From: Halobacteriovorax sp. JY17
Lineage (GTDB): Bacteria; Bdellovibrionota; Bacteriovoracia; Bacteriovoracales; Bacteriovoracaceae
DNA: 64,000 nt
Assembly (NCBI RefSeq): GCF_002753895.1
Contig: NZ_NJER01000001.1
Coordinates: 372,001 to 436,000 of the forward strand
Reading direction: 5' to 3'
Made by a program: the position numbers and the translations under genes. The number at the start of each line of letters is the position of its first letter. Within the stretch, counting starts at the first letter, position 1. Shown here piece by piece: positions 1-64,000 of this stretch. The notes beneath the pieces were generated by a model. That model was not told where the DNA came from. It saw only the letters and a program-made list of their open reading frames with translations, and searched no databases.

Positions 1-34
1 TCTTCTCTTAAAGATGTAGGTATTGTTATCGCTC

Positions 35-1066
35 TCACCATTCTACTCCTAGCATGATAGACGTAAGTCCACTACCGATGCCTAATAGGGCCACTTTTTC
101 GCCCTTTTTTAATTTATTTGTTTCTACTAATTTTGCAAGAGTTATTGGTAGGGCCGCAGAGCCTGTATTTCCAAGAGTCTCATAAGTTGTATAGGTCTTA
201 TGTTCACTTAATTCCATGGCCTCCATGGTTAGTCTCTCGTGGGCCGTCCCAACTTGATGACCAATTACCCAATCTACATCAGAGTTCTTCCAATTAAGAA
301 CTTCCTTTGTCTTATTCCAATTCTTCTTCGCTAGCTCTAGTCCGTGTTTTAACAACTCTTCTGAATCTGTCTCCATCATTAGGGATGTTGTATCACCATC
401 GCCCTGACAGAGAATATTCGCACTAGAGTCTGTGCAGACTGCACCTCCAATAATTCTTGGAGCTGTGGGCGCAAGGTCTTTGTGTGAGAGTAGGTAGGCG
501 ACAGAGGCGGAGCCTATTGTAAGGTTTGCAATATATTTCTTAATAGATTTTCTGGTTAGGGTTAAGTCACCATTTAGATAATCAAGAGTTTGACTTAGAA
601 GTGGTCCTCCATTTTCCCCTGATACGATAAGGGCGTATTTAATTTGCCCTAACTCAATCATATTGGCGGCCATGGCCATTGCATTGACAACACCAAGACA
701 GGCATTTGATAAATCATAAATCATTGCATCTTCATTTAATTCAAGATTGTGATGAACTACAGATGCGGTTGATGGCTCTAGAAAGTCTCTACAAACACTC
801 GCGTGAATGAGCAGTCCTATGTCGGACTTATCGATTCCAGACTTTGCTAATAATTTCTTTGCCGATCTAGTAGAGAGATCACTTGGTCTAGTTCCATTTG
901 GCCAAATTCCTCTTGATTGAATTCCTGTCATGAGTTCAAGTCTTCCTGCTGGAAGATTTAATCTCTGATAGAGAGGTGAGAGCTTTTCTTCTATATCTTC
1001 TGATGTGAGAAATTCTTCAGGCTCAAGGTAGTCAAAGCTGTGTAGAGCAACATTTTGATATTTCAT
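35..1066 (-). CDS. 3-oxoacyl-ACP synthase III-like ketosynthase (KAS III/FabH superfamily)
   Basis: A 343-residue thiolase-fold condensing enzyme that should join an acyl-CoA or acyl-ACP starter to a malonyl-ACP unit. The KAS III triad is visible: Cys123 in SNACLGV, His270 in VIGHQVG and Asn300 in TLGNTGS. The length is close to that of FabH, but the long N-terminal region before the first core motif is unlike housekeeping FabH. It is the last gene of a minus-strand operon, 3 bases after the FAD oxidoreductase, with a KAS II and a dedicated ACP upstream. That setting argues for a specialised lipid or polyene product rather than general fatty acid initiation. HMG-CoA synthase, a relative that the mevalonate genes further on would need, was considered and judged unlikely. 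The superfamily is certain; the substrate is unknown. Confidence 0.85.
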   Translation of the reverse strand: MKYQNVALHSFDYLEPEEFLTSEDIEEKLSPLYQRLNLPAGRLELMTGIQSRGIWPNGTRPSDLSTRSAKKLLAKSGIDKSDIGLLIHASVCRDFLEPSTASVVHHNLELNEDAMIYDLSNACLGVVNAMAMAANMIELGQIKYALIVSGENGGPLLSQTLDYLNGDLTLTRKSIKKYIANLTIGSASVAYLLSHKDLAPTAPRIIGGAVCTDSSANILCQGDGDTTSLMMETDSEELLKHGLELAKKNWNKTKEVLNWKNSDVDWVIGHQVGTAHERLTMEAMELSEHKTYTTYETLGNTGSAALPITLAKLVETNKLKKGEKVALLGIGSGLTSIMLGVEW

Positions 1067-1069
1067 AAT

Positions 1070-2449
1070 TTAATCCATTAATCCGTAGAGATTTGCCATT
1101 GATATACCAGATAGCATTGATCCAACGATTCCAAGAAATCCTTGATCAGTACCGCAGAGATAGAGCCCATAAATTTCTGTTGAACCATCTCGACTCTTGT
1201 CAGTTGATCCGTAGACGGTTCCACCAAAGTGTCCAGTATATTTCTTAATAGTTGTTGGAGAAAAGATATCCTTAAAGAGGACTTCACCGTTCCAAGAAGG
1301 CATAAGCTTCTTTGTTAGTTGACAGGCATCATTAAAAACTAATTCTTTTTGCGCTTTATATTCGGGGCGCTCTAATTCATTCCAAAGCTTAAAATTCGCC
1401 ATATTTGTAATGCGAACCCAGCCTTCTTCAAAGTCGTCATGAGTGAAATTATTTGGAAAGCAAATGACTGCAGAACTTGGGTCATAGAGTTCTGTAGGCT
1501 CTCTATAGAGATACTTCGGTCTATTATTATAGAAGACAATAGTGCTATCAAAACCAAGGTCTTTGGGTTTCTTGTCGAGAACAAGAATACTTTCACAGAA
1601 AGTCATTTTTCCGATGGCGGGTTGTGTTTTTGGAGTTACACCACTTACAACACTCAGTGTTTCTGGATAACCCATGCTAGAGATGACTTTCTCTGTTTGT
1701 AGAAAGTCTCCATTCTTGAGTTTCACTCCGACGACTTTACCATTATTTGTTTCAATACTTTCTACTTCGCTTTTAAAACGAATAACTTGTCCTAGGTCTT
1801 CTAGTTTCTTAAGTAGAATGTTTATTATTGTTCTAACGCCACCTTCCGGTCTTGAAAAACCTTCCATGTAAATACTTTTAAACATGATGGCAAATTGAGA
1901 GAAGTCCATATCATTTTCCCATGCCGACCCATAAATCAGAAGGGGACAGAAGATCATTTCTAAAAGTTCTTCGTTTGTTATATATTGTCGCACAACTTCT
2001 TTAGCTAGAATGTGCTCATTATCAAGAGCAGTCTCACTAAAATTATTAATGTAATTTACTAATTTATTAAACCCATCAACTTGGTCAGGAAAGTATTCTG
2101 AAATTTCTTGAGTGAAGTCATTTAAGTCATTAGTGAAAGTTAGAGACTTCTCAGGGAAAATGATCTTAGAGTGTCTCTGAGGTGATAATTTTAAATCATC
2201 GTAGGGAATTCTTAATTGCTTTAAAAGTTTTGAGAGAGGTTTTCTCTTTTCGCCTTTTTCCATATAATTAGTTAAGGCGTGAAGACCAACATCAAAGTCG
2301 CGTTTTGCTCTCTTATAGTAACTATTGAGTCCACCAGTAATGATGTGCTTTTCTAGCAAGAGAACTTTCTTATCGTACATGGCAAGACGTATAGCAGCTG
2401 CCATTCCACTCATTCCTGCACCAATAATAATAACGTCGTACTTTTCCAT
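1070..2449 (-). CDS. FAD-dependent oxidoreductase of the phytoene desaturase/CrtI-like superfamily
   Basis: A flavoprotein of about 459 residues. The dinucleotide-binding motif IIIGAGMSGMAAAIRLA lies at the N-terminus, followed by the ELEKH-like strand (VLLLEKH) and GGLNSYY. A C-terminal FAD motif reads GLYLCGTDQGFLGIVGSMLSG. This pattern matches the CrtI / retinol saturase / carotenoid isomerase superfamily, whose members desaturate, saturate or isomerise polyenes. The start is placed at ATG 2449 (MEKYDVII), preceded by AAGGA. The longer GTG frame from 2470 would begin inside a perfect hairpin. No carotenoid genes (crtB, crtE) are nearby; the partners are KAS and ACP genes, so the substrate is more likely ACP-bound acyl or polyketide chains. 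That is inference. Confidence 0.8.
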   Translation of the reverse strand: MEKYDVIIIGAGMSGMAAAIRLAMYDKKVLLLEKHIITGGLNSYYKRAKRDFDVGLHALTNYMEKGEKRKPLSKLLKQLRIPYDDLKLSPQRHSKIIFPEKSLTFTNDLNDFTQEISEYFPDQVDGFNKLVNYINNFSETALDNEHILAKEVVRQYITNEELLEMIFCPLLIYGSAWENDMDFSQFAIMFKSIYMEGFSRPEGGVRTIINILLKKLEDLGQVIRFKSEVESIETNNGKVVGVKLKNGDFLQTEKVISSMGYPETLSVVSGVTPKTQPAIGKMTFCESILVLDKKPKDLGFDSTIVFYNNRPKYLYREPTELYDPSSAVICFPNNFTHDDFEEGWVRITNMANFKLWNELERPEYKAQKELVFNDACQLTKKLMPSWNGEVLFKDIFSPTTIKKYTGHFGGTVYGSTDKSRDGSTEIYGLYLCGTDQGFLGIVGSMLSGISMANLYGLMD

Positions 2450-2462
2450 TTCTTCCTTAAGT

Positions 2463-2486
2463 AAGGCCACTTATTAAAGTGGCCTT
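2463..2486 (-). other. Perfect intercistronic stem-loop between acp and the FAD oxidoreductase
   Basis: A perfect 10-bp inverted repeat (AAGGCCACTT at 2463-2472, AAGTGGCCTT at 2477-2486) encloses a 4-base ATTA loop. It lies just after the ACP stop codon and just before the start of the next cotranscribed gene. No T-run follows on the minus strand, so it is not a canonical terminator. Stem-loops in this position usually protect the upstream message from 3' decay and give partial read-through. Confidence 0.7.
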
Positions 2487-2492
2487 GAAACC

Positions 2493-2747
2493 TTATGCTA
2501 GTGCTACAAATTTTGGTGTAAGGTATTCCACACAGCTATTCATGCTAGCTAGTTGTGGATAGTCTTCTTGAGGAACTTCGATCTTATGTCTCTTCTTAAG
2601 TTCCATTACGATATCTAAGAAGTCCATTGAATCTAGGTCTAGTTGATCTCTAAGTGCTACGGCATCATCAATTGATGTCACATCATCATCAAGGGCAACG
2701 TCTGCAATAATATCTAATACGTGTTCTCTTACTTGTTCTCTTTCCAT
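2493..2747 (-). CDS. Acyl carrier protein (specialised)
   Basis: An 84-residue acidic protein with the phosphopantetheine attachment site at Ser40 in LDLDSMDFLDIV, followed by the usual helix II region. Length and charge fit a discrete ACP. It lies 10 bases downstream of the KAS II gene and has a strong GGAGG ribosome site. The motif is DSMDF rather than the DSLD of housekeeping AcpP, so this is probably a dedicated carrier for the cluster product. After modification by a phosphopantetheinyl transferase it would present acyl intermediates to the two ketosynthases and perhaps the flavoprotein. The downstream stem-loop may raise its level relative to the enzymes. Confidence 0.9.
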   Translation of the reverse strand: MEREQVREHVLDIIADVALDDDVTSIDDAVALRDQLDLDSMDFLDIVMELKKRHKIEVPQEDYPQLASMNSCVEYLTPKFVALA

Positions 2748-2757
2748 TGTGGTCCTC

Positions 2758-3987
2758 CTAATGGGTATATTTCTTAACTATTAATGATGAATTTATTCCA
2801 AGCATTCCAAATGAATTATTTAGAATGTAATTAACTTCTTTTTGAATTTTCTCTCCGTTGACAAGATTTTTTAAATCGCACTTTGGATCGATATTTTCAA
2901 TTTTCTTACAAGGGTGAATGTAACCATCAGTGAAACTTGGAATATTTCCAGCAAGCTCTAGTGCTCCTGCTGCGCCCATGGCGTGACCGATGAATCCCTT
3001 AGTGCAATTGATATAAGTATTGTCGCTATAACCAAAGACTTGGCTAACGGCTTCACACTCTTGAATATCCCCCATCTTCGTTCCTGTCGCGTGAAGGCTC
3101 ACGATATCAATTTCTTCTACTTTAAGACCGGCTTTTTCAATGGCCTTATTCATACATTGAATTTGTCTTTCAGTATTAGGAAGAACAAAGTCACTAGCAT
3201 CACTATTAGAATGAAAACCTACAACTTCTGCAATAATTTCAGCATTTCTCTTCTTGGCATCATCTAAACGCTCTAGAGTGTAAATAGCTCCGCCTTCAGA
3301 GATGACAATTCCGTTTCTATCAACGTCTAATGGTCTTGTTGCGAGAGTAGGGTCTTCATGTTCACCTAATGCGCCCTGAGCGGCGAAGGCGGCGAAGATT
3401 CCAAAAGTTTGCGGCGACTCGCTAACACCACCAGCTAGTGCGATATCAACTTCTTCAAGTTGAAGCATTTGACAGGCCTGAATAATTCCAAGATTTCCTG
3501 CCGCGCATGCAGCTCCAATTGTGTAATGGGGTCCCGTGATATTTAGATTGAGCGTCACTTCGCCTGCTGGGTTATTGGCAACCGTTCTTGGATTGTGATG
3601 GTGTGACCAGAACTCAGTCTTCAAATCATTTTGATAGAGGTCGTGGATCTCATTTTCAGTTTCCACGTTTCCGTGCTCTGTGATTCCTAGATAGACTCCA
3701 ACACGGTCTTTATCAATATTTTCCCAATCGAGCTTTGAATTAGCAATGGCCTCGTTAGCACAGTAAATTGAAATGGCCCCTACTCTGGTTCCACGCTTTC
3801 TGGTCTTTCTCGATTGATATTTAGCCTCATCGAAGTTACAGAGACCTGCGGCCTTGATTCCCATATGCCTAACTTCTATATGAGTGATACCAGACCTTCC
3901 ATCTAGAAGGGCTTCTCGGTACTCAGTTAAGTTATTTCCATTAGGGGCCGTAAGTCCAATTCCTGTTATGACAATTCTATGCTTCAT
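2758..3987 (-). CDS. 3-oxoacyl-ACP synthase II-like ketosynthase (KAS I/II, FabF family)
   Basis: A 409-residue condensing enzyme with the Cys-His-His triad: Cys161 in IGAACAAGN, His299 in LHATGTKMGD and His335 in FIGHAMGAAG. The N-terminus RIVITGIGLTAPNG is typical of FabF. It would catalyse elongation by decarboxylative condensation of malonyl-ACP with an ACP-bound chain. Its ATG overlaps the stop of the regulator gene by four bases (ATGA), so the two are translationally coupled. No malonyl transferase, ketoreductase or dehydratase is encoded beside it, so those steps would borrow from primary fatty acid synthesis or lie elsewhere. The family call is secure; its product is not known. Confidence 0.88.
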   Translation of the reverse strand: MKHRIVITGIGLTAPNGNNLTEYREALLDGRSGITHIEVRHMGIKAAGLCNFDEAKYQSRKTRKRGTRVGAISIYCANEAIANSKLDWENIDKDRVGVYLGITEHGNVETENEIHDLYQNDLKTEFWSHHHNPRTVANNPAGEVTLNLNITGPHYTIGAACAAGNLGIIQACQMLQLEEVDIALAGGVSESPQTFGIFAAFAAQGALGEHEDPTLATRPLDVDRNGIVISEGGAIYTLERLDDAKKRNAEIIAEVVGFHSNSDASDFVLPNTERQIQCMNKAIEKAGLKVEEIDIVSLHATGTKMGDIQECEAVSQVFGYSDNTYINCTKGFIGHAMGAAGALELAGNIPSFTDGYIHPCKKIENIDPKCDLKNLVNGEKIQKEVNYILNNSFGMLGINSSLIVKKYTH

Positions 3988-4643
3988 TTTGTCACTTCTC
4001 CCGACAGTCTCTCAAGACCACCTTTTAATTTATTTGTTAAACTCTTCTTTACTTGATCTGTTAAATTCGCCATTGGAACAACTCCACTAGTTAGTAGTTG
4101 GAGAGTTCTTGGTAATTGTTTAATGACTTGAGGATACTCTTCTGGGAGCTTGCTCTTAGTAAGCTCAACTACAAAGCTAATAACGCTTTCAGCAATCTCA
4201 CATGTTGAGATTATCGATTTGAGTCTCTTTGTTCGAGGATCATTTTCACTCGAAATATTCTTAGAGATTTTCTCTAGCCGAATGGCCATTTGTTTAAACT
4301 CTTGAATGGTTTCTTGCTCTCTCTTTCTAAAAACACTTGAGACAATAGAGAGACTATCTTCTCTTACTGTGTGAACTTTTACTCTTCTTTCTATATCTTC
4401 TCTTTTTACATCTCTTGAGATAACTGCACCGTAGTGTGTAAGGACTTTTAGAGCATTTGAAACTGCTGGTTGAGAGAGCCCTAATGTATTTTCTATTTCA
4501 ACGCTTGTCAGAGACTTTGGTGACAGAACTAACAGACCGTAGACAGAGCCTTCAATTCTCTTGAATCCAATCTTATTTAAAAAATCCTCAAATATAGGGA
4601 GTTCATTTAAGAGAGATTCTTCTACAATTTCTTGGATTTCCAT
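3984..4643 (-). CDS. GbsR/MarR-type transcriptional regulator, first gene of the KAS-ACP operon
   Basis: A 219-residue protein with an N-terminal winged helix-turn-helix at about residues 25-95. The region SLTSVEIENTLGLSQPAVSNALKVL (split here only by naming) is the recognition segment: SLTSVEIENTLG then LSQPAVSNALKVL. The wing follows with charged VKREDIERRVKVH. The rest is helical and amphipathic. Length and helix pattern fit GbsR-like members of the MarR superfamily better than short MarR proteins. It is the promoter-proximal gene, coupled to the KAS gene, so it most likely controls its own operon. Two short palindromes directly upstream are candidate sites. The ligand is unknown; a fatty-acyl effector is only a guess from context. 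Confidence 0.75.
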   Translation of the reverse strand: MEIQEIVEESLLNELPIFEDFLNKIGFKRIEGSVYGLLVLSPKSLTSVEIENTLGLSQPAVSNALKVLTHYGAVISRDVKREDIERRVKVHTVREDSLSIVSSVFRKREQETIQEFKQMAIRLEKISKNISSENDPRTKRLKSIISTCEIAESVISFVVELTKSKLPEEYPQVIKQLPRTLQLLTSGVVPMANLTDQVKKSLTNKLKGGLERLSGEVTK

Positions 4644-4656
4644 TCTTAAGTTCCTG

Positions 4657-4685
4657 TAAACTTTAGTTTATTACAAATATGTAAT
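4657..4685 (-). promoter_or_regulatory. Adjacent palindromes, candidate operator of the GbsR-like regulator
   Basis: TAAAC-TTTA-GTTTA (4657-4670) is followed at once by ATTAC-AAATAT-GTAAT (4670-4685), both perfect in their arms. They sit 13 to 42 bases upstream of the regulator start, where a promoter would be expected. Short AT-rich palindromes are typical of MarR-superfamily operators. No experimental site is known to me for this protein. Confidence 0.4.
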
Positions 4686-4792
4686 ATATAAAATTTTTAA
4701 AATACAAGATTAAGTCTGAGAGAGCATTCCGTCAATGAATACCGCTTAAAAGAGGAGGAATTTTAAATATAGTTGCGCGTTAATGAGCGAGG

Positions 4793-5218
4793 CTAGTCTA
4801 GTTCAATAATAATGAGGGAGCTGTCGTCAATTTTTGGCTTCTTTGGAAGTACAGCAATAGAGTCAGGATTCTCTTCTACAAATTTCAATATATCTTGAAC
4901 CCTTGAGATTTGCTTTGGAGGATGGGCCCTTCCCGAGAAGAGCTTTCTTCTCCAGTAAGCAAGAAATTGGTTTGTGTCCATTTCTACCACATTACTTAAA
5001 AATGTATCAAAGCCTTTATCGTCAATTGGGAGATGCACTGGTTGAATTCGAGAACCATTTTTCCAAAATAACTTGCTACCAAGGTAAATATCTTTAACCA
5101 ATTCCTTGTCGATGTTCTGGATATCTTTATTCTTGTTACTAACGACAAGGTAGTCTTTAGCTGGAATAGCGTGACAGGTAAAAAGTATGAGAAATGTTAG
5201 AAGCACTTTGAAAGTCAT
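4793..5218 (-). CDS. Short periplasmic phosphate-binding-protein-like (PstS/PBP type 2-like) protein
   Basis: A 141-residue protein with a signal peptide (about residues 1-20, cleavage after HAIPA). The mature part resembles one lobe of a PstS-type binding protein: DYLVVSNKN, IYLGSKLFWKNGSRIQPV, FLAYWRRKLFSGRAHPP and the terminal IAVLPKKP. Such short proteins usually carry the annotation 'phosphate ABC transporter substrate-binding protein', but no ABC permease or ATPase is present here. It is divergent from a porin-like gene, which is followed by a histidine kinase. This suggests a sensory rather than transport role, with the protein acting as a periplasmic ligand receptor for the kinase. 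The family resemblance is good; the role is inferred. Confidence 0.65.
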   Translation of the reverse strand: MTFKVLLTFLILFTCHAIPAKDYLVVSNKNKDIQNIDKELVKDIYLGSKLFWKNGSRIQPVHLPIDDKGFDTFLSNVVEMDTNQFLAYWRRKLFSGRAHPPKQISRVQDILKFVEENPDSIAVLPKKPKIDDSSLIIIELD

Positions 5219-5302
5219 TAGCAGTTGATTCCAATTTTTATTATTTGTATTAATTAATGATAGCAGTTAATATTATTTAGTATACAAATTTATTAGGAAT
5301 TT

Positions 5303-6418
5303 ATGAAATCTCTACTTACTCTTCTCTCAATACTTTTTTCCGTGAGTGCTACAGCTCAATTTGATTTTAATAAAATTAATGTAAATGGCTTTGGAACTTT
5401 TTCTTTTTCAAGAAGTACTAGTGATAAAGAATATGTGGCCTATGCTGGAAGAGTGAAGAATAAGAATGATTTTGTTTCAGGAAGTAGGGCGGGAATTACT
5501 CTTAATAAGAGCTTTGATGATCACTGGGATTTTACTTTTCAACTCCTTGCAAAGCCTAATAGTGACGGAGAACTAAACCCACAAGTTGATCTTTTTCAAA
5601 TGAGTTGGAAGCCTACTTCGGAACTTTCTTTGCGAATGGGACGAGTACGAATGCCTCTGTGGATGATATCGGAGTACTACGAAGTAGGAGCATTAATTCC
5701 ATGGATTAGACCTCCTGATGAAGTTTATGCAAGTCTACCTATTGAAGAGTTAAATGGTTTAAGCTTCACTTATAGAATGGAAAATGGTGATGTTTCTTCT
5801 GAATTTGATCTCTACGGAGGAGCCGGTAATATGAATACTGACGGGGCCTCTTCAATAAGAGGAGAGCTCAATAATGCTATTGGAACAAGCCTATCGTTAA
5901 CCTATGACTTTCTCTCTTTTAGAGCATCTTACTTGCAGGGAACTTTTGCGGCCAAAGTCTTTACCGATGTGCTTTCGGCAAGTACGACCCCAGGAACTTC
6001 AATTGTGACGAATACTAGAAGTGATTTAAATCTTGGAAGGACTCACTTTATTTCTATCGGAGCTAAGAGTGAGTTCAAGAATACGTTACTGATGTCAGAG
6101 TTTACCAATTGGAAGACATCTTCAAATGTCTTAAAAGAAAATCAAGCTTACTATATTCTTGGAGGTTATTACTTCTTGAATAAGAAACTTCTTGTGAATT
6201 TTACCTACTCACAACTTACTAAAGTTGAATCATCTATTTCATTTTATAGTGGGAGACAGAAGTCTAAAACAATTGGGGCCAATTACCATGTAAGCTCAAA
6301 TCTAGTTCTAAAAGTTCAAGATAAGATTATATCAGCTGATGGGGTTACATTCTTTTCAAGTAATCCAGGAACTAAAGATGTGCATATCTATGAGATTGCT
6401 GCAGACTTCGTATTCTAA
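5303..6418 (+). CDS. Porin-like outer-membrane beta-barrel protein
   Basis: A 371-residue protein with a signal peptide (MKSLLTLLSILFSVSATAQ). The mature sequence alternates polar and hydrophobic residues throughout, as in outer-membrane barrels, and ends in the terminal aromatic signature AADFVF. The segment SELSLRMGRVRMPLWMISEYYEVG resembles the inner strand and constriction region of porins of the OprO/OprP or Gram-negative porin type (read as SELSLRMGRVRMP then LWMISEYYEVG). It lies 85 bases from the divergent PBP-like gene and 88 bases before the histidine kinase gene. Substrate specificity cannot be read from the sequence. Confidence is high for barrel and location, low for function. 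Confidence 0.75.
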   Translation: MKSLLTLLSILFSVSATAQFDFNKINVNGFGTFSFSRSTSDKEYVAYAGRVKNKNDFVSGSRAGITLNKSFDDHWDFTFQLLAKPNSDGELNPQVDLFQMSWKPTSELSLRMGRVRMPLWMISEYYEVGALIPWIRPPDEVYASLPIEELNGLSFTYRMENGDVSSEFDLYGGAGNMNTDGASSIRGELNNAIGTSLSLTYDFLSFRASYLQGTFAAKVFTDVLSASTTPGTSIVTNTRSDLNLGRTHFISIGAKSEFKNTLLMSEFTNWKTSSNVLKENQAYYILGGYYFLNKKLLVNFTYSQLTKVESSISFYSGRQKSKTIGANYHVSSNLVLKVQDKIISADGVTFFSSNPGTKDVHIYEIAADFVF

Positions 6419-6452
6419 ATTCAGTGATTTAGCCAATGATTCACAATTATTC

Positions 6453-6480
6453 TAAATAATATGGGTCTTTTGTCCGATAG
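6453..6480 (+). promoter_or_regulatory. Possible sigma-28-like promoter before the histidine kinase
   Basis: TAAATAAT at 6453-6460, a 12-base gap and TCCGATAG at 6473-6480 partly match the FliA consensus TAAAGTTT-N11-GCCGATAA. A start near 6487 would give a leader of about 20 bases carrying the CGGAG ribosome site. The -10 departs at two positions and the spacer is one base long, so this is tentative. Confidence 0.3.
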
Positions 6481-6506
6481 TCTAAGTAGGTTATTTCGGA
6501 GAAAAA

Positions 6507-7898
6507 ATGAATCAACGTGAGTTGTTACCAAAGAAATTAATCAGCTTTGCAATACTTATAAGTATGGTTTACTTAGTAGGGATTCTTTCGCTCACTATGC
6601 AGCTCTCATCTCAATTTGAGGCCATTCATAAGACACATCTTCCTTTATTAGAAATGAATGCTATCAATATTAGAATTGGTGACTCTCTTACAAGCAGAAC
6701 TAAGAACTTAATTTATGAATATAGCGAAAGGGGTTATGAAGAGTATCAAATTGATAAAGATTCTCTTGATTTTAACTTTAAAAGTTACTTACACACATTA
6801 AAGAGTTCAGGTGTATCTTCAAAGTTTAATAAAGATTTTAACCGAGATGCCCTCTATGAACTTGAAGATAGAATTCTAGCACTCGCTAAAGAGAAGAAGA
6901 AAGTTGAAGCACTTGATCTGATCACTAGTGATGAGTATAAATTAGAGCAAACTCATTTCTTAAACTCTATTCAGGGGATTGCTGAAAAATTAAGTGAGCA
7001 AAGAGATCTATTTTTAAAAGAGCAAGTTCGTATCATTCAATTAGAAATTCTCTTTTCTGCAATCACATTCGTTCTTATCACAATTGTTTGGTTGAAGGTT
7101 TATTTTTCCTATAGGAGAAATGTAAGGGATAGAAATAGGGCCTTAAATGAGCTAGAGCTTGAAAGAGTGAAGTCTTCTCATAATGCTAAAATGGCAAGTC
7201 TTGGTGAAATGGCCGCAGGTCTTGCCCATGAAATTAATAATCCTCTTGCAATCATTCAAGGTTTTTCTGAAAGACTTATGAGTCTTGTTGAAAGAGGAGA
7301 GTTTAGCGAAGAGAAAGTCGAAAGGTATGCAGATAAAATCTATAGTACTTCAAAGAGAATTAATCAGATGATCCAAGGTCTCAAGGTTTTCTCAAAGAAT
7401 AGTGGAGACAATTCTTTAGTTCTGTCTCCTGTTGAGGAAATTATTGAAGATACTCTAAGTTTTTGTAAAGAGCGGTTTAAGTCTAGTGGAATTGATCTCC
7501 ACCAAATTTGTGATGAAGAAGAAGATGTCTATATAATGGCAAGACCAGTTGAGATATCTCAAGTTCTACTTAATCTCTTAAATAATGCTTTTGATGAACT
7601 TCAAGATAGTGAATTAATTCATAGCTGGATTAAAATTGAAACAAAGCAAGATGATGATTTCGTCTATATCTGTGTTGCCGATAGTGGGCTAGGAATAACA
7701 GATGAAGTTAAAGAGAAGATATTCGATCCATTTTTTACGACGAAAGAAGGGTCTCACGGAACTGGGCTTGGATTAAGTATTTCAAGCTCTATTATTAAAA
7801 AGCACGGTGGAGAATTCTATCTTGATAATAGTGTCACAACAGAATTTATCATCAAGCTGCCTAGGCCTAAATTGAATTCAGATAGAAAGGCAGCCTGA
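6507..7898 (+). CDS. Membrane-bound sensor histidine kinase
   Basis: A 463-residue kinase. Membrane segments lie at about residues 11-32 and 178-200 and flank an all-helical periplasmic domain (about 35-175) rich in Glu, Lys and Leu, like four-helix-bundle sensors. A short coiled linker leads to HisKA with phospho-acceptor His241 in AGLAHEINNPLA. The ATPase domain has its N-box at NLLNNAFDE (about 356-364), G1 in DSGLG (392-396), the F-box DPFFTTK and G2 GTGLGLS (418-424). No response regulator is adjacent, so it is an orphan kinase. Its position behind the porin and the divergent PBP-like gene suggests the PBP-like protein presents a ligand to its periplasmic domain. That link is inference. 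Confidence 0.9.
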   Translation: MNQRELLPKKLISFAILISMVYLVGILSLTMQLSSQFEAIHKTHLPLLEMNAINIRIGDSLTSRTKNLIYEYSERGYEEYQIDKDSLDFNFKSYLHTLKSSGVSSKFNKDFNRDALYELEDRILALAKEKKKVEALDLITSDEYKLEQTHFLNSIQGIAEKLSEQRDLFLKEQVRIIQLEILFSAITFVLITIVWLKVYFSYRRNVRDRNRALNELELERVKSSHNAKMASLGEMAAGLAHEINNPLAIIQGFSERLMSLVERGEFSEEKVERYADKIYSTSKRINQMIQGLKVFSKNSGDNSLVLSPVEEIIEDTLSFCKERFKSSGIDLHQICDEEEDVYIMARPVEISQVLLNLLNNAFDELQDSELIHSWIKIETKQDDDFVYICVADSGLGITDEVKEKIFDPFFTTKEGSHGTGLGLSISSSIIKKHGGEFYLDNSVTTEFIIKLPRPKLNSDRKAA

Positions 7899-7905
7899 TT
7901 TATAA

Positions 7906-9945
7906 TTAGAGCTTCTTTGCAACTAGAGTTAGAATCGTTGCAAGAGCTACAACTTCACCTTCTTCATCACTTACTTCTACTTGCCATTTTACAACACCTC
8001 TTGGATCTTCTCCTTCGCGAGGTTCTTGCTCAATTTTTTCCTTACAAGTAAGCTTTACACTAATTGTTGCCCCAGCATAGACGGGTTTAATAAATCTTAA
8101 TTCATCAAGTCCATAATTTGCTAGAACTGGGCCTTTTCCTGGATCGACAAAGAGTCCCGCTGCTGCAGAGATAATAAAGTATCCGTGGGCAACTCTCTTT
8201 TCAAAAATAGTTCCTTCAAGTGATGTGACATCAGTGTGAGCGTAGAAGTGATCCCAACTTACATTGGCAAAATTAACAATGTCTGTTTCTGTTATCGTTC
8301 TTCTATGTGTTTGATGAGTATCGCCAATCCTTAACTCTTCAAAGAACTTTTTAAAGGGATGTTTTCCTGGATCAAGTTGCTCGCTTCCTGGTTGATAAAC
8401 GTTAGTGATTGCTGTTAGAGTTGTTGGGTGTCCCTGAATAGCAGTTCTCTGCATATAGTGATGAACTCCTCTTATTCCTCCCATCTCTTCACCACCACCA
8501 GCTCTTCCAGGTCCTCCATGAACGAGTTGTGGCATAGGCGAACCATGTCCAGTAGATTCCTTAGCGCAATGTCTATTTAGAACTAATACACGCCCATGAC
8601 TTGAAGCAGTTTCAAGAACAACTTCAGTTGCAAAGGTATTATCATTAGTAACAATTGAACTTACAAGTGAGCCTTCCCCTTTGTGACTGAGCTCGATGGC
8701 CTCTTCTGTTGAGTCATATGGAAGAAGAGTACTGACTGGTCCAAAGGCCTCTATAGTGTGAACGGATTCTGTACTCATGGGGCTATTGCAAAGTAGGAGA
8801 GTCGGTGAGACGAATGCACCTTTTTCAATATCTCCGCCAATAATATTTTTAGGGATATCTCCTCCAAAGAGAAGTTCACTGTCTTTTTTTAGTTGCGTGA
8901 TTTTTTCTAATACTTCTTCTCTTTGGGCAAGGCTCGCTAGTGGACCCATTCGAACATCTTTCTCTCTTGGGTCTCCAATAGTAACTTTTTCAAGTCTTGC
9001 GATGAGTGCTTTTTGAACTTCTTCTACACTTTCTCTTGGAATGATGATTCTTCTAACAGCGGTACATTTTTGACCTGCTTTAATCGTCATCTCTTTCGCC
9101 ACTTCTTTTACAAAGAGATCAAATTCCTCTGTTCCAACTCTTGCGTCTGGTCCCAAGATAGAGGCATTCAATGAATCAGCTTCCATATTAAAAGGAATAT
9201 TATTTTCTAAAATATTTGAGTGAGACTTGAGCATTTTTCCTGTGGACGCTGAACCTGTAAAAGTAATGATGTCCTGTGAAGTGGCGAAGTCTAAAATTCC
9301 TGCAGCACTTCCTGAAATGAGCTGGAGAGATCCTTCTGGGAGAATTTTCGAGTCAATAATGACTCTAAAAACAGCTTCTGTTAAATAACTTGTTGCTGTT
9401 GCAGGTTTTACTATCGCTGGAACTCCTGCCAGAATATTTACAGCGATTTTTTCTAACATTCCCCAAACAGGAAAATTAAAAGCGTTGATATGAACAGCGC
9501 ATCCTCTCTTAGGAGTCCAAATATGATGACCTAGAAAAGTTCCTCCCTTACTCAGGTGTTCTGGTGCACCATCAACTAAGAACTTCTCATTAGGAAGCTC
9601 TCTTCTACCTTTTGAAGAATAGACAAAGAGATTTCCAATCCCACCTTCAATATCAATCCAGCTATCAATCTTAGTGGCCCCTGTTTGAAAAGAGACTTGA
9701 TAGAATTTTTCCTTATGTTCTAAGAGGTGAAGTGCCAGTGCTTTTAGAGCTCTCGCTCTTTCATGAAAAGTCATCGAGCGAAGATTCTTATTTCCAATTC
9801 TTCTTCCAAAATCTAGCATCTCTCCAAAGTCTAATCCGTCAGAGCTGGCCGTTCCAATGAGGTTACCATTTGAGGCATCTAGCAATTTGGCGCCCTCACT
9901 TTTTCCTTCCGTCCATTGTCCTAGAGAGTAGCTTTGTAACTTCAT
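7906..9945 (-). CDS. paaZ: Bifunctional PaaZ: oxepin-CoA hydrolase / 3-oxo-5,6-dehydrosuberyl-CoA semialdehyde dehydrogenase
   Basis: A 679-residue two-domain protein, almost the length of E. coli PaaZ (681). The N-terminal aldehyde dehydrogenase domain (about 1-520) shows catalytic Cys294 in AGQKCTAVRR and general base Glu255 in FNMEADSLN, the expected positions. The C-terminal MaoC-like hydratase domain (about 535-679) has DIVNFANVSWDHFYAHTD and VAHGYF. In phenylacetate catabolism it opens the oxepin-CoA ring and oxidises the semialdehyde. No paaABCDE, paaG, paaK or regulator is present in this window, so it is separated from its usual operon. It ends 7 bases from the convergent histidine kinase gene. 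Identity is confident; the physiological pathway here is open. Confidence 0.92.
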   Translation of the reverse strand: MKLQSYSLGQWTEGKSEGAKLLDASNGNLIGTASSDGLDFGEMLDFGRRIGNKNLRSMTFHERARALKALALHLLEHKEKFYQVSFQTGATKIDSWIDIEGGIGNLFVYSSKGRRELPNEKFLVDGAPEHLSKGGTFLGHHIWTPKRGCAVHINAFNFPVWGMLEKIAVNILAGVPAIVKPATATSYLTEAVFRVIIDSKILPEGSLQLISGSAAGILDFATSQDIITFTGSASTGKMLKSHSNILENNIPFNMEADSLNASILGPDARVGTEEFDLFVKEVAKEMTIKAGQKCTAVRRIIIPRESVEEVQKALIARLEKVTIGDPREKDVRMGPLASLAQREEVLEKITQLKKDSELLFGGDIPKNIIGGDIEKGAFVSPTLLLCNSPMSTESVHTIEAFGPVSTLLPYDSTEEAIELSHKGEGSLVSSIVTNDNTFATEVVLETASSHGRVLVLNRHCAKESTGHGSPMPQLVHGGPGRAGGGEEMGGIRGVHHYMQRTAIQGHPTTLTAITNVYQPGSEQLDPGKHPFKKFFEELRIGDTHQTHRRTITETDIVNFANVSWDHFYAHTDVTSLEGTIFEKRVAHGYFIISAAAGLFVDPGKGPVLANYGLDELRFIKPVYAGATISVKLTCKEKIEQEPREGEDPRGVVKWQVEVSDEEGEVVALATILTLVAKKL

Positions 9946-10028
9946 ATATATTTCCTTCGTGGTTAATTTTTTGTGGGGATATTGTATAGAAAAGAATAGG
10001 GGTGTGACTAGAAAGAATGCGTCAAATA

Positions 10029-10055
10029 TACCCTAAGTATTAACTACTTAGGGTA
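10029..10055 (-). terminator. Stem-loop downstream of the ParB-like gene
   Basis: A perfect 11-bp inverted repeat (TACCCTAAGTA and TACTTAGGGTA) surrounds a 5-base loop, starting 7 bases after the ParB-like stop codon on the minus strand. The following sequence (TATTTG) is only weakly T-rich, so it is either a modest Rho-independent terminator or a 3'-end stabiliser. Confidence 0.5.
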
Positions 10056-10062
10056 GGATTAT

Positions 10063-10968
10063 TTAATTTTCGTAGAATTGTACTAACTCATCAATAGAAG
10101 ATTTAAGACTCATTAGCTCTTTGAGAGCATCTTCAGTCTCTTTTCCTTCAACAAATCTATTTTCAGTAATGACCTTGATAAGAGATCTATTAAGTCTCTT
10201 TGTTGTATTTTTAATGGCCTTAAAGTCTGCAATAAGAGGGTCCTTGGCCAAGACTTTCTCTATCGCTTCTTGCGCCCCATGAGTTTGAACTTCTCTTACC
10301 AGATCTCTGACTACATTAGAGGCCTTCTCTCTTATGTATGGGAGAATTTCTTCTTGAATATCTTGCGGAAGTTTTATGAGCTCGTTGGCCTGAGTTGCTC
10401 CAAGCTCTCCGTTTAGTCTTGCTGTTTTTACACTATTAGATGAGTCTCTATCTCTTAAGATTGCGGCCTTAATTGCTCTTTCGCTAAGTCCTGTTTTATC
10501 AGCAGTTTCTTTTACAAAAGTTCTTATCTCTGCTTGTTCAACAGCTGCACTTAATTCTTCGTTTAAATCGTCTTCTGAAACTTTCTTCTTTGATGGGCGA
10601 GAAAGATCTTTGATTGTAATTTCTTCTTTAGAATCAGGGTTTAATTTCTCATAAATCTCTTTTCCTCTTCGAAGACAGTTTTCAAATTCTAGATCTGTAA
10701 GATTCTTTCTCACAAGGTTTTCGTCAATTGAAATAAGCTCTTCTTTAAGCTCTCCTTCATCAACTTTTATAACGGGAACTTCTTCTCTTCCCATCTGCTT
10801 TAGAGCTGAGTAGCGGCGTCCTCCGGCAATGAGTTTATTCTGTGTATTAATAATGAGTGGGCTAATAAGACCAATATTTTCAATACTCTCAATAAGTGTA
10901 TCTACGTTGGTATTTGTTCTTAGATATTTATTTTTTACGATGATGTCGTTGATTGGCATCAGATCCAT
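10063..10968 (-). CDS. ParB/RepB/Spo0J-family protein without a partner ParA
   Basis: A 301-residue protein. The N-terminal ParB/sulfiredoxin-fold domain (about residues 5-95) contains INTQNKLIAGGRRYSALKQMG, which corresponds to the CTP-binding GERR-type box (seen as AGGRRYSALKQMG), and the ENLVRKNL motif. The middle contains the helix-turn-helix region KTGLSERAIKAAIL. The C-terminal 70 residues are helical and charged. ParB proteins bind centromere-like sites and slide as CTP-dependent clamps. Chromosomal parB normally sits beside parA near the origin, but here the neighbours are paaZ and a TIGR02147 gene. It is therefore probably an accessory ParB-like DNA-binding protein. The Gly-Gly-Arg-Arg replacement of Gly-Glu-Arg-Arg is worth noting. 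Confidence 0.8.
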   Translation of the reverse strand: MDLMPINDIIVKNKYLRTNTNVDTLIESIENIGLISPLIINTQNKLIAGGRRYSALKQMGREEVPVIKVDEGELKEELISIDENLVRKNLTDLEFENCLRRGKEIYEKLNPDSKEEITIKDLSRPSKKKVSEDDLNEELSAAVEQAEIRTFVKETADKTGLSERAIKAAILRDRDSSNSVKTARLNGELGATQANELIKLPQDIQEEILPYIREKASNVVRDLVREVQTHGAQEAIEKVLAKDPLIADFKAIKNTTKRLNRSLIKVITENRFVEGKETEDALKELMSLKSSIDELVQFYEN

Positions 10969-11131
10969 TTGCTCTCCCTAAGAATAAGTGTGTCTTTGTG
11001 TGTGGGCAATATTTGAGCAGATTGGTTTTCTTTTGGCGAGTCAAAAAATAAATTTCTTACTTACATTTGTTTTTTGTAAATGAATTTTATCAATGATTAA
11101 ACTGAAAACAATTGCTTAATGCAGGACGTAT

Positions 11132-11965
11132 TTATTCTGATTTAGTCAGAGGGAAGAATTGAATATTTAATTGGTAGACTTCATCTGCCGGATTCTGCTC
11201 TATTTCTTCCGAAAATTTTATTTGAAATTCCCTAATCATCTCTTTCGCTTTTGGCAGATCTTCTTTAAGTAGAGATAGAGTAGAGGCGTGGAGGGATCTC
11301 TTTTCCTTGTCTGTGTTAATGGCTTCGTAGGAATTTTCCATGAGGCCCTTGTGATAGGCCTTCGCTGCATCCATTGTCACTTCCTTGGTTGGATGTATGG
11401 AGCCAACGGCAGATATCATTTCTCTTCCATTAATATTATTAGTTTCTAGAAAACCGTTCTTTAAAAGAGCAGAGAGAAGTTTATTGGCCTCCTCATTTTT
11501 TATAAGACCATTAGTTCTCTTTTCTATCCAATTACCACTTGCTTCAAAGTCAGAGAGCTGAGTGAGTTCTTTGATACAATGGGCCTTCCAATTAAAGAAG
11601 AGATCAACTTGTTCAGTATTTTCTTCTCTTAGAGTTTTTAAATCATCATTTTGCTCTAACATTAAAATTGTTAAGCTTGGATCGTTCTTACTACTTTTCG
11701 CAATCTTTACTAACTCTTCAAAGTAGTAGGCTTCTTTGGAATTGAATTGAAAATATTTAATAAGAGAAGTTTGTATTTTCTTTCCAGCATGCCTCTGCCC
11801 ATTAATAATCATGGTGATAGAGGAGATACTATTGAGCTCAAGCTTTGATGCCCACAAACCAAATGACCATGAAGGATTTACACGCTTTTTCATTTCATTA
11901 AAATCGCGTAGAAATTCACGGTAATCGCTATATTCGAATATATTTAATTTCTTTTCTTCTTCCAT
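11132..11965 (-). CDS. TIGR02147 family protein (putative DNA-binding regulator, DUF4423-like)
   Basis: A 277-residue soluble protein whose N-terminus (NIFEYSDYREFLRDF) and following FGLWASKLELNSISSITMIING region match the TIGR02147 family that I associate with Fibrobacter and Bdellovibrionota. The first 90 residues look like a helix-turn-helix segment: the FGLWASKLELNSISS stretch is a plausible recognition region. The remainder is predicted helical and includes LLKNGFLETN, which resembles a winged-helix wing. The molecular function is not established for the family, although transcription regulation is often assumed. It is separated from the ParB-like gene by 163 bases in which I see no clear signal, and is divergent from a small secreted protein gene. 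Confidence 0.65.
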   Translation of the reverse strand: MEEEKKLNIFEYSDYREFLRDFNEMKKRVNPSWSFGLWASKLELNSISSITMIINGQRHAGKKIQTSLIKYFQFNSKEAYYFEELVKIAKSSKNDPSLTILMLEQNDDLKTLREENTEQVDLFFNWKAHCIKELTQLSDFEASGNWIEKRTNGLIKNEEANKLLSALLKNGFLETNNINGREMISAVGSIHPTKEVTMDAAKAYHKGLMENSYEAINTDKEKRSLHASTLSLLKEDLPKAKEMIREFQIKFSEEIEQNPADEVYQLNIQFFPLTKSE

Positions 11966-12142
11966 AATTCTATGAACTTATCGTTTATTAAAAATAAGTC
12001 TTAAATAAATTTCGCACTTTTTGCGAAATATTCACAAAATTTGCGCAGGAAAACTTGACACGTTTACTTTAGTACAATTGTAAAAGGAAATCATTCATTC
12101 TAGAAAGCCTTACAACAAATTAAAAAATTTGGAGAATGTTTT

Positions 12143-12559
12143 ATGAAAAAGTTTTTATCAACTCTATGCTTACTTACTATCTTTACTGTAATGGCCGACA
12201 CACAAGTGGTTTACCGTTATTTGAATAATGAGTTAGCTGGTAAATTTGATAAGAACATGGAAAGACTAATTAGTAAGACAATTGTAAATAGATGTTTTGC
12301 AGGAGATCTTGGATTAATTAGTGATCGTATGGATATTTTAATGACTGAGTCAATCAGTAGTACTATCCATATTCCTGAAGGTTCTAAAACTTCGTTTGAT
12401 ACGAGAATTATTGTTTCTTTCGAGTTTAGAAATTTTGATGCAACTTCTGAAGAAGATGCTTATGAAACAGTTGAAGTTTTAATTGAGACAAGCTCAAATC
12501 CAAACTTCAAGGAATTAATGAAAGTAGATATTTCTTCTGCTACAGGGTTGTGCCTGTAG
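12143..12559 (+). CDS. Small secreted hypothetical protein
   Basis: A 138-residue protein with a signal peptide (MKKFLSTLCLLTIFTVMA, cleaved after TVMA). The mature part of about 120 residues has two cysteines (NRCFAGDLG and the terminal TGLCL) that could form one disulfide, and an alternating pattern suggesting a beta-rich fold. I do not recognise a family. A good ribosome site (TTTGGAG) precedes the ATG, and a strong terminator follows the stop. It is a monocistronic gene, divergent from the TIGR02147 gene. Location is periplasm or outside the cell; no function is proposed. Confidence 0.7.
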   Translation: MKKFLSTLCLLTIFTVMADTQVVYRYLNNELAGKFDKNMERLISKTIVNRCFAGDLGLISDRMDILMTESISSTIHIPEGSKTSFDTRIIVSFEFRNFDATSEEDAYETVEVLIETSSNPNFKELMKVDISSATGLCL

Positions 12560-12580
12560 TAAGATGTGTAGTGTGTGGGT

Positions 12581-12619
12581 GTCAGGTAACAGGCTTCGGC
12601 TTGTTACCTGACTTTTTTT
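12581..12619 (+). terminator. Strong Rho-independent terminator
   Basis: A 14-bp stem (GTCAGGTAACAGGC with GCTTGTTACCTGAC, one G-T pair) closes a TTCG tetraloop and is followed by a run of seven T. The stop codon of the convergent DOMON-like gene lies inside the right arm, so the hairpin also forms the 3' end of that gene, but without a T-run on that strand. Confidence 0.93.
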
Positions 12620-13134
12620 ATTTCCACATATGTTTTAAAGTCGTGAAAGTTTGGTTTCTCTAATCCGTGACTTAAGGCCCAATAGCTTAACTTCTCTTTC
12701 TCTAATACAGCAGTTAAATTCACTAGAAATTCATCAATATTTTGAAACTCTTGATTTAATGAATTTAAATCGATGTGAATAACTAATTCAAAGTAGTTCG
12801 CTCCCTTGTCCACTTCAAATTTACTTATTTGACAAGGAGACTCGGAAAGTTCGTTACCAGATTTTTTAAAGAAGAAGCAATTCCACATTCCTGACGGTGA
12901 GAAATTAAATTCATAGTAGGAGCTAGAGTTCTTGTCTAAAAGGAAGAATTCAAAGCAAGTAGATTCCCAGAGCCCAATTTTTCTATCTCTAGAAACTTCA
13001 TCTGGAATCATTATAGATTCAAGTGGGCCACTCAATTCATACTTAAGTTCTATAAGGTCTGTCTTGATTGAAGCGCTCGCTAGAACTTCTAGCGAGGTTT
13101 CATTACGCTTAAATGGGATTAAGGAGTAGGTCAT
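12604..13134 (-). CDS. DOMON-like domain protein
   Basis: A 176-residue protein matching the DOMON-like family of bacterial single-domain proteins. Recognisable features are [11 protein letters not shown] in the first half, then [17 protein letters not shown], and [16 protein letters not shown] near the C-terminus. DOMON folds bind heme or sugars in several families, but the ligand for this subgroup is not known to me. There is no signal peptide, so the protein should be cytoplasmic. Its ATG overlaps the slipin stop by four bases, which gives translational coupling with a membrane stomatin homologue. Its stop codon is embedded in the terminator of the convergent gene. Confidence 0.7.
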
Positions 13135-13877
13135 TTCTTCGTAAGCATATTTAAAAAATCTACAGGCAGTGGGAAGAAAGTTGTTGTCTTTCCATCTCCA
13201 GTTGAGATCTCTTTCATTGTATCCAGATATCTAAGAGTAATAGCATCTTTTTGACTACCAAGAATTGCTGCGGCCTCTGCTAATTTCTTAGAAGCTTGTA
13301 GTTCACCGTCTGCTGAAATAACTTTTGCTCTCTTATCTCTTTCCGCTTCGGCCTGCTTCGCCATTGCTCTTTGCATTTCAATAGGTAGGTCAATTGCCTT
13401 TACTTCAACAGCTGAAACTTTGATTCCCCAAGGCTCAGTTTGATCATCGAGAATTGTTTGCAGTCTTTGGTTAATTTCTTCTCTTTGAGAAAGAATTTCA
13501 TCTAATTCAAATTGACCAATGACTGATCTAAGTGTTGTTTGAGAAATTTGCGCTGTCGCTTGGAGACTATCTTCAACAGCTATAATTGCTTTCTCTGGGT
13601 TATTGACTCTAAAGTAGACAACTCCATTTACTTTTAGTGTGACGTTATCTTTAGAGATAATATCTTGAGAAGGGATGTCCATGGTCACTGTTCTTAGGTC
13701 AACTCTTCTCATCTTTTCGAGTCCTGGTAGTAGAATAATTAAGCCAGGTCCTCTGACTCCAGAGAATCGACCAAGTCTAAAGACAACAGCTCTCTCATAT
13801 TCATTTAAAATTTTAACTGTATTAAATAAGAGAATAAGGAAAATAACCAGAAATGGGACAAGGGACATGATATTCAT
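13131..13877 (-). CDS. Slipin/stomatin-like SPFH-domain membrane protein
   Basis: A 248-residue Band 7 protein with one N-terminal membrane segment (about residues 5-24) and an SPFH domain. Diagnostic motifs are [47 protein letters not shown] and [13 protein letters not shown]. The C-terminal part ([20 protein letters not shown]) is the usual coiled coil that drives oligomerisation. Slipins are generally encoded directly beside a long NfeD protease that cleaves them. Here the NfeD gene lies about 2.2 kb away with other genes between. The function is membrane microdomain organisation and quality control. It is followed by the coupled DOMON-like gene. Confidence 0.9.
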
Positions 13878-14199
13878 TTTTAACTCCAGTAGTAATTTAA
13901 ATCAATATTCTAGCTCATAATAATAAGACAGCAAGGATATCAGGTACTCATTGCATTGCGACTAAAATAAAATTCGATTTGACTTAAACTTTACAAAATT
14001 GTGACAACTGCTCGTAGTCCAAGTGTAATTATATCTACGAAGGACACTTAGATATCAAAAAAGTCTAATTTTCAAATCCCTCCTAAATCCTGCCTAGAAC
14101 CCCCCCTTATTCTGAGTGTCCTGATCCTCGCAGTGCCGCAAAAGCCATTGTTGACGAATTATTCCCTATACTTTTAAATTAAAGAAAATGGGGGATGTT
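13878..14199. other. Intergenic region of about 320 bases with promoter and inverted repeat
   Basis: This gap between the divergent slipin and MazG-like genes holds no convincing reading frame. It contains a promoter-like element for the right-hand gene (14151-14179) and a separated inverted repeat, AGGACACTTA at 14041-14050 with TGAGTGTCCT at 14113-14122 (nine of ten positions complementary). The intervening 62 bases include the C-rich tract CCTCC and seven consecutive C. A small RNA or a structured leader is possible but not shown. Confidence 0.5.
14151..14179 (+). promoter_or_regulatory. Candidate sigma-70 promoter of the MazG-like gene
   Basis: TTGACG at 14151-14156 and TTAAAT at 14174-14179 are separated by exactly 17 bases, matching the -35 consensus at five and the -10 consensus at four positions. 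The predicted start is about 14 bases before the ATG. Confidence 0.5.
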
Positions 14200-14592
14200 A
14201 TGAATACACAAGAATACGTTAAGCTTGCAATTAAAACTGAGTCGACTGACTTTACAGCAATGAATACTAGATTAGAAAATGATGGTCTAAAGAGATTACT
14301 TCATGCTGGCATTGGTCTTTCAACTGAATCGGGGGAATTCCTCGATGCCTTAAAGAAGCATATCTTCTATGGAAAAGAGCTGGACCGAGTAAACTTGGCC
14401 GAAGAAATGGGTGATCTTTTTTGGTACTTGGCCATTGTTGCTGATGAGCTTGGTGTAGATATGAGTGACGTTATGGCCCGAAATATTGAAAAATTAAAGG
14501 CTAGATACGGGGAGAAGTTTTCTGAAGAAAAAGCAGAGAACCGCGACTTAGAATCTGAGAGAAAAATTTTAGAGAAACAAGAAATGAATTAA
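14200..14592 (+). CDS. MazG-like nucleotide pyrophosphohydrolase
   Basis: A protein of 130 residues of the all-alpha NTP pyrophosphatase superfamily. The metal-binding pattern appears as ESGEFLDALKK and then NLAEEMGDLFWYLAIVAD, that is ExxE-type residues followed by ExxD, as in MazG and related dUTPases. It should hydrolyse (d)NTPs, possibly damaged ones, to monophosphate and pyrophosphate. The start chosen is ATG 14200 (MNTQEYVK), because the GGGGGA tract at 14190-14195 sits at proper ribosome-site distance. An in-frame ATG at 14188 would add four residues but lacks a ribosome site. Single-gene unit with its own promoter and terminator. The C-terminal charged tail (residues 100-130) is not part of the fold. 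Confidence 0.85.
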   Translation: MNTQEYVKLAIKTESTDFTAMNTRLENDGLKRLLHAGIGLSTESGEFLDALKKHIFYGKELDRVNLAEEMGDLFWYLAIVADELGVDMSDVMARNIEKLKARYGEKFSEEKAENRDLESERKILEKQEMN

Positions 14593-14600
14593 ATTACCAA

Positions 14601-14630
14601 GCGGCCTCTAATTAATAGAGGTCGCTTTTT
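14601..14630 (+). terminator. Rho-independent terminator of the MazG-like gene
   Basis: GCGGCCTCT and AGAGGTCGC (one G-T pair) form a 9-bp stem with a 7-base loop, followed by five T. The convergent 49-codon gene on the other strand ends at the right edge of this element. Confidence 0.85.
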
Positions 14631-14778
14631 ATAAGTGAACTTTCTTAGCTAGAGAGTTTGCCCACTCTAAGAATTCATTTCTAAGCCAATTCACATCTTC
14701 AAATTTCACTACACCATGCCCATTTAATGCGAATAGTAGAGTCAAAACGTTGGATAATTTCTTTCTAGGTATTGTCAT
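14629..14778 (-). CDS. Short hypothetical protein (49 residues)
   Basis: A short minus-strand gene with an excellent ribosome site: GAGGA six bases before the ATG. The product begins MTIPRKKLSNVLTLLFALNG and ends EWANSLAKKVHL. It has a basic start, a short hydrophobic stretch (about residues 11-20) and an amphipathic helical C-terminal half with two Trp. I do not recognise it. It could be a small membrane-associated protein or a regulatory peptide. Support comes only from the ribosome site, the codon pattern and placement that fills an otherwise empty gap without crossing either neighbour. Confidence 0.5.
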   Translation of the reverse strand: MTIPRKKLSNVLTLLFALNGHGVVKFEDVNWLRNEFLEWANSLAKKVHL

Positions 14779-14834
14779 AATTTCCTCTTTTGTTATCTTT
14801 TTTAAATGAATTGCATAAAATAAGCAAGATATTT

Positions 14835-14861
14835 GAAAGTATCTTGAGTTATCTCCGATAA
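14835..14861 (+). promoter_or_regulatory. Sigma-28 (FliA)-like promoter, predicted leaderless
   Basis: GAAAGTAT at 14835-14842, an 11-base spacer and TCCGATAA at 14854-14861 match the FliA consensus (TAAAGTTT-N11-GCCGATAA) at six of eight and seven of eight positions with the exact spacer. The next gene's ATG begins at 14869, seven bases beyond the -10 element, so transcription would start at or just before the start codon. Confidence 0.6.
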
Positions 14862-14868
14862 GTTTCGT

Positions 14869-16080
14869 ATGTTTGAAGCAAGATTTCTATTTATCTTTAT
14901 ATTCTCTTTAGCTATTCAATCCAATTGCTTTGGTGAAGAGACTTCTGTTGATTTAAGTGGGAGTTTGAAAGAGGCTTACAAAACTCTAAGGGAAATTAGA
15001 GATGCTGGCGGTTTTGAATTAGTTGAAGTTCCTGAAGAAAAAGAGAGAGACTTCAATATTTGTGTTTCTTGTTCAGAAGTTTCATCGTTAGTAAAAGAAG
15101 TGAATAAGGCGCTGATGGTTTTGGCGGAAGATGAAGATAGAAAAGATCCATCAAAGAGAACGGTTGAAAAAGTATCTGGTTTAGATGCTCTCTACCACTA
15201 TACTTATGATGATAGAGCTCCTTTTTCTAGAGCGAAGTGTACTCGTTACTTAGACGAAAACTCTATGAAAAGTGATATTGATCTTAGTGATTCAAAAGTC
15301 TTATTTAGTAATGAAATTCCAATTGGAAGTTTAAATGCTCTTATCATTAGAGATGGAATTAAGCGGACATACTTTTATCGAGGTAAAGAGGAAGATAGAG
15401 AGACAATTATCCGCCTAGATATTCACGGAGATGAGAAAGCAAAAATTACATATTATAAAGTTAAAGAAGCGAAGATTTTAAATGTAAGCGATAAAAAGGA
15501 GGTGAAACCTCCGAAGAAGACAACTGAAAAGTGGGAAGTGTGGAGCGGGTCTGAGCCTGAGGGAGTTAGTCAGAAGTCGGAACATTTAAATTACGGTGTA
15601 GGCTTTTCTGTTGAACACCGAAATCGTTTACCTAAGAAGTTGACTCTTGTTAAGGGAAGCTCTATGACAAGCGTAGGCAATCTCTTTGCAGTCAAGACTG
15701 ATACAGAAATTAGTTCAAAGAAGCAAACGGCTGCTGTTGCCATTAGTTCAACAAAGGGTGAGGACTTTGCAAGATTGGAGTTGGATAAAGATGTTTTAGA
15801 GTTAAAAGTTCCGGCCAGAATTGATCTTCTTGATAGTGGCTTAAAGTTAGAAACCGAGTATTCAATAAACTCTAAAGATGAACAGAAGTTGAGCTTCGTT
15901 CTAAATGGAGAAAAGGGAGCTTCGACAAGTCTTGTTTTTGAAAGAGATGAGCTGAGAGGAAACTCAGGCTCTCTCAATAGAAATCAAAGAATTTCTGAGG
16001 GGCAAACTATAAGTTTACAGCTTAAGGGAAGAGAGGATGGGCAGAATGAAGCTTGGTTAAGGTATAGCTTAGCCTTTTAA
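14869..16080 (+). CDS. Secreted hypothetical protein with a sigma-28-like leaderless promoter
   Basis: A 403-residue protein with a signal peptide (about residues 1-22, FIFIFSLAIQSNCFGEE). An early CVSCSEVSSL motif at about residues 63-72 offers a CxxC pair, followed by a charged helical stretch (EVNKALMVLAEDEDRKDP) and a third cysteine in RAKCTRYLDE. The C-terminal 200 residues are alternating and Ser/Lys/Glu-rich, like a beta-structured domain, and end in LRYSLAF, reminiscent of an outer-membrane strand. No family is recognised. No Shine-Dalgarno lies before the ATG; instead a CCGATAA-type -10 element is seven bases upstream. The 3' end overlaps the convergent NfeD gene by 12 bases. A surface role linked to motility is possible but inferred only from the promoter. 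Confidence 0.65.
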   Translation: MFEARFLFIFIFSLAIQSNCFGEETSVDLSGSLKEAYKTLREIRDAGGFELVEVPEEKERDFNICVSCSEVSSLVKEVNKALMVLAEDEDRKDPSKRTVEKVSGLDALYHYTYDDRAPFSRAKCTRYLDENSMKSDIDLSDSKVLFSNEIPIGSLNALIIRDGIKRTYFYRGKEEDRETIIRLDIHGDEKAKITYYKVKEAKILNVSDKKEVKPPKKTTEKWEVWSGSEPEGVSQKSEHLNYGVGFSVEHRNRLPKKLTLVKGSSMTSVGNLFAVKTDTEISSKKQTAAVAISSTKGEDFARLELDKDVLELKVPARIDLLDSGLKLETEYSINSKDEQKLSFVLNGEKGASTSLVFERDELRGNSGSLNRNQRISEGQTISLQLKGREDGQNEAWLRYSLAF

Positions 16081-17367
16081 GCAAAGTTCTGTTTGCTCTT
16101 TGACTTTTACAACATCTCCAACCTGATACTCACTTGTACTTTCAAAATTCCAAACTTCTCCATGTAACTTAACTTGATATTTAAAAGAGTTATTTTCAAA
16201 ACCAAGTTGTGCAACAACTGTTGCAGATTCGTCTAATTGAGAATTGAATTTCGTCTTTCCAATATTCTTATGATCTTTTACTAAGAAGTAGCCAACAATA
16301 ATGAGAAATAAAGAAATGGCGAGTGAGGCAGAGATCACTAATGTCTGACTAATAACAATATAGCTATCATCGGTTCTAAGTAGAAAGAGTGAACCTGAGA
16401 CAAAGCTAGCAAGCCCTGCAAGGGAGAGAATTCCATAGCTGGTTATATAAATTTCAATAATAAATAAAACAAAGCCTAGAATAATAAGGGCCATTGCCCC
16501 AAAGTTTAGAGGGAGGACCTGAAAGCCGATTGCTGCTAAGAGAAGTGAGAGAGCGCCAATAGAGCCTGCTATAAAACCACCAGGAGCTTGAAATTCAAGA
16601 TAAATAAGGGCAGCTCCTATGAGAAATAAAATATAGGCCGTATTGGGGTTGGCAAAAATATTTAAGAGTTTTTGTCCTAGATCCATTTCGTAAGAAGAGT
16701 AGTTAATTCTTTCTGCAAGAATTCTTCGGTCTTCTCCTTGTATATGAATCATTCTATTGTTGATGACACTTTCGAGTTTTGATTTCTGATTGAGAATATC
16801 ATCAACTAAATTTTTTTCTTTAGCGACTCTCGCCTCAAAGCTAGAGGCCTTCTCAATCATGTCACCAAAGAGTTTCGCGTTACGCCCTCTGGTTTGAGCG
16901 AGACTTTGCACAAGGGCCTTAAGGTCATTAACTGATTTTGATCTAACATCACTCTTTTCAATATCCCCAGACATTTGAATAGGAGTTGCTGCTCCTATAT
17001 TTGTTCCCTCTGACATAAGAAGAATGTGAGCAGCACTTGCTATAATCGCTCCAGCACTAGTGGCACTTGCCCCTTCTGGAGAAATCCAAACCATGACAGG
17101 TTTCTTACTCTCTCCAATGAGAGTGAGAATTTCTTTGGTTGTAGAGACAAGGCCTCCAGGGGTATTTAATTTGATAAGAATGGCATCACTATTTTGTTTA
17201 CTTGCTCTCTTAAAGCCTTGCTCGAGATAGTTAAAGGTAGCAGGGGTGATAGGAGAGTCAATGCTAAGTTCTAGGACCTCTTTGATATTTATATCTTGCG
17301 CTCTCGATTCACTGAAAAAAGTAAAGAGAGATATTGTTAAGATTAGAAGTATTTGATAGGTTTTCAT
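16069..17367 (-). CDS. NfeD-type membrane serine protease (ClpP-class, long form)
   Basis: A protein of 432 residues from ATG 17367. A signal peptide (MKTYQILLILTISLFTFF...SRA) leads to a ClpP-like serine protease domain with VMVWISPEGASATSAGA, where the Ser of the SATSAGA motif is the likely nucleophile, and INTPGG-type LKLNTPGG. Four or five membrane segments follow (about residues 235-350), then a C-terminal OB-fold (VGDVVKVKEQTELCLKG). Long NfeD proteins cut stomatin/slipin C-termini; a slipin gene lies about 2.2 kb away on the same strand. A GTG/ATG start at 17409 would add 14 residues ahead of the signal peptide and collide with the divergent guaD start, so the internal ATG is preferred. 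Confidence 0.85.
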   Translation of the reverse strand: MKTYQILLILTISLFTFFSESRAQDINIKEVLELSIDSPITPATFNYLEQGFKRASKQNSDAILIKLNTPGGLVSTTKEILTLIGESKKPVMVWISPEGASATSAGAIIASAAHILLMSEGTNIGAATPIQMSGDIEKSDVRSKSVNDLKALVQSLAQTRGRNAKLFGDMIEKASSFEARVAKEKNLVDDILNQKSKLESVINNRMIHIQGEDRRILAERINYSSYEMDLGQKLLNIFANPNTAYILFLIGAALIYLEFQAPGGFIAGSIGALSLLLAAIGFQVLPLNFGAMALIILGFVLFIIEIYITSYGILSLAGLASFVSGSLFLLRTDDSYIVISQTLVISASLAISLFLIIVGYFLVKDHKNIGKTKFNSQLDESATVVAQLGFENNSFKYQVKLHGEVWNFESTSEYQVGDVVKVKEQTELCLKG

Positions 17368-17399
17368 ACTTTTTACCCTTAATTTCTTTGGAGTTATCA

Positions 17400-18710
17400 T
17401 TGCAACCATTATTTAAAATACTATTATGTCATATTTTAAACCCTAAATCAGATAAGTCATGCGAATTCGTTAAAAATGGCGCACTTGTCTTAAAAAGATC
17501 AAATACTGGTTATAAAGTCGTTGAATACGGAAAAGAAAAAGTCATTCTTCCAAAGTATACAACTAAGAATTCTATTGAAGTTATGGATACGATGGGAAAA
17601 GTGGTTATGCCAGCGTTCTTTGATACTCACTTTCACTGGGTTCAAGATGATGTAAGACTTATGCCTAAGAAGAATCTTCTTCAGTGGTTAATTAATTACA
17701 CATGGCCTTATGAGGCGAAGTTCAAAGATAAGAAGTACTCAAAAATGAAGGCCGAGAAATTTGCAAAAGAGCTTACATCTGTAGGGACTCTTGGGGGAGC
17801 TTGTTACGCTTCTATTCATGCACATACAACTGATGACGCTCTTAAATACTTTGTCGGAGATTTCGTTGTAGGAAATGTTCTGATGACAATGGAGTCACCT
17901 GATTATCTCACTCAGACTAAGAAGCAGGCCCTAAAGTTAGTTGATAAACAAGCGAAGAAATTTAAAGATAGTTATGCAGTCACTCCAAGGTTTGCTCCAA
18001 CGACTCATCCTGATGTAATGGAAGAGGCAAGCAAGATGGCGAGAGCGAATAGATCATTCATACAAACTCACCTTAGTGAGACTGAAAATGAAATCGATTA
18101 TGTAATGAGCATTTATAAGAATATTCCGGGCTACGAAAAAGTAAAAACTTATACAGATATTTATAAGAAGGCAAAAGTTCTTGGGCCAAAGACTATTATG
18201 GGGCATGGAATTTATCTTTCAACAGAAGAATTAAAAACTTTAAGTAAGTCAAAAACTTCCATTGCTCATTGTCCGACCTCTAATGCTCCTGTGAAACAAT
18301 TGGGACTAGGTTCTGGATTATTTAATTTTAAAATAGCAGAGAAGTATGGTGTTGATTGGTCTCTTGCTAGTGATATCGGAGGAGGACCATTTGTTTCGAT
18401 GTTTGATGTTATGCAGTCCTTTGTTTCTCAAAATAAGTCAGCAAACGTGAAAGGTGCCACTTATATAAAAGCACTTTATAGAGCAACAGTTGCTGGAGCG
18501 AGAGCGTTAAAACTAGATAAGAGTGCGGGAAATTTTGAAGGTGGAAAGTATGGCAACTTTATTCTTGTGAGTGCCCCTAGGGACCTTACAGGGTCTTCTG
18601 AAAAAATTCTCGAAAGAATAATTTCTTCTAATAAATCCTCTCGTAAAAAGTACGATAAGATGGTTGAGCAAACTTTCTATCGTGGAGAGTGTGTTTTCAC
18701 GAAGAAATAG
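17400..18710 (+). CDS. guaD: Guanine deaminase (amidohydrolase superfamily)
   Basis: A metal-dependent deaminase of about 436 residues that would convert guanine to xanthine. Metal ligands are visible: His77 and His79 in FDTHFHWVQ, then FIQTHLSETENEID, IMGHGIYLS and SLASDIGGGPFVSMFD. The SIAHCPTSNAP and LGSGLFNF segments are characteristic of GuaD rather than other cytosine/chlorohydrolase relatives. The preferred start is TTG 17400, with GGAG six bases ahead; no ATG is suitably placed, and the longer frame would run back over the NfeD gene. It is a single gene, divergent from NfeD, whose start lies 32 bases away, so the promoters must overlap the neighbour's 5' end. Confidence 0.83.
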   Translation: MQPLFKILLCHILNPKSDKSCEFVKNGALVLKRSNTGYKVVEYGKEKVILPKYTTKNSIEVMDTMGKVVMPAFFDTHFHWVQDDVRLMPKKNLLQWLINYTWPYEAKFKDKKYSKMKAEKFAKELTSVGTLGGACYASIHAHTTDDALKYFVGDFVVGNVLMTMESPDYLTQTKKQALKLVDKQAKKFKDSYAVTPRFAPTTHPDVMEEASKMARANRSFIQTHLSETENEIDYVMSIYKNIPGYEKVKTYTDIYKKAKVLGPKTIMGHGIYLSTEELKTLSKSKTSIAHCPTSNAPVKQLGLGSGLFNFKIAEKYGVDWSLASDIGGGPFVSMFDVMQSFVSQNKSANVKGATYIKALYRATVAGARALKLDKSAGNFEGGKYGNFILVSAPRDLTGSSEKILERIISSNKSSRKKYDKMVEQTFYRGECVFTKK

Positions 18711-19026
18711 GGAAGTATTTTAATGAATTCGTGGAAGCTCTCTCTTAATTTTTGAGCTTCCCTTGAGTTAGACTTTTTAAGTTACTGTAAATTTATTAAA
18801 GAAACTTAAGAAATTGTCAAAATCAGTGGAATTTATTTCCTTATATTAAGCAATATTTAGTTAAATAGGTTAATTATATCACTTTAGAAAACAGCCTAAG
18901 TATTTAAATTTAAAGGAAAGTTAATATATCTTGATAAATATAACCAAAAGTTATTTGGAATTTACCACAATAATTTGGTATTTTATTTATAAACAAATGT
19001 GATGATTTAACAATAGGAGAAACATC
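18711..19026. other. Intergenic region of about 316 bases: hairpin and regulator leader
   Basis: No reading frame is convincing. An 8-bp inverted repeat (GGAAGCTC at 18733-18740, GAGCTTCC at 18754-18761) with T-rich sequence shortly after may terminate guaD. The right half is extremely AT-rich and contains CCAAA-AGTTA-TTTGG (18944-18958) and a direct repeat of ATTTGGWATTT at 18953 and 18973, twenty bases apart, upstream of the XRE regulator gene. Confidence 0.5.
18953..18983 (+). promoter_or_regulatory. Tandem direct repeats, candidate operator of the XRE regulator
   Basis: ATTTGGAATTT (18953-18963) and ATTTGGTATTT (18973-18983) agree at 10 of 11 positions. Their 20-base period equals about two helical turns, so two protein molecules would sit on one face of the DNA. 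A short palindrome (CCAAA-AGTTA-TTTGG) overlaps the first copy. The sites end 43 bases before the regulator's start codon. Confidence 0.4.
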
Positions 19027-19350
19027 ATGCGCTGCTTTACAAATATTGCCAAATTAATAAGAACAAAAAGAATCAATCACCCAAAAGGGTACTCTCAGTC
19101 AGAGCTATCTCACTTACTTGGTTACAAGAATGGACAATTCATTTCTAACGTAGAAAGAGCTCTTTGTAATATTCCGTTAAAAATGCTTAAGAAAGTTTCT
19201 GAAGTATTAGATATTAACGCTGATGAGCTTAAAGATGCGATCCTAAAGGATCACGATCAAACTCTAGATAATTATCTTAAACTTGAAGGAGCTTCAGAGA
19301 TGATGCCAAATACAGTTAAGAAATCTTCTCTAGCTACAGCTCAGTTATAA
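19027..19350 (+). CDS. XRE-family helix-turn-helix regulator
   Basis: A 107-residue protein. The N-terminal half is a Cro/C1-type helix-turn-helix: GYSQSELSHLLGYKNGQFISNVERALCNIP, read as GYSQSELSHLLGYKNG (helices 2 and turn) then QFISNVERALCNIP (recognition helix and helix 4), followed by KMLKKVSEVLDINADEL. The C-terminal 40 residues (KDHDQTLDNYLKLEGASEMM...) are not recognised and may bind a partner or effector. A good ribosome site (ATAGGAG) precedes the ATG, and the gene has its own terminator. It stands alone after a long AT-rich leader with candidate operator repeats, which suggests autoregulation. Targets are unknown. Confidence 0.85.
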   Translation: MRCFTNIAKLIRTKRINHPKGYSQSELSHLLGYKNGQFISNVERALCNIPLKMLKKVSEVLDINADELKDAILKDHDQTLDNYLKLEGASEMMPNTVKKSSLATAQL

Positions 19351-19370
19351 TTTATAAAAAAATAATAATA

Positions 19371-19397
19371 AAGGCCGCAATGATTGCGGCCTTTTTT
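19371..19397. terminator. Bidirectional Rho-independent terminator
   Basis: AAGGCCGCAA and TTGCGGCCTT form a perfect 10-bp stem with a TGA loop, followed by six T on the plus strand and a shorter T-rich stretch on the minus strand. It separates the XRE regulator from the convergent cysteine-repeat protein gene. Confidence 0.9.
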
Positions 19398-19405
19398 ATT
19401 CTTTC

Positions 19406-20638
19406 TTAATTCTTACTTACTTCAAGATTAAAACTCTTACTCTTTTCAAAACTTACATTTAGAGGAAGAAGAAGATTTCTTGGCCTTTCAACTTTTACTG
19501 AAATATCGACTTTTAATTTTACTTTCTTCCCAAGGAATCCTTTGAGTTGTTCAAAGCCATGAGTCGCTAGATCTACACTTAGATATTTTTCAGAAATATT
19601 AAAGTCTGAAAGTTTAAACACTTTTAAAAAGTGCAAGTCACCACTTGATCTCTTTGTCACACTTACTTCAATATTTGAATTTTCTAAACTATTTGGTTTC
19701 GTTACTTCTAATTTAAAGTCTCCGCCCTTATTCATCCATAGTGACTTCCCAGTCGCATTTAGTGGAGCGAGAAGTTTCTTTAAATTTCCAAAGTTAATAC
19801 TTACATTTCTTACAATACGCGCTTCTTCATCTGAGTCTACTTGTACCGTTTGATCTTCACTTAAGAGTTGCATGAAAGTTTCAGCTTCATTTAAATTCTT
19901 ATATGAAATATTAAGTTGGCCATCTTGATTCATCGCTAAAGAAATTGTTGCTCTACCAAGCTGCTCAACATCTTTGAAGTTGAAGTTTACTTGATGAGTA
20001 AATTCTTTATTTACAATGTATGGAACTTGAATAGGTTTCTTACAAGCATAAGGAATAGATCTATATCTTGTTACATCTCTACAAATATATTCTTGGTAAG
20101 GAATATCTCTACAATCATTTCTCCCCGGAACGTTATTGCAAACACGTCTTGGAACATTTTGACATTCTCTATCTGTGTACGGAACGTCTCTACAAACTTG
20201 TGGTCCACTAACATCTCTACATCTCTGTCTTCCTGGAACGTCTACACATCTCTCAACACCGTTACGAGTTCGACATTCTCGTCTCGCTGGTTCGTTAACA
20301 CATTCTCTTCGCGTTCTTCCCGCTGTACATTCTCTTCTTGTACGTCTGACGTCGCGGCACTGATAATCGTTTTCAGTTCTACAAACATTTCTCCCTGGAA
20401 TCCAAGTACATTCATTTCTGTATCTCGTTTCGTTACCACAAACAGTTTCTTGATATGGCTCTTGTCTAGTACAAGTGCTATCAACGTATTCAGTTCTATA
20501 AAGAGTAACTTCTCTGGTGTCTTGAATGGTGACTTGTTCTGTGGGTTGTTGTGCGTATTCGAATTCTGCGGTGTCTTGTGCCAGCGCATTTGTGTTTAGG
20601 GCGAGCATTAGCCCAAGTAAGCATAGAATGTGTTTCAC
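19406..20638 (-). CDS. Secreted protein with an arginine/cysteine-rich repeat region
   Basis: A 410-residue protein with a signal peptide (MKHILCLLGLMLALNTNALA, cleaved before QDTAE). Residues of about 54-200 contain sixteen cysteines spaced mostly seven to ten apart in repeats of the form C-R/N-D/N-V-P-x-x, such as CRDVPYTDRECQNVPRRVC. The region is dense in Arg. The C-terminal half (about 205-410) is beta-rich and free of cysteine. An even cysteine count in an exported protein suggests stacked disulfides and a stalk-like or adhesive segment. The start is GTG with a GAGGAGAG ribosome site. No known family is recognised. Repetition in the DNA creates long empty frames on both strands here, which I discounted. 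Confidence 0.75.
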   Translation of the reverse strand: MKHILCLLGLMLALNTNALAQDTAEFEYAQQPTEQVTIQDTREVTLYRTEYVDSTCTRQEPYQETVCGNETRYRNECTWIPGRNVCRTENDYQCRDVRRTRRECTAGRTRRECVNEPARRECRTRNGVERCVDVPGRQRCRDVSGPQVCRDVPYTDRECQNVPRRVCNNVPGRNDCRDIPYQEYICRDVTRYRSIPYACKKPIQVPYIVNKEFTHQVNFNFKDVEQLGRATISLAMNQDGQLNISYKNLNEAETFMQLLSEDQTVQVDSDEEARIVRNVSINFGNLKKLLAPLNATGKSLWMNKGGDFKLEVTKPNSLENSNIEVSVTKRSSGDLHFLKVFKLSDFNISEKYLSVDLATHGFEQLKGFLGKKVKLKVDISVKVERPRNLLLPLNVSFEKSKSFNLEVSKN

Positions 20639-20763
20639 TTTTTCTCTCCTCTTTTTTAATAGTAGAGTAAAAATAGCAAGAATTGTGCCAATAATTTCAG
20701 GTGTTTGCGATGCGTCTTGTGGTTGAATTTTGAGAGGGAGGGATTTGGCACTTTGGGCCTAGG

Positions 20764-20799
20764 GATATTTTGTCACCAACTTATTAGTGACAAAATATC
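20764..20799. repeat. Perfect 13-bp inverted repeat
   Basis: GATATTTTGTCAC at 20764-20776 and GTGACAAAATATC at 20787-20799 flank a 10-base loop. It lies 8 bases downstream of a minus-strand gene and about 125 bases upstream of the next. It has no adjoining T-run, so it could be a Rho-independent terminator variant using its own T4, an intergenic repeat or a protein-binding site. Confidence 0.6.
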
Positions 20800-20807
20800 T
20801 AAATTTG

Positions 20808-21368
20808 TTAGAGGCCTTTGTATTGTTTGTAGTCGTCAATAGAGCCCATACTCTCTTCTTCGTCATTGGAGAATTCAGTCCTTGCTTCTTTTTGAATTTC
20901 AAGAAAGTGTGGGTCTTCAAATTCTCCTTGATGAGAGACGTGTTCTGCCTCAGGAGAAATTTCATGATTGAAAGAATACTTGTGGTCTTCTTTGAGTGAG
21001 TTGAAGTGTTTTTGGAAAATTTCTTGCTTATCGCCTGTTAGACTTCTTTCAAACTCTCTAAGTTTTCCAATTGTGTTGTAGTAAATTCTCTCAAGCTTCG
21101 CCTTCTGCTTAGGGTCGGCCCTATGATAGAGGGAGAAGTACTTTCTTCTGGCCAGCAAATGCTGTTCAAGAAGATTATTATACTTGAGTGTAATTTGATC
21201 TTCTAAAGGAAGCTTAGGTCCTTTTCTGTTTGTGAATTTCTTTTTCTTATTATTGTTACTACTTGTATTTGATCCTGATGCTGATTGAGCATTAGGGTTC
21301 TTCTTCTTAGGTTTTCCGCGATATCTCTTATTGCGGTTAGGTCTAGGTTTTGCCTGATTTTCGGACAT
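20808..21368 (-). CDS. Hypothetical protein with basic low-complexity N-terminus
   Basis: A 186-residue soluble protein. Residues 1-55 are strongly basic and rich in Lys, Arg, Asn, Pro and Ser (for example RGKPKKKNPN and NNNKKKKFTNRKGP), resembling nucleic-acid-binding tails of RNA-associated proteins. Residues 60-125 form a predicted helical domain with regular Leu and charged residues. Residues 130-186 are acidic, ending EESMGSIDDYKQYKGL. The basic-helical-acidic arrangement suggests interaction with RNA, ribosomes or DNA, but no family is recognised. It is monocistronic, divergent from malate dehydrogenase. A weak ribosome site (TGAGGAAT) precedes the ATG. Confidence 0.6.
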   Translation of the reverse strand: MSENQAKPRPNRNKRYRGKPKKKNPNAQSASGSNTSSNNNKKKKFTNRKGPKLPLEDQITLKYNNLLEQHLLARRKYFSLYHRADPKQKAKLERIYYNTIGKLREFERSLTGDKQEIFQKHFNSLKEDHKYSFNHEISPEAEHVSHQGEFEDPHFLEIQKEARTEFSNDEEESMGSIDDYKQYKGL

Positions 21369-21555
21369 TGATTCCTCATAGATTCTTAACTGTAGATCAT
21401 ATAATATTAGATCTTTAAAAGATTGATTTTATAGAGTGCAGTGTTGTTAGTCAATTTTGTCTAAATTGTCGCAGTGTTAACGCAATAATACTTTGAAAAT
21501 CGTTTTAAAATGATTAAAAATATTGGAACTTACCTATACTTATAAGGAGATATAT

Positions 21556-22542
21556 ATGACAACGAAACGCGTTAGAGTAGCTGTAACAGGTCCTGCTGGA
21601 CAGATTGGATACGCAATCCTTTTTAGAATTGCTTCTGGGCAGATGTTTGGAATGGATACAGAAGTTGAATTGAGTTTATTAGAACTTCCTCAGGCCCTTG
21701 GTGCTCTTGAAGGTGTGAAGATGGAACTTGATGACTGTGCTTTCCCACTACTTAAGAATATTAAGTGTACGGATAAAATGGAAGAGGCCTTTGAAGGTGT
21801 TAACTGGATTTTAGCAATTGGTGCAGTTCCAAGAAAAGATGGAATGGAAAGAGCAGATCTTTTAAAAGTTAACGGTGGAATCTTTGGTCCACTAGGTAAA
21901 GCAATGGCGGCCCATGGTGCAGATGATTGTAGATTATTTGTAGTTGGAAATCCTTGTAATACAAATTGTCTAATCGCTATGGAAAACTCAGGTCTTCCAA
22001 GAGAGAGATTCTTTGCAATGACCGCTCTTGATGAAAATAGAGCGAAGAGCCAACTTGCAATGAAGGCAGGAGTTGATGTGACTTCTGTGACAAATATGAC
22101 AATTTGGGGAAATCACTCTGCGACTCAATATCCAGATTTCTATAATGCAAAAATTAATGGAAAGAGTGCTGCTGAAGTTATAACTGATAGTGAATGGCTA
22201 AGCGGTGAGTTCATCTCTGTTGTTCAAAAAAGAGGTGCAGCTATAATTAAGGCCAGAGGAGCTAGTTCTGCAGCTTCTGCGGCAAATGCGTGTGTGCAAG
22301 GTGTTTATAGTCTTACTCACGACACACCTGCGGGAGAGACTTTCTCAATGTGTCTATCATCTAAGGGTGAGTACGGTGTTGATGAAGGTTTAATTTTCTC
22401 TTACCCATGTAGAGTAGAAAATGGTCAAATCAAAGTTGTTGAAGGTGTTGAGCACAATGCTTTTGGACAAGAGAAATTCCAGACAACTCTTGAAGAGTTA
22501 AGAAGTGAGAAAGCTTCTGTTAAAGAGATGGGATTAATTTAA
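21556..22542 (+). CDS. mdh: Malate dehydrogenase
   Basis: A 328-residue NAD-dependent malate dehydrogenase of the cytosolic/NADP-like type. It has the Rossmann motif [16 protein letters not shown], substrate-binding arginines in [14 protein letters not shown] and [12 protein letters not shown], and catalytic His in [14 protein letters not shown]. It interconverts malate and oxaloacetate in the TCA cycle. The start is ATG 21556, with a near-perfect AAGGAG seven bases upstream; an in-frame upstream start at 21523 has no ribosome site and adds residues absent from the family. It is a single gene closed by a strong terminator. Confidence 0.95.
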
Positions 22543-22550
22543 TTTTATAA

Positions 22551-22583
22551 AAAAAGAGGGCCTAGTTTAAGGCCCTCTTTTTT
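22551..22583 (+). terminator. Rho-independent terminator of mdh
   Basis: GAGGGCCT (22556-22563) and AGGCCCTC (22570-22577) form a perfect stem with a 6-base loop; A-rich and T-rich flanks extend it. The stop codon of the convergent small lipoprotein gene lies at the right edge, so it can serve both strands. Confidence 0.92.
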
Positions 22584-22740
22584 AAATAACCCCTGAGCGA
22601 TGCAGGTGGTGATCTAGTCTTTCAATTTGTTTATCCATCTTTTCCCAATCTTCAGTTGAACTAGGATTTCTAGAACCAGTAGTACACGATGTGAATACTG
22701 TGAGTGATAGGAATAAGAATAGAATCAGTCTTCTTTTCAT
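22582..22740 (-). CDS. Small lipoprotein (52 residues)
   Basis: A short gene with a textbook ribosome site (AAGGAG eight bases before the ATG). The product starts MKRRLILFLFLSLTVFTSC, which has two arginines, a hydrophobic core and a lipobox-like VFTSC, giving a lipid-anchored mature peptide of about 34 residues. The mature part is charged and helical (EDWEKMDKQIERLDHHLHRS), compatible with a short coiled coil at the membrane surface. It resembles entericidin-size or Lpp-like short lipoproteins only in size. Function is unknown. It ends in the mdh terminator. Confidence 0.65.
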   Translation of the reverse strand: MKRRLILFLFLSLTVFTSCTTGSRNPSSTEDWEKMDKQIERLDHHLHRSGVI

Positions 22741-22824
22741 AATTGAGCTCCTTATTATATTATACGGCTGTTTTGCTCAAGTACTTAAGTTTTATTAGAT
22801 TCTACCCCTTATTTCAAAGGGTTA

Positions 22825-23292
22825 CTAAGTATCGATTAAATGGTTTTCTTCGCGGTACTTTATCAGCGCTTGGTAGTATTCCCGTTGCTCTTCCATAGAC
22901 AGAGAGGGCATGGTCTTAACGTTCTTCTTTCTAATTCCCTTCGTTGCTAGGAGAGAGTCTGCGGCCCTAAGTCTCTTGGTGATATTAGTGGCAATAGTAA
23001 CAAGCCATGGAGGGAATTGCTTATCAACTTCTTCAACGGGAACTTTTATGAGTGTCGTATCTTCAAGGCAAATGGCACTAGCACTTCTATTTGTCTTATC
23101 AAAGAAGCTTAGCTCTCCTAGGTATTCTCCACTTTCTAAGTGAGCGAGAGGAGTTACCTTAGTTCCACTATTAACAAAGATTAAAATTTTTCCAGAGTGA
23201 ATGATAAAGAGGTCGTGGTCGACTTGTCCTTCAGCACAGACAATATCGCCTTTCTTTAAATTCATTGTTAATGGTCCAGAAATTTCACCCAT
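22825..23292 (-). CDS. Cyclic-nucleotide-binding domain protein without a DNA-binding domain
   Basis: A 155-residue protein with a CAP_ED beta-barrel at about residues 8-110: KKGDIVCAEGQVDHDLFIIHSGKI, read as KKGDIVCAEGQ then VDHDLFIIHSGKI, followed by the phosphate-binding cassette GEYLGELSFFDKTNRSASA, which retains the Gly-Glu and Arg positions. The C-terminal 45 residues are short and lack a helix-turn-helix, so it is not a CRP-type transcription factor. It would be a small ligand-responsive adapter. It lies 7 bases downstream of the SGNH-like membrane protein gene and is surely cotranscribed. Whether it binds cAMP, cGMP or no nucleotide is undetermined. Confidence 0.82.
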   Translation of the reverse strand: MGEISGPLTMNLKKGDIVCAEGQVDHDLFIIHSGKILIFVNSGTKVTPLAHLESGEYLGELSFFDKTNRSASAICLEDTTLIKVPVEEVDKQFPPWLVTIATNITKRLRAADSLLATKGIRKKNVKTMPSLSMEEQREYYQALIKYREENHLIDT

Positions 23293-23299
23293 ACTTGCC

Positions 23300-24433
23300 T
23301 CAAATTTTTAATATGCTCTTGATTATTAGAATAAGCTCTTTTTGCAATTTATTGTAGTAAATACTTTGTGGATAATATTCATCGACAAAAGTAATATTTC
23401 TTCCAAGACCACTTTCAACTATAGTTGAGAAGTCTATGATTTTGATTCCATTCTTCTTAGCATTGTCGATTATTAATTTATTGAAGATGGCATTACTTCG
23501 CCAGTTCCCACAATCATAGGCCGCAGCAAGGCTTAGATTCTTCTTGGCTTTAGAAATTAAACCCTGACCTAGTTGAGCTCTGCCTAAAAGAAAATAAGTC
23601 TGTGCATTCGCAATGGACTGAGAGAGAAGTCTCTTTAATCTCGCGTTTGCTTCCTTAGAACTACCTGCTTCAATTAGTTTTTCTATTTCAGCCTGCTCTG
23701 TAAGAATTGTATTTGAAACTGAATTGTCACAGACAATCCTTGGAGCGATTTCTAAATTTACTGGAGGAGTAATATAGATAAGAGTAGCGCCTTTTTCTCT
23801 AGAAAGTGTTGCGAGATCATCTAGTTGAATAGCAAAGTAGTGGTAGATGAGTTCCGCCCTTGTCTGTGAAACAAAAGAGGAGGAAGCCTTATTGAATGGC
23901 TTAATCTTGTCTCCTAAGTAAAAATACTTACTTGGTTTCTTGTAGAGAATTTTACTCACATCAGGAAGTGTCATTAGTAAGCTTGAGAAGCGGTCATCCT
24001 TAAACATCTTCATATTGTAGTCGTAGATGTCTTTGTCGGCGGTAAGCAATCTGTCTTCAAAGAATTCTTCACTTCCACCATGATAAATTATAATGGAGGG
24101 AACCTTTTTTAAAACTCTAAGCTTTTTGATTGTCCTGTGAAGCCCTTCTGTTTTGGTTGACCAATTATAAATCTTCAATTCATTTCTAAGATTTTTAGAG
24201 AGCTTCTCAACGACCGGGGCGAGATACTTATCTAGCTGGGCCCCTAGGTGGTCACCGATAATTAGAACGTCACTCTTTCTAATCTCACTAAGTTCGTCAG
24301 TTTTGTACTGAGCGGAATCTACAAAGTAGGGAAAGGGATAAATCGAAGTGGGCTTATTCTTTAAGCGAATAAATAAGAGGGAGAGGCCACCAATTAAGGC
24401 TATGGTAAATAAAATAAATAGTTTCTTTATCAT
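23300..24433 (-). CDS. Membrane-anchored SGNH-like protein with degenerate catalytic motifs
   Basis: A 377-residue protein with an N-terminal membrane anchor (about residues 4-24) and an extracytoplasmic domain with SGNH-hydrolase order. The first block is VLIIGDHLGAQLD, where the usual GDS nucleophile is His. The Gly block is IIYHGGSEEFF. The last block is FVDEYYPQSIYYNKL, where the DxxH pair is DxxY. Between them (about 245-305) is a TPR-like helical stretch (ANARLKRLLSQ..., YFLLGRAQLGQGL). The loss of Ser and His suggests a binding rather than hydrolytic protein. It is coupled to the cNMP-binding gene. Acylation or envelope modification roles seen in SGNH relatives are only analogies. Confidence 0.55.
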   Translation of the reverse strand: MIKKLFILFTIALIGGLSLLFIRLKNKPTSIYPFPYFVDSAQYKTDELSEIRKSDVLIIGDHLGAQLDKYLAPVVEKLSKNLRNELKIYNWSTKTEGLHRTIKKLRVLKKVPSIIIYHGGSEEFFEDRLLTADKDIYDYNMKMFKDDRFSSLLMTLPDVSKILYKKPSKYFYLGDKIKPFNKASSSFVSQTRAELIYHYFAIQLDDLATLSREKGATLIYITPPVNLEIAPRIVCDNSVSNTILTEQAEIEKLIEAGSSKEANARLKRLLSQSIANAQTYFLLGRAQLGQGLISKAKKNLSLAAAYDCGNWRSNAIFNKLIIDNAKKNGIKIIDFSTIVESGLGRNITFVDEYYPQSIYYNKLQKELILIIKSILKI

Positions 24434-24547
24434 TGTGTACTTTCAAACAGTTATATAAGTAAAAATTTCTCTGTTTCCTTTATTGTATATAAAAATTCTG
24501 CTACATAAAAGCTCTGATATATTAGGAAAATTGTAATAGGCGAATTT

Positions 24548-25756
24548 ATGCGTAGCGTTCCAGAATTACTTGCTCCGGCAGGTAGCTTAGAAAAATTGAA
24601 AGTGGCCATACTCTATGGTGCCAACGCTGTTTACTTAGGTGGGCAGAAGTTTGGCCTAAGAACGGCTGCGGATAATTTTACGAGTGCAGAACTTGCTGAA
24701 GGGGCAGAATTTGCGCACGAACGTGGTGCAAAAGTCTACGTTGTTCTAAATAGCTTCTTACATGATTCTGATTTAGCGGAATTACCTGAGTTCTTAGTTC
24801 TCTTAGATGAGTTAAGAATAGATGCAGTAATTGTATCCGATCTTGGTGTTATAGAAACAATTAAGAAATATTCTAATATTGAAATTCATCTCTCTACTCA
24901 AGCAAGTTGTTTAAATACACAAGCGGCCATTCTTTGGAAGGAGATGGGTGTAAAGAGGATAGTTCTTGGGAGAGAAATTTCTCTCGCTGATGCTAGTGAA
25001 ATTAAAAAGGCCTCTGGGCTTGAAATTGAAATGTTTGTTCACGGTTCAATGTGTATGGCCTATTCTGGAAATTGTGTCATTTCAAATTATACCCAGGGGC
25101 GCGATAGCAACCGAGGTGGTTGCGCTCATAGTTGTCGTTTTGAGTATTCTCTTGATTTTAAAAATATTGAAAAAGCTTCAAGCGATGAAGTGAAAGCATA
25201 CTTCATGTCTTCAAAGGATTTAGAAGGTATTCGTGCTCTCCCTGAATTCATAGACGCTGAGATTGACTCTATTAAAGTCGAAGGGCGAATGAAGAGTCAC
25301 CACTATGCAGGAACTATTAGTAAAGTTTATTCAGATGCTCTCTCCCATTACCAAGAAAATGGAGACATGGTCTCTAAGCAAATTCTAGAGTGGGAGAGTG
25401 AGCTTCGAAAAATTACTCACAGAGATTATACTCTTGGCTCTCTACAAGAGCCTGCGGGAGCAGATTCAATTTATACAGAAAGAGAGCATGAGACTCCAGA
25501 CTACGTTGTTGCAGGAATTGTTCTAGAAGTTGTCGAAGGAAGTCACTTATTAGTTGAAGTCAGATCAGCTTTCTACTTAGGGGATACTTTAGAGTTAGTA
25601 CCATTTAATGGTCCTTGTATAGAGTTCAAAGCGGACTTCTTAGCAGAGACTGATGGTTCAAGTTGCGAGAAGAGTCGTCCTGGAATTCTGCTTAAAACAC
25701 CATTTGTTAAAGGTGCCAAACAGTGGAATATTATTCGCGCAAAGGTTGTGCAATGA
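24548..25756 (+). CDS. trhP: U32 family protein, TrhP/YegQ-like tRNA hydroxylation protein
   Basis: A 402-residue member of the U32 family. Features are PELLAPAGSLEKLKVAILYGANAVYLGGQ at the N-terminus (seen as LLAPAGSLEKLK then GANAVYLGG), LSTQASCLN, GVKRIVLGREISL and the signature EMFVHGSMCMAYSGNC followed by GGCAHSCRF, whose four cysteines probably hold an iron-sulfur cluster. YegQ/TrhP acts in prephenate-dependent hydroxylation of uridine 34 in tRNA. Protease activity, implied by the old family name, is doubtful for this group. Its stop overlaps the ATG of a second U32-like gene, so both are translated together. The C-terminal domain is of normal size. Confidence 0.85.
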   Translation: MRSVPELLAPAGSLEKLKVAILYGANAVYLGGQKFGLRTAADNFTSAELAEGAEFAHERGAKVYVVLNSFLHDSDLAELPEFLVLLDELRIDAVIVSDLGVIETIKKYSNIEIHLSTQASCLNTQAAILWKEMGVKRIVLGREISLADASEIKKASGLEIEMFVHGSMCMAYSGNCVISNYTQGRDSNRGGCAHSCRFEYSLDFKNIEKASSDEVKAYFMSSKDLEGIRALPEFIDAEIDSIKVEGRMKSHHYAGTISKVYSDALSHYQENGDMVSKQILEWESELRKITHRDYTLGSLQEPAGADSIYTEREHETPDYVVAGIVLEVVEGSHLLVEVRSAFYLGDTLELVPFNGPCIEFKADFLAETDGSSCEKSRPGILLKTPFVKGAKQWNIIRAKVVQ

Positions 25757-26931
25757 GAGTTTCTACTTATGTAGACCATTTAGATGAAGCAGTACTTGCT
25801 AAAGAAGCGGGAGTTGATGAAGTCATCCTAGGTAATATGCTCTTTTCAAGGTTTGGAAAAATTTCTCCAAATAGATATTCTAAGTTTTGCCGTGAGGTAA
25901 AGAATATCAAGATGAGAGTGGTCTTTGATTGGGATATTCTCATGACAGAGAAAGTCTTTAAGGAGAGAAGCGCAGAGCTAAAGCATATTGAGTGGGATTT
26001 CATCGATGCGATAAGAGTTCAAGACCCAGGAGCTTTAAATTGGGTTAAGGATAATCTTCCTGGAAAACCTATTCAACTTATTACTGAAACTGGTAATCAT
26101 AATTTAATTGGATTAAAGAAATGGGAGGAGATTGCAGGGGCTGATCTTGAAAGATTAATCCTCTCAATTGAACTTCCAAAAGATAAGCTTTCTGAATATA
26201 TAAAGGCATTAAGGACTCCTGTAGAAATTCTTGTGGCAGGAAGAATTCTTCTTTTCTATACCCCTCGAAATTTGATTTCTCCTTATATCCTCGATCATGA
26301 TGATGATAAGACCAAGGCCACGCTAGAGAGTTCCTATGAGCTTGAAGGATCAAGTGAAGAGAGTCCACATAAGGGATTCCCTCTCCTTGAAAACCTTCAT
26401 GGAACTTTTATGTTCAATACTAAAGATCAATTCCTACTCGATCACTGTGATGAATTAGAGCAAGTGGGACTAGGGGTTGCGAGAGTTGATCTTAGACATA
26501 TTGCAGATAAGAATTTCTTGATTAAAGCAGTGAATGCTTTAAAGAGCCCTCTACATAACTCTATCCACCCCCTAAAAGACGATTATCCGAACCCAATTAT
26601 TCGTGGCTTCTTTCATGTAAATAAGTCGGATGTGCTTTTTAAGAAATTAAAGAATCAAAGAACTCAGAGAAGTGATGACAATTACATTGGTGACGTTCTT
26701 GATGTTAAGAAGAAAAAGCATCTAGGTATTATGATTAAGTCCAAAGATCTTAGCCTAAAACTCGGGGAGAAGCTCATTCTTAAAACTCCTGATGGGAAAG
26801 TTAAAGAGCTTGTGGTCTCAGAACTTAAGAACTCAAGTGATGAAACCATCGACTGTGCCTCAATAAATAGCATTGCCTTTATCAATCATATTTCTGGGGT
26901 AAGTGTTAAAACTAGGGTTTATCGCCAATAA
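25753..26931 (+). CDS. U32 peptidase-family protein, partner of TrhP-like protein
   Basis: A 392-residue protein starting at ATG 25753, overlapping the stop of the TrhP-like gene (ATGA). The N-terminal half is a TIM-barrel like the U32 family (VSTYVDHLDEAVLAKEAGVDEVILGN), in sequence VSTYVDHLDEAV then KEAGVDEVILGN, with LVAGRILLFYTPRNL and GTFMFNTKDQF as later blocks. The C-terminal 80 residues (YIGDVLDVKKKKHLGIMIK...) look like the beta-barrel appendage found in U32 proteins. It lacks the dense cysteine cluster of the upstream protein, so it may be a non-cluster subunit, as in the UbiU/UbiV pair. A shared role in RNA modification is likely by coupling but not proven. Confidence 0.75.
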   Translation: MRVSTYVDHLDEAVLAKEAGVDEVILGNMLFSRFGKISPNRYSKFCREVKNIKMRVVFDWDILMTEKVFKERSAELKHIEWDFIDAIRVQDPGALNWVKDNLPGKPIQLITETGNHNLIGLKKWEEIAGADLERLILSIELPKDKLSEYIKALRTPVEILVAGRILLFYTPRNLISPYILDHDDDKTKATLESSYELEGSSEESPHKGFPLLENLHGTFMFNTKDQFLLDHCDELEQVGLGVARVDLRHIADKNFLIKAVNALKSPLHNSIHPLKDDYPNPIIRGFFHVNKSDVLFKKLKNQRTQRSDDNYIGDVLDVKKKKHLGIMIKSKDLSLKLGEKLILKTPDGKVKELVVSELKNSSDETIDCASINSIAFINHISGVSVKTRVYRQ

Positions 26932-27161
26932 TTAATTGCATCTTGAAAAACTTTTCTTCTTTTTTCTTGTAATTACTTCCTATTTAGTTAAGTGGTGAAA
27001 AGATCTCTAAGCTCCTGAAAGCCCATTAGTACTTAAATAACTAAAATTGTATTTAAGTTTGCTTAACCTTTCTTTACTACAATTTAACCAAGCTCTCCCA
27101 TTAAAATCGTTAAGAGAAACGAAGAAACTGACGATTTAAGTTTGTAGACTTTGGAGAAAAT

Positions 27162-30140
27162 GTGAACAACCGCGCTGCTAAATTAATTTTATTCTTCTTC
27201 CTAAGTGCAAATACTTTTGCACTTCCGGGGATGAGTACTGTCTCTTATGACTTTACTTTAAATAGCGAGATATTTTCTAAGGACGCTATTTATTGTCAAA
27301 ATAAAACGAAGTCTGATTTTGGTTTGCAAAATATTTCAGAGTTCATGGGAAAGATGAACTGCAATAGAATTGAAGATCCTGATAAATTCTGTAATTGTGT
27401 CAGTATTATTTCAAATAATGGAATTGAGATTTCTGACGAAGAAGCCGCAAAAATTGAAAAAGTTATTGATGAAGAAAGTAAGAAGAAGATTATTGAATCG
27501 ATGGCCGGAGGAATAGAAGAATTCGATGGTTACGAAGATATGATAGCGATCCTTGGCTCTCAGTACGAAAACCAGAAATGTTTTCAAGAGGGACCAGGAG
27601 GGCCAATCTTTGGAGTTATGAAGAAGAAATTAAGAACTGGGGAGCCACTAACTTTAAAAGAGCAACTAAAGAAAAAAATTCTAGATAAAGTTACTTCGGA
27701 CATTAAAGATGCTCCTGAGATAGGACTCAATGAAGTTTTAAACGACACTGCTAAGCTTAAGGGATTAGCGACAGTTAAGGGATACAATTTAAAACTTCAC
27801 GATAATCTAAATAGTGATGAACCATATGATATTGGCAATATTAACTGGTCAGAACTTAATGATAGTGTCATTACGAGACTCCTTAGAAAGGATCCAATGC
27901 TGCCGATTAATCTTGCGAGATCTAATAAGATTGAGGGAGTCGTAGCTGCCAGAGATTTAAGAAAAGCTATACATATGAATGGCCTTAGGAATCAGAGAGC
28001 AGGTTTTGGATTTCTTCAAAATCATCATTCAGCTAGACCCTTTGTAAGCCATGTGAATAGTCAATTTGCAGAATCTCTTGGAGAAGAACTTGTAAATTCT
28101 GCTATCAGAAATGCTTGTGATGACTTTAAGGGGAAAGTCGATAAAATGGTTGAAAGTGTTGATATTGAGCAAAGTAGTAGAAGTGTAAAAGCTGCAATGT
28201 TTAATCCTGTGACTGAAGAGCAAAAGAATACTTTTAAAATTATTGAAGGCGCTCTCTCTAAGAGATTAAGCGCTCAAAGAGATGACACGACAAAGAAGAA
28301 GATGCAGGAATTCATTTTCAATATGGATATTCTTTACTGTAAAGATAGAGCTCTCGCTAGGGTTGCAGAGACTGATGATAGTGTAAAGGGGGAGGTTTCT
28401 GAGCTTAAGAAGTTTATTTCAAATAATGCTGCTGAAATTGAACTCGCGAAGCAGGAAAGGTCTGAATACTATTTAAAACTTCAAACAGCTAAGGAAAGTT
28501 TGTCTCAGTACTTAGAGTTAGAAGACAGAACTAAAAAGCGCGCAAGTCTCTTTAGTGATTTAGAGAGTGGAAAATATATAATCAAAAGAGATGGGAAATT
28601 ATTCATTGATGTTAATAGTCAGGAACTCCTGGCAAGAGCTGAGGGGGTTGATAATACCATCTTCGATATGCTTTTAAAGCACCAAAGAGAAGGGAGCGAG
28701 TATCAAGTTACTGCAGAACAACTTGTCACATCAAGAGTGGCATCTGAAAGAATATTAAAGAGAATTGAGAATATGTTACCAGGGATTAAAAAGAAATTTG
28801 ATGAAGCTACATTTGAGCACGAAGAGGCTATGTTGAAAGTATCGATTCTGGAAGACACACAAAAGGATTACGTAGCAAAACTTGAACGAAAAGTTGGAGC
28901 TGGTAACGCCTTAAGTATTGTTGCCAATGTTGAGCAAGAAGTAGGAAAAAGTCTAGGAATCACGAGTAGCTACGATATGGTAGTTGCCAATGAGAGAAGA
29001 ATGGGAAGAGGAAACTTTTCAATTAAAGATGCTGTAAATGGAGCCGCGGATGATATTAATATTTCAGGGAATACTGCAGCAGTACCTTCGGGACCAATTG
29101 GGAGTACCGCTATTGAAAATGAAATAGAAACACGTCCTAGTGAAGTGAGTTCAGCATTTGAAATAACAGATAGCTCATCTCTCTTTGCCAATAAAATAGT
29201 AAATGCAAACAGTAATCTTACTGGAACTGGACACATAAATTCAATAAATGAAAATAGAATTGAAGATAAAGAAAAAAATAATTCTGAAAGTCTCGAAGAT
29301 AGAATGAGTAGTCGAGAGAAAGAACTTGAAAAACAATTGGCCGAATTAGAGAGACTTACTTCAAGAAGTTCTTCTGTTGATGACAGTAAACCGGCCGAGA
29401 GTTCAATTGAAAAGCAAATCTCTGAGCTCAAAGACCAAATTAAGATTGAGCAAATTAAAGCAGAGAAGGCTAAAGTTGCTAAAGAGATTAAAAACTTAGA
29501 GCAAGAGAACTCTAGAACTCCCGCTGCCGTTAGCTCTAGTAATAGTCAAGAGACTAGTAATCCTATACAAAGAGCTGCAGTAAGAAATAGTCGAAAATCT
29601 AGCTCTGTTGCAAGAAACTCTAGCAGTAACTCTGCTGCCGCTTCTTCTGGAAATGACTTTTCTTCAGGGTCTCTTGGTAACTCACAGAGTAGCGCGAGTT
29701 CTAGTAGTGCCGCTCCAGTTAGTAACTCTAGAGAGCTGCCTGCTTCTGATGGAAGTAATTATGAGAAAAGTAAAGCTATCTCTCTAACGTCTATAAATAG
29801 CAGTGGAGGAGTTACAACACTTAGTGATGGTTTAGAAATCTCTAGCTTTAGTGGTGAGCTTGCAAATACTGACACAAGACTTGTTAAAATAGATTTTAAT
29901 TTATCATCTGTTGATAGTGAGAAGCAGGAAGAGCTTCTAGAGGCACTTTTTATAGACGGTGAAGAACAAATTATTATTGAAACTCTTGAGGGAAAGAAAG
30001 TTATTGTAAAGAATAATATAGATAAGAATAAAGACGTTAAGAGAAATAAAGGCAAGCAAATTAAGAAAGACCATAAGAAGACAAGGCATCAGAACTTAAT
30101 TGAGCTTTTAAAAATAGGACAGACTGGAAATAGTCTATAG
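27162..30140 (+). CDS. Large secreted coiled-coil protein with serine-rich C-terminal region
   Basis: A 992-residue protein starting at GTG 27162 with a TTGGAG ribosome site. Signal peptide at about 1-20 (LILFFFLSANTFA). The mature N-terminus has clustered cysteines (YCQNKTK, KMNCNRIEDPDKFCNCVS). A long helical region covers about 100-620. A coiled coil of Glu, Lys and Leu heptads spans about 705-785 (LEKQLAELERL, ISELKDQIKIEQIKAEKAK). A Ser/Asn/Ala-rich low-complexity stretch covers about 785-865. A small beta domain with LIELLKIG follows, after a very basic tail (KRNKGKQIKKDHKKTR). I recognise no family. Long secreted proteins of this build are common in predatory Bdellovibrionota. It overlaps the convergent methyltransferase gene by 6 bases. 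Confidence 0.7.
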   Translation: MNNRAAKLILFFFLSANTFALPGMSTVSYDFTLNSEIFSKDAIYCQNKTKSDFGLQNISEFMGKMNCNRIEDPDKFCNCVSIISNNGIEISDEEAAKIEKVIDEESKKKIIESMAGGIEEFDGYEDMIAILGSQYENQKCFQEGPGGPIFGVMKKKLRTGEPLTLKEQLKKKILDKVTSDIKDAPEIGLNEVLNDTAKLKGLATVKGYNLKLHDNLNSDEPYDIGNINWSELNDSVITRLLRKDPMLPINLARSNKIEGVVAARDLRKAIHMNGLRNQRAGFGFLQNHHSARPFVSHVNSQFAESLGEELVNSAIRNACDDFKGKVDKMVESVDIEQSSRSVKAAMFNPVTEEQKNTFKIIEGALSKRLSAQRDDTTKKKMQEFIFNMDILYCKDRALARVAETDDSVKGEVSELKKFISNNAAEIELAKQERSEYYLKLQTAKESLSQYLELEDRTKKRASLFSDLESGKYIIKRDGKLFIDVNSQELLARAEGVDNTIFDMLLKHQREGSEYQVTAEQLVTSRVASERILKRIENMLPGIKKKFDEATFEHEEAMLKVSILEDTQKDYVAKLERKVGAGNALSIVANVEQEVGKSLGITSSYDMVVANERRMGRGNFSIKDAVNGAADDINISGNTAAVPSGPIGSTAIENEIETRPSEVSSAFEITDSSSLFANKIVNANSNLTGTGHINSINENRIEDKEKNNSESLEDRMSSREKELEKQLAELERLTSRSSSVDDSKPAESSIEKQISELKDQIKIEQIKAEKAKVAKEIKNLEQENSRTPAAVSSSNSQETSNPIQRAAVRNSRKSSSVARNSSSNSAAASSGNDFSSGSLGNSQSSASSSSAAPVSNSRELPASDGSNYEKSKAISLTSINSSGGVTTLSDGLEISSFSGELANTDTRLVKIDFNLSSVDSEKQEELLEALFIDGEEQIIIETLEGKKVIVKNNIDKNKDVKRNKGKQIKKDHKKTRHQNLIELLKIGQTGNSL

Positions 30141-31262
30141 TAAGTCTATAATAACAAAGACTACATCTATCCCGCCATTAGAGAAGAATCTCTTCTCTGA
30201 AATTTTTAGATCCCTTAGTTTATGAAAGGCCCAAGCGGGAAATACCATCGCGAGTTTCTCTAACTCTAAAGTATTCTTTGAATGAGTGATGATCCTTTCA
30301 ATAAAGATATTTAGCTCTTCCTCTAATTTAATTCTCTTTCCATAAGGAGGATTTAAAATTGCCACCGTAGCGTTAGACTTTGCTAATTTAAAGAAGTCTT
30401 GAACACTTATCTCTTCAACAGACTCAAGGAAATCTTTGAAGTTATACTTTATGGATTCTATCGCCTTAGGTGATAGGTCGTGTAGAGTAATACTGGTGAA
30501 AAGACCTTGTTCGATTTTAACTCTCTTTCTTAGAGGGAGATTGATGAAGAAGGGAGCGAGTTGATAATCAAAAGATCTATATTCATTATATTTATTGTAT
30601 AAAATGGACTCTAGCCCAAAAGTTCCTGTACCGGCCATAGGATCAAGTAATTTTTGATTAGGAGCTAATTCACTTAGAGTGAAGAGCATGGCCGCTGCAA
30701 TACTTTCTCTTAGTGGGGCAGTGTCAGTGTAGAGCTTAACTCCTCTCTTATCCATACGGCTTCCACATAGACTTAAAGAGATTCTTAATCTGTCCTGATA
30801 GAGGTCGATATGAAGCTTATTGGTAATAGGTTCTGCGCTCTTTGGAACTTTCTTGATGGGGGACTTTTTTAAGGCATCTTTAAGTCCACTTTCAACTGAT
30901 TGTTTTACTGAGCTAGAGTTTATAAGTTTAGACTCTTTAGTTGTTACGATAACTAGAGGGAAATCTCCTCTTAAGAAGTTGTGCCAAGGGATTTTTGCTA
31001 CTTTGTTAAAGATCTTGGGACGATCTTTTGCGACAAATTCATCAATGATTAAGTAGGCGTCTGTCGGTATTCTTAAGTAGGGAATTAGAGAGCAGAAGTC
31101 AGAAATATCTGAGGTTATAAAAAGCTTTCCTTTCTTTCGTTGAATTTCTGGCAAAGATGCAGAATTGATAAGAGACCATTTCTTTTCAAATTCCTTTTGC
31201 GCGATATCTTCAATCCCAGGAAGAACTGTAAGACTAAAATTCATATAATTATCTTCTGACAT
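30135..31262 (-). CDS. RlmL/TrmN-like class I SAM-dependent RNA methyltransferase
   Basis: A 375-residue protein with a THUMP-like N-terminal half (about 1-165, starting NFSLTVLPGIEDIAQKEF) and a Rossmann methyltransferase domain. SAM motif I reads LLDPMAGTGTFGLES and motif IV is the N6/N2-guanine-type NPPY in AILNPPYGKRI. This arrangement fits the UPF0020 group (RlmL N-terminal module, TrmN/Trm14), which makes m2G in rRNA or tRNA. I cannot choose between rRNA and tRNA as substrate. The RlmK half is missing, as in non-enterobacterial relatives. No Shine-Dalgarno precedes the start; a perfect TATAAT lies six bases upstream of the ATG, suggesting a leaderless transcript. Confidence 0.82.
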   Translation of the reverse strand: MSEDNYMNFSLTVLPGIEDIAQKEFEKKWSLINSASLPEIQRKKGKLFITSDISDFCSLIPYLRIPTDAYLIIDEFVAKDRPKIFNKVAKIPWHNFLRGDFPLVIVTTKESKLINSSSVKQSVESGLKDALKKSPIKKVPKSAEPITNKLHIDLYQDRLRISLSLCGSRMDKRGVKLYTDTAPLRESIAAAMLFTLSELAPNQKLLDPMAGTGTFGLESILYNKYNEYRSFDYQLAPFFINLPLRKRVKIEQGLFTSITLHDLSPKAIESIKYNFKDFLESVEEISVQDFFKLAKSNATVAILNPPYGKRIKLEEELNIFIERIITHSKNTLELEKLAMVFPAWAFHKLRDLKISEKRFFSNGGIDVVFVIIDLL

Positions 31263-31268
31263 TGTGGT

Positions 31269-31274
31269 ATTATA
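31269..31274 (-). promoter_or_regulatory. TATAAT -10 element for a leaderless methyltransferase mRNA
   Basis: On the minus strand TATAAT is followed by six bases and then the ATG at 31262, which places the transcription start at the start codon. The -35 region 17 bases upstream (TAGCTT) matches consensus poorly, so the call rests on the -10 hexamer, its spacing and the absent ribosome site. Confidence 0.4.
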
Positions 31275-31306
31275 AGTCTATCAATCTTACAAAGCTAGTA
31301 GAGAAA

Positions 31307-32239
31307 ATGTTTGAGTACAAATTACAAGAAAGTTGGAAGAATTACAGAAATGATTTCGGTCTTGGAAGAAATTGTCTCTTTGTAAGCTTCTTCAATCTCT
31401 TCATTTTCCTTTATTCTCTGATTTATCTTGGTACATTTAGACTTCTTCTTCTCTTGCCTTTTGTTCTTTCGATGGCCATCTCTTTATTTGATAAGAAGTT
31501 TAAATATATTTCGCCGAATAAAACTCTATTTTTTAATATCATATTTCTCATTTTTATTATTCCATTTAATTATACTCTTACAGGTGTCATCGATATTGAT
31601 GGTGATAGCTTAGGGAGATATGATGAATTCTTTGCTCGCTTTGATCTCTACCTCACAGGAGTTAGCTCATCTGCTAACTTTCTTCAATCTTTCTTAGGTC
31701 AGTCTTGGTGGAGTAAGTACTTATATAGCTGGTTGCAATTGGCGTACTTTTCTTTCTATCTCTTTCCTTTCTATGTGACGATCACATATTACTTAAAGCT
31801 CAAGAAAGAAGATAAGTTCTTAGTGGGAAGACTTATGACTTCTATTTGTATTTACTTTAGTATTAACTACTTTCTCTATGTGGTGCTTCCTGTTACTGGT
31901 CCTCAGTACTTTATTCCTTCTGAGTTTAATGTAGATCTACCCCTTACTTCCTTCGGTTTATTTTTAAATGGTATTATCCGAAATGGTCAGCCAACTTACA
32001 TCGATTGCTTTCCCAGTGGACACATGGGAATTTCTCTCCTTTGCACTATTTGGTTTGCTAGAATGAAAAGTAGACACTTCTTTGTAAGTTTCTTTCTTAT
32101 GATAAGTATTGGGGTGGCCACCATTGCTCTAAGATACCACTATATATTAGATTTAATTTCAGCAGTTCCTCTGGTATTATTCTGCTATAAAATTTCTGAA
32201 ATAGTCATTCCAGTTCCAGTTTATAGGAGAAAGAAGTGA
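31307..32239 (+). CDS. PAP2-family membrane phosphatase (phosphatidic acid / isoprenoid diphosphate phosphatase-like)
   Basis: A polytopic protein of about 310 residues from ATG 31307, with about six membrane segments. The PAP2 motifs are partly visible: CFPSGHMGISLL (the conserved SGH block) and LRYHYILDLISAVP (the SRxxxxxHxxxD block with its His and Asp). The KxxxxxxRP block is not evident, as in the inositol-phosphorylceramide-synthase-like subgroup. It probably dephosphorylates a lipid phosphate or diphosphate at the membrane, for example undecaprenyl or phosphatidyl substrates. The TTG at 31262 would add 15 residues but is overlapped by the divergent methyltransferase start. It heads the mevalonate operon, with its stop overlapped by the next gene (GTGA). 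Confidence 0.75.
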   Translation: MFEYKLQESWKNYRNDFGLGRNCLFVSFFNLFIFLYSLIYLGTFRLLLLLPFVLSMAISLFDKKFKYISPNKTLFFNIIFLIFIIPFNYTLTGVIDIDGDSLGRYDEFFARFDLYLTGVSSSANFLQSFLGQSWWSKYLYSWLQLAYFSFYLFPFYVTITYYLKLKKEDKFLVGRLMTSICIYFSINYFLYVVLPVTGPQYFIPSEFNVDLPLTSFGLFLNGIIRNGQPTYIDCFPSGHMGISLLCTIWFARMKSRHFFVSFFLMISIGVATIALRYHYILDLISAVPLVLFCYKISEIVIPVPVYRRKK

Positions 32240-32928
32240 AGGGAATATTAACACTCATTCCAACGCCCATTGATGAAGAGAGTCCTTTAGAGCAAGTGGC
32301 CTTTCAAAAACTTGAGGAAGCGGCGAAGAATCCTTCTGAGAATATTTTCATTATTGAAGACTTAAAACCGGGAAGAAGGAGATGGCTTAAATTTGGTTTA
32401 ACTAGAGATCTTGTTGAAGACTTCGTTCTCTTTAATGAACATACCCGCGAAGAAGTTTTACCAAATATTCTCTCGTCCCTTAAGGCCGGAAAGAATGCTT
32501 TCATCATGAGTGATGGCGGGCTTCCAGCTTTTTGCGATCCTGGTGTTGAATTAGTTCGCGCTTGCCATGAAGAGGGCATTAAAGTTACTTCAACTCCTTT
32601 TTCAAACTCTATTTCTCTAGCACTTGCTCTTAGTGGTATTGATCACTCTAAATTTACCTTTGGAGGCTTTCTTCCAATTAAAGCTCCTGAAAGAGAAGAG
32701 GAACTCTCTAGTATTTTAAAGAGAAGAGAGACTATTATTTTAATGGACACTCCTTATAGGATGAAGAAGTTATTAAACGAAGTCAGAGAATTAAATACTG
32801 GGAGAAAGGCCTTCTTAGCAATGGATCTCAATTGTCCTAGCGAGGAGTTGCACTACGGAAACCTAGAGGGAATCCTTAAAAAAGTTTCAGAATTTAAAAG
32901 AGAATTTATTCTAATTCTAGGAGCTTAA
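32236..32928 (+). CDS. RsmI-like tetrapyrrole-methylase-fold SAM methyltransferase
   Basis: A 230-residue protein starting at GTG 32236, overlapping the previous stop. The N-terminus GILTLIPTPIDEESPLEQV, the central FIMSDGGLPAFCDPGVELVRA and TSTPFSNSISLALALSGI match the tetrapyrrole methylase fold used by RsmI, which makes 2'-O-methyl-C1402 in 16S rRNA. Compared with RsmI (about 286 residues) it lacks the C-terminal domain and resembles the shorter paralogue I associate with Bacteroidetes. It would act on RNA in the cytoplasm, but the substrate is not certain. It separates the PAP2 gene from the isoprenoid genes and has no obvious functional link to either. Confidence 0.78.
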   Translation: MKGILTLIPTPIDEESPLEQVAFQKLEEAAKNPSENIFIIEDLKPGRRRWLKFGLTRDLVEDFVLFNEHTREEVLPNILSSLKAGKNAFIMSDGGLPAFCDPGVELVRACHEEGIKVTSTPFSNSISLALALSGIDHSKFTFGGFLPIKAPEREEELSSILKRRETIILMDTPYRMKKLLNEVRELNTGRKAFLAMDLNCPSEELHYGNLEGILKKVSEFKREFILILGA

Positions 32929-32957
32929 ACCCTCTATTAAATGCCCTCCTTATAGAC

Positions 32958-32985
32958 GAGCTAGGGGCTTTGTGTTAACTAGCTC
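32958..32985 (+). other. Stem-loop immediately upstream of the fni start codon
   Basis: GAGCTAG (32958-32964) and CTAGCTC (32979-32985) form a perfect 7-bp stem with a 14-base loop that ends two bases before the fni ATG. No Shine-Dalgarno is present between it and the start. The loop contains AGGGG-like bases about 20 upstream of the ATG. It may fold back to control initiation, or mark a promoter with TTAACT as a weak -10. Confidence 0.45.
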
Positions 32986-32987
32986 CT

Positions 32988-33986
32988 ATGGGAAATTTAT
33001 CAGATCGCAAGTTTGCGCATATTCAATTGGCCAATGAGGCCCAGACAAGTCATGAGTTGATTAATAAACTCTTTGATTATGAACCGATTTTTTCTGAACA
33101 CCCATCATCAATAGACCTTTCAAAGAATTTCTTAGGAAAGAAAGTTAAAGCACCTCTATGGATTTCCAGCATGACTGGAGGAACAGGTGAGGCGAGAGTA
33201 ATCAATCAAAACTTGGCCAAAGTTGCGGCAGAGTTTGGTTTAGGAATGGCGCTAGGGTCATGTCGGCCACTACTCGAGAGTGATAGAGATTTTGCTGATT
33301 TTAACTTAAGACCAATCCTTGGGGATGAACTTCCTTTTTGGGCCAATCTGGGGATTGCTCAACTCGAAGAATTAATCGATAGAGGTGAGCTTTCAAAGGT
33401 GAATGAACTTCTTGAGAAACTTCAGGCCGATGGATTAATTATCCACGTGAACCCCCTTCAAGAATGGTTTCAGCCGGAAGGGGATATCTATAAGAGAGCT
33501 CCTCTTTCGACCATTGAATCTGTGTTAGCGGCGCAGATTCCTGCTGTTGTTAAAGAAGTTGGTCAAGGCATGGGGCCAAGATCTCTTAAAAAGCTCTTAG
33601 AGCTACCTTTAAAGGGCCTAGAATTAGCTTCTTTCGGAGGGACTAACTTCTCTAAGTTAGAGAAATTACGGGAAAAATCAGAGAATAGTTCAAAGCTTAA
33701 TGACCTAATGTTTGTTGGACATACCGCACTAGAAATGATAGATCAGATAAACCTTTTACAGAAAGAAATGGGCGCTAATTGCCTTTGCAAAGATATTATT
33801 ATTTCAGGCGGAATTACAGACACACTCTATGGCCACTGGCTAAGTGAGAAGTGCGAGCTGAATAATGTTGTCGGTAGAGCGAAGGGTTACCTGGATCATG
33901 CTGCAGATCTTGAAGCACTAAGAACTTTTGTATCAGGTCAAATTGAAACATTAAAAATGGCCAATGCGTTTTTAAGAATAAGATAA
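32988..33986 (+). CDS. fni: Type 2 isopentenyl-diphosphate delta-isomerase (FMN-dependent)
   Basis: A 332-residue TIM-barrel flavoprotein that interconverts isopentenyl and dimethylallyl diphosphate using reduced FMN. Matching motifs are the N-terminal LSDRKFAHIQLA, APLWISSMTGGTGEA (phosphate/FMN loop), the HVNPLQEWFQPEGD segment (Asn, Gln and the metal-binding Glu region) and VVKEVGQGMG. It is the first isoprenoid gene of the operon and is essential in mevalonate-pathway bacteria to make DMAPP. The gap to the next gene is 12 bases. The ATG has no ribosome site and is preceded by a hairpin. Confidence 0.93.
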   Translation: MGNLSDRKFAHIQLANEAQTSHELINKLFDYEPIFSEHPSSIDLSKNFLGKKVKAPLWISSMTGGTGEARVINQNLAKVAAEFGLGMALGSCRPLLESDRDFADFNLRPILGDELPFWANLGIAQLEELIDRGELSKVNELLEKLQADGLIIHVNPLQEWFQPEGDIYKRAPLSTIESVLAAQIPAVVKEVGQGMGPRSLKKLLELPLKGLELASFGGTNFSKLEKLREKSENSSKLNDLMFVGHTALEMIDQINLLQKEMGANCLCKDIIISGGITDTLYGHWLSEKCELNNVVGRAKGYLDHAADLEALRTFVSGQIETLKMANAFLRIR

Positions 33987-33998
33987 GGGGTTCTAGAC

Positions 33999-35321
33999 TT
34001 GAATATTATCAGCGGATTTTCAAAGCTATCTAAGTTAGAAAAAATCAATTATCTAGTTGAGAATTTCTTAAACGGAAGTAACTTCTCTAAAAATAAAATA
34101 AAGAGCTTTTGGCACGATAGTGAAAATGAGCAGAGAGTTTTTGATGACTTTTCTGAAAACACTATAACAAACTTCTATGCTCCTTACGGAGTTGTTCCAA
34201 ACTTTCTCTTAAATAATAAAGTTCATTGTATACCGATGGTGATTGAAGAATCATCAGTTGTTGCTGCTAGTGCGAAGGCCGCAAAGTTCTGGCTTGAGCG
34301 CGGTGGATTTAAGGCAGAAGTTGTTTCAACGACTAAAGTTGGTCAAGTTCATTTTATTTGGCATGGTGACTCTGAAAAATTATTTAAAGTTTTTGAAGAA
34401 TCTAAAGATGAGCTCATCGCAAGTGTTGATCCGCTTGTTGTGAATATGAATAAGCGTGGAGGAGGACTTCTCTCTCTTACGTTGAAAGAGTGCACGGATT
34501 TAGAAGAGGGCTATTACCAACTTCATGGGGAATTTGAAACTTGTGATGCCATGGGTGCAAACTTCATCAATAGTGTCTTAGAGGCAATAGGTAAGAAGTG
34601 GCAAGAATTAGTCATGACAAGTGATTTCCTAGAAGAAACTCAGAGAGATATTCAGGTTGTGATGTGTATTCTTTCAAATTACACTCCTAATTGTTTAGTT
34701 AAGGCATGGGTTGAGTGCGATATTGAAGAACTTGCTGATCGTGGTCTTGGAATGAGTGCTGAGGAATTCGCTAATAAATTTGCGAGAGCAGTTCGTATTG
34801 CGAGAAAAGATGTCAATAGAGCTGTGACACATAATAAGGGAATTTTTAACGGTATTGATGCAGTTGTGTTAGCAACTGGAAATGACTTTAGAGCGATCGA
34901 GGCCTGTGGTCATGCCTATGCTGCAAGAGATGGGCAATATAGAAGTTTAAGTAATTGTATTGTTGAAAATGGTAAATTTAAATTTGAGTTAGAACTTCCT
35001 CTGGCCCTTGGTACTGTTGGCGGACTCACGTTGCTACATCCAATGTCTAAGATTTCTCTCGATATGTTAGGAATGCCTAACGCAAAAGAATTAATGATGA
35101 TTACGGCAGCGATTGGACTTGCTCAAAACTTTGGAGCAGTAAGATCTCTAGTGACAACAGGAATTCAAAAGGGACATATGAAAATGCACCTAATGAATAT
35201 TTTGAACCATCTAGAGGCTAATGACGAAGAAAGAGAAAAGGCCAAAATTGAGTTTGATACACAGATAATCTCTTTTAATAGTGTGAGAGATTTTATTGCA
35301 GGTCTAAGGAACTATCAGTGA
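33999..35321 (+). CDS. mvaA: Hydroxymethylglutaryl-CoA reductase, class II
   Basis: A 440-residue enzyme making mevalonate from HMG-CoA. Class II signatures are clear: MVIEESSVVAASAKAAKFW (catalytic Glu), DAMGANFINSVLEA, VVLATGNDFRAIEACGHAYAARDG (dinucleotide and Lys/Asp region) and GIQKGHMKMHLMN (catalytic His). No membrane segment is present, so it is cytosolic like other bacterial class II enzymes. The start is TTG 33999, preceded by AAGGGG at good distance. Class II enzymes may run in the catabolic direction, but the neighbours show biosynthesis here. Its stop overlaps the next gene (GTGA). Confidence 0.94.
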   Translation: MNIISGFSKLSKLEKINYLVENFLNGSNFSKNKIKSFWHDSENEQRVFDDFSENTITNFYAPYGVVPNFLLNNKVHCIPMVIEESSVVAASAKAAKFWLERGGFKAEVVSTTKVGQVHFIWHGDSEKLFKVFEESKDELIASVDPLVVNMNKRGGGLLSLTLKECTDLEEGYYQLHGEFETCDAMGANFINSVLEAIGKKWQELVMTSDFLEETQRDIQVVMCILSNYTPNCLVKAWVECDIEELADRGLGMSAEEFANKFARAVRIARKDVNRAVTHNKGIFNGIDAVVLATGNDFRAIEACGHAYAARDGQYRSLSNCIVENGKFKFELELPLALGTVGGLTLLHPMSKISLDMLGMPNAKELMMITAAIGLAQNFGAVRSLVTTGIQKGHMKMHLMNILNHLEANDEEREKAKIEFDTQIISFNSVRDFIAGLRNYQ

Positions 35322-36352
35322 TTTTAGAAAATAGAGAGCCCGAATTAATTAGGGAAATAAAATCAAATAAGAATGTCGATGAAAAAAATACCGATCATAT
35401 TTTCTATGGTCATGGAAAGCTTCTCCTCACTGGAGAGTACTTCGTTTTAGATGGAGCTCAATCCTTAGCTCTACCTACAACGGTAGGACAATCATTAAGT
35501 GTGAAATATTCTCCGTCATTTTCTCCAAAATTATATTGGAAGAGTTTTGATGTTGCTGGAAACCTATGGTTTGAGAGTGTCTTTGAATTTTGGCGCTTTG
35601 AAATTACAAGTGCAAACCCAACACCTAAAGAAATTGTTTTACAGAGTATTCTAAGACAAGCAAGGAAGCAAAACCCACATTTCTTAAGAGATGATATTGA
35701 TGTCCATGTGGAAACACATCTTGGCTTTCCATTAGAGTGGGGACTTGGTTCAAGCTCTACACTTGTTCATAATATGGCCCAATGGGCCTATGTAAGCCCA
35801 TTTGAGCTTCAATTTGAGACTTATGGTGGTTCTGGGTACGATGTTGCGTGCGCGCAGTCGGAAGGTCCTATCTTCTATTCAAGAAATACTAATGGACCTA
35901 AGTGGTCTCCAACTATCTTTGAACCAAAGTTTAGTGAAAATCTCTACTTTGTTTACAGAGGGCAGAAGCAGGACTCTAGAAAAGCGATTGAGTACTATAA
36001 TAGTTTAAGACCAATTGATCCGGGGATAATTCTAAGTATTTCTGATATTACTAATGAAGTCTCTAAGACAAAGAGTTTGAAAGAGTTTGAATTTCTCATT
36101 GGAGCTCATGAAAAAATTATTTCAAAGACTTTAGATCTAAAACCTGTAAAAGACGAGCTCTTCTCTAATTACTGGGGAGAAGTTAAATCTCTTGGTGCAT
36201 GGGGCGGAGATTTTATTCTTGTTTCTAGTGAGAGATCAAAAGAGGAAACGCGTAAGTACTTTCTGGATAAAGGCTTAGAAGTCTTTATTCCTTATGATGA
36301 ATTAATTTTAAGAACTAAGAAGCAAGATCAAGCGAATGAATACCTACATTAA
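35318..36352 (+). CDS. GYDIA-family GHMP kinase (candidate phosphomevalonate kinase)
   Basis: A 344-residue GHMP-fold kinase. It has the substrate-side motif GHGKLLLTGEYFVLDGAQSLAL, read as GKLLLTGEYFVL then GAQSLALP, the ATP loop EWGLGSSSTLV and the family-naming GGSGYDVACAQSEG (Gly-Tyr-Asp-hydrophobic-Ala). The C-terminal loop is LGAWGGDFIL. In Bacteroidetes, GYDIA kinases sit in mevalonate clusters beside mvaD and mevalonate kinase. No standard phosphomevalonate kinase is present here, so it is the best candidate for that step. It starts at GTG 35318 and overlaps the next gene by 17 bases. Function by context only. Confidence 0.82.
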   Translation: MILENREPELIREIKSNKNVDEKNTDHIFYGHGKLLLTGEYFVLDGAQSLALPTTVGQSLSVKYSPSFSPKLYWKSFDVAGNLWFESVFEFWRFEITSANPTPKEIVLQSILRQARKQNPHFLRDDIDVHVETHLGFPLEWGLGSSSTLVHNMAQWAYVSPFELQFETYGGSGYDVACAQSEGPIFYSRNTNGPKWSPTIFEPKFSENLYFVYRGQKQDSRKAIEYYNSLRPIDPGIILSISDITNEVSKTKSLKEFEFLIGAHEKIISKTLDLKPVKDELFSNYWGEVKSLGAWGGDFILVSSERSKEETRKYFLDKGLEVFIPYDELILRTKKQDQANEYLH

Positions 36353-37424
36353 ACAGTATACAAAGAAAGAGCTAGTTGAAGACACGGGGAGAATCTCCTG
36401 GACATCTCCCTCCAATATCGCATTGATAAAGTATTGGGGAAAACATGGTAAGCAATTACCATGTAACCCTTCAGTTAGTTTTACTCTAAGTGAATCAAAA
36501 ACAACGATGGATTTTTCCTGGTCTATTAAAGATGGTGGTAAGGACGAAATCGTTCTAGACTTCTATTTTGAAAATAAGAAGAATGCACTCTTTGAAGAAA
36601 AAATAAGAAAATTCTTAGAAGATAATTTTGAACTCTTTCCATTTTTAAAATATTTAAGTCTTGAGATTGAATCAGTTAACTCATTTCCTCACTCGGCGGG
36701 AATTGCTTCAAGTGCTTCTAGTATGTCGGCACTGGCCCTTGGACTATGTTCGATTGAGAATCAGGCCTTTGACTTAAATCTTAGTGATGGTGAATTACTT
36801 GAGAAGGCAACCTATGTGGCACGACTTGCTTCAGGAAGTGCCGCTAGATCTATCTTTCCTGGTATTGTGAGCTGGGGGAAGTCAGACTTAGAAGAAATTA
36901 AATCAAGTGATTTAATCGCTTCGAAAGTTGAAGGAATCGCTGACATTTTTAAAAATTATCACGATTCAATCGTTATTGTAGATGCTGGAGAAAAAGCAGT
37001 GAGCTCAAGAGCTGGTCATGCTCTTATGGAAGATCATCCTTTTAGAGAAGTGCGGTTTCAGCACGCCAATAAACAATTAGAAAATCTTATTACAATTATG
37101 AAAACGGGAGATGTAGATAAGTTCTGTGAGATTGTTGAAACAGAGGCCTTAGAGTTACATGGGCTAATGATGAACTCGACTCCAAGCTACACTCTTATGA
37201 GACCTAATACTCTGGCGGTTATTGAAAAGGTTAGAAAATTTAGAAGCGAGAAAGGACTTGCTCTTTGTTTTACTTTAGATGCCGGACCCAATGTTCACCT
37301 CCTTTATCCTGATAATATTTCAAGAGAAGTCACTGAATTTATAAATTCAGAAATTACCGAATTTGCAGAGAATGGATTAGTCATTCATGACAGAGTTGGT
37401 AGCGGACCGGAAAGGTTTCTATAG
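36336..37424 (+). CDS. mvaD: Diphosphomevalonate decarboxylase
   Basis: A 362-residue GHMP-superfamily enzyme that converts mevalonate diphosphate to isopentenyl diphosphate with ATP. The diagnostic NIALIKYWGK lies near the N-terminus, then SAGIASSASSMSALALGL (ATP loop), GSAARSIFPGIVSWGKS (with the catalytic Arg/Asp region) and LDAGPNVHLLYP. Length is somewhat longer than usual. It overlaps the GYDIA kinase by 17 bases and is followed by the mevalonate kinase start immediately after its stop, with no gap. Assignment is secure; it confirms an anabolic mevalonate route. Confidence 0.94.
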   Translation: MNTYIKQYTKKELVEDTGRISWTSPSNIALIKYWGKHGKQLPCNPSVSFTLSESKTTMDFSWSIKDGGKDEIVLDFYFENKKNALFEEKIRKFLEDNFELFPFLKYLSLEIESVNSFPHSAGIASSASSMSALALGLCSIENQAFDLNLSDGELLEKATYVARLASGSAARSIFPGIVSWGKSDLEEIKSSDLIASKVEGIADIFKNYHDSIVIVDAGEKAVSSRAGHALMEDHPFREVRFQHANKQLENLITIMKTGDVDKFCEIVETEALELHGLMMNSTPSYTLMRPNTLAVIEKVRKFRSEKGLALCFTLDAGPNVHLLYPDNISREVTEFINSEITEFAENGLVIHDRVGSGPERFL

Positions 37425-38327
37425 GTGAAATCATTCTATTCCAAAGTGCTCCTCTTCGGTGAATATTCAATAATTAGACATTCAATGGCACTCGCGGTTC
37501 CTTATGAGCTTTTTGAAGGGAAGTTAACATTTCCTAGGGAGAAGAAAGATAGGGTCGACGGCGAGCTTAAGGCCTTCTGTCAGTATCTAAAGAATTTAGA
37601 GACTAAAGGAGAGCTTCTCTGCCCGATGGATTTATCAAGTTTTGAATTTGATATAGGCCAAGGGATCTTCTTTGATTCTTCTATCCCTCAGGGTTATGGT
37701 GTCGGAAGTTCTGGTGCAGTTGTCGCTTCGGTATTTAATAATTATACAACTTGTCCTGAAGACCATCTTTTAAATCTCTCTTATTTAAAGAATGTATTTT
37801 CTCAACTTGAGTCTCACTTTCATGGATCTAGTAGTGGTTTTGATCCTTTGATCAGTTTCTTAAATAGTCCAATTCTTACAACAGAGTCTCATGAGTATAA
37901 GCAAGTTTCTATTCCAAGAAATTCAGGTGATGGAGCAATTTTTCTCTTAAATACAGGAAGACCTAGAAGGACGGAGCCTTTAGTTAATCTCTTTCTTGAA
38001 AAGTGTAAGACGGAGTCCTTTGCTAATCTCTGTGATAATGTTCTCGCGCCTATCACAAATAATTGCATAGATGCTTTTTTAACTAATGATAAGGAAAGCC
38101 TCTTTGAATTCTTTAGAGAGTTATCAGACTTCCAATTTCGCCACTTTGGCCCAATGATTCCAAATCTCTATAGTGAACTTTGGAAAACGGGTCTGGAACA
38201 TGAGAATTTCTATTTGAAATTATGTGGTGCCGGAGGAGGGGGATTTCTTCTCGGTATGACTAAGAATTTAAAAGAGGCGATGCAAGAGCTAAGCTCTCAT
38301 GAAATTCGCCCCCTCTATCGATTCTAG
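37425..38327 (+). CDS. mvk: Mevalonate kinase
   Basis: A 300-residue GHMP kinase starting at GTG 37425. The N-terminus KVLLFGEYSIIRHSMALAVP matches mevalonate kinases, the ATP loop is GYGVGSSGAVVAS, SSSGFDPLISF carries the catalytic Asp region, and the C-terminal loop is LCGAGGGGFLLG. It should phosphorylate mevalonate at C5. It is the last gene of the mevalonate operon; the convergent enoyl-CoA hydratase gene begins two bases after its stop. Gene order and the short form resemble Bacteroidetes clusters rather than Gram-positive ones. Confidence 0.88.
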   Translation: MKSFYSKVLLFGEYSIIRHSMALAVPYELFEGKLTFPREKKDRVDGELKAFCQYLKNLETKGELLCPMDLSSFEFDIGQGIFFDSSIPQGYGVGSSGAVVASVFNNYTTCPEDHLLNLSYLKNVFSQLESHFHGSSSGFDPLISFLNSPILTTESHEYKQVSIPRNSGDGAIFLLNTGRPRRTEPLVNLFLEKCKTESFANLCDNVLAPITNNCIDAFLTNDKESLFEFFRELSDFQFRHFGPMIPNLYSELWKTGLEHENFYLKLCGAGGGGFLLGMTKNLKEAMQELSSHEIRPLYRF

Positions 38328-38328
38328 T

Positions 38329-39162
38329 TTATTGTCCGTTGCTTACTTGTTCCGCTCTCTCTCTCTTTAATCTTGAGGATAGCTCTCTTGCTGAAACTGT
38401 CTGGGCGGATTCTCCGTGCTTAGCAATTTCTTTCCAGTCGTTAGTACACATTCCTGCGATACTAAATTTCTTTTCCCACTCTAGTCCTTGATCTAAGTTT
38501 TTAAGAACAGGTTCTAGTAAGCTACGTTTGGCCTGAATTCTCGCAACATCTGGCTGTGAGTTAATAGTGGCTAGGAAGTCTTGGATAGGGGATTCTACTC
38601 CATAGCTTTGTACCGTGATATGGTGTGTATTTAAATCTGCAGCACTTAACTTCTTTGAAAGAAGTAACCATTGTCTTGCTGTTGAATTATTTGTAATTGC
38701 ACTTGTAAAACTTATTCCACCACAGCTTGGTACTATTCCTTTTGAAAGGTGATTGAATTCAACAACAGTATCTTCGTGAGCAACTCTAATATCTGCTCCC
38801 ATCGCGAGCTCAAAACCTAGTCCTGCGCAGCCTTTCTTTAGATCTGCAATAATGGTCTGTGGGAGAAAGAACATGCTATAGATTAACTTTTGTAATTTAT
38901 CAAAATTCTTTTGTCTCTTCTCTTCGCTCCAGGTCGCAAATTCTTCGTCATCAAGGCCTTTACAGAAATAGTCTCCAGTACCAGTTAGGTAGATAGATTT
39001 AATTTCTAAATGTGTTGAGATCCATGTGAGAAGAGTTTCTAGTTCAAAAATCATTTCTGTATTAATGGCGTTTTGAACTTCAGGTCGATTGAGCTTAATG
39101 CTGATACTACGCGTTTTCTTGCTTAGTTCAACACTTAGTGTGTTGTAGCTAAATAGAGACAT
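38329..39162 (-). CDS. Enoyl-CoA hydratase/isomerase family protein
   Basis: A crotonase-fold protein of about 277 residues. The start ATG 39162 is preceded by GGAAGG at correct distance; a longer frame to 39219 lacks one. The fold is shown by SIKLNRPEVQNAINTEM, the oxyanion region IYLTGTGDYFCKGLDD and ADLKKGCAGLGFELAMGADIRVA, followed by FNHLSKGIVPSCGGISF. The two glutamates of classical hydratases are not plain: the first position falls at KGIVPSCGG. It may therefore be an isomerase or thioesterase-like member. It converges with the mevalonate operon without a terminator between them. Function in fatty or acyl-CoA metabolism is likely but unspecified. Confidence 0.75.
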   Translation of the reverse strand: MSLFSYNTLSVELSKKTRSISIKLNRPEVQNAINTEMIFELETLLTWISTHLEIKSIYLTGTGDYFCKGLDDEEFATWSEEKRQKNFDKLQKLIYSMFFLPQTIIADLKKGCAGLGFELAMGADIRVAHEDTVVEFNHLSKGIVPSCGGISFTSAITNNSTARQWLLLSKKLSAADLNTHHITVQSYGVESPIQDFLATINSQPDVARIQAKRSLLEPVLKNLDQGLEWEKKFSIAGMCTNDWKEIAKHGESAQTVSARELSSRLKRERAEQVSNGQ

Positions 39163-39308
39163 TTTACCTTCCTTGGTCTTTTGGAATCTATCCTTGATTC
39201 CATGAATAAATTTTTTCAAATATGTGGGAACTCTGTCAAAAAAAAATGTAATATAGGACCATCTAAATGATTAAATTAAGTGATTTCCTGTACTTGCTTA
39301 TTCTGGAA

Positions 39309-39881
39309 TCAGGTCGATTCTTGTAAGAATTTTAGGTCTTCGTAAAGCTCTTGATCTAATTCGTCGGTTTTTTCTTCGTTTTTAAGTGGTGTTGTAAGGA
39401 TTTTCTTTTTGTTAAGTTTAAACTTCCTTAAACTCTTATTAAAGCTAGTAACTTTCTTACTCTCTTTTGAATATTGTACTTCAAAGTTACTTCCATAATA
39501 AGCAGTAGGGTTGTCTCTAATATTTATAAGAACCCCAACTTTCTTTTTCTGGTATTCTTTGTCTCTGTATAATCTCAGGTGACCTCTTACTAAGCTTAGT
39601 AAGCGAATACCATCGGTTGTTGATTTTCTTAGAATTACTTGTGTATTTGGAGCTAGGATAACAGTACCAATGACTTCGTCGTTAAAGTCAATAACGGCCA
39701 TCCCTTTTGAATCTGTAGTTACAATTTCATTTGCGTAAAGTGGAGTTTGAATATCTATCTTTTCAACTTTCTGATTAAGGTTTGTGAATTTAAATGTATG
39801 ACCTTTAATATTTGTTAGAGTTATCATCGCCTGATTAGAAATAGATATGAAGAAAAATAGGGAGGTAAGTAAGAGCTTCAG
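39309..39881 (-). CDS. Secreted FecR-domain-like protein with a probable CTG start
   Basis: An exported protein of about 190 residues. The ATG at 39827 would give a 172-residue product without an export signal, yet 18 codons upstream in the same frame encode a perfect signal peptide (KLLLTSLFFFISISNQA). That segment has no ATG, GTG or TTG before the in-frame stop; the fitting initiator is CTG at 39881. The CTG overlaps the TGA of the upstream PilZ-GAF-AAA gene (CTGA), so initiation could be by termination-reinitiation. The mature part has a FecR-like beta region (ITLTNIKGHTFKF..., IVTTDSKGMAVIDF, LAPNTQVILRKS) at about 20-110 and a Lys-rich tail. FecR folds often bind ligands or peptidoglycan. 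Confidence 0.6.
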   Translation of the reverse strand: MKLLLTSLFFFISISNQAMITLTNIKGHTFKFTNLNQKVEKIDIQTPLYANEIVTTDSKGMAVIDFNDEVIGTVILAPNTQVILRKSTTDGIRLLSLVRGHLRLYRDKEYQKKKVGVLINIRDNPTAYYGSNFEVQYSKESKKVTSFNKSLRKFKLNKKKILTTPLKNEEKTDELDQELYEDLKFLQEST

Positions 39882-41584
39882 GATGCTTTCTTCTTTGTTA
39901 TAGAAGCATTAATCATTTCGATAATTTTATCTGGATGAATACTTGTATCTGCTGTGAAGATTAGCTTCTCTTCAATACTTTTAAAACCATGTAGCTCTTT
40001 TGTTTCTAACTCAATTGTTGCGGAAGTATTATTTGAGACCATAAAACTCTTTTTAATGAGCTTTTCTAGTTCTGTAATATTTCCTGGCCAATAGTGAGTG
40101 ATAATAAATTGCATACTCTCTGGACTTAACTCTCTTCGTGGGAGAGCTCTTTTTTCACATTCTATTTTTATGAAATAATTTGCAATGGTGAGAATATCAT
40201 CTCTTCTATTTCTTAGAGGAGTTAAGTGAAACCTCGATTGGGTTAATTTCTTAAATAAGGCCTTATGGAAAAAGCCCTTTTCAACTTCATATATAAGATC
40301 CTTACAGCTAGTCGTTATGAACTTACAGTCTTGAAATTGAATCCAGTTGAAAAGTTCACCTTGCTCACTTGTATTTAAGAAGTCTATATTCTTTAGTATG
40401 AGAGTTTGATCACAAGAAAAGTGCGGTGAATCTGTAATCATTCTCTTTAGATGACTTGGATCTTTACAATTGAAAATATCTTTTTCACTGTTATTTGATA
40501 GGTACTTTGCAAAGAACTCTTTCCCAAGTCCTTTTTCACCAATGATATTTACATTGGTCTTTCCATACTTTAATTTCTTTAATGTTGTTCTTATTGCCGA
40601 TGACTTTTGAGTGGAGCCAAAGTAAATAAAGGAATCTTTAAGCTCTGGGTTTAAATGGGCAATACTCGTAGACTTAGATTTGACAATGTAATTTAAAAAT
40701 TGTTTGGCAATAACTAGTGATAGAAATTGTCCCATATTCTCATCTGCAATAGAGAAGTGATCGCCTTTCTTATTATTAAACTGAAGCACTCCAATACACT
40801 TTCTCTCTTTATTTAGAAGTGGTAAGCAAAGAGTGTTTTTAAGTGTAAACTTATCCTCATCTCTCTCTTTAGGCTCTTTTAAAAAAGTATTAATACATCT
40901 TGAAGTCGTAAAGCATTTTCCAAGTTCTCCTTTGTTGAAGGAGTTGTCTTTGATATGGGTACAATGTGAATTGTGATAGATATTTTCTAGTTTGTCTTTT
41001 TCTATATTTATTTTCCATACTCTTACTTCTTCACAGTGAAGAAGGTGAGCGCACTCATCTAAGAGGTTGATAATTTCAGCAGCACTAAATTCTCTATAGA
41101 GAACATTTAGTAATCCAAATAGCTCAACTCCATCGTCAACATTAATCTCTCTAACTGAAAGCGAAGACTTGATGAGAAAGTCCTTTAATTTTTTTCCTGA
41201 GAAACCTGCTATATAGTCTGTAATAAAATACTTTAATTCAGATTCTTCTGATTGGTTTAGAAGTTCAACACCATAGTTATATGATTTATTTGGAGTGTTT
41301 TCTTGAAAGCTTCTGATTATGACACCATCTACTTCTAAGTCCCACTTATTAAAAATTTTCTTTGTGAAAACTTCTACTTTAATTTTAGTACCTATAGCGA
41401 TATGAACACTAGACTTAAACGACAAGCTAAAGAGGTTGAAATCAACCAAGCGAGTATCAGTACTCAAAGTCGTTCCTTTCTTATTTCCGTTCAGTAGTGA
41501 TATGCGCAGAAATATCTTATCGCTCTCTCCTGAGCGTACTCTGAAAGATCGGTAAAACTTAAAATTTGTTAGTCCATTTCCCAT
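39878..41584 (-). CDS. PilZ-GAF-degenerate sigma-54-type AAA+ protein (A)
   Basis: A 568-residue protein. N-terminal PilZ-like domain at about 1-125 (FYRSFRVRS, and a degenerate LVDFNLFSLSF in place of the NxSxxG block), GAF domain at about 185-310 (ENTLCLPLLNKERKCIGVLQF), and a C-terminal AAA+ remnant at about 330-500. Walker A (GEKGLGKEFFAKYL) is intact, but Walker B is LILKNID without the Asp-Glu pair. The segment with the GAFTGA loop is deleted and no Fis-type DNA-binding domain follows. The WPGNITELEK helix of the family remains. It thus cannot act as a normal sigma-54 activator. It shares an operon with the FecR-like gene and has a divergent paralogue. A regulatory scaffold role is inferred. 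Confidence 0.75.
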   Translation of the reverse strand: MGNGLTNFKFYRSFRVRSGESDKIFLRISLLNGNKKGTTLSTDTRLVDFNLFSLSFKSSVHIAIGTKIKVEVFTKKIFNKWDLEVDGVIIRSFQENTPNKSYNYGVELLNQSEESELKYFITDYIAGFSGKKLKDFLIKSSLSVREINVDDGVELFGLLNVLYREFSAAEIINLLDECAHLLHCEEVRVWKINIEKDKLENIYHNSHCTHIKDNSFNKGELGKCFTTSRCINTFLKEPKERDEDKFTLKNTLCLPLLNKERKCIGVLQFNNKKGDHFSIADENMGQFLSLVIAKQFLNYIVKSKSTSIAHLNPELKDSFIYFGSTQKSSAIRTTLKKLKYGKTNVNIIGEKGLGKEFFAKYLSNNSEKDIFNCKDPSHLKRMITDSPHFSCDQTLILKNIDFLNTSEQGELFNWIQFQDCKFITTSCKDLIYEVEKGFFHKALFKKLTQSRFHLTPLRNRRDDILTIANYFIKIECEKRALPRRELSPESMQFIITHYWPGNITELEKLIKKSFMVSNNTSATIELETKELHGFKSIEEKLIFTADTSIHPDKIIEMINASITKKKAS

Positions 41585-41591
41585 AGATTAT

Positions 41592-41618
41592 TTATCGGTT
41601 TTTTTAGTGCAGAGTTTA
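41592..41618 (-). promoter_or_regulatory. Sigma-28-like promoter of PilZ-GAF-AAA gene A, predicted leaderless
   Basis: On the minus strand TAAACTCT, an 11-base spacer and ACCGATAA match the FliA consensus TAAAGTTT-N11-GCCGATAA at six of eight and seven of eight positions. The ATG at 41584 lies seven bases beyond the -10 element, so the transcript would begin at the start codon. Confidence 0.6.
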
Positions 41619-41643
41619 AGTAAAAAGAGGGACTTTCCGATAA
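41617..41643 (+). promoter_or_regulatory. Sigma-28-like promoter of PilZ-GAF-AAA gene B
   Basis: TAAGTAAA at 41617-41624, an 11-base spacer and TCCGATAA at 41636-41643. The -10 matches FliA consensus at seven of eight positions; the -35 is weaker. Its -35 overlaps that of the opposing promoter by two bases. A start near 41650 would give a short leader with AGGAAG nine bases before the ATG. Confidence 0.5.
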
Positions 41644-41674
41644 ATAAAGAGACTCAATTAGGAAGTAGATATCC

Positions 41675-43540
41675 ATGAATAACATTGTGAAATTAAAGTC
41701 TTACCGATCTTTTAGAATTCCTGTGGACGAGGGAGATAAGATAAGTATGCAAATTCTCAAGTATAATGGGAATACAGTGGATTATCAGAGCTCTGCTTGG
41801 AAGTTATCAAATGTGAGTCTTTCTGGTGTGGCCTTTGAATCGAACTTAGATTTTGAGATTGATAGCGTCCTAGAGTTAGACTTTAGATTTAAGAATTTTT
41901 CCTTTCATGTTTCTTCAAAAGTTGCGAGGGTCATTCCAAAGTATAATGTCTTCGGAGAAGTGGAGAGTTATCTCTATGGTATGGAGTTCTATACAGAAGA
42001 CCAAGAAAATGGAAAAGAGTTTATCTCCTCATTTATTTCTAGCTTTAATACAAGAAGACTGAAGAAGCATTTAATTAGCCTTTTAATTAACGAGAGTCGT
42101 ATAAACACTTTTAGTGATGGTCAAAAATTATCTCTTTCTCTTTCTTTATTTCTAGATATGAAGCAATTTAAAGGAATCAGTGATTTTCTAAAAGTTGTAT
42201 TTAAAGAATGTTGCCGCTTTTCTCATTCAGAAGTGGGTAAGATTTTTCTTTTAAATAAAAAGAAAGATACACTCTATAATTACGATATTGAAAAAGAGGA
42301 ATTCTATAAGTATTCAACGCTTGAAAATCAAAACCTCGCTAATGAAGTTTTGGCGCAAAAGTCATTTAAGATAATCAGATCCTCTGGCTCCTTAAACTTA
42401 GATAATTTTCCTTCTATGCCTTTAAATAAGAAAGGGGAAGATTACTCAAGTGCTCTCTACTTTCCTGTCTTAGATTCTCAGGGAAAGGCCTGTGGTTTCT
42501 TTGAATTTATAATTTTTGATAAAAATAAGAGTTATAGCGAAAGAGATTTATCCGCAATTGAACTCTTTAGTAATATTTTTACACTTTGTTTTGGAGATTT
42601 AGATAAGACTGAATTTGTCTCTCACCTTGAAGATGATATTGGATATGTTGATACGTCTAAAATGGTGGGAAGAAGTAAGGACATTGATATTGTCGATGAA
42701 TTTATTCATGGGCAGGGATCTCATATCGAAAATGTCTTAATAGAAGGAAGCCATGGAGTAGGAAAAGTACATATTGGAAAGAGTATTCATCATAATAGTG
42801 CCACTAGGAAAATGCCTATTGGTACAATTCACTGTGAATCAATTTTAGACGAGGCTGACCTGTCTCTTCAACTGAAAGGTGATTCCGAACATGTGGGAAA
42901 ATTGGAATTATACTCTGGAGGCTCTCTTGTAATTCATGAACCATCAGTTCTTAATCAAACTTGTCAACGAGAACTCCTCTCTATCTTAAAACAGAGGACA
43001 GATATTAGATTGATTTCAACCTCTACAATTTCTTTAATTGAGGAATGTGATAGTGGAAGATTTGATAGAGAACTTTATGAGTTTCTTTCAAAGAGTTATT
43101 TCTATGTCCCAGATTTAAAAGATAGAAAGGAAGATATTCCATGTTTAGTTAATCACTTCTTAGATCTTCTTTGTTCTCAGTATGGACTTCCGTCGAAGAG
43201 AGTTTCTGAATTTGTTATGGAGACATTTGAGGATTATTCTTGGCCAGGAAATATTGAAGAATTAAAAGTTACAACTGAAAGACTAATTAATTACTACCCA
43301 TACCTTCGTTATTTAGATGATTTACCACAAAAGGAATTTCCGATTATCGGAGAGTATCCTCGCCAAAGTGGAGTTATCTCTGAAATTATAAAAGATGCTT
43401 CTCATGAAATTAATTTGAGTGCTGTGAAAGAGGGAATAATCTCTAACTATTGTAAGGCACAGGGAATCTCTAGAGAAGAGTATGACAAGATTTACTTAGA
43501 GAGCTCTAGACTACCTGCTGAAGACAAGTTGGCGTCCTAG
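41675..43540 (+). CDS. PilZ-GAF-degenerate sigma-54-type AAA+ protein (B)
   Basis: A 621-residue paralogue of the divergent protein A. PilZ domain at about 1-125, with LKSYRSFRIPV and a well preserved KLSNVSLSGVAFES (NxSxxG type); GAF domain at about 180-310 (SALYFPVLDSQGKACGFFEF); AAA+ remnant at about 335-530. Walker A is altered (GSHGVGKVHIGKS), Walker B reads GSLVIHEPS, and the GAFTGA loop is absent because only a short segment separates them. WPGNIEELK and the KDRKEDIPCLVNHFL block of sigma-54 activators remain. The C-terminal 90 residues have no clear Fis helix-turn-helix. With the sigma-28-like promoter, this suggests a c-di-GMP or ligand-linked motility regulator; nucleotide binding is untested. 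Confidence 0.75.
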   Translation: MNNIVKLKSYRSFRIPVDEGDKISMQILKYNGNTVDYQSSAWKLSNVSLSGVAFESNLDFEIDSVLELDFRFKNFSFHVSSKVARVIPKYNVFGEVESYLYGMEFYTEDQENGKEFISSFISSFNTRRLKKHLISLLINESRINTFSDGQKLSLSLSLFLDMKQFKGISDFLKVVFKECCRFSHSEVGKIFLLNKKKDTLYNYDIEKEEFYKYSTLENQNLANEVLAQKSFKIIRSSGSLNLDNFPSMPLNKKGEDYSSALYFPVLDSQGKACGFFEFIIFDKNKSYSERDLSAIELFSNIFTLCFGDLDKTEFVSHLEDDIGYVDTSKMVGRSKDIDIVDEFIHGQGSHIENVLIEGSHGVGKVHIGKSIHHNSATRKMPIGTIHCESILDEADLSLQLKGDSEHVGKLELYSGGSLVIHEPSVLNQTCQRELLSILKQRTDIRLISTSTISLIEECDSGRFDRELYEFLSKSYFYVPDLKDRKEDIPCLVNHFLDLLCSQYGLPSKRVSEFVMETFEDYSWPGNIEELKVTTERLINYYPYLRYLDDLPQKEFPIIGEYPRQSGVISEIIKDASHEINLSAVKEGIISNYCKAQGISREEYDKIYLESSRLPAEDKLAS

Positions 43541-43702
43541 CTGCCAACTGTTCTGGACGGTCAATTCTAGTAAATTAGCTAATGAGATCTCAGTAACCCA
43601 CCGAAAAGACATATAAATCAAAAAAGAGTCAATTATTAATCTTTATTAGTCCTTAGATAGGAGAAAATAGAGAGTAAGAACTCCACTTAAGGTGAGTAAG
43701 TT

Positions 43703-45505
43703 ATGAAAACTAGAAAGACTATCATTTATTTATTAGCTCTATGTTTCTATATCTCAGGAACATTACCTCTTGCTGCTGATGATCTAGAGGGGACGGGTGA
43801 GCCAATTCAAACTGAGGTGTCTGCAGGGAATTGCCCTAGTGGACTTATTTGGAATGAGCATATTAAGGATTGCCTGAACTCTGAAGATGATAACCGTGTA
43901 AATGAAAAGCAGAGAATGTGTGACTCAAAAGCAGATGGTCCCGCAAAAGATGAATGTAATGAAATGGTTCAAAGTTTTGATAAGGACCCGAAGAAATATG
44001 TAAGTTCAACTAAAGTCGATACATCAAGTAAGGAAAAGAGTTTAAAGAAAATAAGTACAGCTAAGTCTGTTGTAGGAGGCGCTATTGCCGCCTATAAGTT
44101 ATTTGAAGCCTATAATGCTGCTAAGAGTGCTAAAGATGTTTTTAGTAATATGTGTATTTCAGGAATGATGTCTATTGCTACAGGTGTAATGTCATTTATG
44201 AATGATAGAAATATGGACAAGCAAGTAAAGGAAACTTTAAAAGCCGCTAAAGCGAATCTTGATGCGTTATTAAAAGAGAATGAGCGTTCAAAGGGAACGA
44301 CATACGAGATGCAAATTAAATTAATGCAGGCCTATAAGCAAATCTTAGAAGCTGGGGCACAAGCCGCTCAAATTAGAGAAGATGGTTATAAGCAGGAAGT
44401 TATGATGTACTCAATTGCTCTAGGTATTGCAGCGATTGAAATAGTTGTTTATTCTATTCCTCCTGTTGCAGCTGCAGCTGCTGATAAAATTAAGTGTGCA
44501 GGTTGGGTTGCAGGAAGTGCGACTATTTCTGTTGTTCTTGGAAGTAAGATGAAGAGTGCAGCTTCTAAGGCGAGAGAGAAGTATGAATCAGAAGCTAAGA
44601 AGCTTGATAAAATACTTCAGAAGTATATGGACTTCTTTAATAAGAAACATATTGATCAACAATCTCTTGCAATGAAAATGGCCCTTAGTTCAAATTCCGC
44701 AGCTCCTATTAATGCGAAGAGTGGAAGTGGGGCAGATCAATTCTCCAATAAGAATTTAACTGAAGCTGAAAAGAATATGTGTGAGGCCGCTCCTGCAACT
44801 AGCTGTTGTAATGATTCAGGAAAGAAGTGTCCAACTTTTAATATCTCTATAGGAAACCCTACTATTTCTTCGGCCATTGGAAAATCTGACCTTGGAGGAG
44901 CTCTTGATCGTGCGGACTCGAGACTTCAGGGATCTTTAAACTTAAATGATAGTGGTGTTAGTCTAGCAATAAATAAAGACCTAAAAAGAGCGAAGGCCTT
45001 TAAGCAGAGAGTTCTTAAGCAATTGACAGATAAGAATCGCTTAGGTGCCGCTCAGGCCGAACTCTTTGATGAGAGTAAACAAATGAAAGCATTTCTAAAG
45101 TCTAATTATGGTAATGAAAATGCGAGACTTGGATCTTCGTTCGGTGAGAGTATGGCACTACCAGATGTTGATAGAGTTGCTAAAATCTTAGATAAGAGTG
45201 ATGTTCCAAAGGAATTAAGTAAAGAAAAGAAGAATCTCTCTTCTTCATTAAGTGCTCTATCTGCTCTAGCAAAGATGAGAAACTCTTTAAACGATTTGTC
45301 CTTAGAAGATGAGGATGAGTCTAAGAATGGGGCATTTGACGGTGGAGACCTTGCTGCGAATTCAGGCCTAGGTGAAGGTGAGGAGTATATCTACGATAGA
45401 GATCAAATAGTTGAGAAGCCAGAAGTTTCAATTTTTCAAGTAATAAGTAATAGGTATAATGTACTTCGAATTAATAAGAGGTTTGGACAAAGAGCAAATA
45501 ATTAA
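43703..45505 (+). CDS. Secreted/membrane hypothetical protein with alanine-rich hydrophobic segments
   Basis: A 600-residue protein with a signal peptide (about 1-24, IIYLLALCFYISGTLPLAA). Early cysteines occur in GNCPSGLIWNEHIKDCLN, like a small disulfide module. Two hydrophobic helices lie at about 120-170 and 232-280 (VMMYSIALGIAAIEIVVYSI and GWVAGSATISVVLGSKM), separated by a long charged helix (KAAKANLDALLKENER). Later come TSCCNDSGKKCPTFNIS with four cysteines and a helical C-terminus. The pattern resembles a family of large exported proteins frequent in Bdellovibrionota; I cannot name it. It has its own ribosome site (AAGGTGAG) and a strong bidirectional terminator. A role in envelope or prey interaction is only a possibility. 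Confidence 0.65.
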   Translation: MKTRKTIIYLLALCFYISGTLPLAADDLEGTGEPIQTEVSAGNCPSGLIWNEHIKDCLNSEDDNRVNEKQRMCDSKADGPAKDECNEMVQSFDKDPKKYVSSTKVDTSSKEKSLKKISTAKSVVGGAIAAYKLFEAYNAAKSAKDVFSNMCISGMMSIATGVMSFMNDRNMDKQVKETLKAAKANLDALLKENERSKGTTYEMQIKLMQAYKQILEAGAQAAQIREDGYKQEVMMYSIALGIAAIEIVVYSIPPVAAAAADKIKCAGWVAGSATISVVLGSKMKSAASKAREKYESEAKKLDKILQKYMDFFNKKHIDQQSLAMKMALSSNSAAPINAKSGSGADQFSNKNLTEAEKNMCEAAPATSCCNDSGKKCPTFNISIGNPTISSAIGKSDLGGALDRADSRLQGSLNLNDSGVSLAINKDLKRAKAFKQRVLKQLTDKNRLGAAQAELFDESKQMKAFLKSNYGNENARLGSSFGESMALPDVDRVAKILDKSDVPKELSKEKKNLSSSLSALSALAKMRNSLNDLSLEDEDESKNGAFDGGDLAANSGLGEGEEYIYDRDQIVEKPEVSIFQVISNRYNVLRINKRFGQRANN

Positions 45506-45510
45506 AAAAA

Positions 45511-45538
45511 AGAGCTGGTTAAACCAGCTCTTTTTTTA
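45511..45538. terminator. Bidirectional Rho-independent terminator
   Basis: AGAGCTGGT and ACCAGCTCT form a perfect 9-bp stem with a 3-base loop, preceded by eight A and followed by seven T. It serves the secreted protein gene on the plus strand and trxB on the minus strand. Confidence 0.95.
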
Positions 45539-46462
45539 TTACTCTTCTAAGAATCTTTCCGCTCTAATGGCCGCTTGACAGCCACTTCCAGCAGCGCTTA
45601 TCGCTTGCCTGTAGTAACTATCTTGAACATCACCACAAGCAAATACTCCTGGGATATTCGTGTCTGGATGCTCACCCTTAGTGATGATAAATCCATGATC
45701 ATCAAGGGTAATTTGTCCCTTTAAGAAAGATGTATTTGGAGTGTGACCGATTCCCATGAAGAGACCGTTTGTAGCTCTTTCAGTTACTTCACCTGTTACA
45801 GTATTTGTAACTTTGATTGCAGTTACTCCTGTTCCATCAGCTATAATTTCTGAAACATCACTATTCCATACAAATTCAATTTTATCATTGTTAAAGGCAC
45901 GCTCTTGCATAGGCTTTGAAGCTCTAAGAGTATCTCTTCTATGAACAACGTAAACTTTCTTCGCAAACTTTGTTAAGAAAGTTGCTTCTTCCATGGCCGT
46001 ATCGCCACCGCCAACGATGTGAACAATTTGATCTCTATAGAAGAATCCATCACATGTTGCGCAGGCACTAACACCTTTTCCAATTAATTCTTTTTCATTC
46101 GGAAGACCAAGGTACTTTGCACTTGCACCTGTTGAAATGATCACAGCCTCTGCCAACATTTCATCACCATTTTCACAAGTAATTTTAAAAGGTCTCTTAG
46201 AAAGATCAACGTCAGTCACGTGAGTTTGAAGGTATTCTGTTCCAAATCTCTGCGTTTGCTTTTTCATATTGGCCATAAGTTCTGGCCCCATGATTCCTTC
46301 TGGAAATCCTGGAAAATTATCTACGTCAGTAGTTGTCGTCAATTGCCCACCAGGCTCGTGACCTTCAATTACTAGTGGATTTAGGTTTGCTCTTGAAGCA
46401 TAAAGTGCTGCCGTATAACCAGCAGGACCTGAACCAATAATTACAACTTGTCTTGTATTCAT
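45539..46462 (-). CDS. trxB: Thioredoxin-disulfide reductase
   Basis: A 307-residue flavoenzyme that reduces thioredoxin with NADPH. The FAD motif VVIIGSGPAGYTAAL is at the N-terminus, GGQLTTTTDVDNFPGF follows, the redox pair is Cys134-Cys137 in SACATCDGFF, the NADPH motif is VHIVGGGDTAMEEA, and GVFACGDVQDSYYRQA closes the FAD site. Length and motifs are standard. Its ATG overlaps the stop of a 62-codon gene upstream, so the two are cotranscribed. It ends at the bidirectional terminator. Confidence 0.96.
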   Translation of the reverse strand: MNTRQVVIIGSGPAGYTAALYASRANLNPLVIEGHEPGGQLTTTTDVDNFPGFPEGIMGPELMANMKKQTQRFGTEYLQTHVTDVDLSKRPFKITCENGDEMLAEAVIISTGASAKYLGLPNEKELIGKGVSACATCDGFFYRDQIVHIVGGGDTAMEEATFLTKFAKKVYVVHRRDTLRASKPMQERAFNNDKIEFVWNSDVSEIIADGTGVTAIKVTNTVTGEVTERATNGLFMGIGHTPNTSFLKGQITLDDHGFIITKGEHPDTNIPGVFACGDVQDSYYRQAISAAGSGCQAAIRAERFLEE

Positions 46463-46647
46463 TCGTTAGTTTCCTCTAAATTCTTTTTTACGTGCTCTGG
46501 TCTATCATCTTTATCTGGGTTTAATTCATAGTATGCTGCAACAGAGATAAGCTCCTCAGGGTGCTTAGCTTTCTTCGTTGTCTTGTACGTTTCACCTGTA
46601 AGTGTGCAATCGTAACGAAAGATCTCTTTTTTCTTTTTTCTGGCCAC
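46459..46647 (-). CDS. Short hypothetical protein coupled to trxB
   Basis: A 62-residue basic protein starting at GTG 46647 with a strong AAGGAAGGA ribosome site. The N-terminus is MARKKKKEIFRYDCTLTGETYKTTKKA, best described as a lysine-rich tail followed by YDCTLTGETYKTT, which has the shape of a small zinc-ribbon-like beta hairpin but with a single cysteine. The centre HPEELISVAAYYELNPDKDDRPEHVK is helical. It overlaps trxB by four bases (ATGA), so its translation is coupled to the reductase. I recognise no family. A redox or ribosome-associated role is suggested only by position and charge. Confidence 0.65.
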   Translation of the reverse strand: MARKKKKEIFRYDCTLTGETYKTTKKAKHPEELISVAAYYELNPDKDDRPEHVKKNLEETNE

Positions 46648-46737
46648 GTGGTCCTTCCTTATTTTTGTATTTCCAAACTGTTATAGGTCAAATAGAGCTA
46701 CATTTCAAGTTTTGTGCGCAGCAGTCTAAGCGAATTC

Positions 46738-46770
46738 GGCCAATTTTGCCAAAATTTGAGCAAAATGGCC
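46738..46770 (+). other. Stem-loop in the leader of the first tandem outer-membrane protein gene
   Basis: GGCC-A-ATTTTGC (46738-46749) pairs with GCAAAAT-GGCC (46760-46770), an 11-bp stem with one bulged A and a 10-base loop that itself contains AAAATTT. It lies 59 bases upstream of the start codon at 46829, between two divergent genes, and has no following T-run. Confidence 0.5.
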
Positions 46771-46828
46771 TCGGCGTGTTAAAATAATTAAGTATTTTAA
46801 TCTTTAAATGGAATTGGAGATGGCCCAA

Positions 46829-48394
46829 ATGACGCTTCTGTCTTTTTTTAAAAAGCTGATTTTATTAAGTCTTATTTGTACCAACGTTTTCGCTCAATCC
46901 TTTGAGACAGTCGAAGTTGTTCTATCTAGTTCTTCTGCTCGTAGTGCAATTCTTTCTCGCGGGAGATTGCAGGGGATTAAAGAGGGGATGCGAGCAATCT
47001 TCATGGTTCAGTCGGGAAGTCTAGGTTATCCAAAACTTGAAAAAGTCGCAGAGGGAGAGGCCATTCGATCCCTTGAAAATCAGTCTTATTGGTTTTTTAA
47101 GAAAATTATCAATCCAGCACGTCTGAGAAAATCTCAAAAATTAATACTTTCGTTACAGAGCGATTCTTTAAGAGGAAATAGACCTTTCAAGGTTTTAAAT
47201 AGAAAGCGTATTTATTCTAAAGAGGCCAAAAATAAAGATATTGATTTTGAAAATAACGTTGGAGTTCCCCCTGAACTTGTTGTTGAGGGTGATAAGTACG
47301 TTAAGTCTAAAGAGTTAATTGGCACGGATATGACTTATGGTCATGATGTTGAAATTCAGCAATTTGATTTGTGGGCAAAGAGAAATGGATTGACGAAAGT
47401 TGATGACTTTATGAGAAGCTTTGAACGTAAGTATGTTGACGAGAACTTCAAGCAGAATAATTCAGCGAAAGAGGAAGTTGAAAAAATCGAAGGGAATATT
47501 TACCGTGCCCAAATTGATGGGTTCATTTCAAAAGTGAATAGTCTTAAGTATGGGCTCAAAGGCCTCTACAGAGATCAGGCAAAAGATCAGGATAATACTA
47601 CACTGAAAGATCGAAGTGATATTCTAAATGTCTACGATCAATCGAGAGAGGAAATAAAGAGAAAGAGAATTCTTGGAATTGAGAGTAGTAATAAAGTTAA
47701 AAGAGATGGAGCTCTGTGGTCAGCCGATTTTGATGATGCTGGGCTTAGAAGTTATATGCTTAAGAGTGGAATTGAAGAAGAAGAGATTAGGCAGTACCGA
47801 AACCTTACGCAGAAAACAGGTAATGAAATTACATTTAGAATTAGCACAGCAGTAAGTAATCACTCTACACAAGAAGATGAAAATCATAGAAATAAAGGTT
47901 ACTCAGTCGCTATTGGTTATGAGTATCACTTGATGAGAACATCTTTGAGCTTATTGAAGTTTTCAGTTGAGGTCTTTGCTCAGAGATCAATTGAGAATAT
48001 TGATATTGGTGGAATAAATGGACGTTTCTCTATGGGCTCTTTCGGTGGGCAGGTGCTCTACTACTTCTATAATAATCCAGCAGTGCTTAATCAGTGGGCA
48101 TGGTTTGCAGGAATAGGTGCTAGAAGAGGAAATGCAGATGTTACTTCGATCGAATTGGATAATCCATATGAGTATCAAGTTGTAGGACTACCTACTTGGT
48201 CTCTTGGAACTAAGTACCGCTTCAAGACAGGTGATTCCTTTGAAGATGATATTCCTTTTGGTGCAGGATTTAATGTAAGGCTGTCTGGTGAACGAATGAG
48301 TTTAACTTCAGTCTCTACAAATCTAGATGATATTAATACAAGTATTTTACTAAATGACATAAAGCTCACAGTTGGCTTAAGTGTTTATTTTTGA
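46829..48394 (+). CDS. Outer-membrane protein with N-terminal shared domain (tandem gene 1)
   Basis: A protein of about 521 residues. A signal peptide (MTLLSFFKKLILLSLICTNVFA) is followed by a small N-terminal beta domain (about 24-95) shared with the next gene. The motif order is VEVVLSSSS, LSRGRLQGIKEGMRAIF and SYWFFKKI. A charged helical middle follows (about 130-330), then a C-terminal beta-barrel of about 190 residues with alternating strands and terminal VGLSVYF, an outer-membrane end signature. ATG 46829 is chosen because GGAG lies nine bases ahead; two upstream in-frame ATGs lack spacing. No family is recognised. It is cotranscribed with the following paralogue, 7 bases away. Confidence 0.68.
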   Translation: MTLLSFFKKLILLSLICTNVFAQSFETVEVVLSSSSARSAILSRGRLQGIKEGMRAIFMVQSGSLGYPKLEKVAEGEAIRSLENQSYWFFKKIINPARLRKSQKLILSLQSDSLRGNRPFKVLNRKRIYSKEAKNKDIDFENNVGVPPELVVEGDKYVKSKELIGTDMTYGHDVEIQQFDLWAKRNGLTKVDDFMRSFERKYVDENFKQNNSAKEEVEKIEGNIYRAQIDGFISKVNSLKYGLKGLYRDQAKDQDNTTLKDRSDILNVYDQSREEIKRKRILGIESSNKVKRDGALWSADFDDAGLRSYMLKSGIEEEEIRQYRNLTQKTGNEITFRISTAVSNHSTQEDENHRNKGYSVAIGYEYHLMRTSLSLLKFSVEVFAQRSIENIDIGGINGRFSMGSFGGQVLYYFYNNPAVLNQWAWFAGIGARRGNADVTSIELDNPYEYQVVGLPTWSLGTKYRFKTGDSFEDDIPFGAGFNVRLSGERMSLTSVSTNLDDINTSILLNDIKLTVGLSVYF

Positions 48395-48401
48395 GGTTTA
48401 A

Positions 48402-49460
48402 ATGAAAAGTTTATTGATCATGTTCTTCTGTTTTATTTCTTATAGCGCAAATGCTTTAGATATCGACGAGAAATTAACTGTTCGTGTTCTAGGTCTTTCG
48501 GGAAGCAAGAAAACTCTTTTAACAAATAGAGGGTTAGAAGATGGATTAGTTGTTGGGGATCACGCAAAGTTCTTTCTAACAACAGGGGTGATTGCTAGAG
48601 GAGTTGTGATCAAGGCTTCTCCTGGTAGATCTATCTGGTCAGTCTATAGAATTATTGATGCCGATAAAATTGTTTCAGATAAAGTGATGAATATAAAAAT
48701 ATCTTCTCCAGTTAAGTTAACTGAAGATCCTTCGAGAGCAATTAAAGCAGACGACATGAGTGGAACAATTCCTGTCATGTCTCGTGGAAAGCAGACAGAA
48801 CCTCTACCTGAGGTTACAGCAGATGAGAAAAGTGAATTAGATGGAATGATGGATGAGCAAGCTCCTGTAATTGTCGGAAGTTCTTCAACTAATAAAACTC
48901 TAGAAGTCTTTGGTGTTCTTTCTCTAAATTCTCTCTCTGGAACTTATGAGCAGGGAGATTCTGCAGGAGATTCTTCTGTTGGGAATATCGACTTCACTCT
49001 AGGTTTTGAAAAGTACTTTGCAACCAAAGGTTCGTTCTTTGAGAATATTTCAATCTTCGCTATATTTAGTAAGCGAAGTTCTAAATCAGGGCTTGAGGTT
49101 AGTACAACTAGTGATTGGACTGAATATGGAGTAGGGGCCAACTGGCACTTCTACAATGCACCTCTAACTAATAATAGACCAATTGGATATGTGACTGTGG
49201 CCGGAGGAGTTGGAAGTGCTACAACTGAGACGGAGGTGGCCTCCACAACAACAGCTTCTGTAGACCCTTTAAATGGTTCAAGTAACTTTATGCTACTTGG
49301 TGTAGGTGGCAAGTATTATTTGAGAAATGGCTTTGGCGCGAGAGTAACTCTTGACTATTTTCGATCTGGTTCAACATTTGACTTTGATGATAGCGATGAG
49401 AGCTTAACTCTATCTCTTTCGGGAGTTAGGTTTAGAGTTGGAATGTCCTATAGATTTTAA
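48402..49460 (+). CDS. Outer-membrane protein with N-terminal shared domain (tandem gene 2)
   Basis: A 352-residue protein. Signal peptide at about 1-18 (LLIMFFCFISYSANA), then a domain similar to that of the preceding protein: LTVRVLGLSGSKKTLLTNRG, LEDGLVVGDHAKFFLTTG and SIWSVYRII. A Ser/Glu-rich linker (about 105-165) leads to a beta-barrel domain ending FRVGMSYRF, a typical outer-membrane terminal strand with terminal Phe. The barrel is shorter than in gene 1 and there is no helical middle. It overlaps the convergent glpD gene by four bases. Function is unknown; a pair of surface proteins with a common periplasmic or lid domain is a reasonable reading. Confidence 0.7.
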   Translation: MKSLLIMFFCFISYSANALDIDEKLTVRVLGLSGSKKTLLTNRGLEDGLVVGDHAKFFLTTGVIARGVVIKASPGRSIWSVYRIIDADKIVSDKVMNIKISSPVKLTEDPSRAIKADDMSGTIPVMSRGKQTEPLPEVTADEKSELDGMMDEQAPVIVGSSSTNKTLEVFGVLSLNSLSGTYEQGDSAGDSSVGNIDFTLGFEKYFATKGSFFENISIFAIFSKRSSKSGLEVSTTSDWTEYGVGANWHFYNAPLTNNRPIGYVTVAGGVGSATTETEVASTTTASVDPLNGSSNFMLLGVGGKYYLRNGFGARVTLDYFRSGSTFDFDDSDESLTLSLSGVRFRVGMSYRF

Positions 49461-50860
49461 ATTGTATGTCTAGTGAAGTACTCTTCAAGTTTTTGATGAA
49501 AGTCTTCACTATGAATTCTTCTCTCTTCTAGATCTTGATAGGTTCTAGGTAATTCATTTCTTATGACTTTAGAGATAATCTCTCTGGTTAGCTCGGGCTT
49601 ATGAAAGAAGTTGTACTGACAATTCTTTCTTAAAGGGCTCTTTGTTTTATTAGGATTGTAGGAGAGATTTTGATTCTTCACAATTTCTCTCGCAATCTCT
49701 TGGGCCATTGTCCTAAAAGTCGTATATTTCCCACCAACAATAATATAGAGCTTTGAAAGTGGAGAGTAGATTTTATGTTCTCTAGCTGTCTTTCCTCTAT
49801 TGTGTGCATCATCTTCTTTTACTAAAGGTCTAATACCTGAAAATTTTGCGGTAATATGACTTTCATCGATCCTACTTGTTGGGAAAAATTCTCGTAAATT
49901 AGTAAGTAGATATTGGATCTCTGCATCTGAAGGAGTGATATCAAAGAAATCGTCATCAGCTTTTTCTTCAGTCGTACCTATTAGAACTCTATCGTGATGT
50001 GGAATCACAAAAATAACCCTACCATCATTTGGAGTGAGAACAACAGGGTGCTCAAGAGGAAAGTCTGCTCTTCTAATCCAGATATGACTTCCTTTTGAAG
50101 GGAGAAGTTTGTCGCTCCATTGAATTTGCGCAATATTCTCTTTTACAAATTTGTCTGTAAATGGCCCTGTTGCGAGAACTAGATTCTCACAAGTTATTTG
50201 AAGAGAATCTCCTGTTAGTTCATCAGTTAATTCGCAGTGATAAAGGCCTTTCTTATCTTTGATAATTTTAGAGGCACTAGTATAGCTTAATGCTCTAGCA
50301 TTAGTATTTTCTAGAGCATCCATAATAACTTCAAGTGCAAGCTTGCCATCATCAACAATGGCGTCCGAATAGATGCCAGAGCCTCTTAGTTTTTCTTTCT
50401 TAATATGAACAATCTCTTTGATTGTTGTTTCTTCATCGGCAAAGCCCCGTGTAGAGTTTTGAAAATTTGATAAGAAATCGTAGAGAAAAATTCCTAATCT
50501 AATCATCCATAATGGACGTAGGGAATCCTTAAAAACTGGTAGATAGAAACTTTTTTCTCGACACAGATGAGGGGCAAGTTTTAGCCAGAGGTTTTTTTCT
50601 GCTAATGCCTCATGGACTAAAGCGAAGTCTAGGTTTTCAAGGTATCTAATTCCACCGTGAAGCATCTTTGAACTACTACAAGACGTTTGACTGGCGAAGT
50701 CTCTTTTTTCAACTAGAAGTGTGTCAACACCGTGAAGAGAGAGGTCTCTTAGAACTCCGGCACCAACAATTCCTCCTCCGATGACAAGAGTATTGAAGTG
50801 GGTTTGCTGTAGTTCAATAAGCGGTGAAGTACTGTGAATTAATTGCTGTCTATGATCCAC
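49457..50860 (-). CDS. glpD: FAD-dependent glycerol-3-phosphate dehydrogenase
   Basis: A protein of 467 residues from GTG 50860, preceded by AGGAAG. The FAD motif NTLVIGGGIVGAGVLRDLSL and the GlpD-specific VEKRDFASQTSCSSSKMLHGGIRYLE (read as DFASQTSCSSSKMLHGG) are present, with KGSHIWIRR, VIFVIPHHDRVLIGTTEE and GGKYTTFRTMA as later blocks. It oxidises glycerol 3-phosphate to dihydroxyacetone phosphate and passes electrons to the quinone pool. The TTG at 50878 is possible but less supported. The 5' end overlaps the stop of the acidic YbjQ-domain gene, so the two are cotranscribed, an odd pairing. No glpK or glpF is near. Confidence 0.92.
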   Translation of the reverse strand: MDHRQQLIHSTSPLIELQQTHFNTLVIGGGIVGAGVLRDLSLHGVDTLLVEKRDFASQTSCSSSKMLHGGIRYLENLDFALVHEALAEKNLWLKLAPHLCREKSFYLPVFKDSLRPLWMIRLGIFLYDFLSNFQNSTRGFADEETTIKEIVHIKKEKLRGSGIYSDAIVDDGKLALEVIMDALENTNARALSYTSASKIIKDKKGLYHCELTDELTGDSLQITCENLVLATGPFTDKFVKENIAQIQWSDKLLPSKGSHIWIRRADFPLEHPVVLTPNDGRVIFVIPHHDRVLIGTTEEKADDDFFDITPSDAEIQYLLTNLREFFPTSRIDESHITAKFSGIRPLVKEDDAHNRGKTAREHKIYSPLSKLYIIVGGKYTTFRTMAQEIAREIVKNQNLSYNPNKTKSPLRKNCQYNFFHKPELTREIISKVIRNELPRTYQDLEERRIHSEDFHQKLEEYFTRHTI

Positions 50861-52323
50861 ACGGCACTTCCTGAGCAACTAATTTTATACTTACTACCAT
50901 CTGATAAGGGAGTTATCTGATAATTGATTCCAACAATGGCATTGCCATTCTTTTTTATACAAATTGGTTTTAACTTCTCACTTAAGTCACTATATATAAC
51001 GGATTGAGAAATTTTTAAGTCAATTTCACTTATATCTTCTTCTGAATCTTCTTGATCTACATGACCCTTTGCCACTCTCTCGTGATATTCACTAAGCTCT
51101 TCATCATTAGTGAGCTCATCTTCACTAACAATAATGAAATCTGAAACGATACCAAGGTATTCAACAATTTTATAATTTTCTAATGTAGGAGTTGTTGAAA
51201 TGATTATTCCTTCAAGGTTTACTTTCGATTTATCGATTCTATTTGTTTCACTCTTATTTTGATTTATTCGAGACTTAGAAATTAGTCCCACACTATCTGA
51301 TTCGTAGGATTTAGATGGGTGAAGTTCATCGGAAAGTCCCATTTGAACGTCGAGATCAAATCGTCTGAATTTATGGGTAAGATAAATGGCGGCAAATTCA
51401 GATATTTGGGAAATAAGTAAACTTCCACCTTCAAGAGATTGCCTCATCTGATCTTCTGAACTTTCCCCTACAAGTTCATGCTCGTTTAAAATGATGAGAA
51501 TGTCTTCAACGTCTTCTTCAAATTTTACATTGCGAAGTATAATGCTAAAAGGAGGATTTCCTCCCGAGGCGATTTTTCCATAGGTGATATTCTTGGCAAA
51601 AGATTTAACATCTTCAAATTTTTCAGATCGATCAATATAAGTCGCAGTGGCAATAGGAGGAGTAGGTGGGGAGATAATTTCTGGAGCTTGGTCTTCCTCT
51701 ATATCATTGTTAAAGTCGTCTTCGTCTTCTTCTTCGTCGTCTTCTTCTGAATCAAATGAGCTAGAAAATTCTTGATCGTTATTGTCTTCGTCTTCTTCAG
51801 TATCCTCTTCATCATCATTTTCAAAGCTTACTTCACTACTAAAGTCACTGGTAGAGCTGAAGTCATTACTAGAGTCAAAGTCTCCAAAGGAATTCTCATC
51901 GTCTTCTTCATCATCATCATTGTCTGAATTATCTAAGGCGCCAAAGTCGGTAGAGGTTTCAAAGTCACTGCTATCATCTTCTTGATCGTCTTCATTCTCA
52001 GAAGAGAAGTTAAAGCTATCTCCGTCATCTTCTTGAGAATCTTCTTCAGAGTCTTCGTCATCGTCACTTTCAAACTCTGTGTTGAAGTCAATCTCTTCTT
52101 CATCGTCTTCTTGGTCATCGTTATCAAAGCTAGTGGTTTCAAACTCGACCTCTTCATCATCTTCGAGGTCGTCTAAGTCTGGTAGGCTGTCTGTCGAAGG
52201 AGGTTCATCATCTTCTGATTGGAAGGCTGCATTTACTTCAGGATCATCTTGATGAAGGAACTCAGAGAGGTCCTCAATTCTAGTCATATCTGATTTTTCA
52301 CCAATTTCGTCGTCATTACTCAT
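50839..52323 (-). CDS. Very acidic low-complexity protein with C-terminal YbjQ/UPF0145 domain
   Basis: A 494-residue protein. Residues of about 38-215 are almost entirely Asp, Glu, Ser, Phe and Asn in repeats such as DDEEDDENSFGDFDSSNDF. A conserved-looking module follows (about 225-335, ending LTHKFRRFDLDVQMG). The C-terminus (about 370-494) matches YbjQ: IIISTTPTLENYKIVEYLGIVSD, in pieces ISTTPTLENYKIVEYLGIVSD shortened here to TTPTLENYKIVEYLGIVSD, and then GNAIVGINYQITPL and SGSAVWI. YbjQ domains are pentameric and of unknown function. The acidic tract may bind cations or basic proteins. No export signal. It overlaps glpD. Fusion of this tract with YbjQ looks unusual. Confidence 0.72.
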   Translation of the reverse strand: MSNDDEIGEKSDMTRIEDLSEFLHQDDPEVNAAFQSEDDEPPSTDSLPDLDDLEDDEEVEFETTSFDNDDQEDDEEEIDFNTEFESDDDEDSEEDSQEDDGDSFNFSSENEDDQEDDSSDFETSTDFGALDNSDNDDDEEDDENSFGDFDSSNDFSSTSDFSSEVSFENDDEEDTEEDEDNNDQEFSSSFDSEEDDEEEDEDDFNNDIEEDQAPEIISPPTPPIATATYIDRSEKFEDVKSFAKNITYGKIASGGNPPFSIILRNVKFEEDVEDILIILNEHELVGESSEDQMRQSLEGGSLLISQISEFAAIYLTHKFRRFDLDVQMGLSDELHPSKSYESDSVGLISKSRINQNKSETNRIDKSKVNLEGIIISTTPTLENYKIVEYLGIVSDFIIVSEDELTNDEELSEYHERVAKGHVDQEDSEEDISEIDLKISQSVIYSDLSEKLKPICIKKNGNAIVGINYQITPLSDGSKYKISCSGSAVWIIDSN

Positions 52324-52390
52324 TAAAATATACCTAAAAAGTTAATTTTATTAGATTCATTATATCAGATAAATTGATTTCGTAAGTAAG

Positions 52391-52420
52391 AAAAGTCGGC
52401 CCCACGAGGAGGTAGGGCCG
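52391..52420 (-). terminator. Rho-independent terminator of secA
   Basis: On the minus strand CGGCCC pairs with GGGCCG across a 12-base loop, followed by ACTTTTC. It lies 12 bases beyond the secA stop codon. The stem is short but GC-rich and the T-run is modest. Confidence 0.65.
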
Positions 52421-52431
52421 GCCATTAAGTG

Positions 52432-54987
52432 TTAAGCACCGTGACAGTGTTTGAATTTCTTTCCTGAACCACAAGGGCATGCATCGTTGCGACCAACTTT
52501 TTGGCTTCTTCTGGCAACAGGAGCACTCTGTGCTTCTTCTTGTTGCTCAGCCGCGGCCTGTGCTCTCTTAGCAGCTTGTAGCTGTTGTTCAAGCATTTCT
52601 TGTTGACGCTTTTTGATTTCCTCAATTTCTTCAGGAGTATAGAGTTTAACTCTAAAAATATTTTCCACAACTGATTTCTTTACTTCCATCCTCATATTTT
52701 CAAAGAGGTTGAACGATTCTCTCTTGTATTCTGTCAGAGGGTTTTTTTGAGCGTAGGCCCTAAGGTTGATCCCTTCTTTAACATTATCCATAGAGAGAAG
52801 ATGATCTTTCCAGTGTTGGTCAAAAATAGTTAAGAGGATCTCTCTTGTGGCAAGCCTTACTTGATCATCATCATATTGGCTAAAATTCTTGGCGAGTAAT
52901 TCTTTACCAACTGATTCAAAGTAGGCCTCTATTGAACCATCATGTTTCTTGTAACACTCATCAACGTTGACTTCGTAGTCAGTGTTAAAAGTTATTTGAA
53001 AACCTTTGACCATATCTTCCCAAGGCCAAGTATCAATTTGAACCTTTCTTTCAGGTCTATAGCTTTCAACTAGGCTATCTGCTACGTCCTCGATCATATC
53101 GTTAATGAAGCCAACATTATCGCTATCTGCAAGAATGTCTTTTCTGATTCTATAGATCACACTTCTTTGCTCGTTCATGACATTATCGTATTCAAGAAGA
53201 TGCTTTCTAATTTCAAAGTTGTGCGTTTCAACTTTCTTCTGTGCTTTGGCAATCGCATTAGAAATCATCTTATGTTCAATAGGTTCATCTTCTTCCATTC
53301 CAAGAGTATTCATGAAACCTCTAATCTTATCAGAACCAAAAATTCTCATAAGATCATCTTCTAAAGATAGGAAGAATTTTGACTTACCTGGGTCTCCTTG
53401 ACGACCTGAACGACCTCTAAGTTGATTATCAATTCTTCTTGATTCATGTCTTTCTGTACCAAGAATAAATAATCCTCCGGCCTCTTTTGTTTCCGGAGTA
53501 AGTTTTATATCGGTACCACGACCGGCCATATTTGTTGCAATTGTAATCGCACCTTTAGTACCAGCATTTTTGATGATTTCAGCTTCTCTACCATGTTGTT
53601 TAGCATTTAGAACGTTGTGAGGAATTCCTGCTTTTGTGAGGGCCTCTCCAAGTTCAATTGAGCTATCAATTGAAATCGTACCAACTAGGATCGGTTGTCC
53701 TTTGGCGTGAAGATCTTTAATTAATTGAACAATTGCTTTTGTCTTTGCTGCCGCTGACTTATAGATAACATCAGCTTCATCAACTCTTGCAATCGGAACA
53801 TTGGTTGGAATTACTACAACATCTAAACTATAAATTTTTGAGAATTCCTCTGCTTCAGTATCGGCAGTACCTGTCATACCTGCAAGAGTTTCATAGAGTC
53901 TAAAGTAGTTTTGAAATGTAATTGAAGCGAGAGTCTGGTTTTCAGATTTTATCTCAACGCCTTCCTTTGCTTCAACTGATTGATGAAGGCCATCCGACCA
54001 TCTTGATCCTTCTTTTAGACGACCGGTGAACTCATCGACAATGATAACTTGTCCTTCTTTCACAACATAATCAACGTCAACTTTGAAAAGGTTATGGGCC
54101 TTAAGAGCTTGGTTTAAATGGTGAAGCATTTCAGAATGTTCAACATCATAGAGGTTTTCAATTTTAAGAAGCTTTTGAACTTCTAGAACACCATCTTCAG
54201 TAAAGATAGCGGTTCTTGATTTCTCTTCGATTGTAAAATGCGTTTCAATTTTTAGTTTTGGAATAACTTCATTTGCTACATGGTAGAGATCTGTTCTTCC
54301 TTCACTTGGACCTGAGATAAGTAGAGGTGTTCTGGCCTCGTCAATAAGAATGGAGTCAACCTCATCTACGATACAATAGTGATGACCTCTTTGGACGTAG
54401 TCTTCGAGGTCAAACTTCATATTGTCTCTTAGATAATCAAAGGCGAACTCATTATTTGTTCCGTAAGTAATATCTGAAGCGTAGGCGGCTTTTCTATCTT
54501 CGTCGTCCATATCTGAAACAATACAGCCAACACTTAGACCTAACCAGTTAAAGAGTACTCCCATTTCCTCGGCATCTCTTGAAGCTAGGTAGTCGTTCAC
54601 TGTAATAATGTGAGCGCCCTTTCCTTCAAGTGCGATAAGATATAGTGAGAGAGTAGAGCAAAGAGTCTTACCTTCTCCGGTTTTCATTTCTGCAATAGTC
54701 TTTCTTGTAAGAACCACTCCACCCATCATTTGAACGTCGTAGTGTCTCATTTTTAGAACTCTAACAGAGGCCTCTCTCACTGTCGCAAATACTTCAGGGA
54801 TGAGTTGCTCTCTTGTCGCACCATTTTTAATCATCTCTCTAAGCTTAGGAGTTTGCGCCTGAAGTTCTTCATCACTCATGGACTTCATCTTTTCTTCAAG
54901 CTCATTAATTCTTTGAACGTAAGGTTTTAGACTTTTAAGGTCTCTAGAATTCTTAGTTCCAAACACTGTCTTTATTGGGTTAAACAT
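52432..54987 (-). CDS. secA: Preprotein translocase ATPase SecA
   Basis: An 851-residue motor ATPase of the Sec pathway. Walker [11 protein letters not shown] lies at about residues 99-108, the DEVD box at 208-211 ([16 protein letters not shown]), the second nucleotide domain shows [16 protein letters not shown] and [25 protein letters not shown] (here [20 protein letters not shown]), and the C-terminus carries the zinc-binding SEC-C motif [14 protein letters not shown]. All domains are present at normal length. The M23 peptidase gene lies 21 bases upstream, an arrangement also seen in other former Deltaproteobacteria. It is an essential housekeeping gene. Confidence 0.98.
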
Positions 54988-55008
54988 TTGTATATTTCTC
55001 CTCTTGGA

Positions 55009-56115
55009 TTAATCTAAAATATAATAGAATGGGTCAACAGGTGTTCCGTTAACTCGTATTTCATAGTGAAGGTGAGGACCAGTCGAATGACCAGTATTTC
55101 CAGCCTTTGCTATTAATTGTCCTCTTTTGATGAGTTGCCCTTTCTTGGCAATGACTTGTGAGTTGTGAGCATAAACGGATTCTAGCCCATAGCCATGGTC
55201 AATTTGAACAAAGTATCCAAAGCCTGCTTTCTTTCCTGAGAACGTAACTCTACCGTCTGCAGAAGCGAGGATGGGAGTTCCGATGGGAGCACCAACATCA
55301 AGTCCTTCATGCATTTTTAATCTATTAGATGTAGGCGAAATTCTTGGCCCATAGTACGAAGTAATCCAGCCCTTGATTGGCAAGAGGGTTGGAGTAGAGC
55401 GCATGAAGCTTTCACGGTCTAGAAGGTATTGATCTAGATCATGAATATTAACTTCTAAATCTTTCACATAATCTTTTAGAATATTGAACTTATAATCGAA
55501 ATCAGCAAAATTTCCTGCAAGAGAGAAGCTTTGCTTAGTTAAGTTTGACCATTCTTTAGTGAAGGCGTAACCAGTTTGAAGACCGAAGTTCGTCGCAATT
55601 TTCTGTTCATAGAGATTCTTAAGTTCAATGAACTTTTCACTATTATCGCCGTCCTTAAGTTTGTCTCTAATAGTATCTTTACCTTCGAAGAAGGATTGAA
55701 CTTTCTCTGTTTTTACATCTCTCTCATGTTGATGGTCTTCTAAAACCGGAGAGTTCTCATTCTGTCTGATTGCGGGCTTTGTTAAATCAATTTTTTCAAA
55801 CCCTGAAATTACTCTAAGCTTCTTTTCAAAAGTTTCAATTCTTTCGATATCTTCCGTTAGAGTGTTAATCTTCATTTGGAAGAGTTGGATTTGTTCTTTT
55901 AATTGTCTATTTTCTAAAGTTAAGTGTTTGTTCTGATGAACTTGTCTAAGAATTTTCCAATAATCATAGGAGAGTATTCCCAGTACAAAGACGGCAAGAA
56001 CAAAGATAAAGACAATAGCGTGGAAAGCGAGCCTAGGTATTCTAAAAGACTTAACGCCTTTTTCCCTTTCAGGTACAACCATGACTGTAAAATATCTATC
56101 CAAGTACGACTCCAT
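55009..56115 (-). CDS. M23-family metallopeptidase, membrane-anchored
   Basis: A protein of about 368 residues with a single membrane segment (about 27-47, AIVFIFVLAVFVLGILSYDYW) and a periplasmic coiled coil (about 55-100). The C-terminal LytM-type peptidase domain (about 245-368) has zinc ligands His and Asp in MHEGLDVGAPIGTP and His in GPHLHYEI. It should cut peptidoglycan cross-bridges during growth or division, or act as a regulatory partner. The start is ATG 56115 (MESYLDRYFTVMVVPE): an upstream TTG at 56145 would lie within the predicted promoter. It precedes secA and probably shares its transcript. Confidence 0.88.
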   Translation of the reverse strand: MESYLDRYFTVMVVPEREKGVKSFRIPRLAFHAIVFIFVLAVFVLGILSYDYWKILRQVHQNKHLTLENRQLKEQIQLFQMKINTLTEDIERIETFEKKLRVISGFEKIDLTKPAIRQNENSPVLEDHQHERDVKTEKVQSFFEGKDTIRDKLKDGDNSEKFIELKNLYEQKIATNFGLQTGYAFTKEWSNLTKQSFSLAGNFADFDYKFNILKDYVKDLEVNIHDLDQYLLDRESFMRSTPTLLPIKGWITSYYGPRISPTSNRLKMHEGLDVGAPIGTPILASADGRVTFSGKKAGFGYFVQIDHGYGLESVYAHNSQVIAKKGQLIKRGQLIAKAGNTGHSTGPHLHYEIRVNGTPVDPFYYILD

Positions 56116-56133
56116 GTAATTGGCTAAAGTGAA

Positions 56134-56162
56134 ATTAATGATCAATTCTAAGACTCTGACAA
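56134..56162 (-). promoter_or_regulatory. Candidate sigma-70 promoter of the M23 peptidase-secA unit
   Basis: On the minus strand TTGTCA and ATTAAT are separated by 17 bases, matching consensus at five and four of six positions. The predicted transcript begins about 12 bases before ATG 56115, which excludes translation from the upstream TTG. Confidence 0.5.
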
Positions 56163-56317
56163 CTTTATGGCAAATAACTGTTCATTATATATTTAGATTT
56201 ATTAGTTTATATTGCTCCGCGTGATGGGACAGAGATTATTTGGATTGTGTCAAATTCGATATTGACCCTTTTATTTTCGTGCTAATTAATCTATTAAGGA
56301 GTCAAAAAGGAGTCTTT

Positions 56318-56713
56318 ATGAAAAGTGTACTGGTTTTATTATTTCTTTCTCTTTCATTTTCTGTTTCAGCAAAGGATATTTTAGACCGTTGTCGCGATGC
56401 AGCTCTAGCGACTGGATATGTTCACGAGAATATTTTGAGTGCAACTATTGATGCAACTCAATTAGATGGTGAGGATCAAGAGATTTTTTGGACTCTTATG
56501 ACTGATGAAGTTTTCAGTGTTGTAAGTCATTATCCAAAGTCTTACGAGATGGGTGATTACTTTCCAAATATTTCTTATCTAAAATTCACTTTTAAATTAC
56601 TCAGAAGTAGAGATCATATTGAGAACTCTAAGTTAGAGTATAGACAGAGAAACTTAATTCATTACATGGATCAAATTGACGGTGTGAAGGTTGGCTGCGC
56701 TTACGCCATATAG
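56318..56713 (+). CDS. Small secreted hypothetical protein
   Basis: A protein of 131 residues from ATG 56318 with an AAAGGAGT ribosome site. The longer frame to 56240 has none. The signal peptide is MKSVLVLLFLSLSFSVSA, cleaved before KDILDRC. The mature protein has two cysteines (LDRCRDAA and the terminal KVGCAYAI), consistent with one disulfide that ties the ends together, and is otherwise mixed helical. I recognise no family. It resembles in layout the 138-residue secreted protein at 12143 (two cysteines, one near the C-terminus), but the sequences are not obviously related. A stem-loop follows the stop codon. Confidence 0.7.
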   Translation: MKSVLVLLFLSLSFSVSAKDILDRCRDAALATGYVHENILSATIDATQLDGEDQEIFWTLMTDEVFSVVSHYPKSYEMGDYFPNISYLKFTFKLLRSRDHIENSKLEYRQRNLIHYMDQIDGVKVGCAYAI

Positions 56714-56720
56714 AATCGAA

Positions 56721-56743
56721 GGAGGGATGAAGAATATCCCTCC
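56721..56743. terminator. Stem-loop between convergent genes
   Basis: GGAGGGAT and ATCCCTCC form a perfect 8-bp stem with a 7-base loop, between the secreted protein gene and the convergent symporter gene. Neither side carries a real T-run, so termination strength is doubtful. Confidence 0.5.
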
Positions 56744-56755
56744 AATATAAAGTCA

Positions 56756-58054
56756 TTAGGAGAGTTGAATATTTCTTCTCTCCATTGTTTTTTGAACAAC
56801 TAGCGCTCCGACAATATCTCCTTCAACATTTACCGCAGTTCTAAACGTATCTAGAGGTTTTTCAATTACTAGTAGAATTCCAATGGCCTCAAGTGGAATT
56901 CCTGCTGCCAAGAGGACCATTTGCATTCCCGACATTGAGCCACTTGGCATTCCTGGTGCTCCAACACTTGAGATCATACTCATAAAGAAGATAGCAAAAA
57001 TAGTAAAAGTTGTAAGTTCAACTCCATAGAGGTGGGCGAGAAAGATTGCAGCAATACCTTCAAAGAGGGCCGTTCCGTCCATATTCATGGTGGCGCCAAG
57101 AGGAAAAACAAAACCACTAACTGCCTTTGATACTCCGAGCTCCTCTTCACAAGTCTTCATGGTGACGGGAAGAGTGGCCGAAGAAGAACTTGTTCCAAGG
57201 GCGATTAGAAGTGGGTTGGCAATTTTTCTAAAGAGAGTGATTGGGCCAATACCACCAAAGATTTTTGCAATAGTTGGAAGAACAACTGCTCCATGGACAA
57301 GTGTTGCTCCAAAGACAACTGCCGCGAAAGCGAAGAGCTGAGTGAAGAGGTCTCCTGTCACTTTTAATTTAAAATCAAAAACTATTGCAAAAATACCTAT
57401 TGGACTTAAAGTAATAAACCAACCAAGAATTGTTGTGAGTATTTTATTAATATCCTCGATCAGTAGAAAGAGTTGGCTGTCGGTTCGCAGAGACGTTACC
57501 ATGGCAAGTCCTATTAAAAGTGCAGCGCAGACAAGACCTAAGATATTATTGGTGACAAGTGATTCAAATGGATTAATTAAAGATGTTTTTAAGATTTTAT
57601 GAACAACTGTGATGACGGAGTTATCTTTAGCGTCGATCATTTTATTCGGTTTTTTATAACTAAAGTCACTACTCATAGAATCATTTTTTTGAACGTTGAC
57701 TCTAACTGAAGAATTCTTCCAAGGGTGAATGAAGAAGACAACTGTAAGGCCTATGAGAATAGCAATGAGAGTTGTAGAAATGTAGTAGGTCACAGCTATG
57801 CCACCTAACTGCTTTAGTTTCCAAGCCTCTTTTATTCCCGCGAGTCCTCCCAGTAGAGAAAAGAAGATTAGAGGGGCCACAAGCATTTTAAGTGATTGAA
57901 TGAAAATATCTTTTAAAAGAAGAATAAATTTATAAAATTCAGGAGTATTTTCAGACGTTACCCATGAAGGATCTGCAAAAATTGCGGCACTTATATATCC
58001 AAAAATACCAAAGAGCGCGACCCATACGGCTAAGTTTAATTTTATTTTCTTCAC
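56756..58054 (-). CDS. Dicarboxylate/amino acid:cation symporter (DAACS family)
   Basis: A 432-residue inner-membrane carrier of the GltP/DctA family with about eight membrane helices and two re-entrant loops. Diagnostic sequences are GTSSSSATLPVTMKTC (HP1 serine motif), LGATMNMDGTALFEG (NMDG motif in TM7), GAPGMPSGSMSGMQMVLLA (HP2) and RTAVNVEGD. It would take up glutamate, aspartate or C4-dicarboxylates with sodium or protons. An inserted stretch of about 50 residues between about 105 and 155 (KNDSMSSDFSYKKPNKMIDA) is longer than in GltP. The gene stands alone between the secreted protein and the isomerase gene. The substrate cannot be fixed from the sequence. Confidence 0.92.
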   Translation of the reverse strand: MKKIKLNLAVWVALFGIFGYISAAIFADPSWVTSENTPEFYKFILLLKDIFIQSLKMLVAPLIFFSLLGGLAGIKEAWKLKQLGGIAVTYYISTTLIAILIGLTVVFFIHPWKNSSVRVNVQKNDSMSSDFSYKKPNKMIDAKDNSVITVVHKILKTSLINPFESLVTNNILGLVCAALLIGLAMVTSLRTDSQLFLLIEDINKILTTILGWFITLSPIGIFAIVFDFKLKVTGDLFTQLFAFAAVVFGATLVHGAVVLPTIAKIFGGIGPITLFRKIANPLLIALGTSSSSATLPVTMKTCEEELGVSKAVSGFVFPLGATMNMDGTALFEGIAAIFLAHLYGVELTTFTIFAIFFMSMISSVGAPGMPSGSMSGMQMVLLAAGIPLEAIGILLVIEKPLDTFRTAVNVEGDIVGALVVQKTMERRNIQLS

Positions 58055-58124
58055 TATACTTCCTTAATTTTAAATTTTCTGAGATAGAATTAGTATACTC
58101 TAACAATTTTTTCAGTGCTATCTC

Positions 58125-60434
58125 TTATGGGGAATATCTATTTAAGTCTAAGATACCCGCTCTGAACTCTTCACTTTTTAAATATTCTTGCTGTATCCAA
58201 TCACTATAGTCCCAGAATTTTGGATTTGTTCTTCTGACTCCATACTTTGCAATAAAGCGAGTGTATTCGAGAGGATTCGTTATATTGGCCATATCTTCCA
58301 TGAAGTGATCAATGCTTTCTTTCTTTAAATTAATGAAGAGATTAGGGTAAGAACCTTCTACACCTTTGATAAGAGTGAGAGTGTCATTCTCTTGGTCGAG
58401 CACATCTCTGGTACTAGCATCATTTAAAAAGAAGCTCACATACTTATATTCTTTATTATGCACAATTGTGTAGAGTTGATTCTCAACCTTTAAGAGAATT
58501 GTTTCTGGAAAATAGCTTAGAAACCTTCCCTTAAGATTATCTAACTTCTTAAGTCTGGGCTCAAAGTCTTGAATGGTTGGAGTAATGGCCTTCTTCACTC
58601 TTCGTTGAAAATTGCTGTGCAGCTCTTCTAATTTATCATCTCTTTTAAAGCCAGTAACGTAGTCAATATCGAGCCACTGTCCAGGGTCTTCAACAAAGAA
58701 GCTAAGATGGTTTCTATTTCCACCGTACCATTTCTTATGGAGAAGCTTTCTATCTTTTGAAGGAAGAAATGATAGAAATAGATTTTCTCCTTCCATTCTA
58801 AGAAAGTCCATATAGAGTCTTGTCTTCAATTGATGGGCAACATTTCCATAGACGTTGAAACCAGCGACCAATAGGTAGTGAATTCTCTCAAGAATAGGGT
58901 AGTCTATAACCCAAGCTGTCTCAGGCTGTTTTCCGTGAAGTCCTTCTCGAACTGAGGCGCTATCTAAATGTCTAAAGACAGTAAGTGCCGCATTCTGGTT
59001 ATGCTCTTCTCCGTCCCAAATGATTTTAGTTGCATCTCTTATATTTGATTTCTTAGCACTTCTAAAATGCTGACTTCTAGCGTCCAGAAATTTCTTTTGT
59101 TTTTTCCAGAAGTCTGACCAGATAGAGAGAAATTCTATATCACTCTCTTCTGAAGCCGGAAGTTCTAAGTAAGATTTATACTTATTTAAGAAATCGTCAC
59201 TATTAGTATCTATATTTGAGTTTGGATCAGCAAAGTAAACCCAAAAGCGGTCTTCAATGACATTTAGTGCGATTTGCCCTCTGCAAACTGGACCCTTAAT
59301 AAAACCTTCGATAAAGAATCTAGAATTGTCTAAGAGAAAGCTATACTTTGATTTAACTGGAATATCTTTGAAAACAATAAAGGGGTTTGAAGCGATTTCA
59401 CTCTCGTAGGAAGGAAAGGAGTCTACTTTAAATTTAGCATTGTAAAATAATTCTTTATATCTAGAGAGTTTCTTCTCTGAGAGTTGATAGAGGTTGTGAG
59501 ATTTTGCCACAATCGTTGGGCGGTAGAGTTTAAATCGATAAAAGAACTTTCCCTTTGGATCATCGTATGGTCTTAGAGCTTCGATCTCATCGGGCTCTCC
59601 GTCTCTATTTCTCGCTCTAATTAGTCTATAAAATGTTCTATTGTGGTCAGTATTAAAATTGATATGGCCAAGGAAAATATGTTCATAAATATAGCGAGCG
59701 ATAAGTCTCGACTTTAAGTCATTTCGGTTGAATATACTTTCAAAATCATCGATTACTTTCTTAGTCTTTGGATTTTGAGCTCTATCATCATTTCCTTTAG
59801 AACCCTGGGCGACCCAGTGACCTAGAGTTAGAAATTCTCTATTGGTGAGGTTTGGTAACGCGAAAGGCATTCCAAGGTTACTGTGGTCTTCCACAAAGTC
59901 TTCGAAGTCAGAAACTTTAGCGCAGTACTGCTCTCTATTTAGAGTCGTATCTATTTCTTTAGAGATAAGTCCTGCTCTTGGCTGTGGAAACATTTCTTTT
60001 AATTGTAGAAATTTATAGATGAGAGAGTTATCTAAGTTTTCTTCTGGTGTAGAGTTGACGTCAGAAATAACAGGATGAAATCCCTTCTTCCTCCATTCTT
60101 CAACGGACTTGCCGTCAATATTTAATCTGGTTGGCTTCATGGATAGAATTCTAGAACCATCGTAGACTTTTTCTGCATTAGCACCGCGCTTAATTCCATC
60201 AATACTAGTGAGTTTTAATTGGCAGGGAGCATCGTAGCAGCCATGACAAACGACACATCTATTATCTAGTATTGGTCTTACTTTTTCTTTATAGCTAACA
60301 GGCTCGGCGGGGAGCGAACCTAGCATATCTGATTGAATAACTTGATTATTGGTAATGACGAATTGTTCCTTGTGAGTAAGGGAGCAAGAAATCGTCAGAA
60401 CAAGGACAGCGATAAAATTAATGATTTTTTTCAT
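58125..60434 (-). CDS. cti: Fatty acid cis/trans isomerase (cytochrome c-type heme protein)
   Basis: A 769-residue periplasmic protein. The N-terminus carries a lipoprotein-like signal (VLVLTISC, lipobox Cys17), and a heme c site CVVCH at residues 60-64 in RCVVCHGCYDAPC. Later conserved blocks are FYRLIRARNRDGEPDEIEAL, FLSFLPSKDRKLLHKKWYGG and YPNLFINLKKE. Cti converts cis-unsaturated membrane fatty acids to trans forms in place under heat or solvent stress, using a heme. It lies 69 bases downstream of the PP2C gene on the same strand. Length matches the Pseudomonas protein. The extra cysteines next to CVVCH are notable. Confidence 0.9.
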   Translation of the reverse strand: MKKIINFIAVLVLTISCSLTHKEQFVITNNQVIQSDMLGSLPAEPVSYKEKVRPILDNRCVVCHGCYDAPCQLKLTSIDGIKRGANAEKVYDGSRILSMKPTRLNIDGKSVEEWRKKGFHPVISDVNSTPEENLDNSLIYKFLQLKEMFPQPRAGLISKEIDTTLNREQYCAKVSDFEDFVEDHSNLGMPFALPNLTNREFLTLGHWVAQGSKGNDDRAQNPKTKKVIDDFESIFNRNDLKSRLIARYIYEHIFLGHINFNTDHNRTFYRLIRARNRDGEPDEIEALRPYDDPKGKFFYRFKLYRPTIVAKSHNLYQLSEKKLSRYKELFYNAKFKVDSFPSYESEIASNPFIVFKDIPVKSKYSFLLDNSRFFIEGFIKGPVCRGQIALNVIEDRFWVYFADPNSNIDTNSDDFLNKYKSYLELPASEESDIEFLSIWSDFWKKQKKFLDARSQHFRSAKKSNIRDATKIIWDGEEHNQNAALTVFRHLDSASVREGLHGKQPETAWVIDYPILERIHYLLVAGFNVYGNVAHQLKTRLYMDFLRMEGENLFLSFLPSKDRKLLHKKWYGGNRNHLSFFVEDPGQWLDIDYVTGFKRDDKLEELHSNFQRRVKKAITPTIQDFEPRLKKLDNLKGRFLSYFPETILLKVENQLYTIVHNKEYKYVSFFLNDASTRDVLDQENDTLTLIKGVEGSYPNLFINLKKESIDHFMEDMANITNPLEYTRFIAKYGVRRTNPKFWDYSDWIQQEYLKSEEFRAGILDLNRYSP

Positions 60435-60503
60435 GGAGAAATTATAAGTTAAAATTTCAACATGTAAAATAAATAGAAGAGTTAAGTGACCTTAGAGTGA
60501 AAT

Positions 60504-61247
60504 CTATTGGGCCACTACAACAATTACCGAAATATTATCGTTACCACCATTAGCATTTGCCTGTGCAACTAATGTTGTCACGGTCTGTTGAACTGTTTCA
60601 GCAGTCGCCTTTGCTGGGTCTGGAATATATTTATTTATAATATAGACAATATCTGCGTCAGATACTTTTCCATGAAGACCATCAGAACAGCTTAAGAAAA
60701 TATCGCCCTTACTGACTTTATAAGAGAAAATATCAACTTCTACATCTGCTTCAAAGCCAACAGTTCTGACGAGAACATTTTTTTGAGGGTCATTTGCTGC
60801 TTGTTCTCTATTGTAAATACCTAGATTTAACTTTTCTTGAACAAGTGAGTGGTCTCTAGAGAGTTGAAAGAGCTTATTTCTATTAACAAGATAGGCCCTT
60901 GAGTCACCAACATTTGAAATATAAAGAGTATCGCCTTTAAAGTAAAAGCCTACCACAGTCGTTCCCATTCCTTGCAATAGCTGATCTTGATCAGATTTCT
61001 TCTTTATCTCATTATTAGCATAGACTACAGAGCTGCTGAATGCTTCTTTAGGTTCTTGGTCTAGAATTTGAATAAGGTGGTTGGGAATGAGTTCGACTGC
61101 CATTTGGGATGCAATATCACCGCCATTGTGTCCACCCATACCATCAGCAACGATGAAAATATTCTTTTCAGGATTCAAGTAGATTGAATCTTGATTTGTT
61201 TTTCTCTTCTGTCCTATATCAGTCAAGCCTGAAGAAATAAGACCCAT
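60504..61247 (-). CDS. PP2C-family serine/threonine phosphatase
   Basis: A protein of 247 residues of the PPM/PP2C type. Metal-binding motifs are visible: GQKRKTNQDSIYL, FIVADGMGGHNGGD (Asp-Gly pair), DTLYISNVGDSRAYL, IFLSCSDGLHGKV (Asp) and GGNDNISVIVV (Asp). It would remove phosphate from Ser/Thr proteins. The start is ATG 61247, with AAGGAG six bases upstream; a TTG six bases further up is less likely. It is divergent from prkA, which encodes a serine protein kinase, with about 230 bases between. A functional kinase-phosphatase pairing is a natural guess but not established. Confidence 0.92.
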   Translation of the reverse strand: MGLISSGLTDIGQKRKTNQDSIYLNPEKNIFIVADGMGGHNGGDIASQMAVELIPNHLIQILDQEPKEAFSSSVVYANNEIKKKSDQDQLLQGMGTTVVGFYFKGDTLYISNVGDSRAYLVNRNKLFQLSRDHSLVQEKLNLGIYNREQAANDPQKNVLVRTVGFEADVEVDIFSYKVSKGDIFLSCSDGLHGKVSDADIVYIINKYIPDPAKATAETVQQTVTTLVAQANANGGNDNISVIVVVAQ

Positions 61248-61253
61248 TAGCAA

Positions 61254-61479
61254 CTCCTTAAAAAATTAGTAATTAAATTTTCATTGATGACGAAATTTTT
61301 GTCAAATTTTTAAGGCAGGGAAGTTTGTTCAATTAATAGGTACTTGAGTGATGGTGTCGGTTTAACACCGTGTAAATATAAACGAATTTATAAATATTCT
61401 TCTTTCATTTAGAGTAAGTATAACGATATAATATTAATAAGAAATGGCCCCTTAATTTTTCTACGGATGGGAGTTGAAT
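61254..61479. promoter_or_regulatory. Divergent control region of the PP2C gene and prkA
   Basis: A 226-base AT-rich gap with a perfect TATAAT at 61427-61432 for prkA, 47 bases before its start; the hexamer 17 bases upstream (TTCATT) is a weak -35. A short palindrome GGTGT-CGGTTTA-ACACC lies at 61353-61369 near the middle and could be an operator. No clear element for the PP2C direction was found. Confidence 0.45.
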
Positions 61480-63543
61480 ATGGCCCAAATTGATATCACG
61501 AATTTCATGAAAGAGAACTACAGAGTTGAAGACTTTACTCACCTCAACTGGAATGGATCTTTTCAAGATTATGTAAACCTAGTAACTGAAGACCCTAAGA
61601 TTGCACGAAATGCATTTCAAAGAGTCTATGACATGGTTATGTCGTATGGGACTTCAAATTACACAGAGTACAAGAAAGATATCGTTAGGTATCACTTCTT
61701 CGATGATCCAAATAATAGCGGTAAAGATGCTGTCTTTGGTATTGATGTTCACTTAATGAAGTTAGTAAACTTCTTTAAGGCTGCTTCTTCTGGTTATGGA
61801 ACTGAGAAGAGGGTACTTCTTCTTCATGGCCCAGTTGGTTCTGCCAAATCTTCTATTTCAAGAAATTTAAAGAAAGGTATTGAGCATTACTCCAAGACTG
61901 ATGATGGAAGAATGTTTACATTTGAATGGTATGACGAAGAAGAGTCGGAAATCCTTGGTGGTCAAAAACACTTTGCCTCACCAATGCATGAAGAGCCTTT
62001 AAAGCTTCTACCTCTTGATGTTCGTAAAGAATTTCTTGCTGAAATTAATAAAGGAAGAAAAGACGGTGATATTAAAGTAAATGTAAAAGGTGAGGTTAAC
62101 CCTGCTGATAGATTTATTTTAAATGCTTATATGCAAAAGTATAATGGTGATTGGACTAAGGTTATGAACAATCACGTAAAAATTAAGAGATTAATTCTTT
62201 CTGAAAAAGACAGAGTCGGAATTGGAACTTTTCAACCAAAAGATGAGAAGAACCAAGATTCAACTGAATTAACAGGGGATATTAATTATAGAAAGATTGC
62301 TCAATACGGTTCGGATTCAGATCCAAGAGCATTTAACTTTGATGGTGAATTTAATATTTCTAATAGAGGTATTGTAGAATTTATCGAAATGCTAAAGCTT
62401 GACGTAGCTTTCCTGTATGATCTTCTTGGTGCTTCTCAGGAGCACTCAATTAAGCCAAAGAAATTTGCACAGACTGATATTGATGAAGTTATTCTTGGTC
62501 ATACGAATGAGCCAGAATTTAGAAAACTTCAAAATAATGAATTCATGGAAGCTCTTAGAGATAGAACTGTTAAGATTGACGTTCCTTATATCTCAAGACT
62601 TAGCAATGAAGTTAAAATCTATGAAAGAGATTTTAATGCTGAGAAAATTCCCCACGTTCATATCGCGCCTCACACTCTTGAGATGGCCGCAATGTGGGCC
62701 GTGCTTACAAGGCTTGAAGAGCCTAAGAAGGCAGACCTTACAAAGCTTCAAAAGTTAAAACTCTACAATGGTAAAACTCTTCCTGGCTATAACGAAGAGA
62801 ACGTTAAAGAACTTAGAAAAGAAGCAGTAAGAGAAGGTCTTGAAGGTATTTCTCCAAGATATATTCAAGATAAACTTTCAAATGCACTTGTTAAATACGG
62901 GCACACTGGTTCATTAAATCCATTTATGGTCTTTAACGAACTAGAGTCGGGATTAAAGCATCATGGATTAATTAATAGTGCTGATCAATTAGATCATTAT
63001 AAAGAAATGCTTGCTGTAACAAGACAAGAGTATGAAGACATCGTTAAAAATGATGTTCAAAAAGCTATTTGCCTTGATGAAAGCGCTATTGAAACTCTTT
63101 GTGCCAATTATATTGATAACGTTAAGGCCTATACTCAGAAAGAGAAAGTTCGTAACAAGTATACGAATAAGCTAGAGGATTCTGACGAGAGATTCATGAG
63201 AGGTATCGAAGAGAAAATTGATATTGCTGAATCAAGAAAAGATGACTTTAGACGTGAAATAATGAATTACATCGGTGCTCTTGCTATCGAAGGTAAGACA
63301 TTTGATTTTAAAATGAACGAAAGACTTCATAGAGCGCTTGAGTTGAAACTTTTTGAAGATCAGAAGGATTCAATTAAGCTATCTAGCATTGTCTCTAAGG
63401 TTGTTGATAAAGAAACACAAGAGAAGATAGAAGTTATCAAGTCTAGACTTATTAAAAGTTACGGTTACTGTGAAATCTCTGCGACAGATGCTCTAAACTA
63501 TGTTGCAAGTATTTTTGCTAAAGGTGACTCGGCTAAGTCATAG
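61480..63543 (+). CDS. prkA: PrkA serine protein kinase (YeaG family)
   Basis: A 687-residue cytoplasmic protein with an AAA-type N-terminal part. Walker A reads [17 protein letters not shown] at about 115-131; later blocks are [20 protein letters not shown], with [20 protein letters not shown] and [14 protein letters not shown], all typical of PrkA. The C-terminal third (about 520-687) is the PrkA C-terminal kinase-like domain. YeaG/PrkA acts in nitrogen or starvation responses in enterobacteria and in sporulation in Bacillus. The start is ATG 61480 because GGGAG lies six bases before it; a TTG six bases upstream overlaps this site. It heads an operon with yeaH. Confidence 0.96.
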
Positions 63544-63550
63544 CATAATA

Positions 63551-63573
63551 GCGAGCACAAACTCTGTGCTCGC
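63551..63573 (+). other. Perfect intercistronic stem-loop between prkA and yeaH
   Basis: GCGAGCACA (63551-63559) and TGTGCTCGC (63565-63573) form a perfect 9-bp stem with a 5-base loop, starting 7 bases after the prkA stop. No T-run follows; the yeaH ribosome site AAGGAG lies 14 bases further on. This suits mRNA stabilisation or partial termination within the operon. Confidence 0.65.
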
Positions 63574-63597
63574 ATATTACTCCCAAAAGGAGATCTA

Positions 63598-64000
63598 ATG
63601 GATCACCCAGTCAAAAGAGATCATGCGCGATTTAGAAAAATAATTAAAGGTCGCATTCGTGATAATTTAAAGAAATATGTCTCCGGTGGAGAGATGCCTA
63701 TTCCTAAAGGAAAGGGTGTCTTCAAAGTTCCTATGCCTCAAATTGAAACTCCAAGATTTAAGTTTGGAGATAAGCAGCAAGGCGGAACTGGTCAAGGTGA
63801 TGGAGAACCTGGGGATCCAGTTGATGGGCAACAAGGTGACGGAAAGCCAGGACAGGGTGAAGTTGGAGATACAGAAGGAAATAAAGAACTTGAAGTAGAA
63901 CTAAGTGTTGAAGAGCTTGCAGCGATTCTTGGTGATGAACTTGAGCTTCCAAATATTGAACCTAAGGGAAAGAAGAGTTTAGAATCTACAACAAATAAGT
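63598..64000 (+). CDS. yeaH: YeaH/YhbH family protein (DUF444), 3'-truncated by the window end
   Basis: An open frame of at least 134 codons that runs off the window. It starts at ATG 63598 with AAGGAG eight bases upstream. The N-terminus [20 protein letters not shown] is followed by [19 protein letters not shown] and [14 protein letters not shown], all typical of YeaH. A Gly/Gln/Asp-rich linker follows ([18 protein letters not shown]). Standard YeaH has about 420 residues, so roughly two thirds lies beyond. The family shares operons with PrkA and SpoVR; its role is probably to work with the kinase. A von Willebrand-type domain is expected in the missing part. Confidence 0.9.

Follow-up and report, generated by a model that had tools for sequence, protein, structure and literature searches.

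What can two relatives of sigma54 enhancer-binding proteins (EBPs) do for a predatory bacterium once contact with sigma54 has been lost, and DNA binding has been lost or nearly lost as well? This question is raised by a divergent pair of genes, here called A and B, in a 64,000-nucleotide stretch of DNA (the window; G000:C1:372001-436000 of a 3.47-Mb genome). The first-pass annotation had described A, B and a secreted FecR-like protein as a possible three-gene signalling device, and we located all three genes as it had placed them. A and B are separated by an intergenic gap of 90 bp, and the gene for the small exported protein follows A. An Rfam search of the window returned no RNA family. The features are as follows.

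39309-39881, minus strand: FecR-like exported protein of ~190 aa, with a Sec-type signal peptide and a probable CTG start
39878-41584, minus strand: protein A (568 aa), with a degenerate PilZ-like barrel, a GAF domain, an AAA+ core lacking GAFTGA and a lid, but no Fis domain; ends in KKKAS
39881-39898, minus strand: C-terminal tail of A, TKKKAS, degron-like
40214-40621, minus strand: AAA+ core of A, with Walker A retained (GEKGLGKE), KN at Walker B, and neither GAFTGA nor arginine fingers
41593-41619, minus strand: predicted FliA-type promoter of A, TTAAA-N16-CCGATA; the -10 element ends 8 nt before the ATG
41616-41642, plus strand: predicted FliA-type promoter of B, TTAAG-N16-CCGATA; the -35 element overlaps the -35 element of A
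41675-43540, plus strand: protein B (621 aa), with PilZ and GAF-like domains, an AAA+ core lacking GAFTGA, a lid and a decayed Fis remnant; ends in DKLAS
41702-42040, plus strand: PilZ domain of B; RxxR and NVSLSG kept
42671-43117, plus strand: AAA+ core of B, with GSHGVGKV as P-loop, HE at Walker B, and neither GAFTGA nor arginine fingers
43415-43537, plus strand: C-terminal Fis-domain remnant of B and its [AV][AS] tail
43703-45505, plus strand: neighbouring exported 600-aa protein, 3' of B; associated with the pair, a candidate member only

Pfam searches placed a sigma54-type AAA+ domain and its lid above cut-off in both A and B, and a PilZ domain above cut-off in B. The same genome encodes a third full-length relative, C (645 aa), whose PilZ, GAF, AAA+, lid and Fis HTH_8 domains all exceed the Pfam cut-offs. 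Since relatives in the C family likewise show PilZ, GAF, AAA+, lid and HTH_8, the domain order of the family is that of an EBP, which supports what had been proposed for A and B. AlphaFold models of the two proteins (mean pLDDT 78 for A and 77 for B) contain a beta-barrel, a GAF-like domain, an AAA+ core and a lid. Matches to AAA+ domains fill the structure-match lists of both models, and include NtrX, NtrC, FleQ, FlrC and VpsR, with Z-scores of about 25-26 for B and about 20 for A; the GAF fold of A matches that of PDE10A (Z 15.6).

The sigma54-contacting GAFTGA loop, which had been reported missing from both proteins, is absent from every sequence that we aligned (16/16 A, 17/17 B and 51/51 C; the corresponding columns of one C sequence contain two stray residues), and throughout the same set both arginine fingers are replaced. 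A Walker B aspartate remains in 2/16 A, none of 17 B and 4/51 C sequences, and a sensor II arginine in 0/16, 4/17 and 4/51, respectively. The earlier claim that the Walker B acidic pair is lost holds for A of the window, where KN leaves neither acid, but B of the window (HE) keeps its glutamate. Similarly, only one protein was thought to have a Walker A motif; A of the window does keep GEKGLGKE, but B also has a P-loop, GSHGVGKV. Across the families the P-loop is intact in 51/51 C, 15/17 B (G..G.GK) and 9/16 A sequences, and in A it is kept in the window's genus (g1) and lost in g16 and g35.

The PilZ domain is best preserved in B. Thirteen of the 17 B sequences match the PilZ profile, as against 1 of 16 A sequences and not A of the window, in which the PilZ serine is replaced by asparagine and the glycine is lost. 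The serine, glycine and two arginines are kept in every B sequence of its alignments, and C as a rule retains one arginine. The PilZ core of B, which had been called intact, has the N-x-S-x-x-G motif, but its arginine motif reads R-x-x-R and not the canonical RxxxR. The claimed absence of a Fis domain is true of A; B carries a decayed remnant that is clear in one genus only (hhalign probability 92.8% in g35, 6-10% elsewhere and 10% for the window protein), and the HTH_8 of C is intact. Complete loss of DNA binding can thus be claimed for A only, the Fis domain being decayed in B and intact in C.

Because the loss of GAFTGA is common to the order-wide C family, it predates the pair, and contact with sigma54 was, judging from these alignments, most likely lost before the pair arose. 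As the alignments read, A went on to lose its Fis domain and the greater part of its PilZ motif; in B the PilZ motif and the Fis remnant were kept. The retained parts vary among genera, however, which tells against the proposal that A and B decayed asymmetrically so that each subunit supplies a different function. The P-loop of A is gone in g16 and g35 yet present in g1, so a division of labour is not conserved, and we rejected complementary decay.

How widely are the two genes conserved? The A/B pair occurs in 17 genomes from five genera (g1, g3, g16, g35 and g44), where A and B are always side by side and divergent; a search of 325 genomes of the phylum, with these 17 pair genomes, found none with A or B alone. 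In the same 325 genomes a PilZ-GAF profile gave strong full-length matches only within the same order; the other matches listed were partial and confined to the GAF region, so that a weak distant relative may be missed. A search for related loci with the full-length alignment returned mainly ordinary EBPs. By comparison C, which is essentially single-copy, is present in nearly all genomes of the order, and the relatives compared are 50-71% identical to C of the window genome. In a tree of the three families, A, B and C each form one side of a branch, with support of 99, 98 and 100, and the A and B sequences evolve faster than C. C thus shares with A and B its full-length homology, a FliA-like promoter and a C-terminal [AV][AS], and differs from them as a slow-evolving single gene with intact P-loop and Fis domain. 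C directly precedes cdaA (diadenylate cyclase) in nearly every locus checked, and at loci L083, L133, L135-L138, L141 and L142 cdaA is mostly followed by ybbR/cdaR, glmM and pdxJ; this neighbourhood hints at a link of C to c-di-AMP or the cell wall.

In g1, g3 and g16 the pair is flanked by an enoyl-CoA hydratase gene (ECH) and trxB, and in g35 and g44 it adjoins the same hydratase gene. We examined 12 pair-less genomes with a usable stretch, and in eight the hydratase gene and trxB lie close together without the pair, separated by a gap of ~90-210 bp in six, by one unrelated gene in one and by two unrelated genes in one; the remaining four have a different neighbourhood around these genes. 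Mapped on the C tree, whose deep branches are weak, this distribution requires at least four changes of pair presence. We read this as one old cassette at one site, since lost or moved several times. As part of the tentative explanation developed below, A and B may have been derived by duplication from the same ancestor as C.

The loss of many catalytic motifs, and the faster evolution of A and B relative to C, would also be expected if the pair were decaying duplicate DNA without function. This reading is scarcely credible: pN/pS is 0.13-0.17 for A and 0.20-0.21 for B, within the range of housekeeping neighbours and with synonymous sites near saturation, reading frames are open in all loci not cut by contig ends, and promoters and tails are conserved. 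Because pN/pS points to purifying selection, we rejected pseudogene drift. The co-conservation that the first-pass annotation had anticipated is therefore borne out, and since neither singly occurring genes nor an intact GAFTGA turned up, the pair itself stands. Within the literature searched, A and B are a real, conserved and apparently undescribed pair, and a variant of EBP-like proteins without sigma54 contact.

Both genes are preceded by sites of the flagellar type, as had been noted, and these sites are conserved in relatives. Of 140 attack-phase promoters mapped in Bdellovibrio, 92 carry the FliA site TTAAG-N16-CCGATA (PMC3627812). The B promoter is an exact copy of this Bdellovibrio consensus, and the A promoter is its TTAAA variant. 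The 3.47-Mb genome contains 11 TTAAR-N16-CCGATA sites, among them the A and B promoters, and three matches to the reversed pattern. Averaged over 16 loci, the best FliA scores on the two strands are 9.9 and 10.3, against 7.8 and 7.7 (sd 0.2) in a control of 1000 dinucleotide shuffles per strand, in which 0/1000 reached as high a score. C promoters are FliA-like as well (mean 9.5 versus 7.7 shuffled). A stricter pattern, TAAA-N14-16-[GC]CCGATAA, gave only seven sites, mostly not before clear genes, and was set aside for the published attack-phase consensus.

The geometry of the two promoters is also conserved. Their -35 elements overlap or lie within 2 bp of each other in 13/17 loci, and in 12 of those 13 the two -10 elements are 36-41 bp apart; given the overlap, one polymerase should exclude the other. 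In all five species of g1, only 7-8 nt separate the -10 element of A from its start codon (window 41584-41598), and from this distance we predict a leaderless mRNA. Genes for FliA and for six flagellins are present in the genome, and TAAA-N15-GGCGATAA, which has the same -35/-10 form, stands before two of the flagellin copies. Elsewhere in the window, a histidine kinase gene (6507-7898) that ends in RKAA has a FliA-like site, TAAA-N16-TCCGATAG, ~26 nt upstream (within 6450-6506). At the level of sequence, the assignment of the A and B sites as attack-phase promoters is strongly supported, and A and B would then be transcribed by FliA during prey hunting.

The second shared feature of A, B and C is found at their C-termini. 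Of the sequences compared, 11/16 A, 15/17 B and 38/39 C (64/72) end in [AV][AS], compared to 1 of 196 neighbouring genes; the 72 tails are related, and thus do not count as 72 independent events. The linker before these residues varies in length and sequence while the end residues are conserved: in C, 18 to 36 otherwise poorly conserved residues follow the Fis helix, and pLDDT is low at the tail of B. A C-terminal AA is a known ClpXP degron, described in Caulobacter (PMC11034885), and the tmRNA tag of the window genome, AESNDYAMPMAA, ends in AA. These comparisons suggest that the [AV][AS] tails of A, B and C may be a tag for ClpXP-type proteolysis.

Similar tails end other signalling proteins of the genome. 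Based on pattern matches and sampled stretches, KK[AV][AS]-stop occurs at 26 sites versus 18 for the reversed pattern, and about 12 of the 26 end plausible genes, where ~1 is expected from composition. These tails include KKAA in CheW (C1:1636918, L246), KKAS in a chemoreceptor (C3:356026, L258) and KKAS in two HD-GYP proteins (C3:72100, L253; C4:192234, L261), and related endings are found in FliA (MAS; C2:666197, L121), in the histidine kinase of the window (RKAA) and in CheA (KVA), whose gene adjoins cheW. In a second species, G043, all six tail proteins with a caught orthologue keep the tail, with changed letters. G043 also encodes a ClpX-like protein, recognised by eye (L262:15891-17201); it is located ~6 kb from cheW and cheA, and its own last residues are SAS. 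It is possible, though doubtful, that an [AV][AS] tail, in most cases preceded by lysine or arginine, targets a group of attack-phase signalling proteins to ClpXP. The regulatory proteome of the hunting phase would then be switched on via FliA and wiped out by proteolysis on prey entry, with A and B as lineage-specific, DNA-binding-free co-regulators within it.

The FecR-like protein turned out to be less constant than A and B. Its reading frame begins upstream of the annotated start, probably at a CTG (39879-39881) that overlaps the stop codon of A (CTGA), and this extension adds the signal peptide. Of five species, three have CTG as the probable start and one has ATG; at L067 there is no standard start codon. 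The protein is exported, as claimed, and FecR-like through its relatives (2/7 homologues match PF04773, best 1.8e-5), but it does not itself match PF04773. The gene is absent from the pair locus in g3 and g16. In g35 and g44 the FecR-like part forms the N-terminal portion of a ~670-aa protein; the C-terminal half of this larger protein, judged by eye, resembles an outer-membrane barrel, and it has no Pfam match. There, the FecR-barrel gene adjoins a LolA_like gene, and the two are co-directional with A and separated by short gaps (L073:3657-6543, L080:1666-4464 and L082:2770-5605); together they are a possible envelope lipid or lipoprotein trafficking module. The proposed three-gene device does not survive this comparison, and since the FecR-like gene is missing beside the pair in g3 and g16, we consider its product an associate and not a required part. 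On the other side of the pair, the 600-aa protein has homologues in the corresponding position in g35 and g44, which are exported repeat proteins of 1.7-2.1 kaa, with decapeptide repeats and cysteine modules (L073:10279-15516, L082:9183-15500), and the g1 protein is a short form (window 43703-45505). This family is found in 14/17 pair genomes and 8/112 others, a count confounded by kinship and search sensitivity.

The explanation we favour, tentatively and with somewhat less than even confidence, is that A and B are attack-phase co-regulators without sigma54 contact, with DNA binding lost in A and nearly lost in B, that are removed by proteolysis. GAFTGA-less EBPs that act without sigma54 include R. 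capsulatus NtrC, Caulobacter NtrC and VpsR (PMC10274813), and C, without GAFTGA and the catalytic arginines, should act like these: it would bind DNA and nucleotide, with no remodelling of sigma54 polymerase. FliA (sigma28) would transcribe A and B; as the -35 elements of their promoters overlap, the site would admit a single polymerase at any moment, and both proteins would be made in the same phase, free swimming. As the Fis domain is lost in A or nearly lost in B, the two most likely work by protein contact, and we propose that they would pair with each other and/or with C through AAA+ and GAF faces. They would alter the activity of C, and presumably its target genes, in response to a PilZ ligand (B only, probably c-di-GMP) and a GAF ligand. 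If their [AV][AS] C-termini are ClpXP-type degrons, A and B would vanish at the end of the attack phase. Several observations weigh against parts of this explanation: the contact with C we infer outright, and C occurs in many genomes without A and B, which lie far from it; PilZ of B is without the canonical RxxxR; the remnant might still let B of the window bind DNA; and tails ending in AS are less classical than LAA.

The main rival, somewhat unlikely in our judgement, has nothing to do with transcription: A and B would act post-translationally on motility or surface structures, as YcgR-like c-di-GMP effectors fused to a scaffolding AAA+ ring. Neither protein has a working DNA-binding domain, PilZ is best kept in B, the FliA promoters tie the pair to flagellar timing, and exported and envelope proteins lie at the locus in g1, g35 and g44, all of which would suit such a role. 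The close kinship with C, whose Fis domain is intact, and the Fis remnant of B in several genera argue against it, and neither fusions nor synteny with genes for flagella or gliding turned up. The invariable co-occurrence and co-orientation of A and B, and in the window's genus the canonical EBP P-loop of A beside the PilZ motif of B, speak for the model of the first-pass annotation, an obligate A-B hetero-oligomer with ATP binding by A, c-di-GMP sensing by B and the exported FecR-like protein as signalling partner. We consider this rather improbable, given that A has lost its P-loop in g16 and g35, that B keeps one nearly everywhere, and that the locus is without the FecR gene in g3 and g16. 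A slim chance also attaches to the pair serving the cell-surface cassette at the locus (FecR/barrel, LolA-like and long repeat protein), as local regulators or ATP-dependent assembly helpers. In g35 and g44, A, the LolA-like gene and the FecR-barrel gene are indeed co-directional with short gaps and the long repeat protein adjoins B, and the 600-aa family is enriched in pair genomes. However, phylogeny and search sensitivity confound that count, and in g3 and g16 the pair persists without these genes, the 600-aa homologues lying elsewhere.

The family traces a two-step route in which an EBP first loses sigma54 contact, here in the common ancestor of the three families, and later DNA binding, in A and B, while still under selection. 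For the favoured reading of A and B as attack-phase co-regulators, the wider interest lies in how predatory bacteria leave the attack phase quickly, which is not yet settled. On the transcriptional side the part of FliA is known from Bdellovibrio, we found no account of a proteolytic side in the literature searched, and the conserved tails make a proteolytic exit directly testable.

A and B resemble the GAFTGA-less EBPs R. capsulatus NtrC, Caulobacter NtrC and V. cholerae VpsR in having an EBP-type AAA+ core without the sigma54 loop, and their models match VpsR with Z-scores of 19 (A) and 25 (B). VpsR responds to c-di-GMP, as proposed for B. R. capsulatus NtrC, Caulobacter NtrC and VpsR have receiver-type domains and an intact Fis domain; in contrast, A and B have PilZ and GAF before the AAA+ core, and have lost Fis wholly (A) or nearly so (B). 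The flagellar master regulators FleQ and FlrA-FlrC share with the pair the AAA+ fold (B versus FleQ, Z 25.8) and a link to flagella and c-di-GMP, but A and B have neither GAFTGA nor arginine fingers, and are predicted to act downstream of FliA, whereas FleQ and FlrA-FlrC stand at the top of the flagellar cascade. The closest parallel for the tails is the swarmer-to-stalked transition of Caulobacter, a cell-cycle switch in which the ClpXP substrates CtrA, TacA, PdeA, McpA and McpB, comprising transcription factors, a c-di-GMP phosphodiesterase and chemoreceptors, are removed as the cell changes its life stage (PMC8973945, PMC11034885). Degradation of A and B is predicted from their tails alone; if the shared-tail reading is true, a Caulobacter-like design would be at work in a predator.
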